A program made the translations under genes and the position numbers. A DNA stretch of 46,351 nucleotides, taken from positions 1 to 46,351 of the IMG/VR virus record IMGVR_UViG_3300002180_000020; one strand, given 5' to 3'. Every line of letters begins with the position of its first letter. Position 1 is the stretch's first letter. Positions 1-46,351 of this stretch are shown here, piece by piece. Origin of the DNA: a virus. The notes beneath the pieces are model-generated. The model was not told where the DNA came from. It did not search any database and saw only the letters and a program-made list of their open reading frames with translations.

Positions 1-13
1 ATGTACGCCAAGC
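1..13. repeat. Terminal direct repeat, left copy
   Basis: The 13 bases ATGTACGCCAAGC open the window and also close it (46339-46351). An identical short overlap at both ends is what an assembler leaves when it cuts a circular or circularly permuted molecule. It could instead be a genuine short terminal repeat. The sequence alone does not separate these. Confidence 0.8.
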
Positions 14-48
14 AGCATTTCTATATCTAGCTACACAGATTTGGCTCC

Positions 49-148
49 TTGTTACTTCATTTGTTACTTCAATTTGAAAAAATTTGTTACTTGTTATTTC
101 AAGATAAACAAAAAAGCATTGGTTTTGTTGAGCTCTAGGTTGTTACTT
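49..148 (+). repeat. Tandem TTGTTACTT repeats, candidate packaging (cos/pac) site
   Basis: Four exact copies of TTGTTACTT lie at 49-57, 61-69, 84-92 and 140-148, with a one-mismatch copy TTGTTATTT at 91-99. The first two have a 12-base period and share the longer TTGTTACTTCA. The last begins an inverted repeat TTGTTA-N10-TAACAA (140-161). Arrays of short sites next to a terminase small-subunit gene resemble the R sites of lambda cosB, which the small terminase subunit binds. The role is inferred from position; operator function is the alternative. Confidence 0.5.
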
Positions 149-162
149 TTTTAAATAACAAA

Positions 163-203
163 TATATTGAAAAGCGTATATAAAAAATAAAGTCTTATAT
201 TTG
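163..203 (+). promoter_or_regulatory. Promoter of the terminase operon with an upstream 18-bp element
   Basis: A perfect Bacteroidota -7 box TATATTTG lies at 196-203. Fifteen bases upstream, 163-180 reads TATATTGAAAAGCGTATA, a three-mismatch version of the element TATACTAAATAGCGTATA found at 3463-3480 with the same 15-base spacing. No TTG is placed well for a -33 box, so the element may bind an activator or a repressor there. The first gene starts 22 bases after the box. Confidence 0.6.
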
Positions 204-225
204 TGTTGAACAAAAACAAAAGGAA

Positions 226-573
226 ATGAATGATAAATTAGAAATAGGAGATGAGGTTCTAGTAATAGATGCATCTATCAAGCCTGAAAACATGGCTTCT
301 GTTGTGAGGAATTTCCCTTGTTGGATTAAAGAGGACAGCAAAGAAATAATCAGAGACATAATGTTTAATGATGATATTGTTGTTGGTATTGTTTTGGAGA
401 GTAGAAGAAATCCTCAGATATGGATGCCATTATTGAAACGTATGCAAGAGCCTGCTTTCGCATATTGGCGTTTCAGGAAAACAAAATCAGCATATATGAT
501 TCAAGAGGAAAAAGAGTCTGAAGGAATTAAAGTTGATGAACTAATAAAAGAGATAGATGGCGATATACACTAG
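226..573 (+). CDS. Hypothetical protein upstream of terminase
   Basis: A 115-residue soluble protein without a recognised domain. The middle part is mixed hydrophobic and aromatic (PQIWMPLLKRMQEPAFAYWRF, roughly 63-83), and the C-terminus is acidic. The start is the first ATG after AAAAGGAA, one of the few purine-rich starts here. Its end overlaps the next gene by 17 bases, so it is translationally coupled to the putative small terminase. Coupling and position suggest a packaging or regulatory accessory, but nothing in the sequence proves it. Confidence 0.75.
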   Translation: MNDKLEIGDEVLVIDASIKPENMASVVRNFPCWIKEDSKEIIRDIMFNDDIVVGIVLESRRNPQIWMPLLKRMQEPAFAYWRFRKTKSAYMIQEEKESEGIKVDELIKEIDGDIH

Positions 574-1198
574 AGTTGAGTTCGCTGCTGAATGCGGAGT
601 AAAGCCTGCTTACATAACTCAATATATAAAAAGGAAGAAAGTTGTCTTAAATGATGATGGGAAGATTAATACTGACAATCCATTCAATGCTGAATTTTTA
701 TCTAAAAGAAAGGAGAAGAAAAATCGGCCGGTTAGTCAGAGTACGGCTCCTACAGAAATCAAAGCACCTACTCAACTAACTGCTTTACCAAAAAATATAC
801 CTGCACCAGAAGGGAAATCTGCTGATGAAGTGCAAAGGTATAATATGGAGAGAAAAAGTAAGGAGCTTGAAATAGAAATCAAGGAACAAAAAGTTGAAGA
901 GAATAAGATTAAGATAGCAAAGTTAAAGGGTGATGTTATTCCTACTGATTTAGTTAATATCGTTTTTGCACAGCATTTTAGAACAGTGACGACATCTTTT
1001 CATAATGCTGCTGACAATTATATTTCTGTAATCATTGCCAGGCTTGGAGGCAAGAAAGAGGATATCGCATTCATTAGAGGTGAATTAATTGAGGTAGTTA
1101 ATCAAGCAGTAAAAGATTCAATTGCTGAATCAAAAGCAAGTGTGAAAAGTATAGCAAATGAATATTCACAAAAAAGAGGAAAAGGAGAAAGTAAATGA
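557..1198 (+). CDS. Putative terminase small subunit (DNA-packaging recognition protein)
   Basis: A 213-residue protein just upstream of the large terminase. The N-terminal 40 residues look like a winged-helix/HTH unit (FAAECGVKPAYITQYIKRKK), as in Nu1-like small terminases, where a similar domain binds the packaging site. A proline/threonine-rich linker (about 55-85) leads to a long charged helix (about 90-125) that could oligomerise, then a C-terminal helical part that could contact the large subunit. It overlaps both neighbours. The packaging role is inferred from fold-like features and synteny with lambda Nu1-A, since overall similarity to known families is weak. The TTGTTACTT array at 49-148 is a plausible binding site. 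Confidence 0.65.
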   Translation: MAIYTRVEFAAECGVKPAYITQYIKRKKVVLNDDGKINTDNPFNAEFLSKRKEKKNRPVSQSTAPTEIKAPTQLTALPKNIPAPEGKSADEVQRYNMERKSKELEIEIKEQKVEENKIKIAKLKGDVIPTDLVNIVFAQHFRTVTTSFHNAADNYISVIIARLGGKKEDIAFIRGELIEVVNQAVKDSIAESKASVKSIANEYSQKRGKGESK

Positions 1199-1401
1199 TG
1201 GAAAATAAAAAAAAATTTTTAACAGCGGCACAATTGACAATTTTAATTATTCATTTAGCTTTTATGTTATATTTTAAATTTGATAGAAATATGCAAGTTG
1301 AAAGATTGAATAAAAAAATTGAGGTTATTAATTTATTATTGACTGAAGTTAGCAATGATTTGGGAGATTTTAATGATGCTATTGATAAATTATCTAAGTA
1401 A
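1195..1401 (+). CDS. Small membrane-anchored protein between terminase subunits
   Basis: 68 residues with one hydrophobic segment (about 11-27, TILIIHLAFMLYF) followed by a polar, possibly coiled-coil helix to the end. It overlaps the upstream gene by four bases and the terL start by one (TAATG), so it is firmly in the packaging operon. The shape is compatible with a small holin-like or spanin-like protein, but no family is recognised. Confidence 0.7.
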   Translation: MMENKKKFLTAAQLTILIIHLAFMLYFKFDRNMQVERLNKKIEVINLLLTEVSNDLGDFNDAIDKLSK

Positions 1402-3413
1402 TGGAATATGAAAGACATATAACTGAATTAATTGAATCAACAGATTATCAATTATCTACAATGTTGCCAAGCGAATGGGCGGAAGCTAATCGTTTTATGT
1501 CTACGGAAAACAGTCCAAAACCTGGGCGTTTTAGTTTTGACCACACTCCATACACTAGGGAGATGTTGGATTGTATAAGTCCAAATCATCCTGCAAGAGT
1601 TATTGCAATAATGAAAGGAGCTCAATTAGGAATGAGTACAGGAATAATTGAAAACGCCATTGGGTATATTATCAGTCAAAATCCTGGTAACATTTTATTT
1701 TTAACTGGCCATAGTGATTTAGCAGATGAGGCAATGAATGGTAAGATTGACCAAATGATTGATAGTTGTGGTTTACGTCCAATGATTCGTCCTAATGTAT
1801 TAAGGAAAAAAAATCAGAGGACAGGTGATACAAGTAAGTCAAAAGAGTTTCCTGGTGGTAGTTTAGTTGCAGGTTCTGCAGGTAATCACAAATTATTAAG
1901 ACAGCGTTCTGTTAGATATGGATTTATTGATGATTTTGATGCAGCTAAAAAAAGTACAAAAGAATCAGGTAGTACAACTGAAATGATTGAACAACGATTT
2001 GCAAGTTATGCAGATAAGATGAAATTATTTTATATATCAACTCCTGAAGTAAAGCAAACATCAAACATTGAACCAGTTTATGAATTAGGAGACCAAAGGA
2101 AGAGATTTCTACCTTGCCCATGCTGTGGTGATTATATTACTTTAGAATGGACAATTGAAGTTGATGGTCAAGTTGCTGGGATAACTTATGAAAGAGATGA
2201 GAAAGGAGAGCTTATCGAAGGTTCTGTAGGATACACTTGTCAAAGTTGCTTTCAGTTTTTTACAGAGCGGCATAAACATGAAATGAATTTATTGGGAGAG
2301 TTTAGGCCTACTGCAAAGCCTAGCCAACCAGGATATTATTCATACCATATCAACTCCTTGTATGCTGCTGCAGGAATGTATGATTGGGAACATTATGTCA
2401 GACAGTATATAAAAGCGAATCCTATAGGCGAACCACAAAAGGTTAAAGAGATGCAAACATTTGTTAATCTTGTTTTAGGTGAGACGTTTGAAGAAATGGG
2501 TGAAGCTCCAAAAGCTAACACGCTGCAAAAAAATATCAGGCTTTATGATGTTGATGAGCTTCCAGAAAAGTTAAGCGAGAAAGATGGTAATGGTCAAATT
2601 GTGTTATTAACTTGCGGTAGTGATATGAATGGTAAGGTTGATGATGCAAGATTGGATTATGAAATTGTAGCTTGGACAGAAAATGGTTCTAGTTATTCTA
2701 TATCACATGGTAGTATAGGAACATTTATACCTAGGGAAAGTCAGAGAAAAAATAAAGTTGATAGGGTTCATTGGACTTATCGTGAAGGTCAAGAAAATAA
2801 TGTCTGGGATAAATTCGATGAAATCATAGATAGGATTTATGAGACAGATACAGGGAGGCGTATGAAAGTCTTTTTAACAGGAGTTGATAGTGGGCATTAT
2901 ACAAACCATGCCTACACTTATATTGAAAAGCAAAAAGGTAGACGCTTTGTTGTAGGGTTGAAAGGAAAGGATGCAGATAAATATAGACGTTTTGGATTAG
3001 ACACCCCATCATTCAAGCCTGCAAAAGAAAGGAGTGATTTATATTTGGTTGAAGTAAATCAAATAAAAGATGACTTGAGTAATAATATCAAATTAAGGTG
3101 GGATGAAAAAACAGAGAGCGGACAACCTAGCGGAATGATGAATTTCCCGATTCCAAGCAAAGGCTTATATACATTTAAAGATTTCTTTTCTCATTTTGAA
3201 AGTGAGCATAGGGTAATTGAAAAAAATAAAGATGGTAGCGGAGTCTCTTCTCGTTGGATAAAGAGAAGCACGTCAGCACAGAATCACTTATGGGATTGTC
3301 GTGTCTATAATATAGCTTTAAAAGATATAATAACCTCTATTGTTTGCAGAGAATACGGCTTAAAACGGTATTCTTGGAAAGATTATGTAGATATACTGCT
3401 TGGTAGGAAGTAA
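1401..3413 (+). CDS. terL: Terminase large subunit, lambda gpA (GpA) family
   Basis: A 670-residue packaging motor and nuclease that cuts concatemeric phage DNA and pumps it into the prohead using ATP. An ATPase motif KGAQLGMST lies at 72-80, and a Walker-B-like YGFIDDFDA at 173-181 precedes a coupling motif FYISTPE (210-216). Paired CxxC knuckles (CPCC near 239-242, CQSC near 280) are usual in GpA-type terminases. The C-terminal nuclease half starts with DxN- and GVDSGHYT-like acidic motifs (about 415-505). Length and motif order fit the lambda gpA family, which typically acts on cos sites. It is followed by a promoter and a different transcription unit. Confidence 0.93.
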   Translation: MEYERHITELIESTDYQLSTMLPSEWAEANRFMSTENSPKPGRFSFDHTPYTREMLDCISPNHPARVIAIMKGAQLGMSTGIIENAIGYIISQNPGNILFLTGHSDLADEAMNGKIDQMIDSCGLRPMIRPNVLRKKNQRTGDTSKSKEFPGGSLVAGSAGNHKLLRQRSVRYGFIDDFDAAKKSTKESGSTTEMIEQRFASYADKMKLFYISTPEVKQTSNIEPVYELGDQRKRFLPCPCCGDYITLEWTIEVDGQVAGITYERDEKGELIEGSVGYTCQSCFQFFTERHKHEMNLLGEFRPTAKPSQPGYYSYHINSLYAAAGMYDWEHYVRQYIKANPIGEPQKVKEMQTFVNLVLGETFEEMGEAPKANTLQKNIRLYDVDELPEKLSEKDGNGQIVLLTCGSDMNGKVDDARLDYEIVAWTENGSSYSISHGSIGTFIPRESQRKNKVDRVHWTYREGQENNVWDKFDEIIDRIYETDTGRRMKVFLTGVDSGHYTNHAYTYIEKQKGRRFVVGLKGKDADKYRRFGLDTPSFKPAKERSDLYLVEVNQIKDDLSNNIKLRWDEKTESGQPSGMMNFPIPSKGLYTFKDFFSHFESEHRVIEKNKDGSGVSSRWIKRSTSAQNHLWDCRVYNIALKDIITSIVCREYGLKRYSWKDYVDILLGRK

Positions 3414-3462
3414 ATTAATCTCCTTGACAATCAGCAAGATAACTAAAATATGGAAAGTTTTT

Positions 3463-3503
3463 TATACTAAATAGCGTATAGATGAAATCTAGTCGTATAT
3501 TTG
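3463..3503 (+). promoter_or_regulatory. Promoter of the recombination module with 18-bp element
   Basis: The element TATACTAAATAGCGTATA at 3463-3480 is followed after 15 bases by the -7 box TATATTTG at 3496-3503. The sequence from the box onward (TATATTTGTAGTGAGTTTAA) is repeated exactly in the leftward promoter at 37328-37309. Arms TATAC and GTATA form an interrupted palindrome, as expected for a dimeric regulator site. Confidence 0.75.
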
Positions 3504-3543
3504 TAGTGAGTTTAACAATTAACACACATTAACACACAGAGAT

Positions 3544-3789
3544 ATGAGACATTTTACAACAGCAACAGGAGAAAGTTTAGGAACAACATTTTGCGGAGAT
3601 AAAGGTAGAGCATTAATGCAAACAGAAGCAGAAGAAAAGCTAATGTGGTCTTTAAGTGAAAAAACTTCATGCCTCGAGGATGATATGTTTGAATGGCAAC
3701 TATGTGATTTAATGGATTTCTTTTTAAAAGAATGCTCAAGGTGTAGTAAAGAGGAATTCTTAAAAAGAGGATGGAAAGAGAGTAGATAG
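3544..3789 (+). CDS. Hypothetical protein, first gene of the recombination operon
   Basis: 81 residues without a recognised domain. It is fairly rich in cysteine (five residues: 18, 43, 53, 64 and 67) with a CSRC pair near 64-67, but this is too little for a firm zinc-site claim. The start follows ACACACAGAGAT and lies 40 bases downstream of the promoter box at 3496-3503. Being first in this operon suggests an early function. Confidence 0.65.
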   Translation: MRHFTTATGESLGTTFCGDKGRALMQTEAEEKLMWSLSEKTSCLEDDMFEWQLCDLMDFFLKECSRCSKEEFLKRGWKESR

Positions 3790-3881
3790 GAAGAGGGGTT
3801 GAGTATGCAGAAAGGAATGTCTGATGATGGTAAGCTTTTTTTAATGAGATAAAATAACTAAAATAAACTCTGTGTGTTCCT

Positions 3882-3895
3882 CACCCTACGGGGTG
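3882..3895 (+). terminator. Small GC-rich stem-loop in the 3790-3938 gap
   Basis: CACCC-TACG-GGGTG forms a five-pair stem with a tetraloop in a very AT-rich gap. There is no U-run directly after it, so it is a weak terminator candidate. It may instead shape the leader of the gene at 3939. Nothing else is seen in the gap. Confidence 0.35.
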
Positions 3896-3938
3896 GGGTT
3901 GCACAGAAAAATTAAAACACACTTTTAAAAAAAATAAG

Positions 3939-4361
3939 ATGGCGAAGAAGAAAGAAGTAGTAAAATTTGGAGACGGTATCAACTTTGTTGAGCTGTTTAG
4001 AGTTAAAGGAAAACAAGGTTTATTCACTTTGCGTTCTAAAGTAAACAAAGCAGGTATGGTGGGCGTTATGGAGTTCATGAGGTATGATAACAAAGTAACT
4101 GCAAAAGCATCAGAAATGGAATGCTTAGGACATTTAGTTTTTGAAACATTTGCAGGTCATGAGAACTTAATGATGAATGACGTTTTCAATAACTTGTTTG
4201 ATTTCTTTGAAGCGAATACAGGAGTGACACCAACTTTAGAAGATGCTGTACCAAATCACGACCCAGAGAAATTTAAACAACATCATTTAGATAAGGTTTT
4301 GATGTGGTATAATGAGATTGTAGATAAATTAAATGAAATTTCAGATGAGACAGAAGCTTAA
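3939..4361 (+). CDS. Hypothetical protein (early operon)
   Basis: A 140-residue soluble protein with a very basic N-terminus (MAKKKEVVKFGDG) and an acidic C-terminus. The middle contains helical segments (about 60-90, 105-135). The start follows an A-rich leader (TAAAAAAAATAAG-ATG). The end overlaps the downstream HTH gene by about 29 bases. No family recognised; genes of this kind sit beside recombination genes in several Bacteroidota phages, but function is unknown. Confidence 0.75.
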   Translation: MAKKKEVVKFGDGINFVELFRVKGKQGLFTLRSKVNKAGMVGVMEFMRYDNKVTAKASEMECLGHLVFETFAGHENLMMNDVFNNLFDFFEANTGVTPTLEDAVPNHDPEKFKQHHLDKVLMWYNEIVDKLNEISDETEA

Positions 4362-4701
4362 AGAAATAAAGGATAAAATACTTAAAAAGACAACGATATC
4401 TCTTTTTGCAGATGATATTGGAATTAGACAAGCAACTTTATCAAACTTTTTAAATGGTAAGGTTGGCGTGCAACTTCCAACATTGATGAAAATTATTGAA
4501 CCTGTCGGGATGGATATCTTAGAAAAGATGCCTGACAATTTTATTGAGGTTGAATGTGTTTTCTTGGATGATAAGAAGTTTAAGAAAGGTCAAAAATATA
4601 AAGGCAAAGAAATCCTTTTATGTTTTGGAACAGCTGAAACAACTTACCAAGGAATATTAATGAAGGATAAAAGAGAATTTTACACTTTGAAAGTGTTTTA
4701 A
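4333..4701 (+). CDS. XRE-like helix-turn-helix DNA-binding protein
   Basis: 122 residues. The region 15-55 has the pattern of a Cro/C1-type HTH: helix 2 ISLFADDIGI, turn, recognition helix RQATLSNFLNGK, then a helix LPTLMKIIEPVGMDI. The C-terminal half (about 65-122) is a small beta-rich domain. ATG codons at 4333 and 4345 are both possible starts; both overlap the preceding gene. It is the only obvious sequence-specific DNA-binding regulator, so it is a candidate for recognising the TATAC-N8-GTATA elements. That link is inference; no binding data exist. Confidence 0.7.
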   Translation: MKFQMRQKLKEIKDKILKKTTISLFADDIGIRQATLSNFLNGKVGVQLPTLMKIIEPVGMDILEKMPDNFIEVECVFLDDKKFKKGQKYKGKEILLCFGTAETTYQGILMKDKREFYTLKVF

Positions 4702-4715
4702 AAAACAAAGGAAAA

Positions 4716-6419
4716 ATGGAACAAAAGGAAGTTAAGATTATTGGTTTAAAAATAAACCAGCAGATAGGTATCTTGCAAAGCTGTCAATTACAATTTAGCA
4801 CGAACAACAATCTAATCGCTGTAAAAGGTGAGGTTGGAAGTGGTAAGACTACATTGCAAAAAGGATTGATGTTAGGAACTTTAGGAAGTGATACATTAAA
4901 AGATGATAAATCTTTATATGGAGAAATTGATGAGGAAGTTCAACTAATTGATGGCGAAGAAAACATTTTTGTTGGGTGCAAAAGCTCAAAGGACGGTTCA
5001 CTAATGTACACCATCTACACTAAAGACGAAGATGGCAAGGTGATTAAGGAGCCTGTTATTGATGGCGTTAAGCTAACACCGTCAGCATATTTAAAAAGCC
5101 TACAGACAGCTCTTACTTGGCGAATGGATGAATTAACATCTGAAAACCACAATGTTCAAAAGAAAATCCTATTGGAGTTGTATAAAAAGGAACTTGCGGC
5201 AAAAGGTGTCGTTTTTGATAAAAAATCTCAAGATTATTCACAAAGCATTTTAGGTAAGATTGAATTAGCTGAAAACGATAGGTCAGAAAAAGAATTCTTA
5301 AGAAAACAAGTAGGCGGCTTCAAAACTCAATTAGCACCTTTAGGAATAAATGTTGAAAATAGCGATACGATACCAAAATATATTGATATCTCCAAATTAG
5401 AGGCTGACAAAGTTAGTTTGCAATACAAGATAAATAATGTTGAAGAAGTTAAGGCTCAGGCTCTTAAAACAATCAAAAACAATGCAGACGAGATTACTAA
5501 TAAGCTGAAAGAAGAGAATGCTAAGATTAAGGAGCAAAATAAAGTTTTACAAAGTGAGTTTGAAACTAAAAAAGACCAACACTCACAAAACATACACACC
5601 TATAATGGTATATCTAAAGACTTAGAAACTTTAAATGTAGAAAAATGTCTTAGTGATGAGGATTATGAAAAACTTTATAAGCTATTAGATACATCATTCA
5701 AAAATACTGAATTAACAACTGCAAAAGAATTACCGGAATTAGAATTTGATGAAACTGGTAAATGCACCACAAAAGAGTGGGAAAAAGAAACTTATATCGC
5801 TGGATTATTAGATTTATTAATTGAATTAAAATTAGAATATATACAGTTAAATGGTAAACCTGTAGATGATACAGCTGTCCTTGAAAAAGATTTGAGCTTG
5901 ATTGTTGATAGTATGCTGTTAGCCAAAGAGAATAACCGCAAGGTTGAAATGGTTAATACTTTTTTAAATTGGCAAGCTGCAAATGATTTAGTTGTTTCAT
6001 TGAGAAATGAATACACAGAAATGTTACTAAGTATTAACACAGGAGTTGAAGGGCTCAATATTTGTGTTGATAAAGAAGATGGTAAGCTAGATATTTATTT
6101 AACATATGATGGTTCATATGACCCGAAATACTTTAGTAATAAAAACTTGGAAAATAGAAAGTTGAGCAGCTATTCAGGAACTCAAAAGCCTTTAATTTGT
6201 TTATTGCTTCAAAATTACTTGTTAAGTAAAAAACCAAAAGCAATGAGGTATTTATGGATTGATGATGTGCCTATTGATAAAAAGACTAGGTTATTGCTTG
6301 AAGAAATGGGTGAGGATTTAGGGTTGACAATCATTGTAAATATTACAGGAGATTTTGAGAAAGAAAATTTAACTGATGGTGAATTATTAATTGATGGAGG
6401 TGAAATCTTTTTTAAGTAA
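4716..6419 (+). CDS. RecF/SbcC-like coiled-coil AAA ATPase
   Basis: 567 residues. Walker A GEVGSGKTT is at about 38-46 in an N-terminal ABC/SMC-like nucleotide-binding half. A long charged coiled-coil region follows (about 215-300 and further helices to about 420). The C-terminal half carries a signature-like segment (LSSYSGTQKPLICLLL) and a Walker B YLWIDDVPID near 510. This architecture matches RecF/RecN/SbcC-type DNA-repair ATPases and phage relatives found next to annealing proteins and exonucleases. It probably assists end processing or recombination during replication. The next gene begins directly after its stop codon. Confidence 0.8.
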   Translation: MEQKEVKIIGLKINQQIGILQSCQLQFSTNNNLIAVKGEVGSGKTTLQKGLMLGTLGSDTLKDDKSLYGEIDEEVQLIDGEENIFVGCKSSKDGSLMYTIYTKDEDGKVIKEPVIDGVKLTPSAYLKSLQTALTWRMDELTSENHNVQKKILLELYKKELAAKGVVFDKKSQDYSQSILGKIELAENDRSEKEFLRKQVGGFKTQLAPLGINVENSDTIPKYIDISKLEADKVSLQYKINNVEEVKAQALKTIKNNADEITNKLKEENAKIKEQNKVLQSEFETKKDQHSQNIHTYNGISKDLETLNVEKCLSDEDYEKLYKLLDTSFKNTELTTAKELPELEFDETGKCTTKEWEKETYIAGLLDLLIELKLEYIQLNGKPVDDTAVLEKDLSLIVDSMLLAKENNRKVEMVNTFLNWQAANDLVVSLRNEYTEMLLSINTGVEGLNICVDKEDGKLDIYLTYDGSYDPKYFSNKNLENRKLSSYSGTQKPLICLLLQNYLLSKKPKAMRYLWIDDVPIDKKTRLLLEEMGEDLGLTIIVNITGDFEKENLTDGELLIDGGEIFFK

Positions 6420-6695
6420 TTGGCATCACCAAGGAAAATAGGAGCGACTACTTTTGCACTACTAACAGACGAACAGATTGTTAATTTACTGCAAAACTAT
6501 ACTCAAAAAGAGATATCAGAGCTTTATAATACTTATGAAGGGTTTATTTCTAGAGAGATTGATGCAAGGAGGATATTTGTTCCTAAAGCAAGTGAAAAAA
6601 ACGAAAAAAAATTATATAAAAAAGGAGCCTGGATGAAGAGCAAAGAAAGAGCTTTTTGGAGGCAACATAAAAACGAAAAAATATGGGAACTTTAG
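6420..6695 (+). CDS. Small basic protein, possible HTH, TTG start
   Basis: 91 residues, beginning with TTG directly after the TAA of the ATPase gene. No ATG exists in a better place. Residues 16-45 (TDEQIVNLLQNYTQKEISELY) resemble an HTH of the 'is the next step allowed' type found in phage adaptors. The C-terminus is very rich in Lys/Arg and Trp. It overlaps the next gene by 13 bases. Probably DNA- or RNA-binding; function not recognised. Confidence 0.65.
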   Translation: MASPRKIGATTFALLTDEQIVNLLQNYTQKEISELYNTYEGFISREIDARRIFVPKASEKNEKKLYKKGAWMKSKERAFWRQHKNEKIWEL

Positions 6696-7180
6696 AAAAT
6701 TATAGATATCAGAACTTTGAAGGATACAAAGTTGCATTAACAAAAAATCCACCAGCCTCAATGTTGAAAAGCAGACCTTTAGGAGGAAACAAAACTTCGT
6801 CATACCAACCAATTGAAGTCACTCAAGCTCTTGCTGATATGGTGTATCGAGATTGGACTGTTTCAGAAGAGAAATTTATGAATGTTTTGAATGAGATTGT
6901 TTGCACTGTAAAAATCACAGCTTTACCTGATTACCCAGGTTCAGATTATATTACTTTCACAGGTTCAGCAAGTAAAAACATTCAAGTTGATAAAGGCTCT
7001 GAAGTTCACAATTTTCCTGTAGGTAAAAAGGCAAATGCTTTGCAGTATAATCTACCTGCAGTTAGGTCAGATGCTATTGGTTGTGCCTTTGAGACTTTAG
7101 GTAATTTATTTGGTAGGAATGTTAGTAGAGATTCAAGCAATGATTTTGGTTTTGATGTAAGCTATGAAAAAGAAAAATAA
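6683..7180 (+). CDS. Putative single-strand annealing protein (Rad52/Erf-like)
   Basis: 165 residues. A central segment with beta-strand pattern (about 68-105) is followed by NALQYNLPAVRSDAIGCAF and LGNLFGRNVSR (about 118-147). This resembles the end of the core of phage annealing proteins, where a helix with small residues and a terminal LG..FGR-like turn is common. It lies between a RecF/SbcC-like ATPase and a YqaJ-type exonuclease and overlaps the latter's start by one base (TAATG). Such an annealase-exonuclease pair is the usual two-component phage recombinase. Context carries most of the call. Confidence 0.5.
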   Translation: MGTLENYRYQNFEGYKVALTKNPPASMLKSRPLGGNKTSSYQPIEVTQALADMVYRDWTVSEEKFMNVLNEIVCTVKITALPDYPGSDYITFTGSASKNIQVDKGSEVHNFPVGKKANALQYNLPAVRSDAIGCAFETLGNLFGRNVSRDSSNDFGFDVSYEKEK

Positions 7181-7950
7181 TGGAAGAATTCAACGAAATA
7201 TCAGGTAGCTTTAAAATGCAAGGCTCCTTAATTGTTAAGGATGATTCTTTGCAGCGTACAGACGAATGGATGGCTTTACGTTTAGGAGCTTGGAATGGTT
7301 CTGTCAATAAAGACCTGATGGGTTGTGGTCGCTCTACATCAAAACAACCTTGGGGAAGCCTAGAAAAAGTAGTTGATTTTGGAGCTGCTGCTGAAAAGCA
7401 AGTTTATATGGTAGGAATGGAAAGGACTACAGGTGAGAGCTCAATGGAAGCAAGTGCAAAGCAGATGGAGCATGGAAAAGAAAATGAACCCATCTTAATT
7501 GAGCAGCTTATAAAAGATGGAGTGATTACAGATTTTAAAGAATTAGGTTCAGAACAGTTTCCAGGTTATGAATGGGGGAGGGCTTCCGTTGATGGTGTTG
7601 CAAATTATAAAGGTAGGGAGATTGCAATGGAGTTGAAATGCTGTGTTTCTTGGGCAGGTCATTACGTTAGAATGTATGATAAAGTTCATGAAAAACATAA
7701 TGATTTTTGGCAGCACCAGAGTGAAATGCTTGCCACAGGTCATAAGGAGCTGCTTTATGTTGTCACTTTACCAATGCAGACAAAAAAGTATGACATACAA
7801 TTAGTAAAAGCCTCACCAATACACCAGGAAGAGCTTCTAAAGCGTTGCAAGATTGGAGATAGAGCAATTGAGCTTTGGAAAACAATGGATAGCAAGAAGG
7901 AGGCTCTCCAGGTTGCGTGTGCCACATTTAAAGAAGAGAATAATAATTAA
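7180..7950 (+). CDS. YqaJ-family (lambda-exonuclease-like) recombination nuclease
   Basis: 256 residues. The family pattern is present: QRTDEWMALRLGAWNGS (25-41) with a conserved Glu, HGKENEP (98-104), the metal site ASVDG (D138) and MELKC (E151-x-K153), then WQHQSEML (about 173-180) corresponding to the Q-motif. These enzymes digest one strand of double-stranded ends to feed the annealing protein. Length and motif spacing are normal. It is translationally coupled to the putative annealase. Confidence 0.88.
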   Translation: MEEFNEISGSFKMQGSLIVKDDSLQRTDEWMALRLGAWNGSVNKDLMGCGRSTSKQPWGSLEKVVDFGAAAEKQVYMVGMERTTGESSMEASAKQMEHGKENEPILIEQLIKDGVITDFKELGSEQFPGYEWGRASVDGVANYKGREIAMELKCCVSWAGHYVRMYDKVHEKHNDFWQHQSEMLATGHKELLYVVTLPMQTKKYDIQLVKASPIHQEELLKRCKIGDRAIELWKTMDSKKEALQVACATFKEENNN

Positions 7951-7979
7951 ATCTAAATATAAACTAAAAAAAAGAACAA

Positions 7980-8231
7980 ATGATTGATTTAAGAACAAAA
8001 GCAGAAGTATTAAGAACAGAATTAATGGAAGTAATTAAACCAAAACTTTTATTTCAATTCAAAAGACCTGAAAAAAATAAAGAGGTTACAAGAATAGTGA
8101 ATAATATTATTCAACACAGAATGGAAGAATTGTCTCTTGATATCCGTAGAGAATACCAATTTTTTATTCCTATTCCAACTGCAAATTTAAAGACAAGGTT
8201 GAAGTTTTTGTTTACTGGTAAGCTAAGGTAA
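7980..8231 (+). CDS. Hypothetical protein at the end of the recombination operon
   Basis: 83 residues, mostly helical and strongly basic, with no recognised domain. It starts after an A-rich leader and is followed within 13 bases by a promoter-like box for the head genes. It may be a small DNA-binding accessory of the recombination module; this is only inference from composition and place. Confidence 0.6.
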   Translation: MIDLRTKAEVLRTELMEVIKPKLLFQFKRPEKNKEVTRIVNNIIQHRMEELSLDIRREYQFFIPIPTANLKTRLKFLFTGKLR

Positions 8232-8243
8232 ACTTTATTTTGT

Positions 8244-8251
8244 TATTTTTG
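8244..8251 (+). promoter_or_regulatory. -7 box before the head genes; near-leaderless start
   Basis: TATTTTTG fits TAnnTTTG and lies only four bases before the ATG at 8256. No well-spaced TTG -33 box and no copy of the 18-bp element are seen. If used, the transcript would have almost no leader, as at 45698-45705. It may mark the switch to structural genes. Confidence 0.4.
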
Positions 8252-8255
8252 TGTT

Positions 8256-8555
8256 ATGGTTATTTATGACAGCTCAAAAATTTATATTGATTCAGCGACA
8301 GATATTTGTGATAAAATCACTAGGATTAACGATATTATTACAGCTTTAGAAGATACGGCTTTGAAAAGTGCGACAAATGATGATATATCTGAATATTGGC
8401 TGGATGATGGGCAAACAAAGATAAAAACAGTATATAAAGGTACTGATGCAGTATTGGCATCAATTAAATCCTTAATAACACTCAAACAATATTATGTTAA
8501 TAAACTAAACGGACGTCAGGTTCGTTTAGTTGATAGCAAATCACTATATAGATAA
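8256..8555 (+). CDS. gpW-like head-tail connector protein
   Basis: 99 residues with helices at about 10-40 and 63-85 and a small beta part (WLDDGQTKIKTVYKG). The ending YYVNKLNGRQVRLVD is typical of short connector-type proteins found just before portal genes in Bacteroidota phages. Lambda gpW (a head-completion protein) occupies the same position between terminase and portal. Assignment rests on position, size and this local pattern. Confidence 0.6.
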   Translation: MVIYDSSKIYIDSATDICDKITRINDIITALEDTALKSATNDDISEYWLDDGQTKIKTVYKGTDAVLASIKSLITLKQYYVNKLNGRQVRLVDSKSLYR

Positions 8556-8558
8556 AAA

Positions 8559-10166
8559 ATGGGCTTTTTAGACTTATTCTCAAGTAATAAACAGATTGAT
8601 TTTCTTAAGAGTGAATTAGCAGAAGCAAGTTCATATGGAGGTGTTTATTCCCCTATTCATGTTGTTTCTTTTGATGGAGAAAAAAATACAGGAGAACTTG
8701 GTGTTTTAACTAAGTACGATTTAGATTATAACGGTTTAAGATTACGCTCTTGGGAGTCTTACCTTGGAAGTGAAATTACTCAAACAGTTGTTAGGAAATA
8801 TGTTACTTGGATAATTGGTTCTGGGTTAAAGCTGCAAAGCGAACCTATTGGAGATATTTTACTTGATGAAGGTGTTGATATTGATTCTCAAAAATTTAGT
8901 AAAAAAGTTGAACAAAGATTCAAGCTTTACACTAAATCAAAAGAATCTGATTACAGCAAAATTGACAATATAAATAGACTTTCAAGAGTTATCTACACCA
9001 ACGCAATAGTAGGCGGTGATGTCTTAGTAATTCAAAGAATTATCAATGGTAATCTAAATGTTCAACTGGTTGATGGTGCTCATGTAATGACTCCTTGTTT
9101 TGATAATCACGAAGCGGATGCAATTAAGCGAGGAAACATCATTAAAAACGGTATTGAAGAAAATAAAAAAGGAGAACACGTTGCCTATTATGTTGCAAAC
9201 AAAGAGGGCGAATCAACAAGGATAGAGGCAAAAGGTAAAAAAACAGGAAGAGATACAGCTTACCTAGTCTATGGCTTGCGTTATAGGATAGATGATAATA
9301 GGGGTATTCCTTTAATATCTACAGTCTTAGAAACTCTTAAAAAGCTGGATAGATACAAGGAAGCAACTGTTGGAAGTGCTGAAGAGAGAGCAAAAATACC
9401 TTTCTTTATAGAGCATGAAAAAGAATCAACTGGAGAAAATCCACTAATAGGCTCAATGGCTAAGGCTTTCAATGTTGATAGTGAACAAGATATTCCTGTT
9501 GATATAAATGGTCAGCAACTTGCAGACAATATTGCAGCAACAATGAACAAACAGGTTTATAATATGCCGCAATCTTCAACCTTAAAAAGTTTAGATTCTA
9601 AAAATGATATTTACTTCAAAGATTTTTACTCTGTAAATGTCAATTCTATTTGTGCTGCAATAGGAATACCGCCAGAAGTTGCTTTGAGCAAATATGATTC
9701 CAACTTTTCTGCAAGTAGAGCAGCATTAAAAGATTGGGAACACACAATCAATGTAGAAAGAGAAGGCTTTTCATTCCAATTTTACCAAAAAGTTTATAAA
9801 GGTTGGTTGGAGTTAGAAATCTTAAAAAATAAAATACAAGCTCCAGGTTATTTGATTGGGTTATCAGATGAGAATTATATGTTAATCGGAGCCTATACCA
9901 ACGCAAGGTTTGTTGGTAACAATGTTCCGCACATTGACCCATTAAAAGAAGTTCAAGCAGAGAGATTGAAATTAGGAAGCCGAGGCGCTCACATACCTTT
10001 AACTACGACAGAGTCATCAACAGAATTACTTGGTGGCGGAGATTCAGATTCAAATATAACACAATTTGGGGAAGAGTTGAAACATACAGAACAAAACGGT
10101 ATTGAAATGGTAGAGCCTATTCCTGAAACAGTAGAAACAACAGAAACACAAAAAACAAATGAGTGA
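8559..10166 (+). CDS. Portal protein, lambda gpB family
   Basis: 535 residues forming the dodecameric DNA-entry ring at one capsid vertex. Family-like features are an early WESYLGSEITQTVVRKYVTWIIGSGLKLQ segment, LIxP-type core with DGAHVM (about 172), the AYLVYGLRYRIDDNRGIPLISTVLETLKKLDRYKEATV region typical of gpB, and KDFYSVNVNSICAAIGIPPEVALSKYDSNFSASRAAL, where the last part is the well-known portal signature. The C-terminal tail (about 490-535) is acidic and disordered. Upstream gpW-like protein and downstream ClpP-like protease follow lambda order, apart from the inserted lysis genes. Confidence 0.92.
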   Translation: MGFLDLFSSNKQIDFLKSELAEASSYGGVYSPIHVVSFDGEKNTGELGVLTKYDLDYNGLRLRSWESYLGSEITQTVVRKYVTWIIGSGLKLQSEPIGDILLDEGVDIDSQKFSKKVEQRFKLYTKSKESDYSKIDNINRLSRVIYTNAIVGGDVLVIQRIINGNLNVQLVDGAHVMTPCFDNHEADAIKRGNIIKNGIEENKKGEHVAYYVANKEGESTRIEAKGKKTGRDTAYLVYGLRYRIDDNRGIPLISTVLETLKKLDRYKEATVGSAEERAKIPFFIEHEKESTGENPLIGSMAKAFNVDSEQDIPVDINGQQLADNIAATMNKQVYNMPQSSTLKSLDSKNDIYFKDFYSVNVNSICAAIGIPPEVALSKYDSNFSASRAALKDWEHTINVEREGFSFQFYQKVYKGWLELEILKNKIQAPGYLIGLSDENYMLIGAYTNARFVGNNVPHIDPLKEVQAERLKLGSRGAHIPLTTTESSTELLGGGDSDSNITQFGEELKHTEQNGIEMVEPIPETVETTETQKTNE

Positions 10167-10359
10167 TAAAATAGAAAAAACAATCGCATTCATGACGGGT
10201 GATTTAGTAGCAATGGTGGTATCATATAAGCTGCTTGGAGATATAGCATCAGCAACAATCATTGCTATCGCAACAGGCTTCTTTGGTGGTGCTGCTGCAA
10301 TAGCTGGTAAAATGCTGATAACTTGGTTGTTCAAGAAAAAAGAAAAAGATGATGTCTGA
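10159..10359 (+). CDS. Small two-helix membrane protein, holin candidate
   Basis: 66 residues with two hydrophobic stretches (about 15-30 and 33-56, the second with many Ala/Gly) and a very basic C-terminus ending KKKEKDD. This is the shape of a class II holin. It overlaps the portal end by 8 bases and the next gene by 11 and sits one gene before a predicted endolysin. A second membrane protein at 11295 competes for the holin role. Confidence 0.6.
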   Translation: MSDKIEKTIAFMTGDLVAMVVSYKLLGDIASATIIAIATGFFGGAAAIAGKMLITWLFKKKEKDDV

Positions 10360-10786
10360 GAAATTACAAAAAGAATTGATTTTGTTTGGTAAGTTCCTAT
10401 CTGGAATTGTTACTTTATGCTTTTCGCTTTGGTTTTTTGGTCGTGCTCCTTTTAATGAAAAAGTCAATGAGTTGATGGATGACTATATTGTTAGTGAGCA
10501 TTATAAAGCTAACCATAAAAATTTAACGAAAGATTATGTTGATTCTCCTGATTTCAAATACTTAGTTGATAAAGTTATTAGTGATTATGAAGAGGAGTTG
10601 AAAAATAAAGATAGCAGCAAGATTGGACTTCGTAAATTGTTAGCTGATAAGATGGGCATTGCAGAGGATGAAGTTCATATTGAGTTAGGTAGAATGTTTA
10701 AGGCTGAAAAAATCTTATTCAAGGATTTGAAAATTGAATTAAAAAGAGTGATAAAAAGGTATCACCCTGAGCTAAATATAAACTAA
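10349..10786 (+). CDS. Membrane-anchored protein of the lysis cassette
   Basis: 145 residues. One hydrophobic segment at about 12-31 (LFGKFLSGIVTLCFSLWFFG) anchors a charged, largely helical domain. An N-in, C-out spanin-like or antiholin-like role would suit its place between two holin candidates and the endolysin, but no motif proves it. It starts with two ATGs inside the end of the previous gene. Confidence 0.65.
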   Translation: MMSEKLQKELILFGKFLSGIVTLCFSLWFFGRAPFNEKVNELMDDYIVSEHYKANHKNLTKDYVDSPDFKYLVDKVISDYEEELKNKDSSKIGLRKLLADKMGIAEDEVHIELGRMFKAEKILFKDLKIELKRVIKRYHPELNIN

Positions 10787-10796
10787 GGAAAACAAG

Positions 10797-11291
10797 ATGG
10801 AAAACATAAGTAGAAATATCACATATAAAGAAGCAACCAAAAGCAATACAGCTAAAAGGTATGGAATTGAAAATGTTCCAAATGATTTTCAATTAGCAAA
10901 CATGAAAATGGTTGCAAAGAATTGTTTCCAACCTTTAAGAGAGGAATATGGTAGTCCAATTGGAGTCAGCTCTTTTTTACGTTCCAAATTATTAAATGAG
11001 CACCCTGCAATAAACGGTTCTAAAACATCTCAACACTTACAAGGACTTTATTCTAAAATAGAGGAAGGAGCTATTGACATTGATGCTGATATTTATGATA
11101 ATGGAATTACTAATGCTGAAATATTTAATTGGTTGAAAGATAATGTTGAATTTGACCAATTGATATGGGAATATGGAACAGATGAAGAACCTGCGTGGGT
11201 TCACGTTTCATTTAGGAAAGGAGCGAATAGAGGTATGATGTTGACTGCATATAAAGTTGGTAAAAGAACAAAATATAAATTAAGAAAATAA
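10797..11291 (+). CDS. Endolysin, peptidase M15 family
   Basis: 164 residues. Zinc-site residues of M15_3-type peptidases are visible: H80 in SKTSQHLQG, an acidic site at AIDIDAD (about 93-97), and WVHVSF (H136). FQLANMKMVAKNCFQPLREEYG and IGVSSFLRS upstream match the usual N-terminal part. Such enzymes cut peptide crosslinks of the host cell wall at the end of infection. There is no signal peptide, so release would need a holin from the neighbouring membrane genes. Confidence 0.87.
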   Translation: MENISRNITYKEATKSNTAKRYGIENVPNDFQLANMKMVAKNCFQPLREEYGSPIGVSSFLRSKLLNEHPAINGSKTSQHLQGLYSKIEEGAIDIDADIYDNGITNAEIFNWLKDNVEFDQLIWEYGTDEEPAWVHVSFRKGANRGMMLTAYKVGKRTKYKLRK

Positions 11292-11294
11292 GCT

Positions 11295-11774
11295 ATGGGA
11301 GATTATAAAGATAAGCATGGTAAAACTAGGGTAGGAGCATTTTTAAAGAATACGGCTCCTCATATTTTAGATATGGTTAGTGATGTGATGCCTGATAAAG
11401 GAGTTTTAGGTGTTGTAAAGAACTTAATAAGTAAAGACACCCAGTTGTCAGCATCACAAAAAGCAGAGGCTTTAGAGTTGCTTCAAATAGATTTAGAAAA
11501 CACTAAAGATGCCAGAGCAATGCAGAAGGCAGCATTACAGCAGGATGATATATTCTCAAAAAGGTTTGTTTATTATTTAGCTACTTTTTGGAGCGTCACT
11601 GGAGCTCTTTACTTATTTCTTGCAACTTTTACCACAGTAGTCAACCCTAAGATGGCAGACACTGTTTTAGGTTTCTTGTTAGGTACTATTGTGGCAACCA
11701 TTATCAATTTCTTTTTTGGTAGTTCTCAAGGTTCAAAAGATAAGGGCTTAGAAATGTTGAAAAATAAAAATTAA
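11295..11774 (+). CDS. Putative holin (GTA/3TM-holin-like)
   Basis: 159 residues. The first half is soluble and helical. Two hydrophobic segments lie at about 91-113 and 122-142, followed by a short polar tail (GSSQGSKDKGLEMLKNKN). The form 'RFVYYLATFWSVTGALY ... VLGFLLGTIVATIINFFFGSS' is like the phage holin family with C-terminal membrane helices. It lies four bases after the endolysin gene. Good support for a membrane role, moderate for holin. Confidence 0.7.
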   Translation: MGDYKDKHGKTRVGAFLKNTAPHILDMVSDVMPDKGVLGVVKNLISKDTQLSASQKAEALELLQIDLENTKDARAMQKAALQQDDIFSKRFVYYLATFWSVTGALYLFLATFTTVVNPKMADTVLGFLLGTIVATIINFFFGSSQGSKDKGLEMLKNKN

Positions 11775-11785
11775 TAAAAAAAGTC

Positions 11786-11812
11786 TTGTTTAAAGAAAAA
11801 ATTATATATTTG
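11786..11812 (+). promoter_or_regulatory. Promoter before the prohead protease
   Basis: TATATTTG at 11805-11812 with TTG at 11786-11788, a 16-base gap that is slightly short of the usual about 19. The ATG of the protease gene follows eight bases later. The 18-bp element of the non-structural promoters is absent. Confidence 0.55.
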
Positions 11813-11820
11813 TAGTTATT

Positions 11821-12813
11821 ATGCCAAAAGAGATATTAATATATAGTTCAATTTACAGCTTCACAGCTGAATCTTTCATTGAAAAAATGGAGGAAGCTAG
11901 AGGTGAAGATATTGTTTTGAGATTGAATACACCTGGCGGTGATGTTCAAGCTGGATTTGGTATGATTGCAAAGTTTGCAGAACACGAAGGGCTTAAAAGC
12001 ATTAAGGTGGACGGTAAAGCAAACTCCATGGGAGCTTTCTTCCTTGCTTATGCAGATAACGTAGAGGCACTAGATGTTTCAGAAATTATTTTACACAGAG
12101 CAGCCTATCCTAGTTATATTGAATCAAGAGAAGATTTTAAAGGTTCAGATATGGCTTTATCTTTAGATAAGATAAATAAAGATGTAAGAGCGGGTTTAGA
12201 ATCTAAAATAGATGTTGAAGCTTTTGAAAAAGTTGCAAAAGTGTCTTTAGATGAAATGTTTAGTATGGATTCTAGAATTAATGTAAGATTAACACCTGCC
12301 CAAGCAAAAAAGATAGGATTAATTAATAAGGTGAAAAAATTAACTTCTCAAATGAACACAGAAATACAAGCTAATAAAATATCTATTGCAGCAAGTTTTG
12401 GAGTAGATGTAGAGGCTTTAGAAGTGTTACCAGAAGCTGAAGAAAATAAAGAATTAAAACCCAAAAATAAAAATAAAATGACTTTACAAGAATTAAAAGA
12501 TAAACATCCAGAAGTTTACGCTCAGGTAGTGGCTGTTGGTGTTGCAAACGAAAAAGACAGAGTTCAAGCTTGGATGGCTTTTGTTGATGTTGATGCTAAA
12601 GCAGTTTCAGAAGGAATTGAGGCAGGTACTTCAATGTCTCAAAAAGCAATGGCTGAATTCAGCAAGAAAATGTTTTCAAAAGAACATATAATTGCAGCTG
12701 AAGCTGAAAATGCTCCAGAAACAGAAACTGATACTCCTTTAACTAAGGAACAAGCAGAAGCAAAGAAAATCGCTGAATTTGAAGCGGAAGTTGATAACAA
12801 TAAAAACGATTAA
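11821..12813 (+). CDS. ClpP/S49-like prohead protease with C-terminal scaffold region
   Basis: 330 residues. A ClpP-like fold covers about 1-190: LRLNTPGGDVQAGFGM (34-49), nucleophile region KANSMGAFFLAYAD (S69), and LHRAA with H92. The phage enzyme matures the prohead by cutting scaffold. A linker (about 205-219, acidic then KPKNKNK) leads to a helical C-terminal part, LKDKHPEVYAQVVAVGVANEKDRV, common to scaffold-like tails of Bacteroidota prophage proteases. The arrangement matches lambda gene C with nested Nu3; an in-frame internal start at 12478 supports this. Confidence 0.88.
   Translation: MPKEILIYSSIYSFTAESFIEKMEEARGEDIVLRLNTPGGDVQAGFGMIAKFAEHEGLKSIKVDGKANSMGAFFLAYADNVEALDVSEIILHRAAYPSYIESREDFKGSDMALSLDKINKDVRAGLESKIDVEAFEKVAKVSLDEMFSMDSRINVRLTPAQAKKIGLINKVKKLTSQMNTEIQANKISIAASFGVDVEALEVLPEAEENKELKPKNKNKMTLQELKDKHPEVYAQVVAVGVANEKDRVQAWMAFVDVDAKAVSEGIEAGTSMSQKAMAEFSKKMFSKEHIIAAEAENAPETETDTPLTKEQAEAKKIAEFEAEVDNNKND
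12478..12813 (+). CDS. Nested in-frame scaffold protein (internal start in the protease gene)
   Basis: ATG at 12478 is in frame with the protease (its residue 220) and is preceded by AAAAATAAAAATAAA, the same A-rich start context used by real genes in this genome (compare 13272-13286). Product of 111 residues: helical, acidic at the end, with KDKHPEVYAQV near the start. Lambda makes its Nu3 scaffold this way from gene C. Known precedent plus the start context support it; separate expression is inferred. Confidence 0.5.
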   Translation: MTLQELKDKHPEVYAQVVAVGVANEKDRVQAWMAFVDVDAKAVSEGIEAGTSMSQKAMAEFSKKMFSKEHIIAAEAENAPETETDTPLTKEQAEAKKIAEFEAEVDNNKND

Positions 12814-12815
12814 TC

Positions 12816-13262
12816 ATGAGCGAAGTAACGGTAGTAAACGCAACAAATAATCAAGCACAATTTGATTATGATGTTTCCAAAATATTTGTTTGGAATAATA
12901 GATATGAAACTGGTTCTTTATTGAATGCTTCAGGAGGTGTGAAAACATTTTTACCTGGAACTTTGATGGGAAGAATTGCAGCTTCACAAAAACTGGTTCC
13001 TTGTGCATCAGGAGCAACTGATGGAAGTCAGTTTCCTGTAGGAATATTAAAAACAAACGTAGCTGATATGGCTGATGCAGCTTCTCAAGATGTAAACATT
13101 TGCATTTCTGGTGATGTTGTAGAGGCTAAGGTTATATTTGATGGTACAGATACAATTAATACAATCGTTGATTTAAAAATCTTAGGTGATAGAATTGCTG
13201 GAGATACAATGGGTATTAAATTAGTTGACGGTATTGAATTAACTAACTTTGATAATCAATAA
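12816..13262 (+). CDS. Head decoration protein, lambda gpD family
   Basis: 148 residues, beta-rich, with a start two bases after the protease gene. The pattern 'Y-E-T-G..LNASGGVKTFLPGTLMGRIAASQKLVPC' and 'QFPVGILKTNV...DVNICISGDVV' is the usual gpD-type fold, in which the protein binds mature capsids and stabilises them against internal DNA pressure. The order protease-decoration-major capsid is that of lambda C-D-E. Confidence 0.85.
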   Translation: MSEVTVVNATNNQAQFDYDVSKIFVWNNRYETGSLLNASGGVKTFLPGTLMGRIAASQKLVPCASGATDGSQFPVGILKTNVADMADAASQDVNICISGDVVEAKVIFDGTDTINTIVDLKILGDRIAGDTMGIKLVDGIELTNFDNQ

Positions 13263-13286
13263 AAATAAATTTAAAAAAAATAAAAA

Positions 13287-14360
13287 ATGGCAACTATAAG
13301 CACTACTGACGCAAGAGCGTTATTCACAAAAAAATTAATATCCGTTTATAAAGAGCGAACAACTCCAACGGCTTTTTTACGTTCTTTTTTCAAAACTGAA
13401 GAATCTGATACTAAACAAATTTCAATTGAAGTTCAAAGAGGTACAGAATTAATTGCAGTAGATGTTGAAAGAGGTACGGAAGGAAACAGAAATCAGTTCT
13501 CTAAGAGCACTGAAAAAATATTTGTTCCACCTTATTACCGTGAGTATTTTGATGCAACTGACTTAGACTTTTATGACAGATTGTTTTCTCAAAATGGTTC
13601 AGTTGACGGTAATACATTTAGAGTTTGGATGAACCAAATTGCTGATAAATTAATGATGTTGCAAGACAAAGTTAATAGAAGTTATGAATTACAATGTTCA
13701 CAAGTATTATTGACTGGTATTGTTCAATTGCAAAATGGAACAAACATTGATTTCAAAAGAAAAGCGGCTTCTTTAGTAGATGTTGGTGCTGCTGCTTATT
13801 GGGCGGCTGCTACTTCTAATCCTTATGCAGATTTAGAAAATGCTGCTACTTTTATCAGAACTAAAGGTAAAAGCTCAGGAAACATTTTTAATGTTATTTT
13901 AGGTCAAGTTGCAATGCAAAATTTCCTTAATAATACAGAAGTAAAAGAAAGATCTGATATTAGACGTATATCTTTGGATTCAATTAGAACTCCACAAAAA
14001 GATGCGACAGGTGGCGTTTTACATGGTGAAGTTTCAGCAGGTGCTTATGTATTTAGATTATGGACTTATCCAGAATATTATGATACAGCTTTAGCTCAAA
14101 ACATCTCATATATTGATGAGAAAAAAATCATTGTTATGCCAGACGCTCCTAAGTTTGTTTTAGGATATGCTGCTGTTCCAATGTTGTTTGGTACGAAACC
14201 AAATGTTGGTGCAACTGGACTATCTTCTAAGAAAGGAAGATTTGTTATTGGTCAATATTTAGATGAGAGAAATTCAGCTCACATTATTGATATTAAATCT
14301 GCAGGAGTTGCTATTCCGGTAGCAATCGACCAGCTTTATACTGCTAAGGTAGTATCGTAA
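13287..14360 (+). CDS. Major capsid protein, lambda gpE family
   Basis: 357 residues, the usual size of gpE-type coat proteins. Family-like segments include TPTAFLRSFFKTEESDTKQISIEVQRG (27-53), FVPPYYREYFDATDLDFYDRLF (about 77-98), an alanine-rich helix (LENAATFIRTKGKSSGN) and a C-terminal YTIPYxDEKKIIVMPDAP-like part (SYIDEKKIIVMP). A strong terminator follows the stop codon, as expected for a highly expressed gene. It starts after an A-rich leader, AAAAAAAATAAAAA-ATG. Confidence 0.92.
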   Translation: MATISTTDARALFTKKLISVYKERTTPTAFLRSFFKTEESDTKQISIEVQRGTELIAVDVERGTEGNRNQFSKSTEKIFVPPYYREYFDATDLDFYDRLFSQNGSVDGNTFRVWMNQIADKLMMLQDKVNRSYELQCSQVLLTGIVQLQNGTNIDFKRKAASLVDVGAAAYWAAATSNPYADLENAATFIRTKGKSSGNIFNVILGQVAMQNFLNNTEVKERSDIRRISLDSIRTPQKDATGGVLHGEVSAGAYVFRLWTYPEYYDTALAQNISYIDEKKIIVMPDAPKFVLGYAAVPMLFGTKPNVGATGLSSKKGRFVIGQYLDERNSAHIIDIKSAGVAIPVAIDQLYTAKVVS

Positions 14361-14378
14361 AAAAAATCAATTCAAAAA

Positions 14379-14408
14379 GGCACTAATTGAATTTAGTGCC
14401 TTTTTTTT
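14379..14408 (+). terminator. Rho-independent terminator after the major capsid gene
   Basis: GGCACTAA (14379-14386) pairs perfectly with TTAGTGCC (14393-14400) around a six-base loop and is followed by eight T (14401-14408). It is the clearest intrinsic terminator in the window and would limit or reduce transcription from head genes into the head-tail genes. Confidence 0.93.
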
Positions 14409-14427
14409 AACTATAAAAACAAGAACA

Positions 14428-14763
14428 ATGAAGAAATTTAAAGTAGTGGCATTATCATTAGGAGGTTTGAATAATAAAGTTTTCAACTCTGGAGATGTAG
14501 TTGGTGAAGATAATTTTGTTGCTGGTTCAACTCCTGAATTAGTAAAACAAGGTTTTTTAAAAGCTCACAAATTAACAGCTAAGGAAGAGAAAGCAGAAAA
14601 AGCAGCAGAAGCAGCAGCACAAAAAGCAGCAGAAGAGGAAGCTCAATTGACTAAAGAAATTGAGGCTGAGGCTAAAGCTAAAGCAGAAGCAAAAGCAGAA
14701 GCAGAAGCTGAAAAATTAGCTAAAGCAAAAGCAGCAGCCAAAGAAGAAGCTGATAAGAAATAG
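14428..14763 (+). CDS. Hypothetical protein with long Ala/Glu/Lys-rich helix
   Basis: 111 residues. The first 50 are a small folded part (VVALSLGGLNNKVFNSGDVV). Residues 50-111 are almost only Ala, Glu and Lys and predict a single long charged helix or coiled coil. Proteins of this design lie between capsid and head-completion genes in other tailed phages, but this one has no named family. The strong A/G repeat bias of the codons (GCA/GAA/AAA) is a result of composition. Confidence 0.75.
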   Translation: MKKFKVVALSLGGLNNKVFNSGDVVGEDNFVAGSTPELVKQGFLKAHKLTAKEEKAEKAAEAAAQKAAEEEAQLTKEIEAEAKAKAEAKAEAEAEKLAKAKAAAKEEADKK

Positions 14764-15141
14764 ATGGGCTTAGTAGATACAGCCAAAGGAGATTGGCAAA
14801 GGTTTACTTCAAATCCAGATGAGTTTGGCGTTTCTATGACATTAGAAACGCCTGCAGGCTCACACACTGAAACCATTGTTGGGTTAGCCACAAAACATCA
14901 CATTGGTATTGATACTGATGGCGATTTAGTGAATACCAAAAATGCTCATATTTCTTTTTCTGAAAAACTATTAACAGACGTTGGCTATCCGGTAAGAGAC
15001 GGAAGTGGTGAAGTTAATTTAGAAAGCCACAAAGTAACTGTGAAAGATAGCACAGGTTTAGATAAGAAGTATTTAATTAGAGAATGGTTTCAAGATGAGA
15101 CAGTTGGTTTCATTGTTTGCATTTTAGGAGATTACGAATAA
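14764..15141 (+). CDS. Head-tail joining protein candidate (gpFII-like position)
   Basis: 125 residues, mostly beta, starting directly after the previous stop. Pieces such as NPDEFGVSMTLETP, 'AHISFSEKLLTD' and 'DKKYLIREWFQDETVGFIVCILGDY' resemble small head-completion proteins encoded between capsid and tail genes. Position fits gpFII or a related stopper. No firm family recognition. Confidence 0.6.
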   Translation: MGLVDTAKGDWQRFTSNPDEFGVSMTLETPAGSHTETIVGLATKHHIGIDTDGDLVNTKNAHISFSEKLLTDVGYPVRDGSGEVNLESHKVTVKDSTGLDKKYLIREWFQDETVGFIVCILGDYE

Positions 15142-15145
15142 AATT

Positions 15146-15751
15146 ATGGCACTATTAAATCAAATAATACCACCTCAGAATTTCGAGATAATTAGAGATA
15201 GAATTCCTGTTATTTTAGTTGATGAAATTGCCAACCAATTCACATTGACATCTGACACTGATTTACAAGTTTCTGTTTTTGGAGAAAGAATAGTTCCTTT
15301 TGATGCTGCAAATATGCCAGTGATAAATGTTTTATTTTCAAATGGAGCAGAGAATCAGCAAACCACAGCAAACTCATCAAATATTTACACTTTTTTTATT
15401 GATATTTATACTAAAGCTAAATCAACAGCAACAGAAAGAGGTGGCAAAGCATCAGCTTACCATTTACATAAGCTCTTAGGTGTTTGTCGTGCTATTTTAG
15501 AAAACCCACAATATAGGACACTAAATTTTCCTTTACCATCCTTAGAGAGTACGGCAATAAAAGAAATCAGTATCGCAGACCCAAAAAACAATCAAGACGC
15601 TAATAGCATTATGATGGGTAGGTTGACTTTTGAATGCAAAATCAGAGAGGGTGTTCAATTACTACCTGCAGGAACAATTAAAGAATCAACAACTGTTATT
15701 AATATTGAAGAGACGGCTGAAGGTTATAAATATAATTTTATAACTCCATAA
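15146..15751 (+). CDS. Head-tail or tail completion protein candidate
   Basis: 201 residues. The segment 'VSVFGERIVPFDAANMPVINVLFSNG...NSSNIYTFFIDIYTKAK' followed by 'KLLGVCRAILENPQYRTLNFP' is like the tail-terminator or completion class that makes the tail end ready to bind the head. It has mixed alpha/beta pattern and no membrane segments. It lies in the expected block between head and tail genes. Confidence 0.6.
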   Translation: MALLNQIIPPQNFEIIRDRIPVILVDEIANQFTLTSDTDLQVSVFGERIVPFDAANMPVINVLFSNGAENQQTTANSSNIYTFFIDIYTKAKSTATERGGKASAYHLHKLLGVCRAILENPQYRTLNFPLPSLESTAIKEISIADPKNNQDANSIMMGRLTFECKIREGVQLLPAGTIKESTTVINIEETAEGYKYNFITP

Positions 15752-15770
15752 TTTTCATTACTTTTACGTC

Positions 15771-16037
15771 ATGGCAAACACCACAATCATACAGAAATTA
15801 ACAAATGGCAATGTTTTAATCACACGAGACGGAAAACCTTACACTTTAAATCCTGATTCTCAATGCTTTAAAGAAGTCGGTCTTGTTTTATTGAAAGATA
15901 AAAGAAGCTCATTAATTGACACGTATAAGGTTGTTGATGTTGAAAAAGTGATTAGAGAAGATGGAACAGAGGTTCTTATCTCAGATGTTGATACTTTATT
16001 CTCTGAATTAATTAATTTTTTTTTTTTAAATCAGTAG
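15771..16037 (+). CDS. Fibre/structural protein, N-terminal part (reads into T12 tract)
   Basis: 88 residues in this frame, ending INFFFLNQ-stop right after a run of twelve T (16016-16027). One base of slippage to the -1 frame continues without a stop from AAA-TCA-GTA-GGT through the next gene to 17116. The combined product would be about 448 residues. The N-terminal part (NGNVLITRDGKPYTLNPDSQCFKEVG) is beta-rich. The break is either programmed slippage or a sequencing error in the homopolymer. Confidence 0.75.
   Translation: MANTTIIQKLTNGNVLITRDGKPYTLNPDSQCFKEVGLVLLKDKRSSLIDTYKVVDVEKVIREDGTEVLISDVDTLFSELINFFFLNQ
16016..16027 (+). other. T12 tract, probable -1 frameshift or slippage site
   Basis: Twelve T in codon order AAT TTT TTT TTT TTA. 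A -1 shift joins the reading frame of 15771 to the open frame starting at 16028 and continuing to 17116. Such tracts support ribosomal or RNA polymerase slippage, and are also prone to sequencing error. Confidence 0.65.
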
Positions 16038-16249
16038 GTGGTGGTAGCAGCCCAAATCTAATACATTTAGGTTCTTTCACTAATTATACTGATTTAATCA
16101 CTCAATATCCAACACCTCCAAATGGTACAGTTGGCACACTTGCTTATGTTATAAATAGCCAAGGGCTTTCTTGGTTACCAGGGAGTTATGGTGGAACATT
16201 TTATTCCAAAGGAACCTATGCTTGGAATGGTGTTGATTGGGATTCAGCA

Positions 16250-17116
16250 GTGGATGACATTGCAAAAGCTTTAGAAGATATTAATAATGAAATTGATGCT
16301 TTAGGTTTGCCTCAAGTTTTAGGCGTTGATAATACAACAGGCACAAATGATATTTCAATTGATAATGGTCAAGTTTTAAAAGGCACATCAAGCGGTTCAT
16401 ATATAGATTTAGATGATGGAACAAATAGTGCTATTCAGTTAAACTCATTAAGGAGTGTTTATGCTCAAGGTGGAGACTTTATAAACAATATAAACACAGG
16501 AGCATCTGTTGTCAATGATGTTGGGTGTTCAATTGTTCTTTTTAAAAATGATTTTGCAAGATATGGAGAGATTTCAGTTATTGGTAATTCTGAAAATGAT
16601 GTTTTAAGTTTTGACATACCAAATTATCCTTCAATAATTTCTTCTCAAAATAATATTGTAAGACAAAATGTCAATAATACTGTTGTTTTAGGTGGTAAAG
16701 ATATTGTATCAAAAACAGATGATACGGCTTATGTAAATCAAATCAGCTTTAATTTAAATTCAACATTTGAAACGATATTAAAACATATACCTCCAACATC
16801 AGACAATTTAGTAGAGATACAAAACGGAAGTGGTATATTATCTTTTCTTTCAGATATTTTAAAACAAAAAAGCGGAGTTATTCCAATAGGTTCATTTACA
16901 GGTAATCCTTTAAGGGCAACCGTAACATTCGCAACGCCTTTTGATGATGCAAATTATTCAATATCCATTATAGAGGTGACAAATGCAAATAAAAATATTA
17001 ACCCAAAAATTGATGCATCACCAACAGCTGCAGGATTCACTGTCAGCCTTGGAACAATAAATCCTAATAACATTGTTGATGTTCGTTGGGTAGCAACTAA
17101 ATACGGAGAAAATTAA
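16250..17116 (+). CDS. Fibre-like structural protein, C-terminal part
   Basis: 288 residues from GTG at 16250, but the same frame is open and protein-like from 16028, coding for about 74 further residues such as SPNLIHLGSFTNYTDLITQ and YGGTFYSKGTYAWNGVDWD. These are typical of phage fibre and baseplate proteins. The GTG is therefore probably not the true start. The later part has beta-repeats (NDISIDNGQVLKGTSSGSYIDLDDG) resembling those in the fibre gene at 25557, and a C-terminal tip-like sheet. Most likely part of a 448-residue protein with the 15771 frame. Confidence 0.75.
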   Translation: MDDIAKALEDINNEIDALGLPQVLGVDNTTGTNDISIDNGQVLKGTSSGSYIDLDDGTNSAIQLNSLRSVYAQGGDFINNINTGASVVNDVGCSIVLFKNDFARYGEISVIGNSENDVLSFDIPNYPSIISSQNNIVRQNVNNTVVLGGKDIVSKTDDTAYVNQISFNLNSTFETILKHIPPTSDNLVEIQNGSGILSFLSDILKQKSGVIPIGSFTGNPLRATVTFATPFDDANYSISIIEVTNANKNINPKIDASPTAAGFTVSLGTINPNNIVDVRWVATKYGEN

Positions 17117-17117
17117 T

Positions 17118-17699
17118 ATGAGTTTAGGAACAAATAATATTGAGTTTGATAGTTTAACAGCAGACACATCTGTTTTGACAAATGGAATGCTATGGTTTAG
17201 GAGTGATTTTAATCAATTCCAAATGAGGGCAAATGGAACCACATTTTCACTACCTACAATGGATGATTTAATTCACAGCACAGCCTTTTTGGTTTATGAA
17301 AATGGTGTTCCAAACACTCCTTTAACTTTGAATGTTTGGAACTATTTTGATATGCTCACAGCAACATTAGACACTCCAACACTTTTTGAGTTTGAACAAT
17401 TAACAGGGTTTCCTGATACTTTAGTTTATAAAGGAACAGAAACAAAGGTAGTTAGAATTGTTTCTACAACAGGTTTAAGGCGTATTGGAGGAGGTATAAA
17501 TACTTACCAAATGAGGTGGGTTAAAAATGGTGGGCAAATTGGCGGAGTAAAACAATTTGAGCTTGGTGGAACAGATGGTTCAATTTCTATGACTGCATTG
17601 GTTGAAATGGAACTTGATGACCAAATTTGGTTAGAGATAAGGAATATTTCAGATGCTGATGATGTTAGATTATTAAGTGCAAATATAACAGTGAAATAA
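17118..17699 (+). CDS. Structural protein, likely fibre or virion accessory
   Basis: 193 residues. The opening, 'NNIEFDSLTADTSVLTNGMLWFRSDFNQFQMRANG', is a typical phage-fibre start, where a short motif describing a sample table is followed by a beta-rich globular domain (LRRIGGGINTYQMRWVKNGGQ). It starts one base after the preceding gene. It may be the tip or a partner of the preceding fibre-like protein. Confidence 0.65.
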   Translation: MSLGTNNIEFDSLTADTSVLTNGMLWFRSDFNQFQMRANGTTFSLPTMDDLIHSTAFLVYENGVPNTPLTLNVWNYFDMLTATLDTPTLFEFEQLTGFPDTLVYKGTETKVVRIVSTTGLRRIGGGINTYQMRWVKNGGQIGGVKQFELGGTDGSISMTALVEMELDDQIWLEIRNISDADDVRLLSANITVK

Positions 17700-17700
17700 T

Positions 17701-18243
17701 ATGATTCTACAAATAGAAAACAATAAAATCTTAACAGATGTAACTGCATTAGATGCGGTTCAAAATCCTGTACATGGCGACTCTTTTTTTATAACGTCAG
17801 AAGAGAAATGCTTTTCTTTTTATAATACTTCAAAAAACCAAGAGGATGGCTTTTGGGCTCCAGATGCTGAATTAAATATTTATGAAAAGACAAGTATATT
17901 ATCTGCAAACCATACAGATGTCACTGCATTCTATCCAAATGTTATTGGTCAACCATTAGACGAAATAAAACAAACATATCAAAAATATGAAGCAGACGGT
18001 GTTGAGTATAATAATGACTTTAGGGCTCAACTTGTTTTAGATTATAAAATAGGGATTTTAACAGCTTCACAAATTTATGAGGTAGAAGCTAAGATAAAAA
18101 ATGTCAGAGAACTTGTGAAAAACGGTGATTGGTTGACAGCACAGAATGCTATGTTATCAATAACGGTTGATGGTTCTTTTTCTCAAACAATGCACGATGA
18201 TGTTTCTGATTATATCAATAATTATATATTAAACAATTATTAA
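17701..18243 (+). CDS. Hypothetical virion or fibre-associated protein
   Basis: 180 residues. The N-terminal half is beta-rich; the C-terminal half (about 100-180) is helical, with 'LDYKIGILTASQIYEVEAKIKNVRELVKNGDWLTAQ', a pattern seen in small proteins next to fibres. A chaperone role for fibre assembly is possible, not shown. It starts one base after the previous stop. Confidence 0.65.
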   Translation: MILQIENNKILTDVTALDAVQNPVHGDSFFITSEEKCFSFYNTSKNQEDGFWAPDAELNIYEKTSILSANHTDVTAFYPNVIGQPLDEIKQTYQKYEADGVEYNNDFRAQLVLDYKIGILTASQIYEVEAKIKNVRELVKNGDWLTAQNAMLSITVDGSFSQTMHDDVSDYINNYILNNY

Positions 18244-18244
18244 A

Positions 18245-18370
18245 ATGACACAACAAGAAATCATAGATAGGATAGAATTATTGCAAAGTAAACTTGAAGA
18301 GAATGAAACTTCTGTACTTAGGCCAATAATTGAAAATGAAATCAAAAGATTAGAAAAACTTAAAACTTAA
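18245..18370 (+). CDS. Tiny coiled-coil protein
   Basis: A 41-residue reading frame (MTQQEIIDRIELLQSKLEEN...) that predicts almost entirely amphipathic helix. It starts one base after the previous stop (TAAAATGAC) and ends four bases before the next ATG. Fit between neighbours and composition support a real gene. Function unknown. Confidence 0.55.
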   Translation: MTQQEIIDRIELLQSKLEENETSVLRPIIENEIKRLEKLKT

Positions 18371-18374
18371 AATT

Positions 18375-18704
18375 ATGGGCTTTTTATTATTTATATTATC
18401 ATTTATTTTAGTCGTTGCTTTCTCTCCAATTGGCTTATTGATATCATTGTTTAAATACAGAAATGATTATTACTTTAGATTGGCAATTTCTTTAGACCAA
18501 TTTAGAAATGTTGTTATGAGTCATTTATTTAATTTTATATTAATTAATAGTGATAAACACCAATTTGGCAATCCTGATGAGACAATCAGTTCTGTTTTAG
18601 GAAAGAACAAAAAAAATAATTCTTTAGCTTACTTAGGTAGGCGTTTGGATGCTTTATTAAATGGACTAGATGAAAACCACTCAATAAAAAGTATTGAAAA
18701 ATAG
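18375..18704 (+). CDS. Membrane protein before the tail sheath
   Basis: 109 residues with a strongly hydrophobic N-terminus (MGFLLFILSFILVVAFSPIGLLISLF, a transmembrane helix or signal anchor) and a polar helical remainder. Not a recognised family, though similar-looking proteins are common in Bacteroidota phages near tail genes. It ends just upstream of the sheath promoter. Confidence 0.7.
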   Translation: MGFLLFILSFILVVAFSPIGLLISLFKYRNDYYFRLAISLDQFRNVVMSHLFNFILINSDKHQFGNPDETISSVLGKNKKNNSLAYLGRRLDALLNGLDENHSIKSIEK

Positions 18705-18725
18705 TCAGCAATTAAAAAAAAACTT

Positions 18726-18733
18726 TATATTTG
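18726..18733 (+). promoter_or_regulatory. -7 box before the tail sheath gene
   Basis: TATATTTG at 18726-18733, 19 bases before the sheath ATG, in an A-rich leader. No suitable -33 TTG is seen at the usual distance. It lacks the 18-bp element. The sheath and tube need high expression, which fits an extra promoter here. Confidence 0.5.
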
Positions 18734-18752
18734 TAATTAAAAATAGAAAAAA

Positions 18753-20267
18753 ATGGCAATAAGTACATCAGTAGGTTTAGAAAGAATAAGCCGAATTGTA
18801 GGATATACAATTAAGAAAGGAAATTTCGCAAATCAAACGCCAAATTTACCGCAAAGAATAGCAATATTAGGCGAGGCTAATACTGCAAATCAAGGAGCTT
18901 TATCATTAACACCAATAGAAATTACTTCAGCTCAAGAGGCTGGTACTTTATATGGTTATGGTTCTCCAATTTATAATATGATGAGAATCTTAAGACCTGC
19001 AAATGGCGGCGGAGTAGGAGGAATTCCAACAGTTGTTTACCCTCAAGCCACGGCTTCAGGAGTTGCTGCTGAAAGAGAGTTGACTCCAACAGGTACCGCA
19101 ACTGCAAATGGAACTCATACTATTGTGATTAATGGTCGTAGAAACATTGATGGCGGTAGATATGATATTGACATTGTTACTGGAGATACTCCTGCTGTGA
19201 TAGTGGCTAAAATTGTTGATTCAATTAACAATGTTTTAGGTTCACCTGTAATTGCAGCAGATGCGACAACAGAAGCAGTTCTAACAAGTAAGTGGGAAGG
19301 TTTAACATCTGAGGAATTAGATGTGATAGTTGATACAAATGATACAAGCATAGGAGTAACTTATGCGGTTGTTTCATCTGCTACTGGAACAGGTACTCCT
19401 GCAGTTTCTACTGCTTTAAACTTGTTTGGAAGTGATTGGAATACAATAGTGGTTAATCCTTATGGAGCTCCTGTTTTTACAGAGCTAGAAGCTTTTAACG
19501 GTATTCCAGACCCATCAAGCCCAACAGGTAGATATCAGGGAATTATAATGAAGCCTTTCATTGCTTTATATGGTAGCAAAGTTGATGACCCATCAATCAT
19601 TACTGATGCGAGAAAAGATGAGGTTACCAATGCAGTTTGTCCTGCTCCTTTTTCAAAAGGACTAAACATGGAGGCAGCTGCAAACATGGCAACTTTATTT
19701 TCTAGAGTTGCTCAAGATACACCTCATTTAGACGTTAATGCTAAAAGCTATCCAGATATGCCAATTCCTGAAGATGGGAATATTGGTTCTATGAGCTCTT
19801 ACAATTTTAGAGATTCAATAGTGAAAAAAGGAAGTTCAACAGTTGATTTGGTTTCAAATAGATATCAAGTTCAAGATTTTGTCACTACTTATCATCCTGT
19901 AGGAGAGACTCCTCCACAGTTTAGATACTGTAGAAATTTAATGTTGGATTTCAATGTTAGATTTGGTTACTATTTATTGGAGCAGGTAAATGTTGTTGAC
20001 CACGCTATTGCAGCAGACAATGATGTTGTTTCTGCTGACGGTGTAATTAAGCCAAAACAATGGAAACAAATAGTAGACAATTATGCAAAAGAACTTGGTT
20101 TAAGAGCTTTAATTGCAGACGTTCCATTTATGCAAGAATCAATTGAAGTTGGAATTAGCACAGTTAATCCTGATAGATTAGAAACTGCTTTCTCTTACAA
20201 AAGAACAGGAGTTGCAAGAATATCAGCTACAACTGCAGAAGCAGGTTTTAACTTTGGTGAAGTTTAA
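18753..20267 (+). CDS. Tail sheath protein (contractile tail)
   Basis: 504 residues, the size of Mu gpL-type sheaths. The N-terminus VGYTIKKGNFANQTPNLPQRIAILGEAN and the mid segment 'GYGSPIYNMMRILRPANGGG' correspond to sheath domain features, followed by a variable insertion (about 110-215, Thr/Val-rich) and the C-terminal 'RYCRNLMLDFNVRFGYYLLEQVNVVDHAIA' with helix 'PKQWKQIVDNYAKELG', which is the strand-exchange and contraction core. It defines the virion as a myovirus-type particle. The promoter at 18726 precedes it. Confidence 0.92.
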   Translation: MAISTSVGLERISRIVGYTIKKGNFANQTPNLPQRIAILGEANTANQGALSLTPIEITSAQEAGTLYGYGSPIYNMMRILRPANGGGVGGIPTVVYPQATASGVAAERELTPTGTATANGTHTIVINGRRNIDGGRYDIDIVTGDTPAVIVAKIVDSINNVLGSPVIAADATTEAVLTSKWEGLTSEELDVIVDTNDTSIGVTYAVVSSATGTGTPAVSTALNLFGSDWNTIVVNPYGAPVFTELEAFNGIPDPSSPTGRYQGIIMKPFIALYGSKVDDPSIITDARKDEVTNAVCPAPFSKGLNMEAAANMATLFSRVAQDTPHLDVNAKSYPDMPIPEDGNIGSMSSYNFRDSIVKKGSSTVDLVSNRYQVQDFVTTYHPVGETPPQFRYCRNLMLDFNVRFGYYLLEQVNVVDHAIAADNDVVSADGVIKPKQWKQIVDNYAKELGLRALIADVPFMQESIEVGISTVNPDRLETAFSYKRTGVARISATTAEAGFNFGEV

Positions 20268-20300
20268 AAAAATAAAAAATAAATTTAAAAAATAGAAAAC

Positions 20301-20711
20301 ATGGCAACAGGCGGTGATATAATAGAAATAACTTACAACCACACAACTTTAGGAACAGGTATTATCTTTGCAAAATCTGCAGAAGATAGTACTTTTGACT
20401 TGGGTGGTTTTACATCAGTAGATGATGCAAACAAAGTTGATGGTGGTGGTAATATGATTGACACAATCAATCAAAAGCGTTGGAAATTTGGAGTGGTTGT
20501 TTCTTGGGATATGAATTCAAGAAATGAGCTGCAAAAGATTCAAGATTTAGCAGAAAGCGGTATCCAAGCAGATTGGACTATTTCAAGTATAAATGGAACA
20601 GTTTGGGGAGGTAAAGGAAAACCAGTTGGAGATTATGAAGCTAATGGAAATGAAGCGACTTTTGACCTTTTACTTTCAGGTGGAGGTAGATTGAAAAAAA
20701 TCACTGGTTAA
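20301..20711 (+). CDS. Tail tube protein (Mu gpM-like)
   Basis: 136 residues, the usual size of small tube proteins. The beta-rich pattern 'DIIEITYNHTTLGTGIIFAKSAEDSTFDLGG' and 'KRWKFGVVVSWDMNSRNELQKIQDLAESG' is typical of phage tube subunits that stack as hexameric rings inside the sheath. Lies directly after the sheath. Confidence 0.85.
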   Translation: MATGGDIIEITYNHTTLGTGIIFAKSAEDSTFDLGGFTSVDDANKVDGGGNMIDTINQKRWKFGVVVSWDMNSRNELQKIQDLAESGIQADWTISSINGTVWGGKGKPVGDYEANGNEATFDLLLSGGGRLKKITG

Positions 20712-20736
20712 TTAAGTAATCAATAAAACAAACATA

Positions 20737-21147
20737 ATGAACAAAGGAAACAAAATCAGTAAAGAAGTTGCTGAAAAAGAAGTAGAAAAATGGCTTGATT
20801 ATAAGAAAGTCGATGAAAACAAAAGAACTGACAACGAAGATAGTGTAAAAACCCTAACCCAAGCAATTGAGCTAGGTTATTTGACTTTTAATTCAAAAGA
20901 CAATACTTTTACTCATAAGTTGAAATTTCCAATTGGAGAAACAGACCCATTAGTTGAGTTGGTTTATAAACCGAGGTTGAAAATGAGCGAAGTTCATTTA
21001 AGAACTCAAAATATAAAAAGCAATGATACTTTTGGTTTAATTACTGCTTATGTTTGTGCCTTGACAGGTGTAAACTCTGGAGTAATAAAAGACATAGAAA
21101 CAGAAGATAATAGAATTTGCCAGGCAATTGCTATCTTTTTCCTGTAA
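20737..21147 (+). CDS. Tail assembly chaperone, 0-frame product
   Basis: 136 residues between tube and tape measure genes, the standard place of tail assembly chaperones, which keep the tape measure protein soluble until the tube forms. The last codons ATC-TTT-TTC-CTG-TAA include a slippery stretch CTTTTTC (21135-21141). A -1 shift there gives a longer product through 21311. An RNA stem-loop follows at 21152-21194. Confidence 0.8.
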   Translation: MNKGNKISKEVAEKEVEKWLDYKKVDENKRTDNEDSVKTLTQAIELGYLTFNSKDNTFTHKLKFPIGETDPLVELVYKPRLKMSEVHLRTQNIKSNDTFGLITAYVCALTGVNSGVIKDIETEDNRICQAIAIFFL

Positions 21148-21311
21148 CTCAAAGCTCCCTTACAAATACTGTCTTGACAGTCGTAAGGGAGTTTAAATGG
21201 ACTCCAAGTATTATTTCAAATCTTTATGTTGACAATATAGATTTTGAAGGCTTATTTTTTTGGTATGAAGATATTGAAAAAGTTATTAAAGAAATGAAAA
21301 ACAAAAAGTAG
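21117..21311 (+). CDS. -1 frame extension of the tail assembly chaperone
   Basis: Open in the -1 frame relative to 20737, with only a TTG as a possible start, so most likely made as a frameshift fusion of about 191 residues rather than alone. The frameshifted part (PVTQSSLTNTVLTVVREFKW ... EDIEKVIKEMKNKK) is about 57 residues. Two-product chaperones made by -1 frameshifting are the rule in lambda and in many contractile phages. Confidence 0.7.
   Translation: MPGNCYLFPVTQSSLTNTVLTVVREFKWTPSIISNLYVDNIDFEGLFFWYEDIEKVIKEMKNKK
21135..21141 (+). other. Candidate -1 frameshift slippery site CTTTTTC
   Basis: 0-frame codons TTT (21136-21138) and TTC (21139-21141) lie six codons or fewer from the stop (21145-21147). 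A -1 shift re-pairs them as CTT and TTT. It is not a perfect X-XXY-YYZ heptamer, since the first base is C. The downstream stem-loop strengthens the case. Confidence 0.6.
21152..21194 (+). promoter_or_regulatory. Long stem-loop, likely frameshift stimulator
   Basis: CTCCCTTAC (21155-21163) pairs with GTAAGGGAG (21183-21191), extended by A-T and G-U pairs to 21152-21194. Inside it ACTGTC (21168-21173) pairs with GACAGT (21176-21181) around a two-base loop. It begins about ten bases after the slippery site. No U-run follows, so it is not a classic terminator; it also lies within the -1 coding frame. Confidence 0.75.
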
Positions 21312-21313
21312 TC

Positions 21314-23146
21314 ATGGGAGCCTTTACAATACCATCAATATTTACAGCGGTAGACAAATTCTCTGCCCCGGTTAGGAAGATGACTGCAAATATGCAATCT
21401 TTTTCACAGAAAGCTGGAGCAGGAATAAATCGTCTTGATAGAAATGTCAGAAAATTAACTCCATCATTAGGTGGCTTAGGGAAGCAGATGTTGGCCTTTG
21501 CTTCTGCAGGTGTTTTGATTGCAGGAGTTGGTAATGCTGTTAATACTATAAAGGAGTACGAACAAGCTAATGCAGATTTATCTGCTGTAATGAATACTTC
21601 AATAGAAAACCAAAATACTTTAGGTAAAGATGCGGAAAGATTAGGTTCTATAACTGCTAAATCAGCCACAGAGGTTGTTGGTCTTCAAGAAGCTTTTGCA
21701 CGTTTAGGCTTTACGACTCCTGAAATTGTGAATATGACAGAAGCTACCATTGCTGGTTCTATTGCAATGAATGCCGAGTTATCAAACACCGCGGAGCTTA
21801 CTGGTGCAATGGTTAAGACGTTTGATAGCTTTAGCTCTATTGATGCTCCTGATATTCTTGATAAAATGACTTTGGCAACACAAAAGTCAGCATTGAATTT
21901 TGAAAAATTAGAGACCGCCTTACCAATTGTTGGTGGTGCTGCAAATGCAGCAGGAATTGGTTTTGAACAAATGCTTTCTTTACTTGGTAAATTGAGTGAT
22001 GCTGGTATTGATGCGAGTAGCTCTTCTACTGCATTAAGAAATATCTTTTTAGATAGTGCTAAAAAAGGTCACTCATATACTCAAATACTGCAAAACATTC
22101 AAGCAAACCAAGATAAATTAACAGCAGCAAATGATGAATTTGGTAAGAGAGGAGCCGTATCAGCGACTATTTTAGCAAATAAACTTGAAGAGGTTGATGT
22201 TTTAACTAATAAATTAAGTGATTCGCAAACTTTCCAAGGAGCAGCACAAAAAGCAGCAGAAAAGAGGTTGGACACTTTTGAGGGTTCTTTGACACTTTTA
22301 TCAAGTGCTTATGAGGGTTTATTATTAGATATAAATAAAGGTTCAGGAGCTTTAGGTATTTTTAAAAAAGTGATTCAATTTGTAACTAAACACATCAAGG
22401 CAATTGCAGTAACAATAGGAGTTCTTGTTGGTGCTTTTGTTGCTTTGAAAATAGCTATTGGATTAACTAAGGGATTTTTAATCGCCTACAATGTTGTTAT
22501 GGGTATTTCTGCAGTCTTGAATGGCGGTATGACTAAAGCTGTCGCATCCAATACGGTTGCTTTAGGAGCTTACAAAGTTATGACAACTCTTGTGACTGCT
22601 GCTCAATGGCTTTGGAATGTTGCTTTATCTGCAAATCCAATAGGCTTAATTATTATTGGAATAGCTGCAATGATTGCCTTAATCACTATTATTATAGTAA
22701 AATATGATGAATGGGGAGCTGCAATGACGACAACTCTAGGCCCTTTAGGTATGATTATAAATATGATTATGTCTTTCAGGAGGAATTGGGACTATATTGT
22801 ATCTGCTTTTAATAATGGCGGTATCCTGGGTGGTATCAAGGCAATTGGTATAGTTATATTAGATTCTATTTTAATGCCCTTACAACAAATGTTAGAGTTG
22901 ATAGATAGAATTCCTGGTGTAGAGCTAGGGCTTGATGATAAACTTGCTGCTTTTAGAGCTAATCTAGGAGTAGAAAACCAACCATTGAATCCTGAAGCTG
23001 CAAAGCAAGAAGGCTTGGCAAATACTATTGAAAAAACACAGACTTCAAATATGAATATTAATATTAATGACCCATCAGGAGCAGCAAGTATAGAATCAGA
23101 TGTTGCTCCAATAGGTGTGAATATTAGCTCAACGGGAGAATTTTAA
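21314..23146 (+). CDS. Tail tape measure protein
   Basis: 610 residues, short for this class, which predicts a short tail (about 90 nm if 1.5 Angstrom per residue of helix is applied; this is a rule of thumb). Contains a PhageMin_Tail-like region (about 85-290): LGSITAKSATEVVGLQEAFARLGF, ALPIVGGAANAAGIGFEQMLSLLGKLSDAGID, SSTALRNIFLDSA. Two hydrophobic stretches (about 355-395 and 440-475) are usual. The C-terminus is disordered and Asn/Ile-rich. Confidence 0.9.
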   Translation: MGAFTIPSIFTAVDKFSAPVRKMTANMQSFSQKAGAGINRLDRNVRKLTPSLGGLGKQMLAFASAGVLIAGVGNAVNTIKEYEQANADLSAVMNTSIENQNTLGKDAERLGSITAKSATEVVGLQEAFARLGFTTPEIVNMTEATIAGSIAMNAELSNTAELTGAMVKTFDSFSSIDAPDILDKMTLATQKSALNFEKLETALPIVGGAANAAGIGFEQMLSLLGKLSDAGIDASSSSTALRNIFLDSAKKGHSYTQILQNIQANQDKLTAANDEFGKRGAVSATILANKLEEVDVLTNKLSDSQTFQGAAQKAAEKRLDTFEGSLTLLSSAYEGLLLDINKGSGALGIFKKVIQFVTKHIKAIAVTIGVLVGAFVALKIAIGLTKGFLIAYNVVMGISAVLNGGMTKAVASNTVALGAYKVMTTLVTAAQWLWNVALSANPIGLIIIGIAAMIALITIIIVKYDEWGAAMTTTLGPLGMIINMIMSFRRNWDYIVSAFNNGGILGGIKAIGIVILDSILMPLQQMLELIDRIPGVELGLDDKLAAFRANLGVENQPLNPEAAKQEGLANTIEKTQTSNMNININDPSGAASIESDVAPIGVNISSTGEF

Positions 23147-23155
23147 AAATAAATT

Positions 23156-23629
23156 ATGAATGATTTATCAATATATGAAAGCGGAAATGGTGGTGATGTT
23201 AGATTGTTGGGTAACGATTTAGAAACCACAGACAGCTATTTCAATATGCCTTACTTGGCTTGGTTTGGTGGCAATCCAGGCTTTAATACATCTATAAACA
23301 CAGAAGAAGGAGAACAGAATTTTGATTGGTTTGGTAATGATTTATTAATGTTTAATGAAAGTGATATTCAATTTAATTCTCTTTTAGAAAATGCTTTGAA
23401 TACTATTGCTTTAGATAGTAATGGTAGAAACTTAATTGAAAACCAAGCTAAAATTGATTTAGATTTTTTTAGTACCTTTGCCTTGGTTGATGTTAATGTT
23501 TCAATAATTGATGATGATAAGGTGCAGATTGATTTAGAACTAACAAAACCTAGCAATCTTGACGTTAAAAGTTTCCAATTCATTTGGGATGCAACCACTC
23601 AAGAGGTAATCGAAAATAAGATATTATAA
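23156..23629 (+). CDS. Baseplate wedge protein, Mu gp46 / gp25-like
   Basis: 157 residues. It begins with 'GNGGDVRLLGNDLETTDSYFNMPYLAWFGGNPG', the typical start of Mu gp46-like proteins, where a short tag for baseplate contact precedes a gpW/gp25 lysozyme-like fold. It lies directly before the baseplate J gene as in Mu-like phages. It links baseplate wedge to tail tube. Confidence 0.75.
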   Translation: MNDLSIYESGNGGDVRLLGNDLETTDSYFNMPYLAWFGGNPGFNTSINTEEGEQNFDWFGNDLLMFNESDIQFNSLLENALNTIALDSNGRNLIENQAKIDLDFFSTFALVDVNVSIIDDDKVQIDLELTKPSNLDVKSFQFIWDATTQEVIENKIL

Positions 23630-23630
23630 A

Positions 23631-24812
23631 ATGGCAGTACAAATACCAACCCTGAAAGAACTATATGATGATATCATTTCTAGTTTAGAAACAGAATTAA
23701 GCATCACAATACCTATTTTTGGTAAGAACTTTTTAAGAGCTTTAGCAACTGTTCAAGCTGCTAAATTGAAACTTTATTATTTGGCAATAGCAAATGTTCA
23801 AAAAAATATATTTGTTGATACTGCTGATTCAGAATTAATTGGAGGAACTTTGGAGCGATTTGGTAGAGTTAAATTAGGTAGAAATCCTTTTACAGCACAA
23901 CCAGGAAGCTACCAAGTAAGTGTTACAGGCACCGTTGGTGCTGTTATTTCTGCAAATACTACATTCAAAAGCAATGATAGCGCCTTAAACCCTTCACAAC
24001 TATATGTCTTAGATTTAGACTATACTTTAGTCGCAGGCCCAAATTCAATAATACTTCGTTCTTTAGAACCAGGGCTTGATAGTAAATTAAATATTGGCGA
24101 TGAATTAACAGCAACGGCACCAATTGCCAATGTTGATTCTTTAGCTACTGTTTTAGTTGAAACTATTGCTCCTTTAGCTCCTGAAGATATTGAAGATTAT
24201 AGAGATAAAGCAATTGAAGCGTATCAATTAGAGCCGCAAGGTGGAGCAGGTTCAGATTATAGGCTTTGGAGTAAAGATGCTCAAGGAGTTAAACAGTCTT
24301 ATCCTTATGCAAAAACAGGCTTTTCAAATGAGCTTGTCCTTTATGTGGAAGCAACTATTGCAGATTCAATAGATGGAAAAGGAACTCCATCAGATGCTTT
24401 ATTATCAGCAGTTGAAGCGGTTATTGAGTTTGACCCTGATGTATCAAAACCGCTAGATGAAAGAGGCAGGCGACCTTTAGGAATATTGAATATTGATTAT
24501 GAACCAGTAACTATTAAAGAGGTGGATATTTTTATCACTGGATTTCAAGGTTTGACTCCTCAAATACAAACAAGTATTTTCAATGCTTTGGAAGAGTCAA
24601 TAAATAATATAAGACCATTTGTTAGCTCTGTTGATATTTTAGCTGATAAAAATGATTTAATCACAACCTTTGGTGTCGTTTATACAATTCAACAAGCAGA
24701 GCTGGGTAGTATATTTTCAGCAGTAAGTATAGAAGTTGATTCATTAGTTTTTGCAAGTTACCAATTCACAGATGGAGAAATTCCACATTTAAATTCAGTT
24801 ACTTATGTTTAA
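23631..24812 (+). CDS. Baseplate J-like protein (Mu gp47 family)
   Basis: 393 residues. N-terminal helix (IPTLKELYDDIISSLETELS), 'ATVQAAKLKLYYLAIANVQKNIFVDTADSELIGGTLERFGRVKLGRNPFTAQPG' (about 42-95) and a beta domain fit Baseplate_J. The later part contains 'APEDIEDYRDKAIEAYQLEPQGGAGSDYRLWSKDAQGV' (about 185-223), another usual J signature. Major wedge protein of contractile baseplates. Overlaps the next gene by 8 bases. Confidence 0.9.
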   Translation: MAVQIPTLKELYDDIISSLETELSITIPIFGKNFLRALATVQAAKLKLYYLAIANVQKNIFVDTADSELIGGTLERFGRVKLGRNPFTAQPGSYQVSVTGTVGAVISANTTFKSNDSALNPSQLYVLDLDYTLVAGPNSIILRSLEPGLDSKLNIGDELTATAPIANVDSLATVLVETIAPLAPEDIEDYRDKAIEAYQLEPQGGAGSDYRLWSKDAQGVKQSYPYAKTGFSNELVLYVEATIADSIDGKGTPSDALLSAVEAVIEFDPDVSKPLDERGRRPLGILNIDYEPVTIKEVDIFITGFQGLTPQIQTSIFNALEESINNIRPFVSSVDILADKNDLITTFGVVYTIQQAELGSIFSAVSIEVDSLVFASYQFTDGEIPHLNSVTYV

Positions 24813-25554
24813 TGATTTAATTTTAAATATAACCAAAAAGTTTTATCCTAAAGGTAGGGCTTTTAGAATTCCAAAAGGTGGTGTTTTAGAACAAGTTCAC
24901 AAGGCTTTAGCTATAAGTGAAAACCAAGCTTATGAGGATACTTTATCTATTTTGGACAGCATATTGCCAGACAACCCTGGATTCACCTTAGAGGATGCGA
25001 CAGATTGGGAGAGGCGTCTTGGCTTGATTACCAACCTATCTGTTTCTTTTGCTGATAGAAAAGCAGCTATTTTAAGAAAAATGAATCATCCAGGAACTAT
25101 TAAAGCTAGACAGCACCACCTTTATGTTCAAGGTCAATTACAGGCTGCAAACTTTGATGTCTATGTTCATGAGAATCGTTTTTTAGATTTAGGTGTTTGG
25201 AAATCTAAATCACCAAGCGAGGTTTATGGTTCAGCAGCAACAGGTGGAGCGGTTCATAGGACAAGCTTACAACATAGTCAAGTTCAACATGGTGCTGAGT
25301 GGAATGATAAAATCGCAAACCATATTGACCCAGCTCTAGATAGAGTTTTTGATGTAGGACAAAACTACCGTTCTACATTTTTTATTGGTGGCCAAGTTTT
25401 AGGAACTTTTGCAACTATTGCACCAGGTAGAGAGGCTGAATTCCGTCAGCTTGTATTAAAATTAAAACCAGCCCATACGGTTGCTTATATTTTTATTAAC
25501 TTTGCTAATGGAGATTACAATAACGATTATAATAATGATTTTAATATACAATAA
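24805..25554 (+). CDS. Baseplate protein, Mu gp48 / P2 gpI-like
   Basis: 249 residues, overlapping the gp47-like gene, as gp47-gp48 in Mu-like phages. 'PKGRAFRIPKGGVLEQVHKALAISENQAYEDTLSILDSILPDNPGFTLEDATDWERRLGL' is the family N-terminus; the C-terminus has a beta-rich segment and an Asn/Asp/Tyr-rich end. It connects the baseplate wedge to the fibre encoded next. Confidence 0.8.
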   Translation: MFNDLILNITKKFYPKGRAFRIPKGGVLEQVHKALAISENQAYEDTLSILDSILPDNPGFTLEDATDWERRLGLITNLSVSFADRKAAILRKMNHPGTIKARQHHLYVQGQLQAANFDVYVHENRFLDLGVWKSKSPSEVYGSAATGGAVHRTSLQHSQVQHGAEWNDKIANHIDPALDRVFDVGQNYRSTFFIGGQVLGTFATIAPGREAEFRQLVLKLKPAHTVAYIFINFANGDYNNDYNNDFNIQ

Positions 25555-25556
25555 AC

Positions 25557-26732
25557 ATGGCAGTAATTAGCATACCCGATTTAAGGATTCAAATAGATAC
25601 TTTTATAAATACCAATGGTTCAAATGATATTACTGGTGCAGAATTAAATTCTGCCTTAATTAATACAGTAGATTCTTTAGAGGCTATAAATTCACTTTCT
25701 GGTGTTTTATCTATAGGAAATGAAGTAGGAGACGGTCAAGTAATAACATCGCTAAACGGAAGCAGCACACTAGATTTAAGGGCTGATGGTACAGATAATA
25801 GAATTAGATTATTTAACAATACGGTACAAGTAGAGTTATTTGAGTTCGGCTCTTTTAATGTAGATGTTGGTGGTTTTTCAGATTCACATCACACAAATTT
25901 TGTAATGCAAAAAACAGCAATAGGATTTACTTTGTTTAATCAAACATTTACAAGGATAGGTACATTTTTAATGTCTGAAAACGATACAGTTAGCTTTTCT
26001 TCTCCTAACTTTAAAAGCTATTGTTTAGTAACAAGTGCTCAAAACATAACTGTTAACCCTGAAGTTTACAACAGCAGTATAACGTCTGGATTGAACACTA
26101 TAATTAAAACAAGCAATTCTACTTATGCTAATCAATATGTATTTAACAATGGTTTAGCTGGAGAAATGAAAATAGTTCATACGCCAAATGCTGCAGATTT
26201 TGTTGCAACATTAAAAGCTGAAAGTGGAACTATTGCTTACATTAGCGATATTAATTCAGCAGTTGGTGCATATTTACCTTTAGCTGGTGGAACAATGACT
26301 GGAGATATAGAGGTTGGAACGAGCAGTTTGTTGTTTGCTGCTGGAATACACTCTATAAAAGACGTTGCAGGAACTTTTACAATTACAGCAGACGATGTAA
26401 TAAATTTTGTTTCAGATGCTAACGAAATATTTGTAACTGATTCTGATTTACAACTAAACAATGCTAGATTCCTTAAATGGGATACAGTAGGGGGTATAGG
26501 TGGTTTGCATACAGATACATTAACAGGAAATCATACATGGAAACTACCTAATAAGACTGGCGTTATTGCTACTGTTGACGATATTACAGTTGTCGCTGTG
26601 CCTCAATCATATACAACTACAAATGTAGTTGCAGATAGGACTTATGACGCAAACGCTATAACAACTGATGAATTAGTAGGTGTTGTAGGTACATTAATAA
26701 CAGATTTAAAAACATCTGGAATAATACTATAA
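25557..26732 (+). CDS. Tail fibre or receptor-binding structural protein
   Basis: 391 residues. An N-terminal part with 'IDTFINTNGSNDITGAELNSALINTVDSLEAINS' is typical for baseplate attachment of phage fibres. It is followed by beta-repeats rich in Asn, Thr and Gly. A late motif 'GAYLPLAGGTMTGDIEVGTSS' is a well-known phage fibre segment, and 'NARFLKWDTVGGIGGLHTDTLTGNHTWKLPNKTGVIATVDDI' is another. Comparable wording occurs in the 16250 product. Probably the host-contact fibre of the baseplate. Confidence 0.82.
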   Translation: MAVISIPDLRIQIDTFINTNGSNDITGAELNSALINTVDSLEAINSLSGVLSIGNEVGDGQVITSLNGSSTLDLRADGTDNRIRLFNNTVQVELFEFGSFNVDVGGFSDSHHTNFVMQKTAIGFTLFNQTFTRIGTFLMSENDTVSFSSPNFKSYCLVTSAQNITVNPEVYNSSITSGLNTIIKTSNSTYANQYVFNNGLAGEMKIVHTPNAADFVATLKAESGTIAYISDINSAVGAYLPLAGGTMTGDIEVGTSSLLFAAGIHSIKDVAGTFTITADDVINFVSDANEIFVTDSDLQLNNARFLKWDTVGGIGGLHTDTLTGNHTWKLPNKTGVIATVDDITVVAVPQSYTTTNVVADRTYDANAITTDELVGVVGTLITDLKTSGIIL

Positions 26733-26743
26733 AAAAATAAACC

Positions 26744-27091
26744 ATGAAATTACAATCTAAAATTAAAGTAACTTGGAATGATACCAGGTCAACATCAAAA
26801 ACCCAGTTTATGATTGGGGAGATAATGAAAGTTGAAAAACCTATTGGTTCTGAAATAACTGAAGTTATTTTTAAATATTCTGATACTGATGGTGTTTTTT
26901 ATTCTTCTAGGCGATATATAATCACAAAAGATGAAGCTAATGCTTTATATTCTTTGGTTGCTCCTAATCTTCCAGATGTTTCGGTTGTTGGTTATTCTGT
27001 TTTTGAGGAAACTATTTACATAGAGGTGTTTAAAATTAAAATGGCAGAAAGATTTTCTGAACTATCAGTAGCAGATATCAAAATTATTTAA
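26744..27091 (+). CDS. Hypothetical protein after the fibre
   Basis: 115 residues with beta pattern (TEVIFKYSDTDGVFYSSRRYIITKDEANALYSL). No recognised family. Position between the fibre and further tail genes suggests a virion or assembly accessory. Starts after an A-rich leader. Confidence 0.7.
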   Translation: MKLQSKIKVTWNDTRSTSKTQFMIGEIMKVEKPIGSEITEVIFKYSDTDGVFYSSRRYIITKDEANALYSLVAPNLPDVSVVGYSVFEETIYIEVFKIKMAERFSELSVADIKII

Positions 27092-27115
27092 TACATTTAA
27101 TAAAAAAAAGGAGTA

Positions 27116-27424
27116 ATGGGAAAAATTAAAGTAAGTTTTACGGAAAAATTGATGTTAAACCAATTGATGCCAACAGAAGATTCACATATGAATTTGGTTG
27201 TTAGAAGAGATTTATTGAAAAAAATAGGTTTAAGCCAAAAAGATTTCAAAGATAACGAGTATAAAGTTGTTGGCAATAATTCTGTTTGGGATGACAAAGG
27301 AAAAGATGCCTCTGTTGAGTTTTCTGAACCAGAAAAAACGTATTTAAAGGAAAAGCTTGTTAAAATTGAAACAGAGAAAAAATTAAGCCATTTGCTGCTT
27401 GATTTTTACGATAAAATTATGTAA
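27116..27424 (+). CDS. Hypothetical protein with an unusual SD-like start
   Basis: 102 residues, mixed alpha/beta, charged C-terminal helix. The start is preceded by AAAAAAGGAGTA, one of very few AGGAG Shine-Dalgarno-like sequences here. Function not recognised. Confidence 0.7.
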   Translation: MGKIKVSFTEKLMLNQLMPTEDSHMNLVVRRDLLKKIGLSQKDFKDNEYKVVGNNSVWDDKGKDASVEFSEPEKTYLKEKLVKIETEKKLSHLLLDFYDKIM

Positions 27425-27426
27425 TT

Positions 27427-27762
27427 ATGGCTATAATATTAGAAAACAAAACAAATGCTTCACCTCCAAATGCTGTATATCCTTATGGAAATATTTCAAA
27501 TGATAGTGGAGCAGCAGACGGAACACCTGTAGACGTTCGAGTTTATGCAGATTTTCATCAATTCTTTGCTAGGTTGATTGACTTATCTGGTGTAACAATT
27601 AATGATTTACCTGATAACGTGACTAATGACTTTCAGTATTACGAGGCGTTATTAGCAACACCATCAAACTTAGCAGTCACAAATGAAGCAAATATTGAAA
27701 TAAACAGAAAAAAAATAAATCAAACTTTAGGGCTTCTTTGCGGAGATTTCAGCTCTTTTTAA
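27427..27762 (+). CDS. Hypothetical structural-type protein
   Basis: 111 residues beginning IILENKTNASPPNAVYPYGNISNDSGAADGTPVDVRVYADFHQFFARLI, the wording of small phage proteins that attach to fibres or baseplates. A helical end follows. No firm family. Starts two bases after the previous stop. Confidence 0.7.
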   Translation: MAIILENKTNASPPNAVYPYGNISNDSGAADGTPVDVRVYADFHQFFARLIDLSGVTINDLPDNVTNDFQYYEALLATPSNLAVTNEANIEINRKKINQTLGLLCGDFSSF

Positions 27763-27772
27763 ATAAAACAAA

Positions 27773-28126
27773 ATGGCAAAAAATGAAACGGTGTTTTTCA
27801 CCAAGACTCCAAATGTAGCTTTTACGGTTTCAAGTGGTACAAATACAATTTTCACAGCAGGAGCAGATGGTTCTAAATTATTAATGTTGAACGCTAATGT
27901 TGTAGGTTCTACTCCAAACATTCAATTAGCTATTAATGATGGAGTATCTGATTTAGATGTTTCAGAAATAATTCCTGCAGTTGTTGGTGATTTGTTGGCT
28001 TCAACAAATTTCCCAAAAGATAAATCTGGAAATAGATATATGAATTTACAACCAGGATGGACTGTTAAGGCTCTAGTAAGTGGAGGTGGTTCTGTTGAAA
28101 TAGCTGCATACGGTGAAGATTATTAA
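27773..28126 (+). CDS. Small beta-rich structural protein
   Basis: 117 residues, beta-rich with alternating Gly/Ser/Thr (FTVSSGTNTIFTAGADGSKLLMLNANVVGSTPNIQLAINDG). Resembles small virion decoration or fibre accessory proteins. No recognised family. Its stop is two bases before the next ATG-like codon. Confidence 0.7.
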   Translation: MAKNETVFFTKTPNVAFTVSSGTNTIFTAGADGSKLLMLNANVVGSTPNIQLAINDGVSDLDVSEIIPAVVGDLLASTNFPKDKSGNRYMNLQPGWTVKALVSGGGSVEIAAYGEDY

Positions 28127-28129
28127 AAT

Positions 28130-28816
28130 GTGGCTTTATTGAATATAAATAGCGACGCGGCTGTATCTTTTACTAATAAATTAGAAAAGATGCATCGTTC
28201 CGCTTTACCCGTAGCAGTTCGAGGAGCCTTGAATAATGTTGCTTTTGATGTAAAGAAAAAGACAATGCCTTTTATGGCAAAAGAAAGTTTTACAGAAAGA
28301 AGAAAAAACTTTTTTAGAGCAACATCAAGAGTTCAACTTGCTAAAGGATTCAATCTAAAATCAATGAAATCAAAAATTGGTTTTGTTGGTGCTGAAAAGA
28401 ATCAAGCTGTTGATGATTTGAACCAACAAGAAAGAGGTGGCTCAATTGGAGGTAGGAGTTTTATCCCAATGAATACTGCTAGGATTTCTAATTCAGAAAA
28501 AAAATTAGTAAGGAAAAAGAATAGGACATCAGTTATAAGGAATATTGATAGAGTTCAAAGTAAAAAAATGTTCTTCAAAACTGTGGTAAAAGCAGGTGTT
28601 GGTGGTCATATTATTTATAAGGATACTTTATTTAGAATCAAATCAATAAAGCGTGGAAATATCAAATTATTACCTCTTTATTCTTATAGTAAAAATCGTT
28701 CAGTTAGAGTTAAGCCAACTCTTTTTATGCAAAAAGCAAGTAAATTATCAAGAAGTAAAATAGATACATTTTATAAAGAACAAGCAGAAAGACAATTTAA
28801 AAAATTTAGAAAATGA
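28130..28816 (+). CDS. Tail completion or minor tail protein candidate (GTG start)
   Basis: 228 residues, very basic. 'EKMHRSALPVAVRGALNNVAFDVKKKTMPFMAKESFTERRKNFFRATSRVQLAKG' (about 18-72) is typical of minor tail or tail-completion proteins, where Ala-Leu-Asn-Asn-x-Ala-Phe is a frequent helix. An ATG at 28128 gives only four codons before a stop, so GTG at 28130 is the start. Overlaps the next gene by four bases. The relation to lambda gpZ/HK97 gp10-type proteins is inferred. Confidence 0.65.
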   Translation: MALLNINSDAAVSFTNKLEKMHRSALPVAVRGALNNVAFDVKKKTMPFMAKESFTERRKNFFRATSRVQLAKGFNLKSMKSKIGFVGAEKNQAVDDLNQQERGGSIGGRSFIPMNTARISNSEKKLVRKKNRTSVIRNIDRVQSKKMFFKTVVKAGVGGHIIYKDTLFRIKSIKRGNIKLLPLYSYSKNRSVRVKPTLFMQKASKLSRSKIDTFYKEQAERQFKKFRK

Positions 28817-30060
28817 GTTGGTTAGATAAAATAAAAGATAAAATGATTATCAGAACAGGTGATGGTAATCAATATACGCCTAATTGGATAAATGCTAAAA
28901 TGGTGGCAGAATACAATGTCACTGAATACAATTTTCCTGAAGTTAAGGGAACCTTTGTAGATAGACGAGAGCCTAAAGGTCGGAAGTATGATTTGGAGCT
29001 TTATTTTCAAGGAGAAGACCATTTACAGCAAACTGAAACCTTTTTAAAATCTGCAGAAGATAAAAGGTATTGGGTTGTAAGCCACCCAATGTATGACAGC
29101 ATCAATTGCCAACCTATCTCGCTGTCAATTGATAACACACAATATAATGTATCAAAGATTACCACGACTGTCGTAGAAACTCTTATTGAGCGCAATCCAA
29201 AAGCCAATGTGATAATTGAAGATAAGATTGATGAGGATAATGAAACACTTCAAGAAAATGGAGCGGATGATTTTGAAAACAATATGAATCCAAGCTCTGC
29301 AGATAAAAACAATATGAAAACTTCAATTGAAGATTTTTACACTACAAATGTAGTAGGTATTGAAGATAATACTGATGGGCAAAATTATTTCAATGCTTTA
29401 AATGATGCACGTTCAAAAATAGATAACGCAACATCAGAGGCAAGCCAAGCAATGAGAGCCATTCAAACATTTATAGAAGCTCCTGCAAGATTTGCTCAAG
29501 ATGTAACTGTCAGAATGAATATGCTGACAAGGAATTTTGAAACATTGCAGAGAAACGCCTTAGGCTCATTTAATACTTTACAAGATATACCTAACAGCTT
29601 CAAGCATATTTTTGAAACTATGGGAAGCTCAACAATCTCAAATCTATGCCTTGCAACATCTTTACCTTTTAGTGAAAACGATTATAGCAATAGGGTTCAA
29701 GTTGTTTCATCTGTTGATATCATACTTGATTATTATAATAGATATTTAGTGAATTTAGATACAATGCAAATTGGAAACGGAGGTAATCCTACTGATTATA
29801 TCCCTAATTCAGCAACTATAAATGAATTGAATGATTTGGTTAATTTTACACTTTCAAGATTATTTGATTTAGCTTTAAATTCAAAACAAGAAAGATTTCT
29901 GGTTTTAGAAGATGATTCTAATTTCGTACTTTTAGCCCATAGGTTATATGGTTTAGAAAGTAATGATTCAACTATTGAAGAATTAATGAGAAACAATAAT
30001 TTAGGGTTGAACGCAATTTTAAACATACATAAAGGAACCACCATCACTTATTATATTTGA
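28813..30060 (+). CDS. Mu gp43-like baseplate protein (DNA circularisation N-terminal domain)
   Basis: 415 residues. The N-terminal 115 residues (YNVTEYNFPEVKGTFVDRREPKGRKYDLELYFQGEDHLQQTETFLKSAEDKRYWVVSHPMYDSINCQP) match the DNA_circ_N-type domain of Mu gpN (gp43), including the HP after WVV. A long helical part follows. In contractile phages this protein connects tail tube and baseplate hub. Overlaps its upstream gene (ATGA) and is followed by the gp44-like hub. Confidence 0.78.
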   Translation: MSWLDKIKDKMIIRTGDGNQYTPNWINAKMVAEYNVTEYNFPEVKGTFVDRREPKGRKYDLELYFQGEDHLQQTETFLKSAEDKRYWVVSHPMYDSINCQPISLSIDNTQYNVSKITTTVVETLIERNPKANVIIEDKIDEDNETLQENGADDFENNMNPSSADKNNMKTSIEDFYTTNVVGIEDNTDGQNYFNALNDARSKIDNATSEASQAMRAIQTFIEAPARFAQDVTVRMNMLTRNFETLQRNALGSFNTLQDIPNSFKHIFETMGSSTISNLCLATSLPFSENDYSNRVQVVSSVDIILDYYNRYLVNLDTMQIGNGGNPTDYIPNSATINELNDLVNFTLSRLFDLALNSKQERFLVLEDDSNFVLLAHRLYGLESNDSTIEELMRNNNLGLNAILNIHKGTTITYYI

Positions 30061-30061
30061 T

Positions 30062-31162
30062 ATGAATTTAAAAGTAAAAAGGCATTTAGATATTAAATTT
30101 TTCAATGGTTTTAGCATTGAATTGAAATATAATTCTGTAGCCTCTGCTTTCTCTTTCTCTTTGTTTTTTGACCCTAAAAATGAACAGCATAGAGTTCTAT
30201 GGCAGCCAGGCCATTACCACGTTGTTGATGTTGAGCATAATGGAGAACTATTGATAAGGGGCTTCGTTTTAAGTCAGAACTTTAGCTCAGGAGCTGAAAA
30301 GAAGCTTTCTACAGTTAGTGGCTATTCTTTATCTGGAGTTTTAGAGGATTGTCAAATACCAACATCAATTTACCCTTTACAATCTGACGGTAAATCTTTG
30401 ACTCAAATAGCGAGTAGATTGGTTTCTGCTTTTAGTCAAAAAAATAGCCCAATGGAGTTAATTGTTGATGATTCTGTTTCAAATATTGCGGGTTCTGTGT
30501 TTGAAAAAACCACAGCAAGTGAAACTCAAAGCGTCAAACAGTATTTAGATAGTATTGCAGCACAGAAAAACATAGTTTTAAGCCACACACCAGAAGGTAA
30601 TTTACTTTTGACAAAAGCAAAAACAAAGCAAAAACCAATATATCATTTTGAGAAAAATATGCCTGGAACCTCAATGACTATGAGTTTTAGTGGTCAATCC
30701 ATGCACTCAACAATCACCTTGTTGAAACAAGCTTCTGCAGATGGAGGAAACGCTGGCGAAGATACAATATCAAATCCTTATGTTCCTTTTGTTAGACGTC
30801 CAAAAGTAAAGAGTCAAAGCTCAGGTAATGACAATGATACCATTAGTGCTGCAAGGAAATCTTTATCAGAAGAACTTAAAAATATAAAATTAACAATCAC
30901 CACTTCTGTTTGGGAGATTGAGGGTAAAATAATCAAGCCAAATAATATTATTTCTATTACCAATGATGAATTATATCTTTATGGTAGAACAAATTGGTTT
31001 ATTGAATCAGTTAAATTATCAGGTAATGAGAAAGGTAATACATCTATTCTTACCTGCGTACTTCCTGAGGTTTACAATAGTGAACCAGTAAAAAATATTT
31101 TTGAAGAAATGACAGATTGGCGTTCAATCGGATATAAACATTCTACCAATGAAATTAGTTAG
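30062..31162 (+). CDS. Baseplate hub protein, Mu gp44 / gpD-like
   Basis: 366 residues. 'IKFFNGFSIELKYNSVASAFSFSLFFDPKNEQHRVLWQPGHYHVVDVEHNGELLIRGFV' (about 14-72) is the usual first beta-barrel of gp27-like hub proteins, and later 'WEIEGKIIKPNNIISITNDELYLYGRTNWFIESVKLSGNEKGNTSILTCVLPEVY' the closing barrel. It forms the ring between tube and spike. Overlaps the spike gene by 14 bases. Confidence 0.85.
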   Translation: MNLKVKRHLDIKFFNGFSIELKYNSVASAFSFSLFFDPKNEQHRVLWQPGHYHVVDVEHNGELLIRGFVLSQNFSSGAEKKLSTVSGYSLSGVLEDCQIPTSIYPLQSDGKSLTQIASRLVSAFSQKNSPMELIVDDSVSNIAGSVFEKTTASETQSVKQYLDSIAAQKNIVLSHTPEGNLLLTKAKTKQKPIYHFEKNMPGTSMTMSFSGQSMHSTITLLKQASADGGNAGEDTISNPYVPFVRRPKVKSQSSGNDNDTISAARKSLSEELKNIKLTITTSVWEIEGKIIKPNNIISITNDELYLYGRTNWFIESVKLSGNEKGNTSILTCVLPEVYNSEPVKNIFEEMTDWRSIGYKHSTNEIS

Positions 31163-31625
31163 TGTAATTAGCAGCTTGGTAAACCAAGCTAATAGGCGTA
31201 TAATAAAAATTAAAGGTATGGGGAAGTCTGATATCCAAACGTGTGAAGAGGCTTCTCCTTTCGGTGTTGACAGCAACCCTATAAAAGATATGATAGCAGT
31301 TTATTCAAAGACTGGAGAAATGGGTTCAACTGTTATTGTTGGTTATCTTAATAAAAATCAATTGGCTGATGTAGGAGAAAATAGACTTTACTCAACAGAT
31401 GCTGATGGTTTAGAACAAAATTATATCTGGTTAAAAAATGATGGTGATATAGAAATTGGAGGAAGCAGTGATAATATGGTTAGGTTTTCTGTTTTAGAAG
31501 CTGCTTTTAATCAATTCAAACAAGAATTCAACGCTCATGTTCATCCAAGTAACGGAGCACCACCAACAATTCCATCAACAGCAGATATATCTGGAGCAAA
31601 GATTAATGAAATCAAAACGTCTTGA
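31149..31625 (+). CDS. Baseplate spike protein, Mu gp45 / gpV-like
   Basis: 158 residues. An OB-fold-like N-terminal part ('QANRRIIKIKGMGKSDIQTCEEASPFGVDSNPIKDMIAVYSKTGEMGSTVIVGYLNKNQ') is followed by a beta segment (GDIEIGGSSDNMVRFSVLEAAFNQF) and AHVHPSNG near the C-terminus. A His-x-His apex that binds iron is known from P2 gpV; here HVH (about 133-135) may do this. The tip pierces the host envelope. Last rightward gene of the tail block. Confidence 0.8.
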   Translation: MKLVSVISSLVNQANRRIIKIKGMGKSDIQTCEEASPFGVDSNPIKDMIAVYSKTGEMGSTVIVGYLNKNQLADVGENRLYSTDADGLEQNYIWLKNDGDIEIGGSSDNMVRFSVLEAAFNQFKQEFNAHVHPSNGAPPTIPSTADISGAKINEIKTS

Positions 31626-31635
31626 TTTTTTTCAC

Positions 31636-31643
31636 TATATTTG
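31636..31643 (+). promoter_or_regulatory. Orphan -7 box between converging operons
   Basis: TATATTTG on the plus strand with no open reading frame after it and a terminator hairpin at 31680-31705. TTG at 31622-31624 is only 11 bases upstream, too close for a standard -33. May be chance in AT-rich DNA, or start a small RNA of about 55-60 nt. Confidence 0.3.
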
Positions 31644-31679
31644 TAGTCTTAATACCTTTTTCATCTTTCCTTTGTTCGG

Positions 31680-31705
31680 GGGTTGCCTTTTTAGGCAGCC
31701 CTTTT
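31680..31705 (+). terminator. Terminator of the rightward late operon
   Basis: GGGTTGCC (31680-31687) pairs with GGCAGCCC (31694-31701) with one G-U, around a TTTTTA loop, then TTTT. It ends rightward transcription from the tail genes. A second wider inverted repeat, CAAAGGAG (31722-31729) with CTCCTTTG (31772-31779), follows and may act on either strand. The 31626-31790 gap holds no gene. Confidence 0.75.
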
Positions 31706-31790
31706 GCTCTTGTATTAAAACCAAAGGAGAAATGTTCCTTAGACATATTTTTTTGTGGCTTAATTGCCTAACTCCTTTGATTTTTATATT

Positions 31791-32219
31791 TTAAAAGAAT
31801 ATTGTTTTCTTACCTGTTTGCAGCAATTTTTCAATATCTTCAATAAAATAAACACCTTTAGGCTCTCCATTTATTATAGACCAAAAACCGTCTAAAGATG
31901 TTACTATAAAGTAAAAACCTCCTTGTTTTGTTATTTTTTTACCCCATTCTAATTGCTTCTTTACGTGGTCTCTTTTATGTTTTTCTCCAGGATATTTTAC
32001 CTCAATCCCTGCTAATTGCCCATCTTTTAAGTAAAGCAAGTCAGAAACTCCTCTTTGTAGGCCCATAGCAAGCTGTTTCTGTCCGTCTCTTTGTGATAGA
32101 GTCCTGTTTAGAGTAGCCCATAATTGTCCTTTCTCGTTTGGCCTATTTTGACTAAAATCAAGAACCATTTTGCTTTGTAATTTTGCTTCTTTATTCATAC
32201 ACCAGTTTTTAAATTCCAA
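31791..32219 (-). CDS. VRR-NUC domain nuclease
   Basis: 142 residues. GVSDLLYLKDGQLAGIEVKYPG (57-78) holds the PD-(D/E)XK-type residues D60, E73 and K75, with a Q89 helix (KKQLEWGKKITKQGGFYFIV) behind it, as in stand-alone phage VRR-NUC nucleases. These cut branched or structured DNA, sometimes with a partner helicase. It overlaps the queE gene by 25 bases and closes the modification operon, suggesting a function linked to DNA modification or replication. ATG at 32219 or 32198 may be the start. Confidence 0.82.
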   Translation of the reverse strand: MEFKNWCMNKEAKLQSKMVLDFSQNRPNEKGQLWATLNRTLSQRDGQKQLAMGLQRGVSDLLYLKDGQLAGIEVKYPGEKHKRDHVKKQLEWGKKITKQGGFYFIVTSLDGFWSIINGEPKGVYFIEDIEKLLQTGKKTIFF

Positions 32220-32893
32220 ATAACAATATGTAATCTGTCTGAATACCTAACACACATATCAACAGATAATTGAGCTGCAATAGGTCTTGTAATTTCTAAC
32301 TCTGCTTGGTTTTCTCCTGCAGGCATAAATACAACATTTTTGAAATCTATAACCTTATCGAATTCATTAAATACTTCAAGAGCATCTTCTTTTTTAGATA
32401 TAACAAACTTAAATATGACGTTACCTTGTCTATTAAGTCTAAACAAAGAAAGTTCATTAAACCTCTTCTTTTTGCTCTCTCCGCTTGATTCTAACTTTGG
32501 GCTAACATTCCAATAATCAACCTTCTTTTCTAAATAAGGTTCTAGAGATATTGTTCCATTTGTTTCAATTTCAATAATTGGCTTAAAATTATGTTCAACC
32601 TCAAACCACTTTATATATCTTTCAATTGCTTTTCTATGCAACATAGGTTCACCACCAGTTATCACCAAGTGAGCTCCTTGATGAAGTTTTTCAATATAAT
32701 CAGGACAAATAACATCTTCAAAAGGTGTTTTGACTCCTTTTTTCCAAACTTTAATTGAGTCACAAATCCAACCCTCTCCTTTACAAAGTAAGTTGCAACC
32801 TGATAACCTTAAAAATACTGCAGGAATACCCATTGTTTGGCCTTCGCCTTGTATTGAATAAAATATTTCTGATACCGATAATTCTTTTTTCAT
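32195..32893 (-). CDS. queE: 7-carboxy-7-deazaguanine synthase (QueE), radical SAM
   Basis: 232 residues. QueE converts 6-carboxy-tetrahydropterin into 7-carboxy-7-deazaguanine (CDG) using a 4Fe-4S cluster and SAM. Seen are YSIQGEGQTMG (12-22), the cluster cysteines C33, C37 and C44 in GCNLLCKGEGWICDS, VITGGEP (77-83), EIETNG and a C-terminal RLHIVIWN. The usual QueE cluster motif is C-x3-C-x2-C; here it is C-x3-C-x6-C, four residues longer. The start follows an A-rich leader. Its partners FolE and QueD are upstream in the same operon. Confidence 0.92.
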   Translation of the reverse strand: MKKELSVSEIFYSIQGEGQTMGIPAVFLRLSGCNLLCKGEGWICDSIKVWKKGVKTPFEDVICPDYIEKLHQGAHLVITGGEPMLHRKAIERYIKWFEVEHNFKPIIEIETNGTISLEPYLEKKVDYWNVSPKLESSGESKKKRFNELSLFRLNRQGNVIFKFVISKKEDALEVFNEFDKVIDFKNVVFMPAGENQAELEITRPIAAQLSVDMCVRYSDRLHIVIWNLKTGV

Positions 32894-32905
32894 TTTTTTA
32901 TTTTT

Positions 32906-33397
32906 TTAAAATTCAAACATATCCATTTGATTACTCAAATCAACTTTTATTTTTTCTGCTTTTGTAACACTTGTCCAATCAAAAGTAAGTAAATCTTTGA
33001 AAAATTCAACAGTTACTAAAGGAATGCCTAGTTCATTGGCTATTGAGTTATTCGATAATTCTAAAGCTGATATTTTTTTAGCTATTTTGATTGAATTAGG
33101 TTTATTTAAAATGTTTTGGAATAATATACTTGCAGACTCTTTACTTATCCCTTTCAAGTCATGCAGTACTAAACACCTGATATCTACGTTGCCACATTTT
33201 TTAAAAGCGATAAATTCATTTATCATATTTAATATCAAATAATTATCATCATCAACTTTTAAAACTGTTGGTATAAAAATTTGGTTATTATTTGTAAAAA
33301 CTCTAGATAAAGATGTTGAATGCTTTAAGCAAATATCATTCAAGGAATCTTCCATCCCAATTATTTTTTTAACTTCTATTTTTTCCAAACTGTTCAT
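32906..33397 (-). CDS. ParB-like protein beside the transglycosylase (DpdB-like candidate)
   Basis: About 163 residues from ATG at 33397, which follows an A-rich leader; a longer frame to 33433 would overlap dpdA. The N-terminal part (IIGMEDSLNDICLKHSTSL ... FIPTVLKVDDDNYLILNMINEFIAFKKCGNVDIRCLVL) has the ParB/sulfiredoxin layout, but the usual GxxRxxA motif is replaced by NMINEFIAF, so it is degenerate. A HTH-like C-terminal half (ALELSNNSIANELGIPLVTVEFFKDLL) follows. Bacterial dpd islands pair DpdA with DpdB, a ParB-related protein. Equivalence here is inference. Confidence 0.6.
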   Translation of the reverse strand: MNSLEKIEVKKIIGMEDSLNDICLKHSTSLSRVFTNNNQIFIPTVLKVDDDNYLILNMINEFIAFKKCGNVDIRCLVLHDLKGISKESASILFQNILNKPNSIKIAKKISALELSNNSIANELGIPLVTVEFFKDLLTFDWTSVTKAEKIKVDLSNQMDMFEF

Positions 33398-33402
33398 ATT
33401 TT

Positions 33403-34281
33403 TTATTTTAATTGAAAACCTCTTTCTTTCCAAACTCCTGTTAAGAATTTAGCCATTTCAAGATATCCTCGTGCTGAATATTCTAATCTATAATTATTTT
33501 CTATTTTTTTATCCTCATTAAATAGCTTGTCAAATTCTAAGGTTGTAGCTATTTTAATCGCATCTTGATTTCTACATTCAAGCATCTTAACCTTGGAGTC
33601 TAAAAAGTGACCAATGAATCCATAAATAACACCAGCCTTCCAACTTGAACTATCAACAGACCAAAATCCATAATTTAAAAATACATCAGTTTTTGTCATT
33701 GCAAAGCCATGGGTTTTTACTCCTCTTTCGTGGGCCAACTTCAAGTATTTATTATAACTTATTCTAGGCCTGTTATCTCTATCTCCCTCTAAAGCTATAT
33801 ATCTACTCTCTGAATCATCAAGCATTTCAATATATTCTTCATCTGTCATAATTGCAGGATGGTAAACTGTGACACATTTATGGTAGACACCTGCATCTTT
33901 AAGCTGCTGCCTCCATAACATAACTTTTTCTTGACCAACAATTTCTCCAATATCTAACTCTGCATAATAATCCAAATCATCAATATGTTTTTTAATCCAA
34001 ATAAGATATTTTGCCATATATTCATCTGGAGTTTCTTTAGTTTTTGTTTTCTTTTTTAAGTTAGAAACAGAAAGTCCAGCGTCATGGTTTTCAGCAAAAA
34101 ATGAATGGGCTCCAGAATCAACAAATATCAATTCGTGGTGTTTTCTGTTTGCAATCATATTGGCTACCATTGGCTTTGACTTTCTCATATAGTAATAAGA
34201 ATAAAAAGCATTAGGTATCAAATCTTTTTGAACTATTGGAATACATTGATTCTGTTCAATTGCAGCTAAATATATCTTCAT
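33403..34281 (-). CDS. dpdA: DpdA-like DNA guanine transglycosylase
   Basis: 292 residues in the TGT/DpdA superfamily, which exchanges guanine for a 7-deazaguanine base. Visible TIM-barrel motifs are FVDSGAHSFF (D55, like DSGG in TGT), AELDIGEIVG (107-116), VYHP (H141), IALEGD (162-167), THGFAMT (190-196) and FWSVDSSSW (206-214, D210 candidate nucleophile). It lacks an RNA-binding PUA domain, so DNA is the likely substrate. It lies three bases after the glycosyltransferase gene and before queE. No QueC or QueF is encoded, so substrate identity (CDG, its decarboxylated form or host preQ0) is open. Confidence 0.85.
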   Translation of the reverse strand: MKIYLAAIEQNQCIPIVQKDLIPNAFYSYYYMRKSKPMVANMIANRKHHELIFVDSGAHSFFAENHDAGLSVSNLKKKTKTKETPDEYMAKYLIWIKKHIDDLDYYAELDIGEIVGQEKVMLWRQQLKDAGVYHKCVTVYHPAIMTDEEYIEMLDDSESRYIALEGDRDNRPRISYNKYLKLAHERGVKTHGFAMTKTDVFLNYGFWSVDSSSWKAGVIYGFIGHFLDSKVKMLECRNQDAIKIATTLEFDKLFNEDKKIENNYRLEYSARGYLEMAKFLTGVWKERGFQLK

Positions 34282-34284
34282 GGA

Positions 34285-35424
34285 TTAATCGTTTAAAAAG
34301 TTAAAATAAGATTCTTCATGCCAGATGTTGAATTCTTCAACCAAATCACTTAACATTATATGAGCTTCAACCCTCCTACCTAAATCGCTCTTTTTTACTA
34401 TGTGATGATGTGTTCTGGGCTCCTTAGTCACCTTGTTTAGTAGTAAGACAGCAGATTTGACATCAAACGCCTTATAGAGCCTGTCTGAATCAATTATCTC
34501 AGGAAACGACCTGAAGTTAGGATAAACTATATCACAACTAAACATCGTTGATTCTAGCAACGTCCAAGAAACGTAATCCTGTAAAGATGAATTAAATTGT
34601 ACTAAAGATTTTTGAAGCTCTAAATAATATTCTTCTTTTGTTAAGTTTGCTTTCAAAACTAATCTAGGATTAATTTCTGCAAGAGCTTTCATTTCATTAA
34701 CGAATCCAGGTATGCTGCTTTTGAAGTCATCACCAGAAGTGGTTATAACCCAAGTAAATTCTGGATTTCTATCTAAAAACCTAAGAGCGACATCAAGCAT
34801 AAAATAGGGATTTTTCTCCTTATCAAATCTACTTGTAAAAATTACCTGCCTCTCTTTTTTAACAACACCTTTGAAAGCTACTTTTTTAGCCAACTCTTGA
34901 TGTATTGGTAAACTCACAACGTGGATAGCAGCTTTGAATCCAGCGTTTCTTAATTGTTCTTTATGTATGGTTGACCCTACAAAAATACCGCTATGTCTTT
35001 TATCAATTCCTAATTCAAAATCTCTCATCCAATCTCTCATATGATAAGTGAAATCATATTCATCCACACTTTGGGCATGAAGCATTGAATACAATTTAAT
35101 TTTTATACCATATAAATCAAGCATATAAAAAACAGCTTCAATACCTGGAGTCCAGAAATCTTGTAAAAATACAATATCATTATTCTGAACTTTACCTGCT
35201 GCAATAGCTTTCATGAATTGTTGACATTGGCTCATAGAATAAACACCTCTACCGTAAGCATCTAAAACTGAACCAACACTTATTTTACCATCATCTTTTT
35301 CACCTCTAAGGTGTATGAAATTGACTGCTGCTTTTTTGAATGTGTCAGGCATCCATTCTTCACTTAGTTGGTAGGTGTACCTTTCTTTTAATGGCTCTAA
35401 GCCAAAATACCATAAATTTCTCAT
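34285..35424 (-). CDS. GT4-like glycosyltransferase within the modification operon
   Basis: 379 residues with two Rossmann-like halves (GT-B). The C-terminal half shows VIFTSRFDKEKNPYFMLDVA (about 194-213), typical of the donor domain, and 'SWTLLESTMFSCDIVYPNFRSFPEII' with E291 and E309, fitting the EX7E-type region of GT4 enzymes. There is no membrane segment or signal. It lies one base before the T-fold gene and three bases after its 5' partner, so it is co-expressed with deazaguanine synthesis. A role in adding a sugar to the modified base or DNA is an inference; alternatives are host surface or other targets. Confidence 0.78.
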   Translation of the reverse strand: MRNLWYFGLEPLKERYTYQLSEEWMPDTFKKAAVNFIHLRGEKDDGKISVGSVLDAYGRGVYSMSQCQQFMKAIAAGKVQNNDIVFLQDFWTPGIEAVFYMLDLYGIKIKLYSMLHAQSVDEYDFTYHMRDWMRDFELGIDKRHSGIFVGSTIHKEQLRNAGFKAAIHVVSLPIHQELAKKVAFKGVVKKERQVIFTSRFDKEKNPYFMLDVALRFLDRNPEFTWVITTSGDDFKSSIPGFVNEMKALAEINPRLVLKANLTKEEYYLELQKSLVQFNSSLQDYVSWTLLESTMFSCDIVYPNFRSFPEIIDSDRLYKAFDVKSAVLLLNKVTKEPRTHHHIVKKSDLGRRVEAHIMLSDLVEEFNIWHEESYFNFLND

Positions 35425-35425
35425 C

Positions 35426-35776
35426 TTATATGTTTTTTTTGTTAATTATTACTTCTGCTCCATTTTCATTATCCTCTAGGACGCTGCAATAGTTTAAACC
35501 AAATAAATCTGCAAGTGATTCAGCTATCATTTCACAGCTTTTAGAACCAAAATTACCTTTATATTCAATATCTAAATGTTTTTCAATTTCTCTTTTTAAC
35601 ATTATTATTTCAACATCTCTATCAGAATGAGAAACTTCTTTTTTGCATTTCATAAAGAAAATATGTCTATGCGGATGCCTTAAAAAATCCACTTCTTTAA
35701 ATGGACACTCTGGCCAATTGTGAACTGCTTCATATTGCAGCGTGACAACAATATTAGTCTTTTTTTCTATCATCAT
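35426..35776 (-). CDS. Second, divergent QueD-like T-fold protein
   Basis: 116 residues. The zinc-type pattern of QueD is recognisable but altered: H19 (YEAVHNWP), C24, then RHPHRH (H34, H36, H38) in place of LHGH, SKSCEMIAESLADLFG (78-93) in place of PTAENIA, and VLEDNENGAEV (E101) in place of the ET motif. The DH motif is absent. It overlaps queD by 23 bases. A separate enzyme step is likely, for example decarboxylation of CDG or a change to the pterin. It is a candidate for the predicted CDG decarboxylase DpdL; I cannot confirm the match. Confidence 0.65.
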   Translation of the reverse strand: MMIEKKTNIVVTLQYEAVHNWPECPFKEVDFLRHPHRHIFFMKCKKEVSHSDRDVEIIMLKREIEKHLDIEYKGNFGSKSCEMIAESLADLFGLNYCSVLEDNENGAEVIINKKNI

Positions 35777-36308
35777 AATTTCTTTTTCCTTTTAATTTTT
35801 TATAATCACTTAATTTTGTTTCGTTCTCTTTGAAAAAATTATGCTTTTCATCCCTTGTTATTGATGTGACATCACAATCAACATAACAATTTGGCGTCTC
35901 CCAAAGCCTTATATTTTGACATCTTAATCCAACTTTATAATCGTGAACTAAACTGTCAGCAATAAGGAAGATTTCTTTAGCAATGTTTTCCGCTGTTGGG
36001 TTGCAATAGTTACCTTGGTTTAAACTCATTACCCATAACTTAGATTTCTCTTCTATACAGGCCTTAATATATGTTGAGTCGTGTGGGTTAGCTATAAATC
36101 CGTGGTCTAAATAATCATCTACAAATTGACCAAACAATCTTTTTATCTCTTTGAAATCTACTGCATAACCTATAGATTCTATTGTATCAAATTGCCAAGT
36201 TGCCTCTATTTTGTAAGTATGACCATGTAAATTAAAACATTTAAAGCATTCATTCATCACTCTGTGTCCGCTGTCAAAAGTGAATATTCTAGTTACAGTT
36301 TGTGGCAT
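35754..36308 (-). CDS. queD: 6-carboxy-tetrahydropterin synthase (QueD)
   Basis: 184 residues. It converts 7,8-dihydroneopterin triphosphate into 6-carboxy-tetrahydropterin. Zinc ligands H15, H28 and H30 (LHGHTY), catalytic C24 (ECFKCFNLHGH), YAVDFKEIK (48-56), LDHGF (D68-H69), PTAENIA (104-110) and WETPNC (E137) are all present. It is longer than usual QueD (about 120): an insertion near 73-100 and a lysine-rich tail after 150 add length. It starts two bases after folE. Confidence 0.93.
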   Translation of the reverse strand: MPQTVTRIFTFDSGHRVMNECFKCFNLHGHTYKIEATWQFDTIESIGYAVDFKEIKRLFGQFVDDYLDHGFIANPHDSTYIKACIEEKSKLWVMSLNQGNYCNPTAENIAKEIFLIADSLVHDYKVGLRCQNIRLWETPNCYVDCDVTSITRDEKHNFFKENETKLSDYKKLKGKRNYDDRKKD

Positions 36309-36310
36309 AG

Positions 36311-36952
36311 TTATAGGTTTAAAAATTCATTTCTAACCGTAGCATCTTTGAAAACACCACCGAGCTTTGAAGTGGTTGTATCACTGTTGGTGTCTGTTAC
36401 ACCTCTAGATTTCACACAATAATGAGTGGCTTTGATTTGTACTGCAATATCATTCGTATCTAAGATAAAAGATAAGGCATGAAAGATTTGTTCTGTGAGC
36501 CTCTCTTGTATTTGGGGTCTCTTACTAAAGAACTCTACAACTCTGTTAATTTTAGATAACCCAAGAACTTTTTCTTTTGGAATATAAGCTACTTTGGCAA
36601 AACCATCAATAATTACAAAATGGTGCTCACAGTTTGATTGAACATTGATTTTATCTACACAAACCATTTCGTCATACTTCATTTTATTTTCAACCGTAGT
36701 ACATTTTGGGAAGTTTGAATACTGCAAACCATTGAAGATTTCGTAGACATACATTTTAGCAACTCTTTCAGGCGTATCCCTAAGGCTGTCATCATTCATA
36801 TCTAAACCTAAAGCCTCCATTATTTCTCTGAACTTTCGCTCAATAATTACAGGGCTATCCATGTGAAGTCCTGTTTTGTTCATTGGAGTTTCTACTCCAA
36901 CTTTTAACAAGTGTTCATTAACTTGTTTTCCTAAGTGTTTGTCAGTTTTCAT
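36311..36952 (-). CDS. folE: GTP cyclohydrolase I (FolE)
   Basis: 213 residues. It converts GTP to dihydroneopterin triphosphate, the first step of both folate and 7-deazaguanine synthesis. Key motifs: [10 protein letters not shown] (59-68), [12 protein letters not shown] (C108, H111 zinc ligands), [17 protein letters not shown] (123-139), RPQIQERLT (145-153), [11 protein letters not shown] (C179) and a C-terminal [12 protein letters not shown]. Full-length. Together with QueD and QueE it makes CDG. It overlaps the preceding gene (TAATG). Confidence 0.96.
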
Positions 36953-37278
36953 TATTTTATTTTTTTTAGTGGGTTATCAAAACTACCATTCCAAATTGAT
37001 AAGTCTAAGTAATAGTAGGTATTTTCTTCAGTTTCTTTATCTTCAAACATAAATATGATGTCATCTGCCTCATTCAAATAAAAGCATTTTATAATACCAT
37101 ATTCATCATCATAACTATCTAAATCATCAGTCCAAAGTTTATCATTAGACATAGCTGTATCAATAACAGGCATTTCTAAACAAAATAATTGGTTAAGAAC
37201 TTTTGTTGCCTCATGCTGAACACCTATTATCTCATATCTGTTCATTGATTTTTGTTTTGTTTGGTCAAATGTACTCAT
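36952..37278 (-). CDS. First gene of the deazaguanine operon, hypothetical
   Basis: 108 residues, acidic (many Asp/Glu), alpha/beta pattern, with no recognised domain ([36 protein letters not shown]). It follows the promoter at 37321-37362 and overlaps folE by one base, so it is made with the modification enzymes. It may be a regulator or an accessory; nothing in the sequence shows which. Confidence 0.75.
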
Positions 37279-37320
37279 TTTGTCTGTTTTTTAAATTGTT
37301 ATTAATTGTTAAACTCACTA

Positions 37321-37362
37321 CAAATATAGAACTTTATTTTACATTATACGGTATTTAGTATA
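37321..37362 (-). promoter_or_regulatory. Promoter of the deazaguanine operon with 18-bp element
   Basis: On the minus strand the -7 box TATATTTG is at 37328-37321 and the element TATACTAAATACCGTATA at 37362-37345, 16 bases upstream. It differs from the 3463-3480 element by one base, and the following TAGTGAGTTTAACAATTAA is also shared with 3504-3522. The same regulator should control both operons. Confidence 0.78.
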
Positions 37363-37389
37363 AAAACTTTTAAAAAAATAGCTAACTCA

Positions 37390-39015
37390 CTAAAAACTAG
37401 AGACATAATTTTTAGCTTTTATTATTGTTCCTTTCTTCCAATGTTTACTTTTGCCAAATTCCTCTAACAATTCCACGCCACCCATAAAGTAAAGTTGGCG
37501 CCACAGCCATGCAGGTTTATGCCCTTTCATTTGATAATACTTGTAGAGTTCATCAGTATTCATTTGGCTAATCTTCTTTACTGCAATAGCTTTGAATTCT
37601 TTTGTATCGTATAATAAAGCCCTAAGTTCTATTTCTTTTGCTTTTTTACTAGGATAAATATATCCGCAAAAAGGACAGATTTTAATAGACGCCATTATTA
37701 AGCGGTTGCAGCCACCTATACCATTCTTATCTTTTTTCATTACTCCATTAGATTCAACACCGCATTCTTTTACAGGAGCAATTCCAGAACCATCAGCGTT
37801 ATTCTCATGCCATAGACCCCAATTTTGTGGACTTGTATAATGACCTAACCTTGCTGCATTATCTCCAAAATCTAATATATTGAAATGGCTCTTCTTTTTT
37901 GCAATACGACTTCCACGACCTATCATTTGCAGCCATAAAGCTGATGATGATGTCGCTCTATTTATTATTAATGTTTCTATATCTGGACAATCAAATCCTG
38001 TGGTTAAAATACCTGCATTAATTAAAACTGGAAAATCCTTGTTTTTGAATTTGTTTATTATATAAGTCCTTTCACCTGACCACTTACCAAAACTATCTAA
38101 ATATAATTTGTATAGCCTCATCTTTTCTTGATAGCGAACCCACAACCCTTCATCAGCATCACTGTCTGGCTCTTTAGGCTTCCCCATACCTGAAACTAAA
38201 AATCTAGCATCAATACCCATCTTTTGAAATTCTTCACAAGTGTGAATGACGTGTTCAATGTTTACACAAAAAACAAGCGTATGAGTATTTTTTGCAACAT
38301 CTAACCAATTTTTAACGACACCAGCGTATAGTTTTGGTGAGTTGAAACGGTTGAACATTTCTTTTTCATCAAAATCACCTTTCATTTTATTGATTGAAAC
38401 ATTATTTAAATCAACACCATTAACACCATAATAATCATCAGAAACAAGATAGCCCTTATCAACTAATCCTTTAACGGATATTGTTTCTATAATTTCCTCA
38501 TAATCTAAAGCTAATTGCCTCATCTTACCTGTTCTTTTAGGTGTTGCAGTAAAACCTAAAACATATTTATCATCCACTAAGCCGCTTTCAAACAAATAGT
38601 TGAAATCTTGTTTATGGGCTTCATCAATAATTATCAAATCAATATCTCTTAAAATCCACCTTGACCATAAGGGTAATTTTATTCTATTCCTTAATGTTTG
38701 AGCCATTGCGACATAAACCTTAGCTTCAAAGTTTAAATATTTTCCTCCAGCCCTAATGAAAAAAGGCTTCAAGCCAAAGTTTTCTAGAGAGCCTCCGGCT
38801 TGCATTAACAATTCTGTTCTATCTGTAAGTATTAAAGCTTTTTTGCTCTTAGATATTGCATTCTGTGCGATATAACTAAAGATGACAGTTTTACCTGCTC
38901 CCGTAGGTGCTTGGAATATCAAATGTTTTCCACCCTTACTGAAGAAACGTCTTGTCGCTTCAACACCATTCTGCTGATAATCTCTTAACTTAACCACTTC
39001 AATATGTAATAGCAT
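37390..39015 (-). CDS. Superfamily 2 DNA helicase (DEAH box)
   Basis: About 541 residues from ATG at 39015 (a TTG at 39024 is possible but less likely). Motif I APTGAGKTV, motif II DEAH, motif III TATP, a helicase C part with GFDCPDIE and motif VI QMIGRGSR are present. This resembles RAD25/UvsW/type III restriction helicase chains of phages. A zinc-type cluster with CPFCG (CGVES ... GCNRL ... CPFCGY) is near residue 440. Probably acts in replication, recombination or R-loop removal. Confidence 0.9.
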   Translation of the reverse strand: MLLHIEVVKLRDYQQNGVEATRRFFSKGGKHLIFQAPTGAGKTVIFSYIAQNAISKSKKALILTDRTELLMQAGGSLENFGLKPFFIRAGGKYLNFEAKVYVAMAQTLRNRIKLPLWSRWILRDIDLIIIDEAHKQDFNYLFESGLVDDKYVLGFTATPKRTGKMRQLALDYEEIIETISVKGLVDKGYLVSDDYYGVNGVDLNNVSINKMKGDFDEKEMFNRFNSPKLYAGVVKNWLDVAKNTHTLVFCVNIEHVIHTCEEFQKMGIDARFLVSGMGKPKEPDSDADEGLWVRYQEKMRLYKLYLDSFGKWSGERTYIINKFKNKDFPVLINAGILTTGFDCPDIETLIINRATSSSALWLQMIGRGSRIAKKKSHFNILDFGDNAARLGHYTSPQNWGLWHENNADGSGIAPVKECGVESNGVMKKDKNGIGGCNRLIMASIKICPFCGYIYPSKKAKEIELRALLYDTKEFKAIAVKKISQMNTDELYKYYQMKGHKPAWLWRQLYFMGGVELLEEFGKSKHWKKGTIIKAKNYVSSF

Positions 39016-39039
39016 AAAAAACAAGCAACAACCACACCA

Positions 39040-39369
39040 CTAACCGAAGAGGCTAGGAGCTTCCACCTTACTACTTTTATTTTTTTCAATCTCAATTTCC
39101 TTTTCATAATTACAAACAAATAAATAAATAAATTCACTTTTATTATATACCTCAAAAATCTTATCCAAATTTGCAAGGCTACCTAAAGCAAGGTAAAGAA
39201 GTGCTAATGGTTTTTGTCTTCCTTTTTGATAAACAAAGAAATCATAAACTCGATATATTTTGCCTTCACACTTTATGGTTTCAATATCAGTGGCTGAATC
39301 AATTAACTCATCAGCCACTGGTATTAAAATTGTTTCACTTTTTGGTAATTTTTTAACTTCTAGCTGCAT
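39040..39369 (-). CDS. Hypothetical early protein
   Basis: 109 residues with a beta-rich first half (TILIPVADELIDSATDIETIKCEGKIYRVYDFFVYQ) and a lysine/glutamate-rich end. No recognised family. Overlaps the SSB-like gene upstream (TAATG), so it may act with it in replication. Confidence 0.75.
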   Translation of the reverse strand: MQLEVKKLPKSETILIPVADELIDSATDIETIKCEGKIYRVYDFFVYQKGRQKPLALLYLALGSLANLDKIFEVYNKSEFIYLFVCNYEKEIEIEKNKSSKVEAPSLFG

Positions 39370-39734
39370 TAAAACGGTAAGTCATCTTCCTCAGATAATG
39401 TTACATCTGGGCCTGCTGCATTATTAGGAACAGCAGCACCGCCGCCACCAAAGTTAGCATTCAAGTTACCTAGAATAGGCATGGCTTTTTGCTCTTCTTC
39501 ACTTTGTTTATCTCTAACCTCTTTTGGTAAAGATTGCTTAATAATATGAGTATCATCATATTTAGGCTCTTTAATATCAAAAGCAATTAAATCAAGGTAA
39601 ATGTTTCCATCTTTACCTTTAAACAAATTGTTCGCTTCAATTGGGAGAATTATACATTCAACATCTCCATTCTTTCCTTTTTTCATTTGCACCGCGTGGT
39701 TTAGCTGTGCAAGATTAATTTTCGCTGTAATCAT
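39369..39734 (-). CDS. SSB-like protein with C-terminal acidic tip
   Basis: 121 residues. The N-terminal 60 residues are beta-rich as in an OB fold. A Gly/Ala/Asn-rich linker (about 85-107) leads to a C-terminal EEDDLPF (115-121), the acidic tip that bacterial SSBs use to bring repair and replication proteins. Replication gene neighbours support the single-strand-binding role. The OB fold itself is not recognised with certainty. Confidence 0.65.
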   Translation of the reverse strand: MITAKINLAQLNHAVQMKKGKNGDVECIILPIEANNLFKGKDGNIYLDLIAFDIKEPKYDDTHIIKQSLPKEVRDKQSEEEQKAMPILGNLNANFGGGGAAVPNNAAGPDVTLSEEDDLPF

Positions 39735-39758
39735 TTTTATATATATTAAGTTATTAAT

Positions 39759-40049
39759 TTACTTTTTTAAAAGCTTCTTTTTTTCTTCAATCACACCTTC
39801 TAAATCTTCAATTGAAAGCATATTTAGAGCAGCTTGTAGAAATAAGAATTTAGTCTGTTCATCTTGTCTGCATATAGAAAGAATGACTCTCATTAAAGTA
39901 TCTGGTGGCCCGAAAGAGGTTCCTAAATATGCATCACCCGTTTCTGAGACAGCCATCAAAATTAAACCGTTTTCTTTGCCCTTATCTTTTTCTGCTTCTT
40001 CAATAAAGTTATCTACAGATTTTTCTAATTCTTTTACAATCTTTTTCAT
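39759..40049 (-). CDS. Hypothetical helical protein
   Basis: 96 residues, with helices at both ends and a central 'NGLILMAVSETGDAYLGTSFGPPDTLMRVILSICRQDEQTKFLFLQAALNML' segment. No recognised family. It precedes the SSB-like gene. Several tailed phages carry a small protein like this near replication genes, but its role is unknown. Confidence 0.7.
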   Translation of the reverse strand: MKKIVKELEKSVDNFIEEAEKDKGKENGLILMAVSETGDAYLGTSFGPPDTLMRVILSICRQDEQTKFLFLQAALNMLSIEDLEGVIEEKKKLLKK

Positions 40050-40055
40050 TTCATC

Positions 40056-40220
40056 TTATTTTTTGTTTTTACCTAATTTTGCTCTTTGTTGTTTATCAAT
40101 CTTTAGATCTTGTTTTTCATTCTTACTATTGTTCCAACTATGCCAACTATGACCACCTCCATTTCCTTTTGGAATGAATGGGTTTAAATTGCTTGGACTT
40201 CTTTTTTTTCCTTTCCCCAT
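40056..40220 (-). CDS. Tiny basic protein
   Basis: 54 residues with start MGKGKKRSPSNLNPFIPKG, a GGGHSWHSW centre and a lysine-rich end. It is strongly basic and probably disordered, so nucleic-acid binding is possible. It lies between two small genes with tight spacing (6 bases to the next start). Function unknown. Confidence 0.6.
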   Translation of the reverse strand: MGKGKKRSPSNLNPFIPKGNGGGHSWHSWNNSKNEKQDLKIDKQQRAKLGKNKK

Positions 40221-40224
40221 AATT

Positions 40225-40293
40225 TTATTCTATATCGTTTTCCTCGTCTGTTAATATCCAATAAAAGATAATACATCCTCCTATTAATAACAT
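40225..40293 (-). CDS. Possible 22-residue membrane peptide
   Basis: MLLIGGCIIFYWILTDEENDIE: one hydrophobic segment then an acidic end. It follows ATAGGAGGATG-rich sequence and fits between neighbours. Too short for confidence; could be chance. Confidence 0.3.
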   Translation of the reverse strand: MLLIGGCIIFYWILTDEENDIE

Positions 40294-40297
40294 TACA

Positions 40298-40471
40298 TCA
40301 AACACTTCTTTTCAATTTAATTGTTCCTAATCTATGAGTTGTGTTACCTTTTGTTCTTTTTATCCAATTTGCTAAAGCTATTGGTTTTTGGTATGCTATC
40401 GTTTCTAATAGCACACCATTCTTATTATAATATTTGATATCGTATATCTTTGCTGTTTTTCCTTTTTTCAT
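40298..40471 (-). CDS. Tiny basic protein, first after the 40495 promoter
   Basis: 57 residues (MKKGKTAKIYDIKYYNKNGVL...), basic, with alpha/beta pattern and a TKGNTTHRLGTIKLKR end. It begins 24 bases after the promoter box, so it is the first gene of that transcript. No family recognised; early regulator or host-interaction role is possible. Confidence 0.6.
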   Translation of the reverse strand: MKKGKTAKIYDIKYYNKNGVLLETIAYQKPIALANWIKRTKGNTTHRLGTIKLKRSV

Positions 40472-40494
40472 TTCCCTTTGTTAAAAGTATAATA

Positions 40495-40516
40495 CAAATA
40501 TACGCTTTTTAGTATA
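40495..40516 (-). promoter_or_regulatory. Promoter with overlapping 18-bp element
   Basis: On the minus strand TATACTAAAAAGCGTATA (40516-40499) runs directly into TATATTTG (40502-40495). The element differs from the one at 3463-3480 by one base but here overlaps the -7 box instead of lying 15 bases upstream. A bound regulator would cover the RNA polymerase site, so repression is likely. It serves genes 40471 to about 37390. Confidence 0.7.
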
Positions 40517-40529
40517 ATAATAGCTTTTT

Positions 40530-42797
40530 TTATTTAATTATTTTAATTTCTTTTGATAATCCTTTTCCCTTTGAGACAAACGTCCAACCGTATATACCAC
40601 ACATCTTTCTTATTTTACCGTAGAACTGTTGACTATTACAATCATCATCACTTGCTGACTTATACATATCATAAAAATCCTTTGCAACTATGAAATCATT
40701 TATCTCATTATCTTCATACCATTCAGCAAATTCTCTACCAACATTCTTATAAAGTTGTTTCATCTTAATGTTTTTAGAATCTATTTTCTGCTGCTTCAAT
40801 CCAAAGTTGAAATAATACCTTACGCAACTAAACAGAAAACTATATAAAGCATTCCAATCCTCTTGGTTCCACCTATTACTAAAAAAGTCTTTATTATTAA
40901 ATTCATCACTTGGAGTGAAAGCCTCATTATAATAACCACTAAATTCAATCAAATACAATCTCCTTGAAAAACTACTTGAAAATCCTTTTGGAGCTGAATT
41001 ACTACTTACATATATCTTGGGGGATTTCTCAAAATCTAAAACAGTTTTATCCAATCCTTTTCGCTCTACTTCAAAATGCCCTGTTATCCTTGTAAACAAT
41101 TCTTTTATATCACTTTCATAATCATCAATAGATATTATTTGTGTATCGTCTCCAACTGTTTGGAACTTAAATTTATCCCTTTTGTCGAAATCTTTACCAT
41201 CTATCATTACAACACTACGAACATAGCTTAGACACTCTAAAAATAAGTTCTTACCCGTTCCACCCATAGCCATACCATCCAACTCACCCACACCCTCATC
41301 ACAGGTGTAAATTAGCTTGGCAACTGATTTCATTTTAAAGGTGTGGATACCATATCCTATTGCAGCACAGGCAGCCTTATACCTATCAATATCTTTCTCC
41401 ATTGCATTATAAACAAATAAGTTGAAATCGTGTTTTGAGTAATCCACAATCTCTTCAATATTTTGTTTGCATACTTGGCTCCTCCATATATGAGTTCCTT
41501 CCAAATCTATATACTCTTTTTTAATGCTTTCTTTTTTGTTTATCTCATAATAAAAGTCTTCAAAGAATATATAGCTACTATCTTCCTTGTCAATTATCTG
41601 CTCAACATTAATAAACTTTAAAGCATTCAAATAACTTTTTTCAAAATATCTGTTTCGCATTTGAAGCTCCTCAAAAACTGGTTCAGGTGCATTCTCTTCT
41701 ACATATTTTAAAATCTCTTTTTTTATAAAAATGACATCCACAATATCAACAATCATATTATTTACCCTAACAAATTGCCAATTTTTATCCTTCTCATTAC
41801 TCATGTAAATACCAAAACCATTTGCTTCAATAAATTTTAATAACTGCTTGGAATCAATTTTTACTTTACCCTTTTCATTAATACTCCAAAAAGAGGTTAC
41901 AGGTTTTGTGCTATTAATTTTGATTGTGGTTATTTGGTTTTTCTTTTGGCTTTCAGTGAACTTCTCTGTACCAAAGTCATTTGCTTTATATGCTCCTTTA
42001 ACAGTTGTTTCTAATTCAGCAAATGGATAATCTCCATAATTGCTATGAAGATATGACATCGCCCTCATTTCACTAATTCCATAACGGCACATGGCGGAAC
42101 TGAATTGATATAAAAATTGGTTCCTATTTCCATCATAATAAGATTCCTTATTGTCAATCCACTTTTGTAGCTTTTTGATTACTATCTCATAATCATCAAC
42201 ATCATTTTCAACTCTTTTTTCCTCATACGTTTCATGCCACATATCACTATCAGGATGATAAAAAATATCTGGGTCATACGATTCATAGCAAACTCTATTG
42301 ATATCCTTACCACTCCTATCAATACAGACTTTCTTTTGCTTTTTATTCGTGCTCTCGTAATTATTTAAAAATTTGTTAAAATGTCTTTCTAATGCTAAAA
42401 ATTGTCCTTTATGGTTTGCCTTGTCTGGTGCTATTTTTATAATCACTTTGAAGCCCATTCCTCCAGGACTTAAAAAACAACTGTGAACATATTCATCCTT
42501 ACAAATCTCTGCCTTTATTGCATCTAAATCTGATTCTTTTAAATCATCAATATCTAAACAAATCAATCCACTATGTTCTAATAAAAATTCTGCTTCACGT
42601 TTACCAAATCGTCCGCTGAAGCATACACTAGGCAATCTCTTTTTTAAATCATTCTTCTTGTCCTTATCTTTTAAACCTCTGATTTTTTCAATAATCTCTT
42701 TTGAATTACCATCTTTTATTCTGCTAAATATTTTTACAACATCAACGAATAAAGGTTCTGTGGTGTCAAATATGTTTCTAAATACGGTTACTTTCAT
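40530..42797 (-). CDS. Primase-helicase (VirE-N primase-like plus SF3-like ATPase)
   Basis: 755 residues. The N-terminal region (about 50-190) has LPSVCFSGRFGKREAE, HSGLICLDIDDL (DxD pair) and SPGGMGFKVIIKI, the pattern of the BT4734/VirE-N primase-type domain of Bacteroidota elements. A PriCT-like helical region follows (about 210-280). The C-terminal half has Walker A GGTGKNLFLE (about 510), Walker B IISIDDYE, and SSNSAPKGFSSSFSRRLYLIEF with the arginine finger. It should open the origin and prime replication, leaving synthesis to the host polymerase, as none is encoded. Confidence 0.87.
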   Translation of the reverse strand: MKVTVFRNIFDTTEPLFVDVVKIFSRIKDGNSKEIIEKIRGLKDKDKKNDLKKRLPSVCFSGRFGKREAEFLLEHSGLICLDIDDLKESDLDAIKAEICKDEYVHSCFLSPGGMGFKVIIKIAPDKANHKGQFLALERHFNKFLNNYESTNKKQKKVCIDRSGKDINRVCYESYDPDIFYHPDSDMWHETYEEKRVENDVDDYEIVIKKLQKWIDNKESYYDGNRNQFLYQFSSAMCRYGISEMRAMSYLHSNYGDYPFAELETTVKGAYKANDFGTEKFTESQKKNQITTIKINSTKPVTSFWSINEKGKVKIDSKQLLKFIEANGFGIYMSNEKDKNWQFVRVNNMIVDIVDVIFIKKEILKYVEENAPEPVFEELQMRNRYFEKSYLNALKFINVEQIIDKEDSSYIFFEDFYYEINKKESIKKEYIDLEGTHIWRSQVCKQNIEEIVDYSKHDFNLFVYNAMEKDIDRYKAACAAIGYGIHTFKMKSVAKLIYTCDEGVGELDGMAMGGTGKNLFLECLSYVRSVVMIDGKDFDKRDKFKFQTVGDDTQIISIDDYESDIKELFTRITGHFEVERKGLDKTVLDFEKSPKIYVSSNSAPKGFSSSFSRRLYLIEFSGYYNEAFTPSDEFNNKDFFSNRWNQEDWNALYSFLFSCVRYYFNFGLKQQKIDSKNIKMKQLYKNVGREFAEWYEDNEINDFIVAKDFYDMYKSASDDDCNSQQFYGKIRKMCGIYGWTFVSKGKGLSKEIKIIK

Positions 42798-42798
42798 C

Positions 42799-43035
42799 CT
42801 AATTTTCCTGTCCTTTATCTAATATTAATTGAGTAAGTAATGAATCCTTTTTGCAGTAACGACAATCATCAACAATGGCATTTAAGCCAATGCTGATAAT
42901 CATCATTTCATTACTTTTTTTGATTGCATCCTTTGTCCTTTGCTTTTGCAAGTTTGTCTTAAACCTTTTCAATTTTACGTTTTTAGTTTGTAAAATAAAA
43001 ACAGAAACAAAAACAAATAATAATCCTGCTCTCAT
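42799..43035 (-). CDS. Small membrane protein before the primase
   Basis: 78 residues with an N-terminal hydrophobic segment (AGLLFVFVSVFILQT), a basic helix, and a C-terminal CRYC pair. Overlaps its upstream gene (TAATG) and ends one base before the primase start. Not recognised. Confidence 0.65.
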   Translation of the reverse strand: MRAGLLFVFVSVFILQTKNVKLKRFKTNLQKQRTKDAIKKSNEMMIISIGLNAIVDDCRYCKKDSLLTQLILDKGQEN

Positions 43036-43256
43036 TATAAACCAGAACTAATTGTCATGGGCTCACTTAAATTGAGCCGCCTTTTTGGGCTGAAACCTGC
43101 TTTTATTAATTTCTTATTATGGTTTAATTTCGCAATCTTTAAACGCCTTTTTTCGTCTGGAGTTTTTCTAGTTGCTGGATATACTCGTTGAGCCAACCCG
43201 CCTCTCATCCCTAATTTTCTTAATTCAAAATCACTAATCACTTTGATTTTACTCAT
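43035..43256 (-). CDS. Small basic protein
   Basis: 73 residues, highly Lys/Arg-rich (RRGLAQRVYPATRKTPDEKRRLKIAKLN is the general flavour of 18-45). Likely nucleic-acid binding or structural. No family recognised. Tight spacing to neighbours supports a real gene. Confidence 0.65.
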   Translation of the reverse strand: MSKIKVISDFELRKLGMRGGLAQRVYPATRKTPDEKRRLKIAKLNHNKKLIKAGFSPKRRLNLSEPMTISSGL

Positions 43257-43258
43257 CT

Positions 43259-43438
43259 TTATTTGGTTTTAATTGTTAAAAATTTTTCTTTTGCTTCTTT
43301 TGCAGTGAAATAACCTAATTGCCTTCCATGCTTATCTATCAACATCCTTTTATGTTCCGTATTTAAAAACATTCCATTTTGGAAGTTGGTTACCGTTATT
43401 CCTTTTTCTCCTAGTAGGAACCTCATTTCTCCATTCAT
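43259..43438 (-). CDS. Small protein in the early leftward operon
   Basis: 59 residues (MNGEMRFLLGEKGITVTNFQNG...), alpha/beta, with 'KRMLIDKHGRQLGYFTAKEAKEKF' in the second half. The start overlaps the previous gene's stop (ATGA), and the end is three bases before the next start. Function not recognised. Confidence 0.65.
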   Translation of the reverse strand: MNGEMRFLLGEKGITVTNFQNGMFLNTEHKRMLIDKHGRQLGYFTAKEAKEKFLTIKTK

Positions 43439-43641
43439 AGTTTTTCCTCCTTTTGCGCCTTTTTTGTCAACTCAACGCAATCCTTTAAAAGCTCTTTAGT
43501 TTTACCTTCGTCTTGGTTTTTGATTATTTTATTTAGCATAAACCTAACCTTTATTAAAATGTACTGGCTATGAATCCATCTTGCTACAAATAACAAGAAT
43601 ATCGTTATGGCTATCCACATTATTATATCAATCAATATCAT
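43435..43641 (-). CDS. Small membrane protein
   Basis: 68 residues with an N-terminal membrane helix (MILIDIIMWIAITIFLLFVA) and a charged helical tail. It overlaps both neighbours by four bases (ATGA). Likely inner-membrane anchored; role unknown, possibly host interaction. Confidence 0.65.
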   Translation of the reverse strand: MILIDIIMWIAITIFLLFVARWIHSQYILIKVRFMLNKIIKNQDEGKTKELLKDCVELTKKAQKEEKL

Positions 43642-43817
43642 ATTTTTTTTGGTTTAATGACTAGCAATGTTAATATTAAAATTGACATATCAATTAATAA
43701 CAACCTATTTATTAAAAGGCTATAATCAATCATATACCAAATTAGGAATACTACAAACAAAATTGAACTAATTATTCCTGTCATCATTAGCACTTGTCTT
43801 GGTTTAATTTTTTTCAT
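43638..43817 (-). CDS. Small two-helix membrane protein
   Basis: 59 residues: basic start MKKIKPRQ, hydrophobic helices at about 10-29 and 35-54, basic end KPKKI. ATGA overlap with the next gene. Same style as the neighbouring membrane proteins. Function unknown. Confidence 0.6.
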   Translation of the reverse strand: MKKIKPRQVLMMTGIISSILFVVFLIWYMIDYSLLINRLLLIDMSILILTLLVIKPKKI

Positions 43818-43818
43818 C

Positions 43819-44091
43819 TTATTTAAGTTTATTTGTTTCTATTTCTATTTGTCTATTTAGCCAATTCAAACGAACCTTATCCGTATTAAATACAACTCCA
43901 TCGTAATTCTGCTTAATAAAATCCTTCTTTTTAGTGGCGCAGGTTTTAGGATAATTCTCGACTAAATATTTCTTAAAGTCTAAAAGATTATAATTAGTCC
44001 AATGCTCTACTTCATTACAAAGGAAGTTGTGCTGGTGTTTTGCAGCTTCAACTCTTGTTTTTAAAAATTCTAATAATTCTAATATGTTCAT
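43819..44091 (-). CDS. Hypothetical helical protein
   Basis: 90 residues, helical, with an N-terminal leucine-rich helix (NILELLEFLKTRVEAAKHQHNFLCNE) and a charged end. No recognised family. One base upstream of the two-helix membrane gene. Confidence 0.65.
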   Translation of the reverse strand: MNILELLEFLKTRVEAAKHQHNFLCNEVEHWTNYNLLDFKKYLVENYPKTCATKKKDFIKQNYDGVVFNTDKVRLNWLNRQIEIETNKLK

Positions 44092-44118
44092 CTTAATCTC
44101 TATTTTAGTATTTCGGTG

Positions 44119-44415
44119 TTATCTTAATTTGTTTATTGCTGATTGTGTAAGGGTTAAATCTAAACCTACTAAATCTTCTATTGTTTTGTAATTAAAACCA
44201 TACTTGTTATAAATATCAGTTACAGTTAAATTTGATTTTGGATTCACAACCTTTATTCTAAAAAATTGTCCTTCTGTTTCTAATTCAAACCCATCAAACA
44301 ATACACGCTCTTTTGCTTTTTTATATTCGTCTGAATAGGATTGTTTACCCATAAAATCAGAAGCGTGTGTAGGCTCTTCCAAAACATTACCATCCTTATC
44401 ACAAGGAATAAACAT
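44119..44415 (-). CDS. Hypothetical early protein
   Basis: 98 residues. The N-terminus 'MFIPCDKDGNVLEEPTHASDFMGKQSYSDEYKKAKERVLFDGFEL' resembles small phage proteins of unknown function. The rest has a beta part and a helix-turn-helix-like end (LTVTDIYNKYGFNYKTIEDLVGLDLTLTQSAI). It is preceded by a nine-base gap from the upstream gene. Confidence 0.65.
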   Translation of the reverse strand: MFIPCDKDGNVLEEPTHASDFMGKQSYSDEYKKAKERVLFDGFELETEGQFFRIKVVNPKSNLTVTDIYNKYGFNYKTIEDLVGLDLTLTQSAINKLR

Positions 44416-44423
44416 TTCTAACT

Positions 44424-44573
44424 CTAAAGGCTTTTAAGGAAGTTTGCGTAGTTTACAACATTTTTAAACCTACGCTCAAACTCCTTATTCCAATCTGTTT
44501 TAATTAGTGGTAAATTAGGATTTACTAAATCCTGCTTTAAAACATAATCTGTACAACTTATTAATTTCCCCAT
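44424..44573 (-). CDS. Tiny protein in the early operon
   Basis: 49 residues (MGKLISCTDYVLKQDLVNPN...), aromatic and charged, probably helical at the end. Fits tightly between neighbours. Function not recognised. Confidence 0.55.
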   Translation of the reverse strand: MGKLISCTDYVLKQDLVNPNLPLIKTDWNKEFERRFKNVVNYANFLKSL

Positions 44574-44580
44574 AATCATT

Positions 44581-44670
44581 TTAGTTTATTGCTTGTATGC
44601 AAAACCCTAAAAGGAAATACTCTTCCATTGTGTCTAACAATAATTGCATTAATTCTTTCTCTGTTCTCAT
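44581..44670 (-). CDS. Possible 29-residue peptide
   Basis: MRTEKELMQLLLDTMEEYF...: an amphipathic helix and a hydrophobic end. Ends seven bases before the next start. Small but well placed; low certainty. Confidence 0.4.
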   Translation of the reverse strand: MRTEKELMQLLLDTMEEYFLLGFCIQAIN

Positions 44671-44708
44671 CTGTGTGTGTTTTTGTTTTAGTTATTATTT
44701 ATTTATTT

Positions 44709-44882
44709 TTAAGCAGTCTTAAAAAGTAATCTTTCTAATCTAAATTTTCTTTTTTGCAAAATTTCCAATTCTTGTCTTAATTCAGGATGCTCTTTTAATA
44801 AAAATCCAAACGCTTTTTGTGTCATAATAAAACCACCTTTAATTATTTGCAAATCAATTATTCTATCATCAATAAGCCTCAA
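44709..44882 (-). CDS. Small helical protein, uncertain start
   Basis: Coding-like sequence runs from about 44930 to 44709 (73 codons) but has no ATG at the 5' end: an ATA at 44930 follows the typical A-rich leader, a TTG is at 44882, and the first ATG is only at 44825 (38 residues, MTQKAFGFLLKEHPELRQEL). I give the TTG version. The predicted protein is basic and helical (DDRIIDLQIIKGGF, then LKEHPELRQELEILQKRKFRLERL). It is the first gene after the 44960 box. Confidence 0.45.
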   Translation of the reverse strand: MRLIDDRIIDLQIIKGGFIMTQKAFGFLLKEHPELRQELEILQKRKFRLERLLFKTA

Positions 44883-44959
44883 AATCTTTCTTATCCTTTT
44901 TGCTTTTTTTCTTGTCTCTAAAGTTACTATTTTGTTTTAGTTTGTTTGTTAATACCCTA

Positions 44960-44967
44960 CAAATATA
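44960..44967 (-). promoter_or_regulatory. -7 box of the leftward early operon
   Basis: TATATTTG on the minus strand (44967-44960), followed by the A-rich leader of the first gene. It is preceded by TCG as at 3493-3495. There is no clear 18-bp element immediately upstream. It should drive 44930 to 40530. Confidence 0.55.
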
Positions 44968-45697
44968 CGACAACTCTTTACTTACATACTATTAAAAGCA
45001 TAATTATCTTTTAACTGCTTGATTATCAAGTAGATTAATTTTGTTTTATATACTTATTTGCAACCTTGATACTATCATTGCTAGGATTTAGGAAAATCAT
45101 ACCGCCTAAGAGCCCTCGCAACTGCTTAAAATCTAAAGAGTTATAATTTTTTATATACTTAGGCTCAATCCTTCATATACTTTTTGGAGCTCAAACCCTC
45201 TCTATGACAGAATACCTTAAAATCAGTATATAAAACAAAAAAGCAAAAAAGCGTATAAAGGGCTGGATAGTACGACGAGAAATATTACTTTCTCACCCTT
45301 AAGGCTCCGCTGCAGATAGATAGTACTACGAAACTTTTCTGACTTTAGTACTACAACCGCGATTTCCTATATACTTAATGAACTCTTACACCATACTATA
45401 TATATATAGTTGACCCTAACTTTTCAAATAACCCTATTTTGTCTTTTACTTTTTACTTTTATTAATTTATAAAAATAATCTACAACAAATAAAGAGAATA
45501 TGACGTATTTAGAAAAGTTGACACCACTTTTTCAATGACTGATTAACTAAGGTGATAAATAAGTATATAGAAAAACAGCTATATATGACGCTTTTATTGA
45601 TTATTCTTTATATACTGATTTCTTTCTTTCTATATAGATATACTGCTGCAATGTAAAAAAGTATATAATTTATTCTTGATAAGTATATAATTTATTT
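44968..45697. promoter_or_regulatory. Intergenic region with iteron-like AGTATATA/TATATACT motifs
   Basis: Seven hundred bases without a convincing gene. The 8-mer TATATACT or its reverse AGTATATA occurs at 45047, 45152, 45225, 45368, 45562, 45609, 45660 and 45682, and the core ATATACT also at 45175 and 45638. A perfect palindrome ACTATATATATATAGT is at 45395-45410, TAGTAC repeats at 45268, 45321 and 45346, and a half-element AAAAAGCGTATA at 45246-45257. Lying between diverging operons, it is a candidate replication origin or shared control region. Function is inferred. Confidence 0.6.
45659..45696 (+). repeat. 16-bp direct repeat with 22-base period
   Basis: AAGTATATAATTTATT is found at 45659-45674 and 45681-45696, so the copies lie on about the same face of the helix. 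The second copy overlaps the space between -33 and -7 of the promoter at 45676-45705. An operator pair is the natural reading. Confidence 0.75.
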
Positions 45698-45705
45698 TAT
45701 ATTTG
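45676..45705 (+). promoter_or_regulatory. Best-formed promoter of the window (TTG-N19-TATATTTG)
   Basis: TTG at 45676-45678, exactly 19 bases, then TATATTTG at 45698-45705. This is the Bacteroidota vegetative consensus. The gene start ATG is four bases after the box, so the transcript would be leaderless or nearly so. Confidence 0.8.
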
Positions 45706-45709
45706 CGGC

Positions 45710-46228
45710 ATGAAGAACATTAAAAGCCATAAGGCATACAGGAATTGGAACAATATAATTAACAATAAAAAAGGAATAACAGTGGAAAAAGAATGGATTG
45801 ACTCTTTTAAAGCATTCGTATTTGATATGGGAGATAAACCCAAAGGTGCAATACTTGCAAGAATAGATAAAACTAAAGGCTTTGTGTTTGGTAATACCAT
45901 ATGGAAAACTAAAGGAGAGAAAAACAACATAACAAAACATCCTTTATATCTTACATGGAGAAACATTATCAACAGAACAACATCTAAATCTCATCCTAAT
46001 TATTTAATAAATAAACAAAGAGGCGTGGTAGTATGTGATGAGTGGATGAATTCTTTTGAACAATTTGTGAAAGATGTAGGAGACAAACCAAGTAAAGGAA
46101 GATTGAAAAGATATAATGTGATGAGGAACTATGATAAAGATAATTGTTATTGGTATGCAGCAAGAGGAATAGATATAAAAGTTAGAGATGTCGTGAAGAG
46201 AGACAATAGTCATCCAAACTTATTTTAA
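45710..46228 (+). CDS. Duplicated homing-endonuclease-associated domain protein
   Basis: 172 residues with two related units: about 7-68 (HKAYRNWNNIINN, EKEWIDSFKAFVFDMGDKPKG, LARIDKTKGFVFGNTIW) and about 76-150 (HPLYLTWRNIINRT, GVVVCDEWMNSFEQFVKDVGDKPSKG, LKRYNVMRNYDKDNCYW). Such 'WxxSFxxFxxDxGxxP' units accompany HNH and AP2-type homing endonucleases in phages and often recognise DNA. The HNH catalytic residues are not evident in either unit, so it may bind DNA without cutting. The second unit retains the C of 'DNCYW' near the usual position; the first has N-T-I-W. Confidence 0.75.
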   Translation: MKNIKSHKAYRNWNNIINNKKGITVEKEWIDSFKAFVFDMGDKPKGAILARIDKTKGFVFGNTIWKTKGEKNNITKHPLYLTWRNIINRTTSKSHPNYLINKQRGVVVCDEWMNSFEQFVKDVGDKPSKGRLKRYNVMRNYDKDNCYWYAARGIDIKVRDVVKRDNSHPNLF

Positions 46229-46264
46229 GACCCTAGACGGATAGTTCAGATGATTTACAGCAAT

Positions 46265-46282
46265 ATGTATACAGCTATACAT
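46265..46282. repeat. Inverted repeat ATGTATA-CAGC-TATACAT
   Basis: A perfect seven-base inverted repeat with a four-base spacer in the short region between the last gene and the contig end. Its TATAC/GTATA halves echo the 18-bp promoter element, but in the opposite orientation. May be an operator or a part of the packaging site. The rest of 46229-46351 shows no gene. Confidence 0.6.
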
Positions 46283-46338
46283 GAGAGGTTCACAGCGAAA
46301 ACCCTAAGTTACTTTGCAGCGATATGCGACACTCCGCA

Positions 46339-46351
46339 ATGTACGCCAAGC
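46339..46351. repeat. Terminal direct repeat, right copy
   Basis: Identical to bases 1-13. See the left copy: most easily explained by a circular assembly cut at an arbitrary place. Confidence 0.8.

Follow-up and report, generated by a model that had tools for sequence, protein, structure and literature searches.

Gene content and layout of the locus

The window, i.e., the entire stretch of DNA analyzed here, is a linear IMG/VR virus record of 46,351 bases that is possibly incomplete. Nine genes, all on the minus strand, form a leftward run between positions 31791 and 37278 (Table 1), neighbors being spaced by -23 to +12 bases when ATG starts are used for p163 and the last gene. A preliminary description had placed FolE, QueD, QueE, and a DpdA-like transglycosylase in one leftward operon; all four are indeed present on this strand, with gaps of 12 bases at most. 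It named four of the nine genes. The other five include a glycosyltransferase-type protein (GT) and a second QueD-fold protein (Tf116), which are the two previously unnamed genes between QueD and DpdA; GT begins one base after Tf116 and stops three bases before DpdA. The single promoter proposed in the same description is plausible: one TATATTTG, presumably a -7 box of the Bacteroidota type, lies upstream and none is found on the minus strand inside the operon; the general promoter pattern TANNTTTG is only slightly in excess in the window (99 occurrences versus 78 ± 8 by chance).

Table 1. Positions of the operon genes and of the candidate promoter box in the window
Feature	Position	Strand	Basis or remark
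TATATTTG, candidate -7 promoter box	37321..37328	-	42 bases before first ATG
p108, first operon gene, 108 aa	36952..37278	-	without family
FolE, GTP cyclohydrolase I	36311..36952	-	PF01227 7.7e-62; NF006824 1.5e-95
QueD, 6-carboxytetrahydropterin synthase	35754..36308	-	Pfam PTPS 3e-29
Tf116, QueD-fold (T-fold) paralogue	35426..35776	-	phrog_17812 2.6e-21, function unknown
GT, GT4-type (GT-B fold) glycosyltransferase, 379 aa	34285..35424	-	fold model and motifs
DpdA-like DNA guanine transglycosylase	33403..34281	-	phrog_887 "queuine tRNA-ribosyltransferase" 6.1e-25
p163, possibly ParB-like	32906..33397	-	27% to L006:8919-9410 (8e-7)
QueE, 7-carboxy-7-deazaguanine synthase	32195..32893	-	phrog_2076 1.3e-54
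Nuclease/resolvase-like, operon end	31791..32198	-	phrog_93 endonuclease 2e-9; phrog_5702 4.9e-5

The trio of FolE, QueD, and QueE is that of a DpdA-type deazaguanine system. QueD scores 71.4 bits against TIGR03367, which is under the NCBIfam equivalog cut-off of 89.25, while exceeding that of Pfam, and carries H15, C24, H28, H30, D68, and H69. The reported absence of QueC, QueF, and an amidotransferase held up in a profile search: no QueC exceeded the cut-off in the window (12 of 14 control genomes were positive), no GATase_2 was found there, and the only QueF match, at 18.7 bits, is below the cut-off and lies within FolE. The QueC expected of the preQ0/archaeosine branch was not found in this perhaps incomplete record, and a host QueC is possible. 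Likewise, none of 20 GT-bearing records, hand-picked as 5 isolates and 15 longer contigs, many of them fragments, contained QueC over the cut-off, whereas the positive control was detected.

Among the closest known arrangements is the sister operon of Cellulophaga phage phi47:1 (KC821634), whose FolE and QueE are each 54% identical to those of the window and whose helicase is 41% identical; other genes are related as well. There, DpdA is followed by a ParB-like gene, at the position held in the window by p163, which is possibly ParB-like too. The latter has no direct family match in Pfam, PHROG, or NCBIfam, and its relative in Table 1 matches the ParB-like family phrog_16545 (2.5e-7). Unlike the window, phi47:1 encodes QueC and QueF and contains a cysteine-rich gene of 217 aa, and neither Tf116 nor GT was matched in it. 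Its relative of the nuclease/resolvase-like gene (27.7%; L044:16674-17102) is distant from the que genes, and the corresponding gene at the operon end is probably outside the pathway. The first gene, p108, has no match in Pfam, PHROG, or NCBIfam and no relative among the 43 loci compared. Neither p108 nor the nuclease-like gene has a role in the mechanism proposed below.

The transglycosylase, Tf116, and the glycosyltransferase

The window DpdA was assigned from one PHROG family, BLAST, and motifs. Its BLAST relative is the annotated queuine tRNA-ribosyltransferase of Mycobacterium phage Bipper (27%, 9e-6); Pfam and NCBIfam yielded no TGT match. D55-S-G and D210-S are invariant in 9 of 9 DpdA-like proteins, and D55, G57, D210, and S211 are present in 33 of 33. 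We take D55 and D210 to be the catalytic aspartates; the protein thus has the family match and both aspartates of a TGT-superfamily transglycosylase. The group to which it belongs (A5) and a group of longer DpdA proteins (A6) were matched by profile-profile comparison with a probability of only 2.4%. No solved structure came up with the A5 profile at E≤10, the A6 profile matched queuine tRNA-ribosyltransferases only at E values of 0.05 or worse, and one A6 member exceeded the Pfam TGT cut-off (26.6 versus 26.3 bits). A5 and A6 may be only distantly related, or it may be wrong to call both of them DpdA.

Tf116 adopts the T-fold in a model of high confidence (pLDDT 94.1), which superposes on E. 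coli QueD (4ntk) with a Z of 12.3 and an rmsd of 2.2 over 106 residues. The assignment is carried by this result, since the profile comparison with QueD (72.8%) covers only 39 columns; Pfam PTPS gave no match at E≤1. The histidine triad of the Zn-type site is conserved (H19 and H36 in 156 of 156 sequences, H38 in 155), and by analogy with QueD these residues would bind Zn. With regard to the catalytic cysteine of QueD, the stretch from H19 to H36 of the window protein has a single cysteine, C24, which is replaced by alanine in 115 of the 156. Another cysteine, C81, is invariant (156/156) and belongs to an SCE motif that aligns at the sequence level with T-A-E of QueD. Work by Cui and colleagues from 2023 reportedly named the DNA bases dCDG and dDG and predicted a CDG decarboxylase, DpdL. 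Tf116 may be DpdL; the base would then be 7-deazaguanine, a poor acceptor for O-glycosylation.

GT has the GT-B fold of the GT4 type: its model (pLDDT 86.5) matches BshA (3mbo) with a Z of 24.2 and an rmsd of 3.6 over 322 residues, while the match to PF00534 (7.4e-4, 19.5 bits) is under the cut-off of 26.4. GT4 enzymes are characterized by an E-x7-E motif together with a donor-binding arginine and lysine. In a set of 138 GT ORFs (≥340 aa; duplicates retained, window copy included), R199, K204, E291, and an acidic residue at position 283 (D in 115, the window copy among them, and E in 23) are each present in all, and E309 in 135. Because GT4 structures score alike against GT (Z 21-24 among the best 50 matches listed), the fold cannot name the acceptor. 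These matches include tetrahydrobiopterin glucosyltransferases (5zes, Z 21.2; 9v0l, Z 21.3). The T4 DNA alpha- and beta-glucosyltransferases, which also place a sugar on a modified phage DNA base, in their case hydroxymethylcytosine, are not among the best 50, which is uninformative on kinship. GTDC1 (QTMAN), which acts on animal tRNA, is a GT4-type enzyme; its acceptor is the cyclopentenediol of queuosine.

Linkage of GT to DpdA-like genes

Loci were chosen independently of DpdA, as the best 80 matches each to GT and to Tf116. Contigs were joined by shared DNA into 157 groups, which include the Tf116-query loci (80 listed, some already in the set) and in which related viruses are still counted apart; the DpdA profiles were built from these loci themselves, without an outside set. 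Among the matches listed, 109 of 114 IMG/VR contig groups have a DpdA-like gene close to GT; the proportion is 43 of 45 where at least 3 kb is available on each side and 17 of 17 where at least 5 kb is available. Of the five exceptions, two carry a DpdA-like match at another place in the same record. The remaining three have GT at a contig end and gave no such match with profile A6, the only one applied to them. As an internal control, the DpdA profiles matched just 2 of the 30 listed Tf116 groups without GT. This recurrence across loci leads us to reject chance adjacency, and GT accompanies at least two divergent DpdA groups.

Among the matches listed, Tf116 is present in 89 of the 114 GT groups, a share that is inflated because some loci were named by the Tf116 query. 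Conversely, Tf116 occurs without GT in 30 of 119 listed IMG/VR Tf116 groups and in 6 isolates; a gene of the phiST gp42 type is present in 24 of those 30 groups. Cellulophaga phage phiST has Tf116 and no GT.

In cultured phages, GT adjoins a DpdA-like gene or is one gene away from it in Synechococcus BUCT-ZZ01, Xanthomonas X1, Acidovorax ACP17, and Pseudomonas Paride; in Sinorhizobium Phosso, the two are apart. A 316-aa gene beside QueE of Phosso was considered as DpdA and rejected, the DpdA motif being absent. Paride carries GT, Tf116, DpdA, and QueE together. Its close relative PA5oct was already noted to have a system for deazaguanine synthesis and incorporation, and the available portion of that account ties no glycosyltransferase to it (Iyer et al. 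2021, PMC7824862). For relatives of PA5oct, the same account also predicts other modifications of the DNA.

On genome contigs, 15 of 18 GT loci contain a DpdA-like gene; these loci include two from one genome (L206 and L208), two from one MAG (L197 and L198), and five of Magnetospirillum. Several of the 18 resemble phage contigs in MAGs, and the DpdA ORF of L203 is on the opposite strand. GT is paired with a DpdA-like gene in single loci of Sulfitobacter, Shimia, and Azospirillum that show no match to FolE, QueD, or QueE across 11.9-16.9 kb; in the two of these that were checked, a Vut_1-type transporter directly precedes GT. Within 9 kb of GT, a nucleotidylyltransferase-like gene is found in 22 and a PRTase-like gene in 29 of 120 locus representatives (one example of each checked with Pfam), which would suit the supply of a donor and the recycling of the guanine released.

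Proposed pathway and alternatives

Gene content supports well the earlier proposal of 7-deazaguanine DNA modification by base exchange. The operon shares FolE, QueD, QueE, and a DpdA-type enzyme with phage systems that, in the available text of Hutinet et al. (2019, PMC6884629), make the base and then exchange it into DNA; it adds Tf116 and GT, and QueC and an amidotransferase were not found. The claim that the pathway stops at CDG is probably wrong, since it holds only if further tailoring genes are absent, and two candidates for such genes are present, both of which recur alongside DpdA-like genes in many viruses. Restricting the product to carboxy- or unsubstituted 7-deazaguanine is not supported; the broader wording, CDG or a derivative of it, stands.

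We consider it likely that Tf116 alters CDG or passes it on, that DpdA inserts the base, and that GT adds a sugar to it, yielding glycosylated 7-deazaguanine DNA; this final base is favored because GT and the second QueD-like protein recur together in many viruses. FolE, QueD, and QueE would convert GTP to CDG, as established for these families. Tf116, with its QueD fold and Zn-type site, would modify or hand over the base of the CDG branch, and DpdA, as its family and conserved aspartates suggest, would exchange guanine in DNA for the processed base. GT would then transfer a sugar from a nucleotide-sugar donor, most likely after insertion, as its fold, intact motifs, and genetic linkage suggest. 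CDG is devoid of a hydroxyl, so an O-glycoside requires an ester or a prior change; the sugar could be attached to the 7-carboxylate, to a hydroxyl introduced by Tf116, or directly to C7 after decarboxylation. The sugar, the attachment atom, and the reaction of Tf116 are putative. We know of no glycosylated purine in DNA, and no report of glycosylated 7-deazaguanine DNA was found in the open-licence literature.

The base may instead be CDG, or 7-deazaguanine if Tf116 is DpdL, with GT serving another purpose. This is the most serious alternative, although we regard it as unlikely. The occurrence of Tf116 without GT indicates that such systems exist without this glycosyltransferase, and the dCDG/dDG phages reportedly described by Cui and colleagues in 2023 share the CDG branch without QueC, the window differing by GT. 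Against this reading stand the tie of DpdA-like genes to GT in both viral and genome contigs and the retention of GT4 residues; moreover, a surface-sugar gene was recognized among none of the nine operon proteins (Pfam, PHROG, NCBIfam).

It is quite improbable that the acceptor of GT is a free pathway molecule, such as a pterin or the uninserted base, glycosylated ahead of insertion or as a by-product. The operon makes pterins, and the structural matches include the tetrahydrobiopterin glucosyltransferases, but these tie with many GT4 enzymes, so that the signal is unspecific. The Sulfitobacter, Shimia, and Azospirillum loci indicate, moreover, that nearby pterin synthesis is not required. A tRNA target is hardly credible: DpdA is related to TGT, and the available text on animal tRNA links its glycosylated queuosines to QTMAN (GTDC1) and QTGAL (PMC11705514), but the window transglycosylase is related to that of Bipper, a phage placed among the DpdA phages by Hutinet et al., and DpdA of phage 9g was shown to insert its base into DNA (as far as the available text goes; PMC6884629).

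If GT does glycosylate the inserted base, a sugar joins the list of 7-deazaguanine DNA decorations, and a glycosyltransferase family of at least 550 viral sequence stretches gains a name. Mannosyl-queuosine, as described for QTMAN/GTDC1 in the available text (PMC11705514), also carries a sugar on a 7-deazaguanine in nucleic acid, there in animal tRNA and here, as proposed, in DNA; glycosylated 7-deazaguanine would be the DNA counterpart of such queuosines. The occurrence of the family in the cultured phages Paride, ACP17, BUCT-ZZ01, X1, and Phosso allows a direct test. On balance, we lean slightly toward a widespread class of viruses with a glycosylated DNA purine, defined by the CDG route, QueD-fold processing, several DpdA types, and a dedicated GT4-type family, to which chromosomal GT-DpdA pairs, perhaps fed by imported queuosine precursors, would be related. 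Such a modification would change the expected resistance of these phages to restriction, Cas, and DNA-glycosylase defences.

The operon and its pathway genes

The window spans one entire IMG/VR virus record (46,351 bases), classed as linear; its operon consists of nine leftward genes with intergenic gaps of -23 to +12 bases. The placement of FolE, QueD, QueE and a DpdA-like transglycosylase in one leftward run, made in the preliminary description, is borne out by family matches; the run also contains a GT4-type glycosyltransferase gene (GT) and a paralogue of QueD fold (Tf116), both unnamed at that stage. FolE, QueD and QueE are family members by profile searches, QueD scoring over the Pfam cut-off and under that of NCBIfam. 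Together these three families convert GTP to 7-carboxy-7-deazaguanine (CDG), and the DpdA family performs base exchange. The reported lack of QueC, QueF and an amidotransferase likewise holds: QueC and GATase_2 profiles find no match anywhere in the record, and the single QueF match is below the cut-off and lies within FolE. The usual QueE cysteine motif is C-x3-C-x2-C; that of the window reads C-x3-C-x6-C. The transglycosylase matches phrog_887 (6e-25) and, at 9e-6, a protein of Mycobacterium phage Bipper annotated as queuine tRNA-ribosyltransferase; the TGT models of Pfam and NCBIfam do not match the window protein. A passage of Hutinet et al. (PMC6884629) describes Bipper as missing only QueC.

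In the QueD-like ORFs of the loci collected around GT and Tf116, HGY replaces HGH in 51 of 76 and the first Zn-histidine position is not histidine in 46 of 76; the window QueD retains both. The sequence TATATTTG repeats shortly upstream of several window genes on both strands, which suggests a shared promoter type.

Operon genes in leftward order (37278 to 31791), followed by features outside the operon
Feature	Position	Strand	Remark
108-aa protein		-	without family
FolE		-
QueD		-
Tf116	35426-35776	-	116 aa
GT	34285-35424	-	379 aa
DpdA-like	33403-34281	-	transglycosylase
p163	32906-33397	-	possibly ParB-like
QueE	32195-32893	-
Nuclease-like		-
TATATTTG	e.g. 3496, 11805, 18726, 40495	both	repeated upstream of genes
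MA9V-3 294-aa frame	L036:8464-9348		Tf116 is the C-terminal part
~145-aa protein	e.g. L090:1844-2281		without recognised family, near GT

Folds and conserved residues of GT and Tf116

In Pfam, GT matches glycosyltransferase group 1 weakly. Its structure model (pLDDT 86.5, built with 28 sequences) fits GT-B/GT4 enzymes over almost its entire length, with BshA as a match at Z 24.2 (rmsd 3.6, 322 residues); PimA, MshA and SenB, among others, score no more than some 3 Z units away from it. Among 138 ORFs of at least 340 aa (from 158 matches, duplicates retained and the window copy counted), R199, K204 and E291 are conserved in all, E309 in 135, and position 283 is D in 115 and E in 23. We take these residues to be the GT4 donor-site and E-x7-E positions.

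Tf116 has no match to Pfam PTPS. The best fit of its model (pLDDT 94.1) is E. coli QueD 4ntk (Z 12.3, rmsd 2.2, 106 residues). Three histidines are conserved among its relatives (H19 and H36 in 156/156, H38 in 155/156), the C24 position is alanine in 115/156, and C81, which belongs to a separate motif, is invariant among the 156. Because of this fit, the retained histidines, the frequent alanine and the invariant C81, the modelled Tf116 appears to be a protein of QueD fold that has the metal site and probably catalyzes a reaction other than that of QueD or serves as a carrier. In Chryseobacterium phage MA9V-3, the N-terminal part of the frame containing Tf116 is HNH-like by eye.

Linkage of GT and Tf116 with other genes

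Loci were taken from IMG/VR scans with GT and Tf116 as queries (best 80 matches each), named phage records and the window; among the matches listed, 195 loci form 157 groups by shared DNA. A DpdA-like gene (five seed profiles) is present in 109 of the 114 listed IMG/VR groups with GT; these groups, many of whose loci are short, also contain Tf116 (89), QueE (51), FolE (45) and QueD (40), and none contains QueC. Where each flank of GT is 3 kb or longer, 43/45 listed groups have DpdA; where each is 5 kb or longer (n=17), the listed groups have DpdA in 17, QueE and Tf116 in 14 each, and FolE and QueD in 12 each. In two of the five groups without a nearby DpdA, a match lies in another part of the record; in the remaining three, where GT is at the contig end, A6, the profile of the longer DpdA group, finds none in the record. 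As an internal control, the same DpdA profiles match only 2 of the 30 listed Tf116 groups without GT. GTDB genome contigs have a DpdA-like gene in 15/18 GT loci, the remaining three contigs being shorter than 4.7 kb. When 20 chosen GT-bearing records were searched over their whole length, none gave QueC or QueF over the cut-off, and the positive control, Cellulophaga phage phi47:1, was detected; sub-cut-off scores were 16.2 bits for QueC in Xanthomonas phage X1 and 15.8 bits for QueF in one contig. Matches to GT, Tf116, DpdA and QueD occur together, in what may be prophages or islands, on Magnetospirillum contigs L206, L208, L210, L211 and L212.

Among the 30 listed IMG/VR groups with Tf116 and no GT, 24 encode a protein resembling gp42 of Cellulophaga phage phiST (the gp42 type), and 2 carry a DpdA-like gene matched by the other profiles. 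Six isolates have Tf116 without GT, five of them with the gp42 type (phiST being the seed itself); whole-record searches found no GT in these six or in phi47:1, and GT and the gp42 type never occur together among the matches listed. From its position and from motifs judged by eye (T/S-x-D-S-like or W-D-S in 11 of 12 members displayed, D-x-G-A in none of the 12), we guess at transglycosylase activity for proteins of the gp42 type. Single loci of Sulfitobacter (L200), Shimia (L201) and Azospirillum (L203) combine GT with a DpdA-like gene and give no match to FolE, QueD, QueE or Tf116; a Vut_1-type transporter immediately precedes GT in Shimia (24.7 bits, below the cut-off of 27.2) and Azospirillum (31.9 bits). 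In these data, Tf116 accompanies the de novo CDG genes and GT accompanies DpdA.

Of 120 locus representatives (the window included), 22 have a nucleotidylyltransferase-like gene no more than 9 kb from GT (the one member checked matches PF01467, 7e-11) and 29 have a phosphoribosyltransferase-like gene inside the same range (the one checked matches PF00156, 9e-24). The former would fit a local donor supply and the latter salvage of the guanine released by exchange; a Pfam search finds neither in the window operon. The ~145-aa protein occurs near GT in 74/120 representatives. In Synechococcus phage BUCT-ZZ01, the gene run that contains GT also holds another glycosyltransferase-like gene (PF13692 at 3.4e-5, under the cut-off).

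A probable different tailoring branch

Phage phi47:1 resembles the window in FolE and QueE (54% each), a helicase (41%) and other genes, and its DpdA precedes a ParB-like gene. Unlike the window, phi47:1 carries QueC and QueF, besides a 217-aa cysteine-rich gene, and has neither GT nor a Tf116 match (it is absent from the 26 records matched at E<=0.01). Because of the shared genes, and of QueC and QueF in phi47:1 in place of Tf116 and GT, the window operon looks like one of the same kind with a different tailoring branch.

The deazaguanine system of Pseudomonas phage PA5oct was already noted by Iyer et al. 2021 (PMC7824862), in passages that do not tie a glycosyltransferase to it. Its relative Paride has GT, Tf116, DpdA and QueE together. 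In the openly licensed papers searched, we found no report of glycosylated 7-deazaguanine in DNA.

Gene content and order, model folds, conserved residues and linkage are observed; on the mechanism they point to, Tf116 would alter or deliver the CDG-branch base, and GT would glycosylate that base, probably within DNA. The sugar could be attached in more than one way, since CDG offers a carboxylate and lacks a hydroxyl. If Tf116 corresponds to DpdL, a name reportedly given by Cui et al. in 2023, 7-deazaguanine would serve as the acceptor, which would bring a C-glycoside into consideration. The initial interpretation is supported in part: DpdA-type 7-deazaguanine DNA modification is well supported by gene content, and CDG itself as its end product is probably wrong, given two candidate tailoring genes, GT and Tf116, in the operon. 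We class the operon as a variant of this modification; a glycosylated base, which we consider rather likely, is the foremost candidate for its end product.

Follow-up and report, generated by a model that had tools for sequence, protein, structure and literature searches.

DNA can be coated with sugars on hydroxymethyl-pyrimidines, and tRNA is known to contain deazaguanine that bears a sugar. The T4 alpha- and beta-glucosyltransferases (AGT and BGT) act on hydroxymethylcytosine in DNA, and the animal enzymes QTMAN and QTGAL form mannosyl- and galactosyl-queuosine, their acceptor being the cyclopentene hydroxyl in tRNA (PMC12518689). The modification of phage DNA with 7-deazaguanines relies on FolE, QueD, QueE and QueC together with the transglycosylase DpdA, as in phages 9g and CAjan (PMC6884629). 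The locus described here lies in a virus record of 46,351 nucleotides (IMG/VR record IMGVR_UViG_3300002180_000020, analysed over its whole length and hereafter called the window). FolE, QueD, QueE and a DpdA-type transglycosylase are all present in one operon, as in the 9g and CAjan systems; however, QueC and an amidotransferase are missing, and a small QueD-fold protein (orf116) and a glycosyltransferase (GT) are found instead.

The genes of the operon, which in transcription order are folE, queD, orf116, GT, dpdA, orf175 and queE, are listed in Table 1. GT is an open reading frame of 379 codons with an ATG start; the stop codon of orf116 is separated from it by a single nucleotide (TAAGATG), and three nucleotides lie between the stop of GT and the start of dpdA. 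Hence, the reading made earlier from the sequence alone (the sequence-only reading) was right in describing GT as tightly packed inside a modification operon, and also in calling the gene upstream QueD-like: orf116 has no match to the Pfam PTPS family, but the best PDB match of its model is QueD of E. coli. The scans of Pfam and PHROG gave no match for orf175. A small nuclease-like gene (31791-32219; PHROG 824/93, Holliday-resolvase or endonuclease type) overlaps the end of queE.

Table 1. Genes of the modification operon in the window
Gene	Product	Position	Strand	Evidence
folE	GTP cyclohydrolase I, first step to deazaguanine	36311..36952	-	PF01227 8e-62; TIGR00063 over cut-off
queD	6-carboxytetrahydropterin synthase, catalytic-type motifs present	35754..36308	-	PF01242 3e-29; PHROG 2389 QueD-like 2e-26
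orf116	Small QueD-fold protein, candidate CDG-processing enzyme	35426..35776	-	Model (pLDDT 94.4) closest to E. coli QueD in the PDB; 91% in hhalign against the QueD profile; motif counts; conserved GT neighbour
GT	GT4-like GT-B glycosyltransferase	34285..35424	-	Fold, donor motifs, family Pfam matches, neighbourhoods
dpdA	DpdA-like DNA guanine transglycosylase, small class	33403..34281	-	PHROG 887 6e-25; Asp motifs kept at residues 55/109/210
orf175	No assigned function, associated with operons of this type (near GT in 9 loci)	32906..33433	-	Cluster n21
queE	7-carboxy-7-deazaguanine (CDG) synthase	32195..32893	-	PHROG 2076 1e-54; TIGR QueE models

We consider it rather probable that GT is the DNA-modification glycosyltransferase of a QueC-less pathway and adds a sugar to a 7-deazaguanine of the CDG branch in phage DNA. 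FolE, QueD and QueE would lead to 7-carboxy-7-deazaguanine (CDG), which orf116 would probably convert into a CDG derivative; DpdA would then exchange guanines in the phage DNA for the resulting base, and GT would transfer a sugar from a nucleotide-sugar, by the retaining chemistry of the GT4 type, onto the base already in DNA. Such a bulky, sugar-bearing base would block host nucleases. Direct support is given by the genes themselves and their association, by the fold and by the intactness of the donor motifs; we infer all the steps after CDG, as well as the deazaguanine nature of the acceptor, its presence in DNA at the time of transfer, the kind of sugar and its protective role. If this scenario is correct, a sugar on a deazaguanine in DNA would represent a new class of hypermodified base, joining the DNA and the tRNA cases, and would predict resistance to many restriction enzymes, besides explaining a set of hypothetical genes in the phages harboring the module. 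No report of a glycosylated deazaguanine in DNA was found in the literature searched, whose scope did not extend to Cui 2023 and the 2024 MMBR review.

Strong evidence comes from the company that GT keeps. A search with the window GT alone retrieved 30 viral loci (53-69% identity), and an alignment search revealed at least 486 relatives in IMG/VR, the best 80 of which were kept; overall, 103 viral loci were found by GT alone. DpdA was present in the fetched piece at 98 of these 103 loci, usually as the next gene and on the same strand. Thus, the neighbourhood co-occurrence with dpdA that the sequence-only reading had proposed to look for is strongly positive. GT and DpdA share the strand in 157 of 158 cases, with a median gap of about -2.5 nt between the open frames. 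In the GT loci of at least 14 kb (n = 32), DpdA was found in 31, orf116 in 27, and at least one of folE, queD and queE in 27. Moreover, the DpdA proteins at GT loci belong to two classes, detected by different profiles, and on a GT tree (FastTree, 146 sequences) the class changes eight times, at least five of these changes being forced by well-supported branches, a count that the presence of long branches makes rough. Such a repeated re-pairing of GT and DpdA is hard to explain by descent alone, and the idea that GT belongs to a 7-deazaguanine modification module, across unrelated phages and with two DpdA classes, is strongly supported. Of the proposal of a glycosylated deazaguanine made by the GT of the operon, then, the membership in the module has stood, and the sugar on the base remains a prediction.

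The same neighbourhoods bear on the idea that GT acts on a glycan of the virion or of the host surface and is located in the operon by chance. Many phage and bacterial GT4 proteins are indeed annotated as surface-glycan enzymes, but DpdA accompanies GT at nearly all loci, and surface or fibre glycosylation was rejected, no tail-fibre or polysaccharide-assembly family having been seen in the census around GT. The prevalence of homologues beside surface-polysaccharide or fibre genes, which would have spoken against the original proposal, is not observed, since the census contains no such locus; we assign next to no probability to a surface role.

GT was also detected in 16 of the 50,697 phage records, which represent five lineages (Synechococcus BUCT-ZZ01, Xanthomonas X1, Acidovorax ACP17, Sinorhizobium Phosso and the PA5oct/Paride group of Pseudomonas), and it was not found in the module of phage 9g nor in any isolate outside these 16. 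All of them harbor orf116, which occurs in as few as 26 of the 50,697 records, and QueE is present in the one record read for each lineage (5/5). DpdA lies beside GT in four lineages, that of Phosso being located elsewhere in the genome. At the loci read, the existing annotation of the isolate GTs is at most "glycosyltransferase". The module is common, with at least 486 relatives in IMG/VR, and some of the phages that carry it are in culture, among them PA5oct and Paride, which infect Pseudomonas aeruginosa.

Concerning the protein itself, the window GT alone gives a weak match to Glycos_transf_1 (PF00534, E 7e-4, below the cut-off), and 30 of 46 members of the GT family match the same model, the best with 7e-15. 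The predicted structure (pLDDT 93.1) consists of two Rossmann-like domains in a GT-B fold, and its comparison with the PDB gave 371 matches at E<=0.001; the best-fitting ones are the retaining GT4 enzymes BshA, MshA, PimA and SenB (E about 1e-13 to 1e-10, that of BshA being 2e-13). GT shares with them the fold and the donor-site motif and differs in its own N-terminal motif and in its phage DNA-modification context, the identity in the fold alignments being about 10-14%. Across the 46 diverse members, R199, E203, K204 and E291 never vary, position 283 is always D or E, and E309 is near-invariant (at least 90%), so that GT keeps the R..EK and [D/E]-x7-E motifs ([D/E]283-x7-E291) that characterise the GT4 donor site. 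Hence, GT is a GT4-type GT-B glycosyltransferase, as had been read from its sequence, with intact donor-site motifs, and the conservation of these residues makes it likely that the donor half is active. The N-terminal half, which presumably binds the acceptor, is marked by a family-specific motif that reads LEPLKxRYT in most members. A drift of the GT profile to unrelated GT4 proteins was considered and discarded, nearly all the matches bearing either this motif, in its T or S form, or the donor motifs.

Some points count against the main reading. Among the substrates of GT4 enzymes are many small molecules and lipids, and GT has no close structural match among the known DNA glycosyltransferases. 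Indeed, the comparison with T4 AGT and BGT, which had been suggested as a check, revealed a GT4 glycosyltransferase fold and no particular likeness to the T4 enzymes: these resemble GT in the proposed role, a sugar on a modified base of phage DNA, but act on a different base and appear neither among the 50 best fold matches of the GT model nor in the profile search of the PDB.

The genes surrounding GT also speak of sugar. A nucleotidyltransferase (PF01467 cytidylyltransferase-like; PHROG 7878, 2e-35) of the heptose-1-P adenylyltransferase/glycerol-3-P type is encoded no more than 2 kb from GT in 22 loci. None of the 34 loci that have orf116 but not GT shows it within 2 kb of orf116; in one of them it is found 4.7 kb away. 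NDP-sugar epimerase, alcohol dehydrogenase and Gfo/Idh-type genes occur at other GT loci, and, altogether, at least one sugar-related gene is found within 3 kb of GT in 30 loci. These neighbours are an independent support for sugar chemistry and suggest that different phages use different sugars. No gene for sugar activation is present in the window, a further point against the main reading; the donor would therefore come from the host in this phage, and other phages of the family carry sugar-activating genes themselves. A second, different GT4 protein is encoded near GT in five loci (L031:5010-6353, L020:6530-7918, L107, L189 and L190), which could mean a two-sugar decoration.

It might be argued that the GT fold now serves to transfer something else (a phosphate, an acyl or another group) in the deazaguanine pathway, or that GT has no catalytic role and is a partner of DpdA that binds DNA. 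Little is understood of the acceptor side, and the window GT falls below the Pfam cut-off; both facts would fit such a scenario. Yet the canonical donor residues persist even in very divergent members and sugar-nucleotide genes cluster with GT, and we regard it as quite unlikely.

Which base would receive the sugar depends on the fate of CDG. QueC (PF06508) is absent from the whole 46-kb record, which, as an IMG/VR virus record, may be a fragment, and 27 of the 30 whole related records are likewise without any match to it, two having partial matches over the cut-off. The possibility that QueC is hidden elsewhere in the phage was, on the basis of these whole-record searches, set aside. For QueF, the weak matches have the expected size and place of FolE, and none is over the cut-off. 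Since QueC is absent, the window system is not of the preQ0/G+ type; and as the window and nearly all the records checked lack QueC and QueF, an amine made from CDG, which the sequence-only reading had offered as an acceptor, is unlikely. The carboxyl of CDG, its other candidate, is still a guess.

In place of QueC, the pathway would depend on orf116. Its model is a QueD/PTPS T-fold (E. coli QueD, E 3e-5, TM 0.72) that keeps the QueD-type His triad (H19, H36, H38) at the positions of the QueD zinc ligands. A function as QueD itself, that is, as 6-carboxytetrahydropterin synthase, was rejected: the protein shares the fold but lacks the catalytic Cys before HGH and the Asp-His pair. Indeed, the Cys-HGH motif is present in 98 of 100 QueD sequences and in 0 of 167 orf116 members, only two of which have an Asp-His type motif. 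Because orf116 also occurs without GT (in 34 of the 76 loci found by orf116, and in phiST, MA9V-3 and others), its link is with the base pathway that lacks QueC and not with GT itself; it probably processes CDG further. A CDG decarboxylase named DpdL has reportedly been predicted for phages by Cui and colleagues in 2023. If orf116 decarboxylates CDG, the product is a 7-deazaguanine without a hydroxyl or carboxyl for ordinary O-glycosylation, which counts against the main reading; therefore, given a base with no obvious hydroxyl, carbon 7, the exocyclic amine and a retained carboxyl may all be considered as attachment points.

The operon of Cellulophaga phage phiST shares FolE, QueD, QueE, an orf116 homologue and a DpdA-like gene with the window and differs in the P-loop kinase-like gene between the last two. 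The row of orf116, kinase-like gene and DpdA-like protein is seen in phiST (L204:6992-8577) and in Chryseobacterium phage MA9V-3 (L205:6467-8615), the kinase-like gene occupying the place that GT has in the window.

As far as the timing of the transfer is concerned, GT might act before insertion, so that the free CDG or deazaguanine base (or nucleotide) is glycosylated and DpdA inserts the ready sugar-bearing base. The GT4 enzymes closest in fold (BshA, SenB and MshA) do act on small molecules, and 27 GT loci have a phosphoribosyltransferase gene, which is, however, also seen in 11 orf116 loci without GT. Two very different DpdA classes, both paired with one GT family, would need to accept a bulky base. 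Other phage bases receive their sugars when already part of the nucleic acid, which counts against a transfer before insertion, as does the same course of events for queuosine, whose sugars are added by QTMAN and QTGAL (PMC12518689). We hold this order of events to be unlikely, and favour the addition of the sugar to the base once in DNA.

The example of QTMAN and QTGAL, which likewise put a sugar on a 7-deazaguanine-derived base, raises the question of whether GT might do so in tRNA, in a queuosine-like manner, with the transglycosylase being a tRNA enzyme. The animal precedent (PMC12518689) would be in agreement with this, as would the weak match of one large transglycosylase to tRNA TGT (PF01702, 4e-6). 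Nevertheless, the window transglycosylase falls in the phage family PHROG 887, and phage DpdA enzymes act on DNA (PMC6884629); QueC and QueF, which would make preQ0/preQ1, are missing; and no Pfam model other than the generic glycosyltransferase ones matches more than two members of the GT family, which leaves no informative match with QTMAN/QTGAL. A tRNA target is, in our opinion, very unlikely.

Going beyond the window, the DNA-directed reading can be extended, tentatively and with odds that we would place somewhat short of even, to a whole family of new bases, that is, 7-deazaguanines bearing different sugars in different phages (some from heptose-like or epimerised donors made by the phage), of which a few may bear two sugars, possibly with a direct link to carbon 7, plus a chromosomal version in Magnetospirillum.

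Other genes recur near GT. Radical SAM, SPASM and methyltransferase genes (L125:5508-6887, L128:9520-10452, L069:577-1200) hint at a further tailoring of the base or the sugar. Some large phages (L019:416-1450 and eight other loci) encode, at a distance of a few kb from GT, a UV-damage endonuclease-like protein (UvdE, assigned by eye). A family of 140-180 residues (about 150; c6fam) adjoins GT in many loci, with or without orf116, and was recorded at 84 loci (e.g., L014:1555-2007, L032:7519-7950 and L033:6326-6724, the last two assigned by eye). The member scanned gave no Pfam or PHROG match. The family was considered as a possible degenerate QueE: its N-terminus resembles the QGEG motif of QueE, with the N-terminal 23 residues as the sole aligned part (hhalign 41%).

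As for the mobility of the module, only two relatives of the window helicase (37390-39024) were found, a number too small for a background rate; their contigs (L210 and L211) carry a helicase 61% identical to that of the window and no module gene in the fetched piece, and the module may therefore be a movable cassette. Lastly, in the Magnetospirillum genome contigs L195, L197, L199, L200 and L201 (about 9959-14056), GT, orf116, a large DpdA and queD lie together, apparently at the same chromosomal place; some of these contigs exceed 130 kb and one reaches 1.4 Mb. They may harbor either a bacterial form of the module or a prophage that they have in common. Just after the module, a possible GT-A-like protein (named by eye) is encoded.
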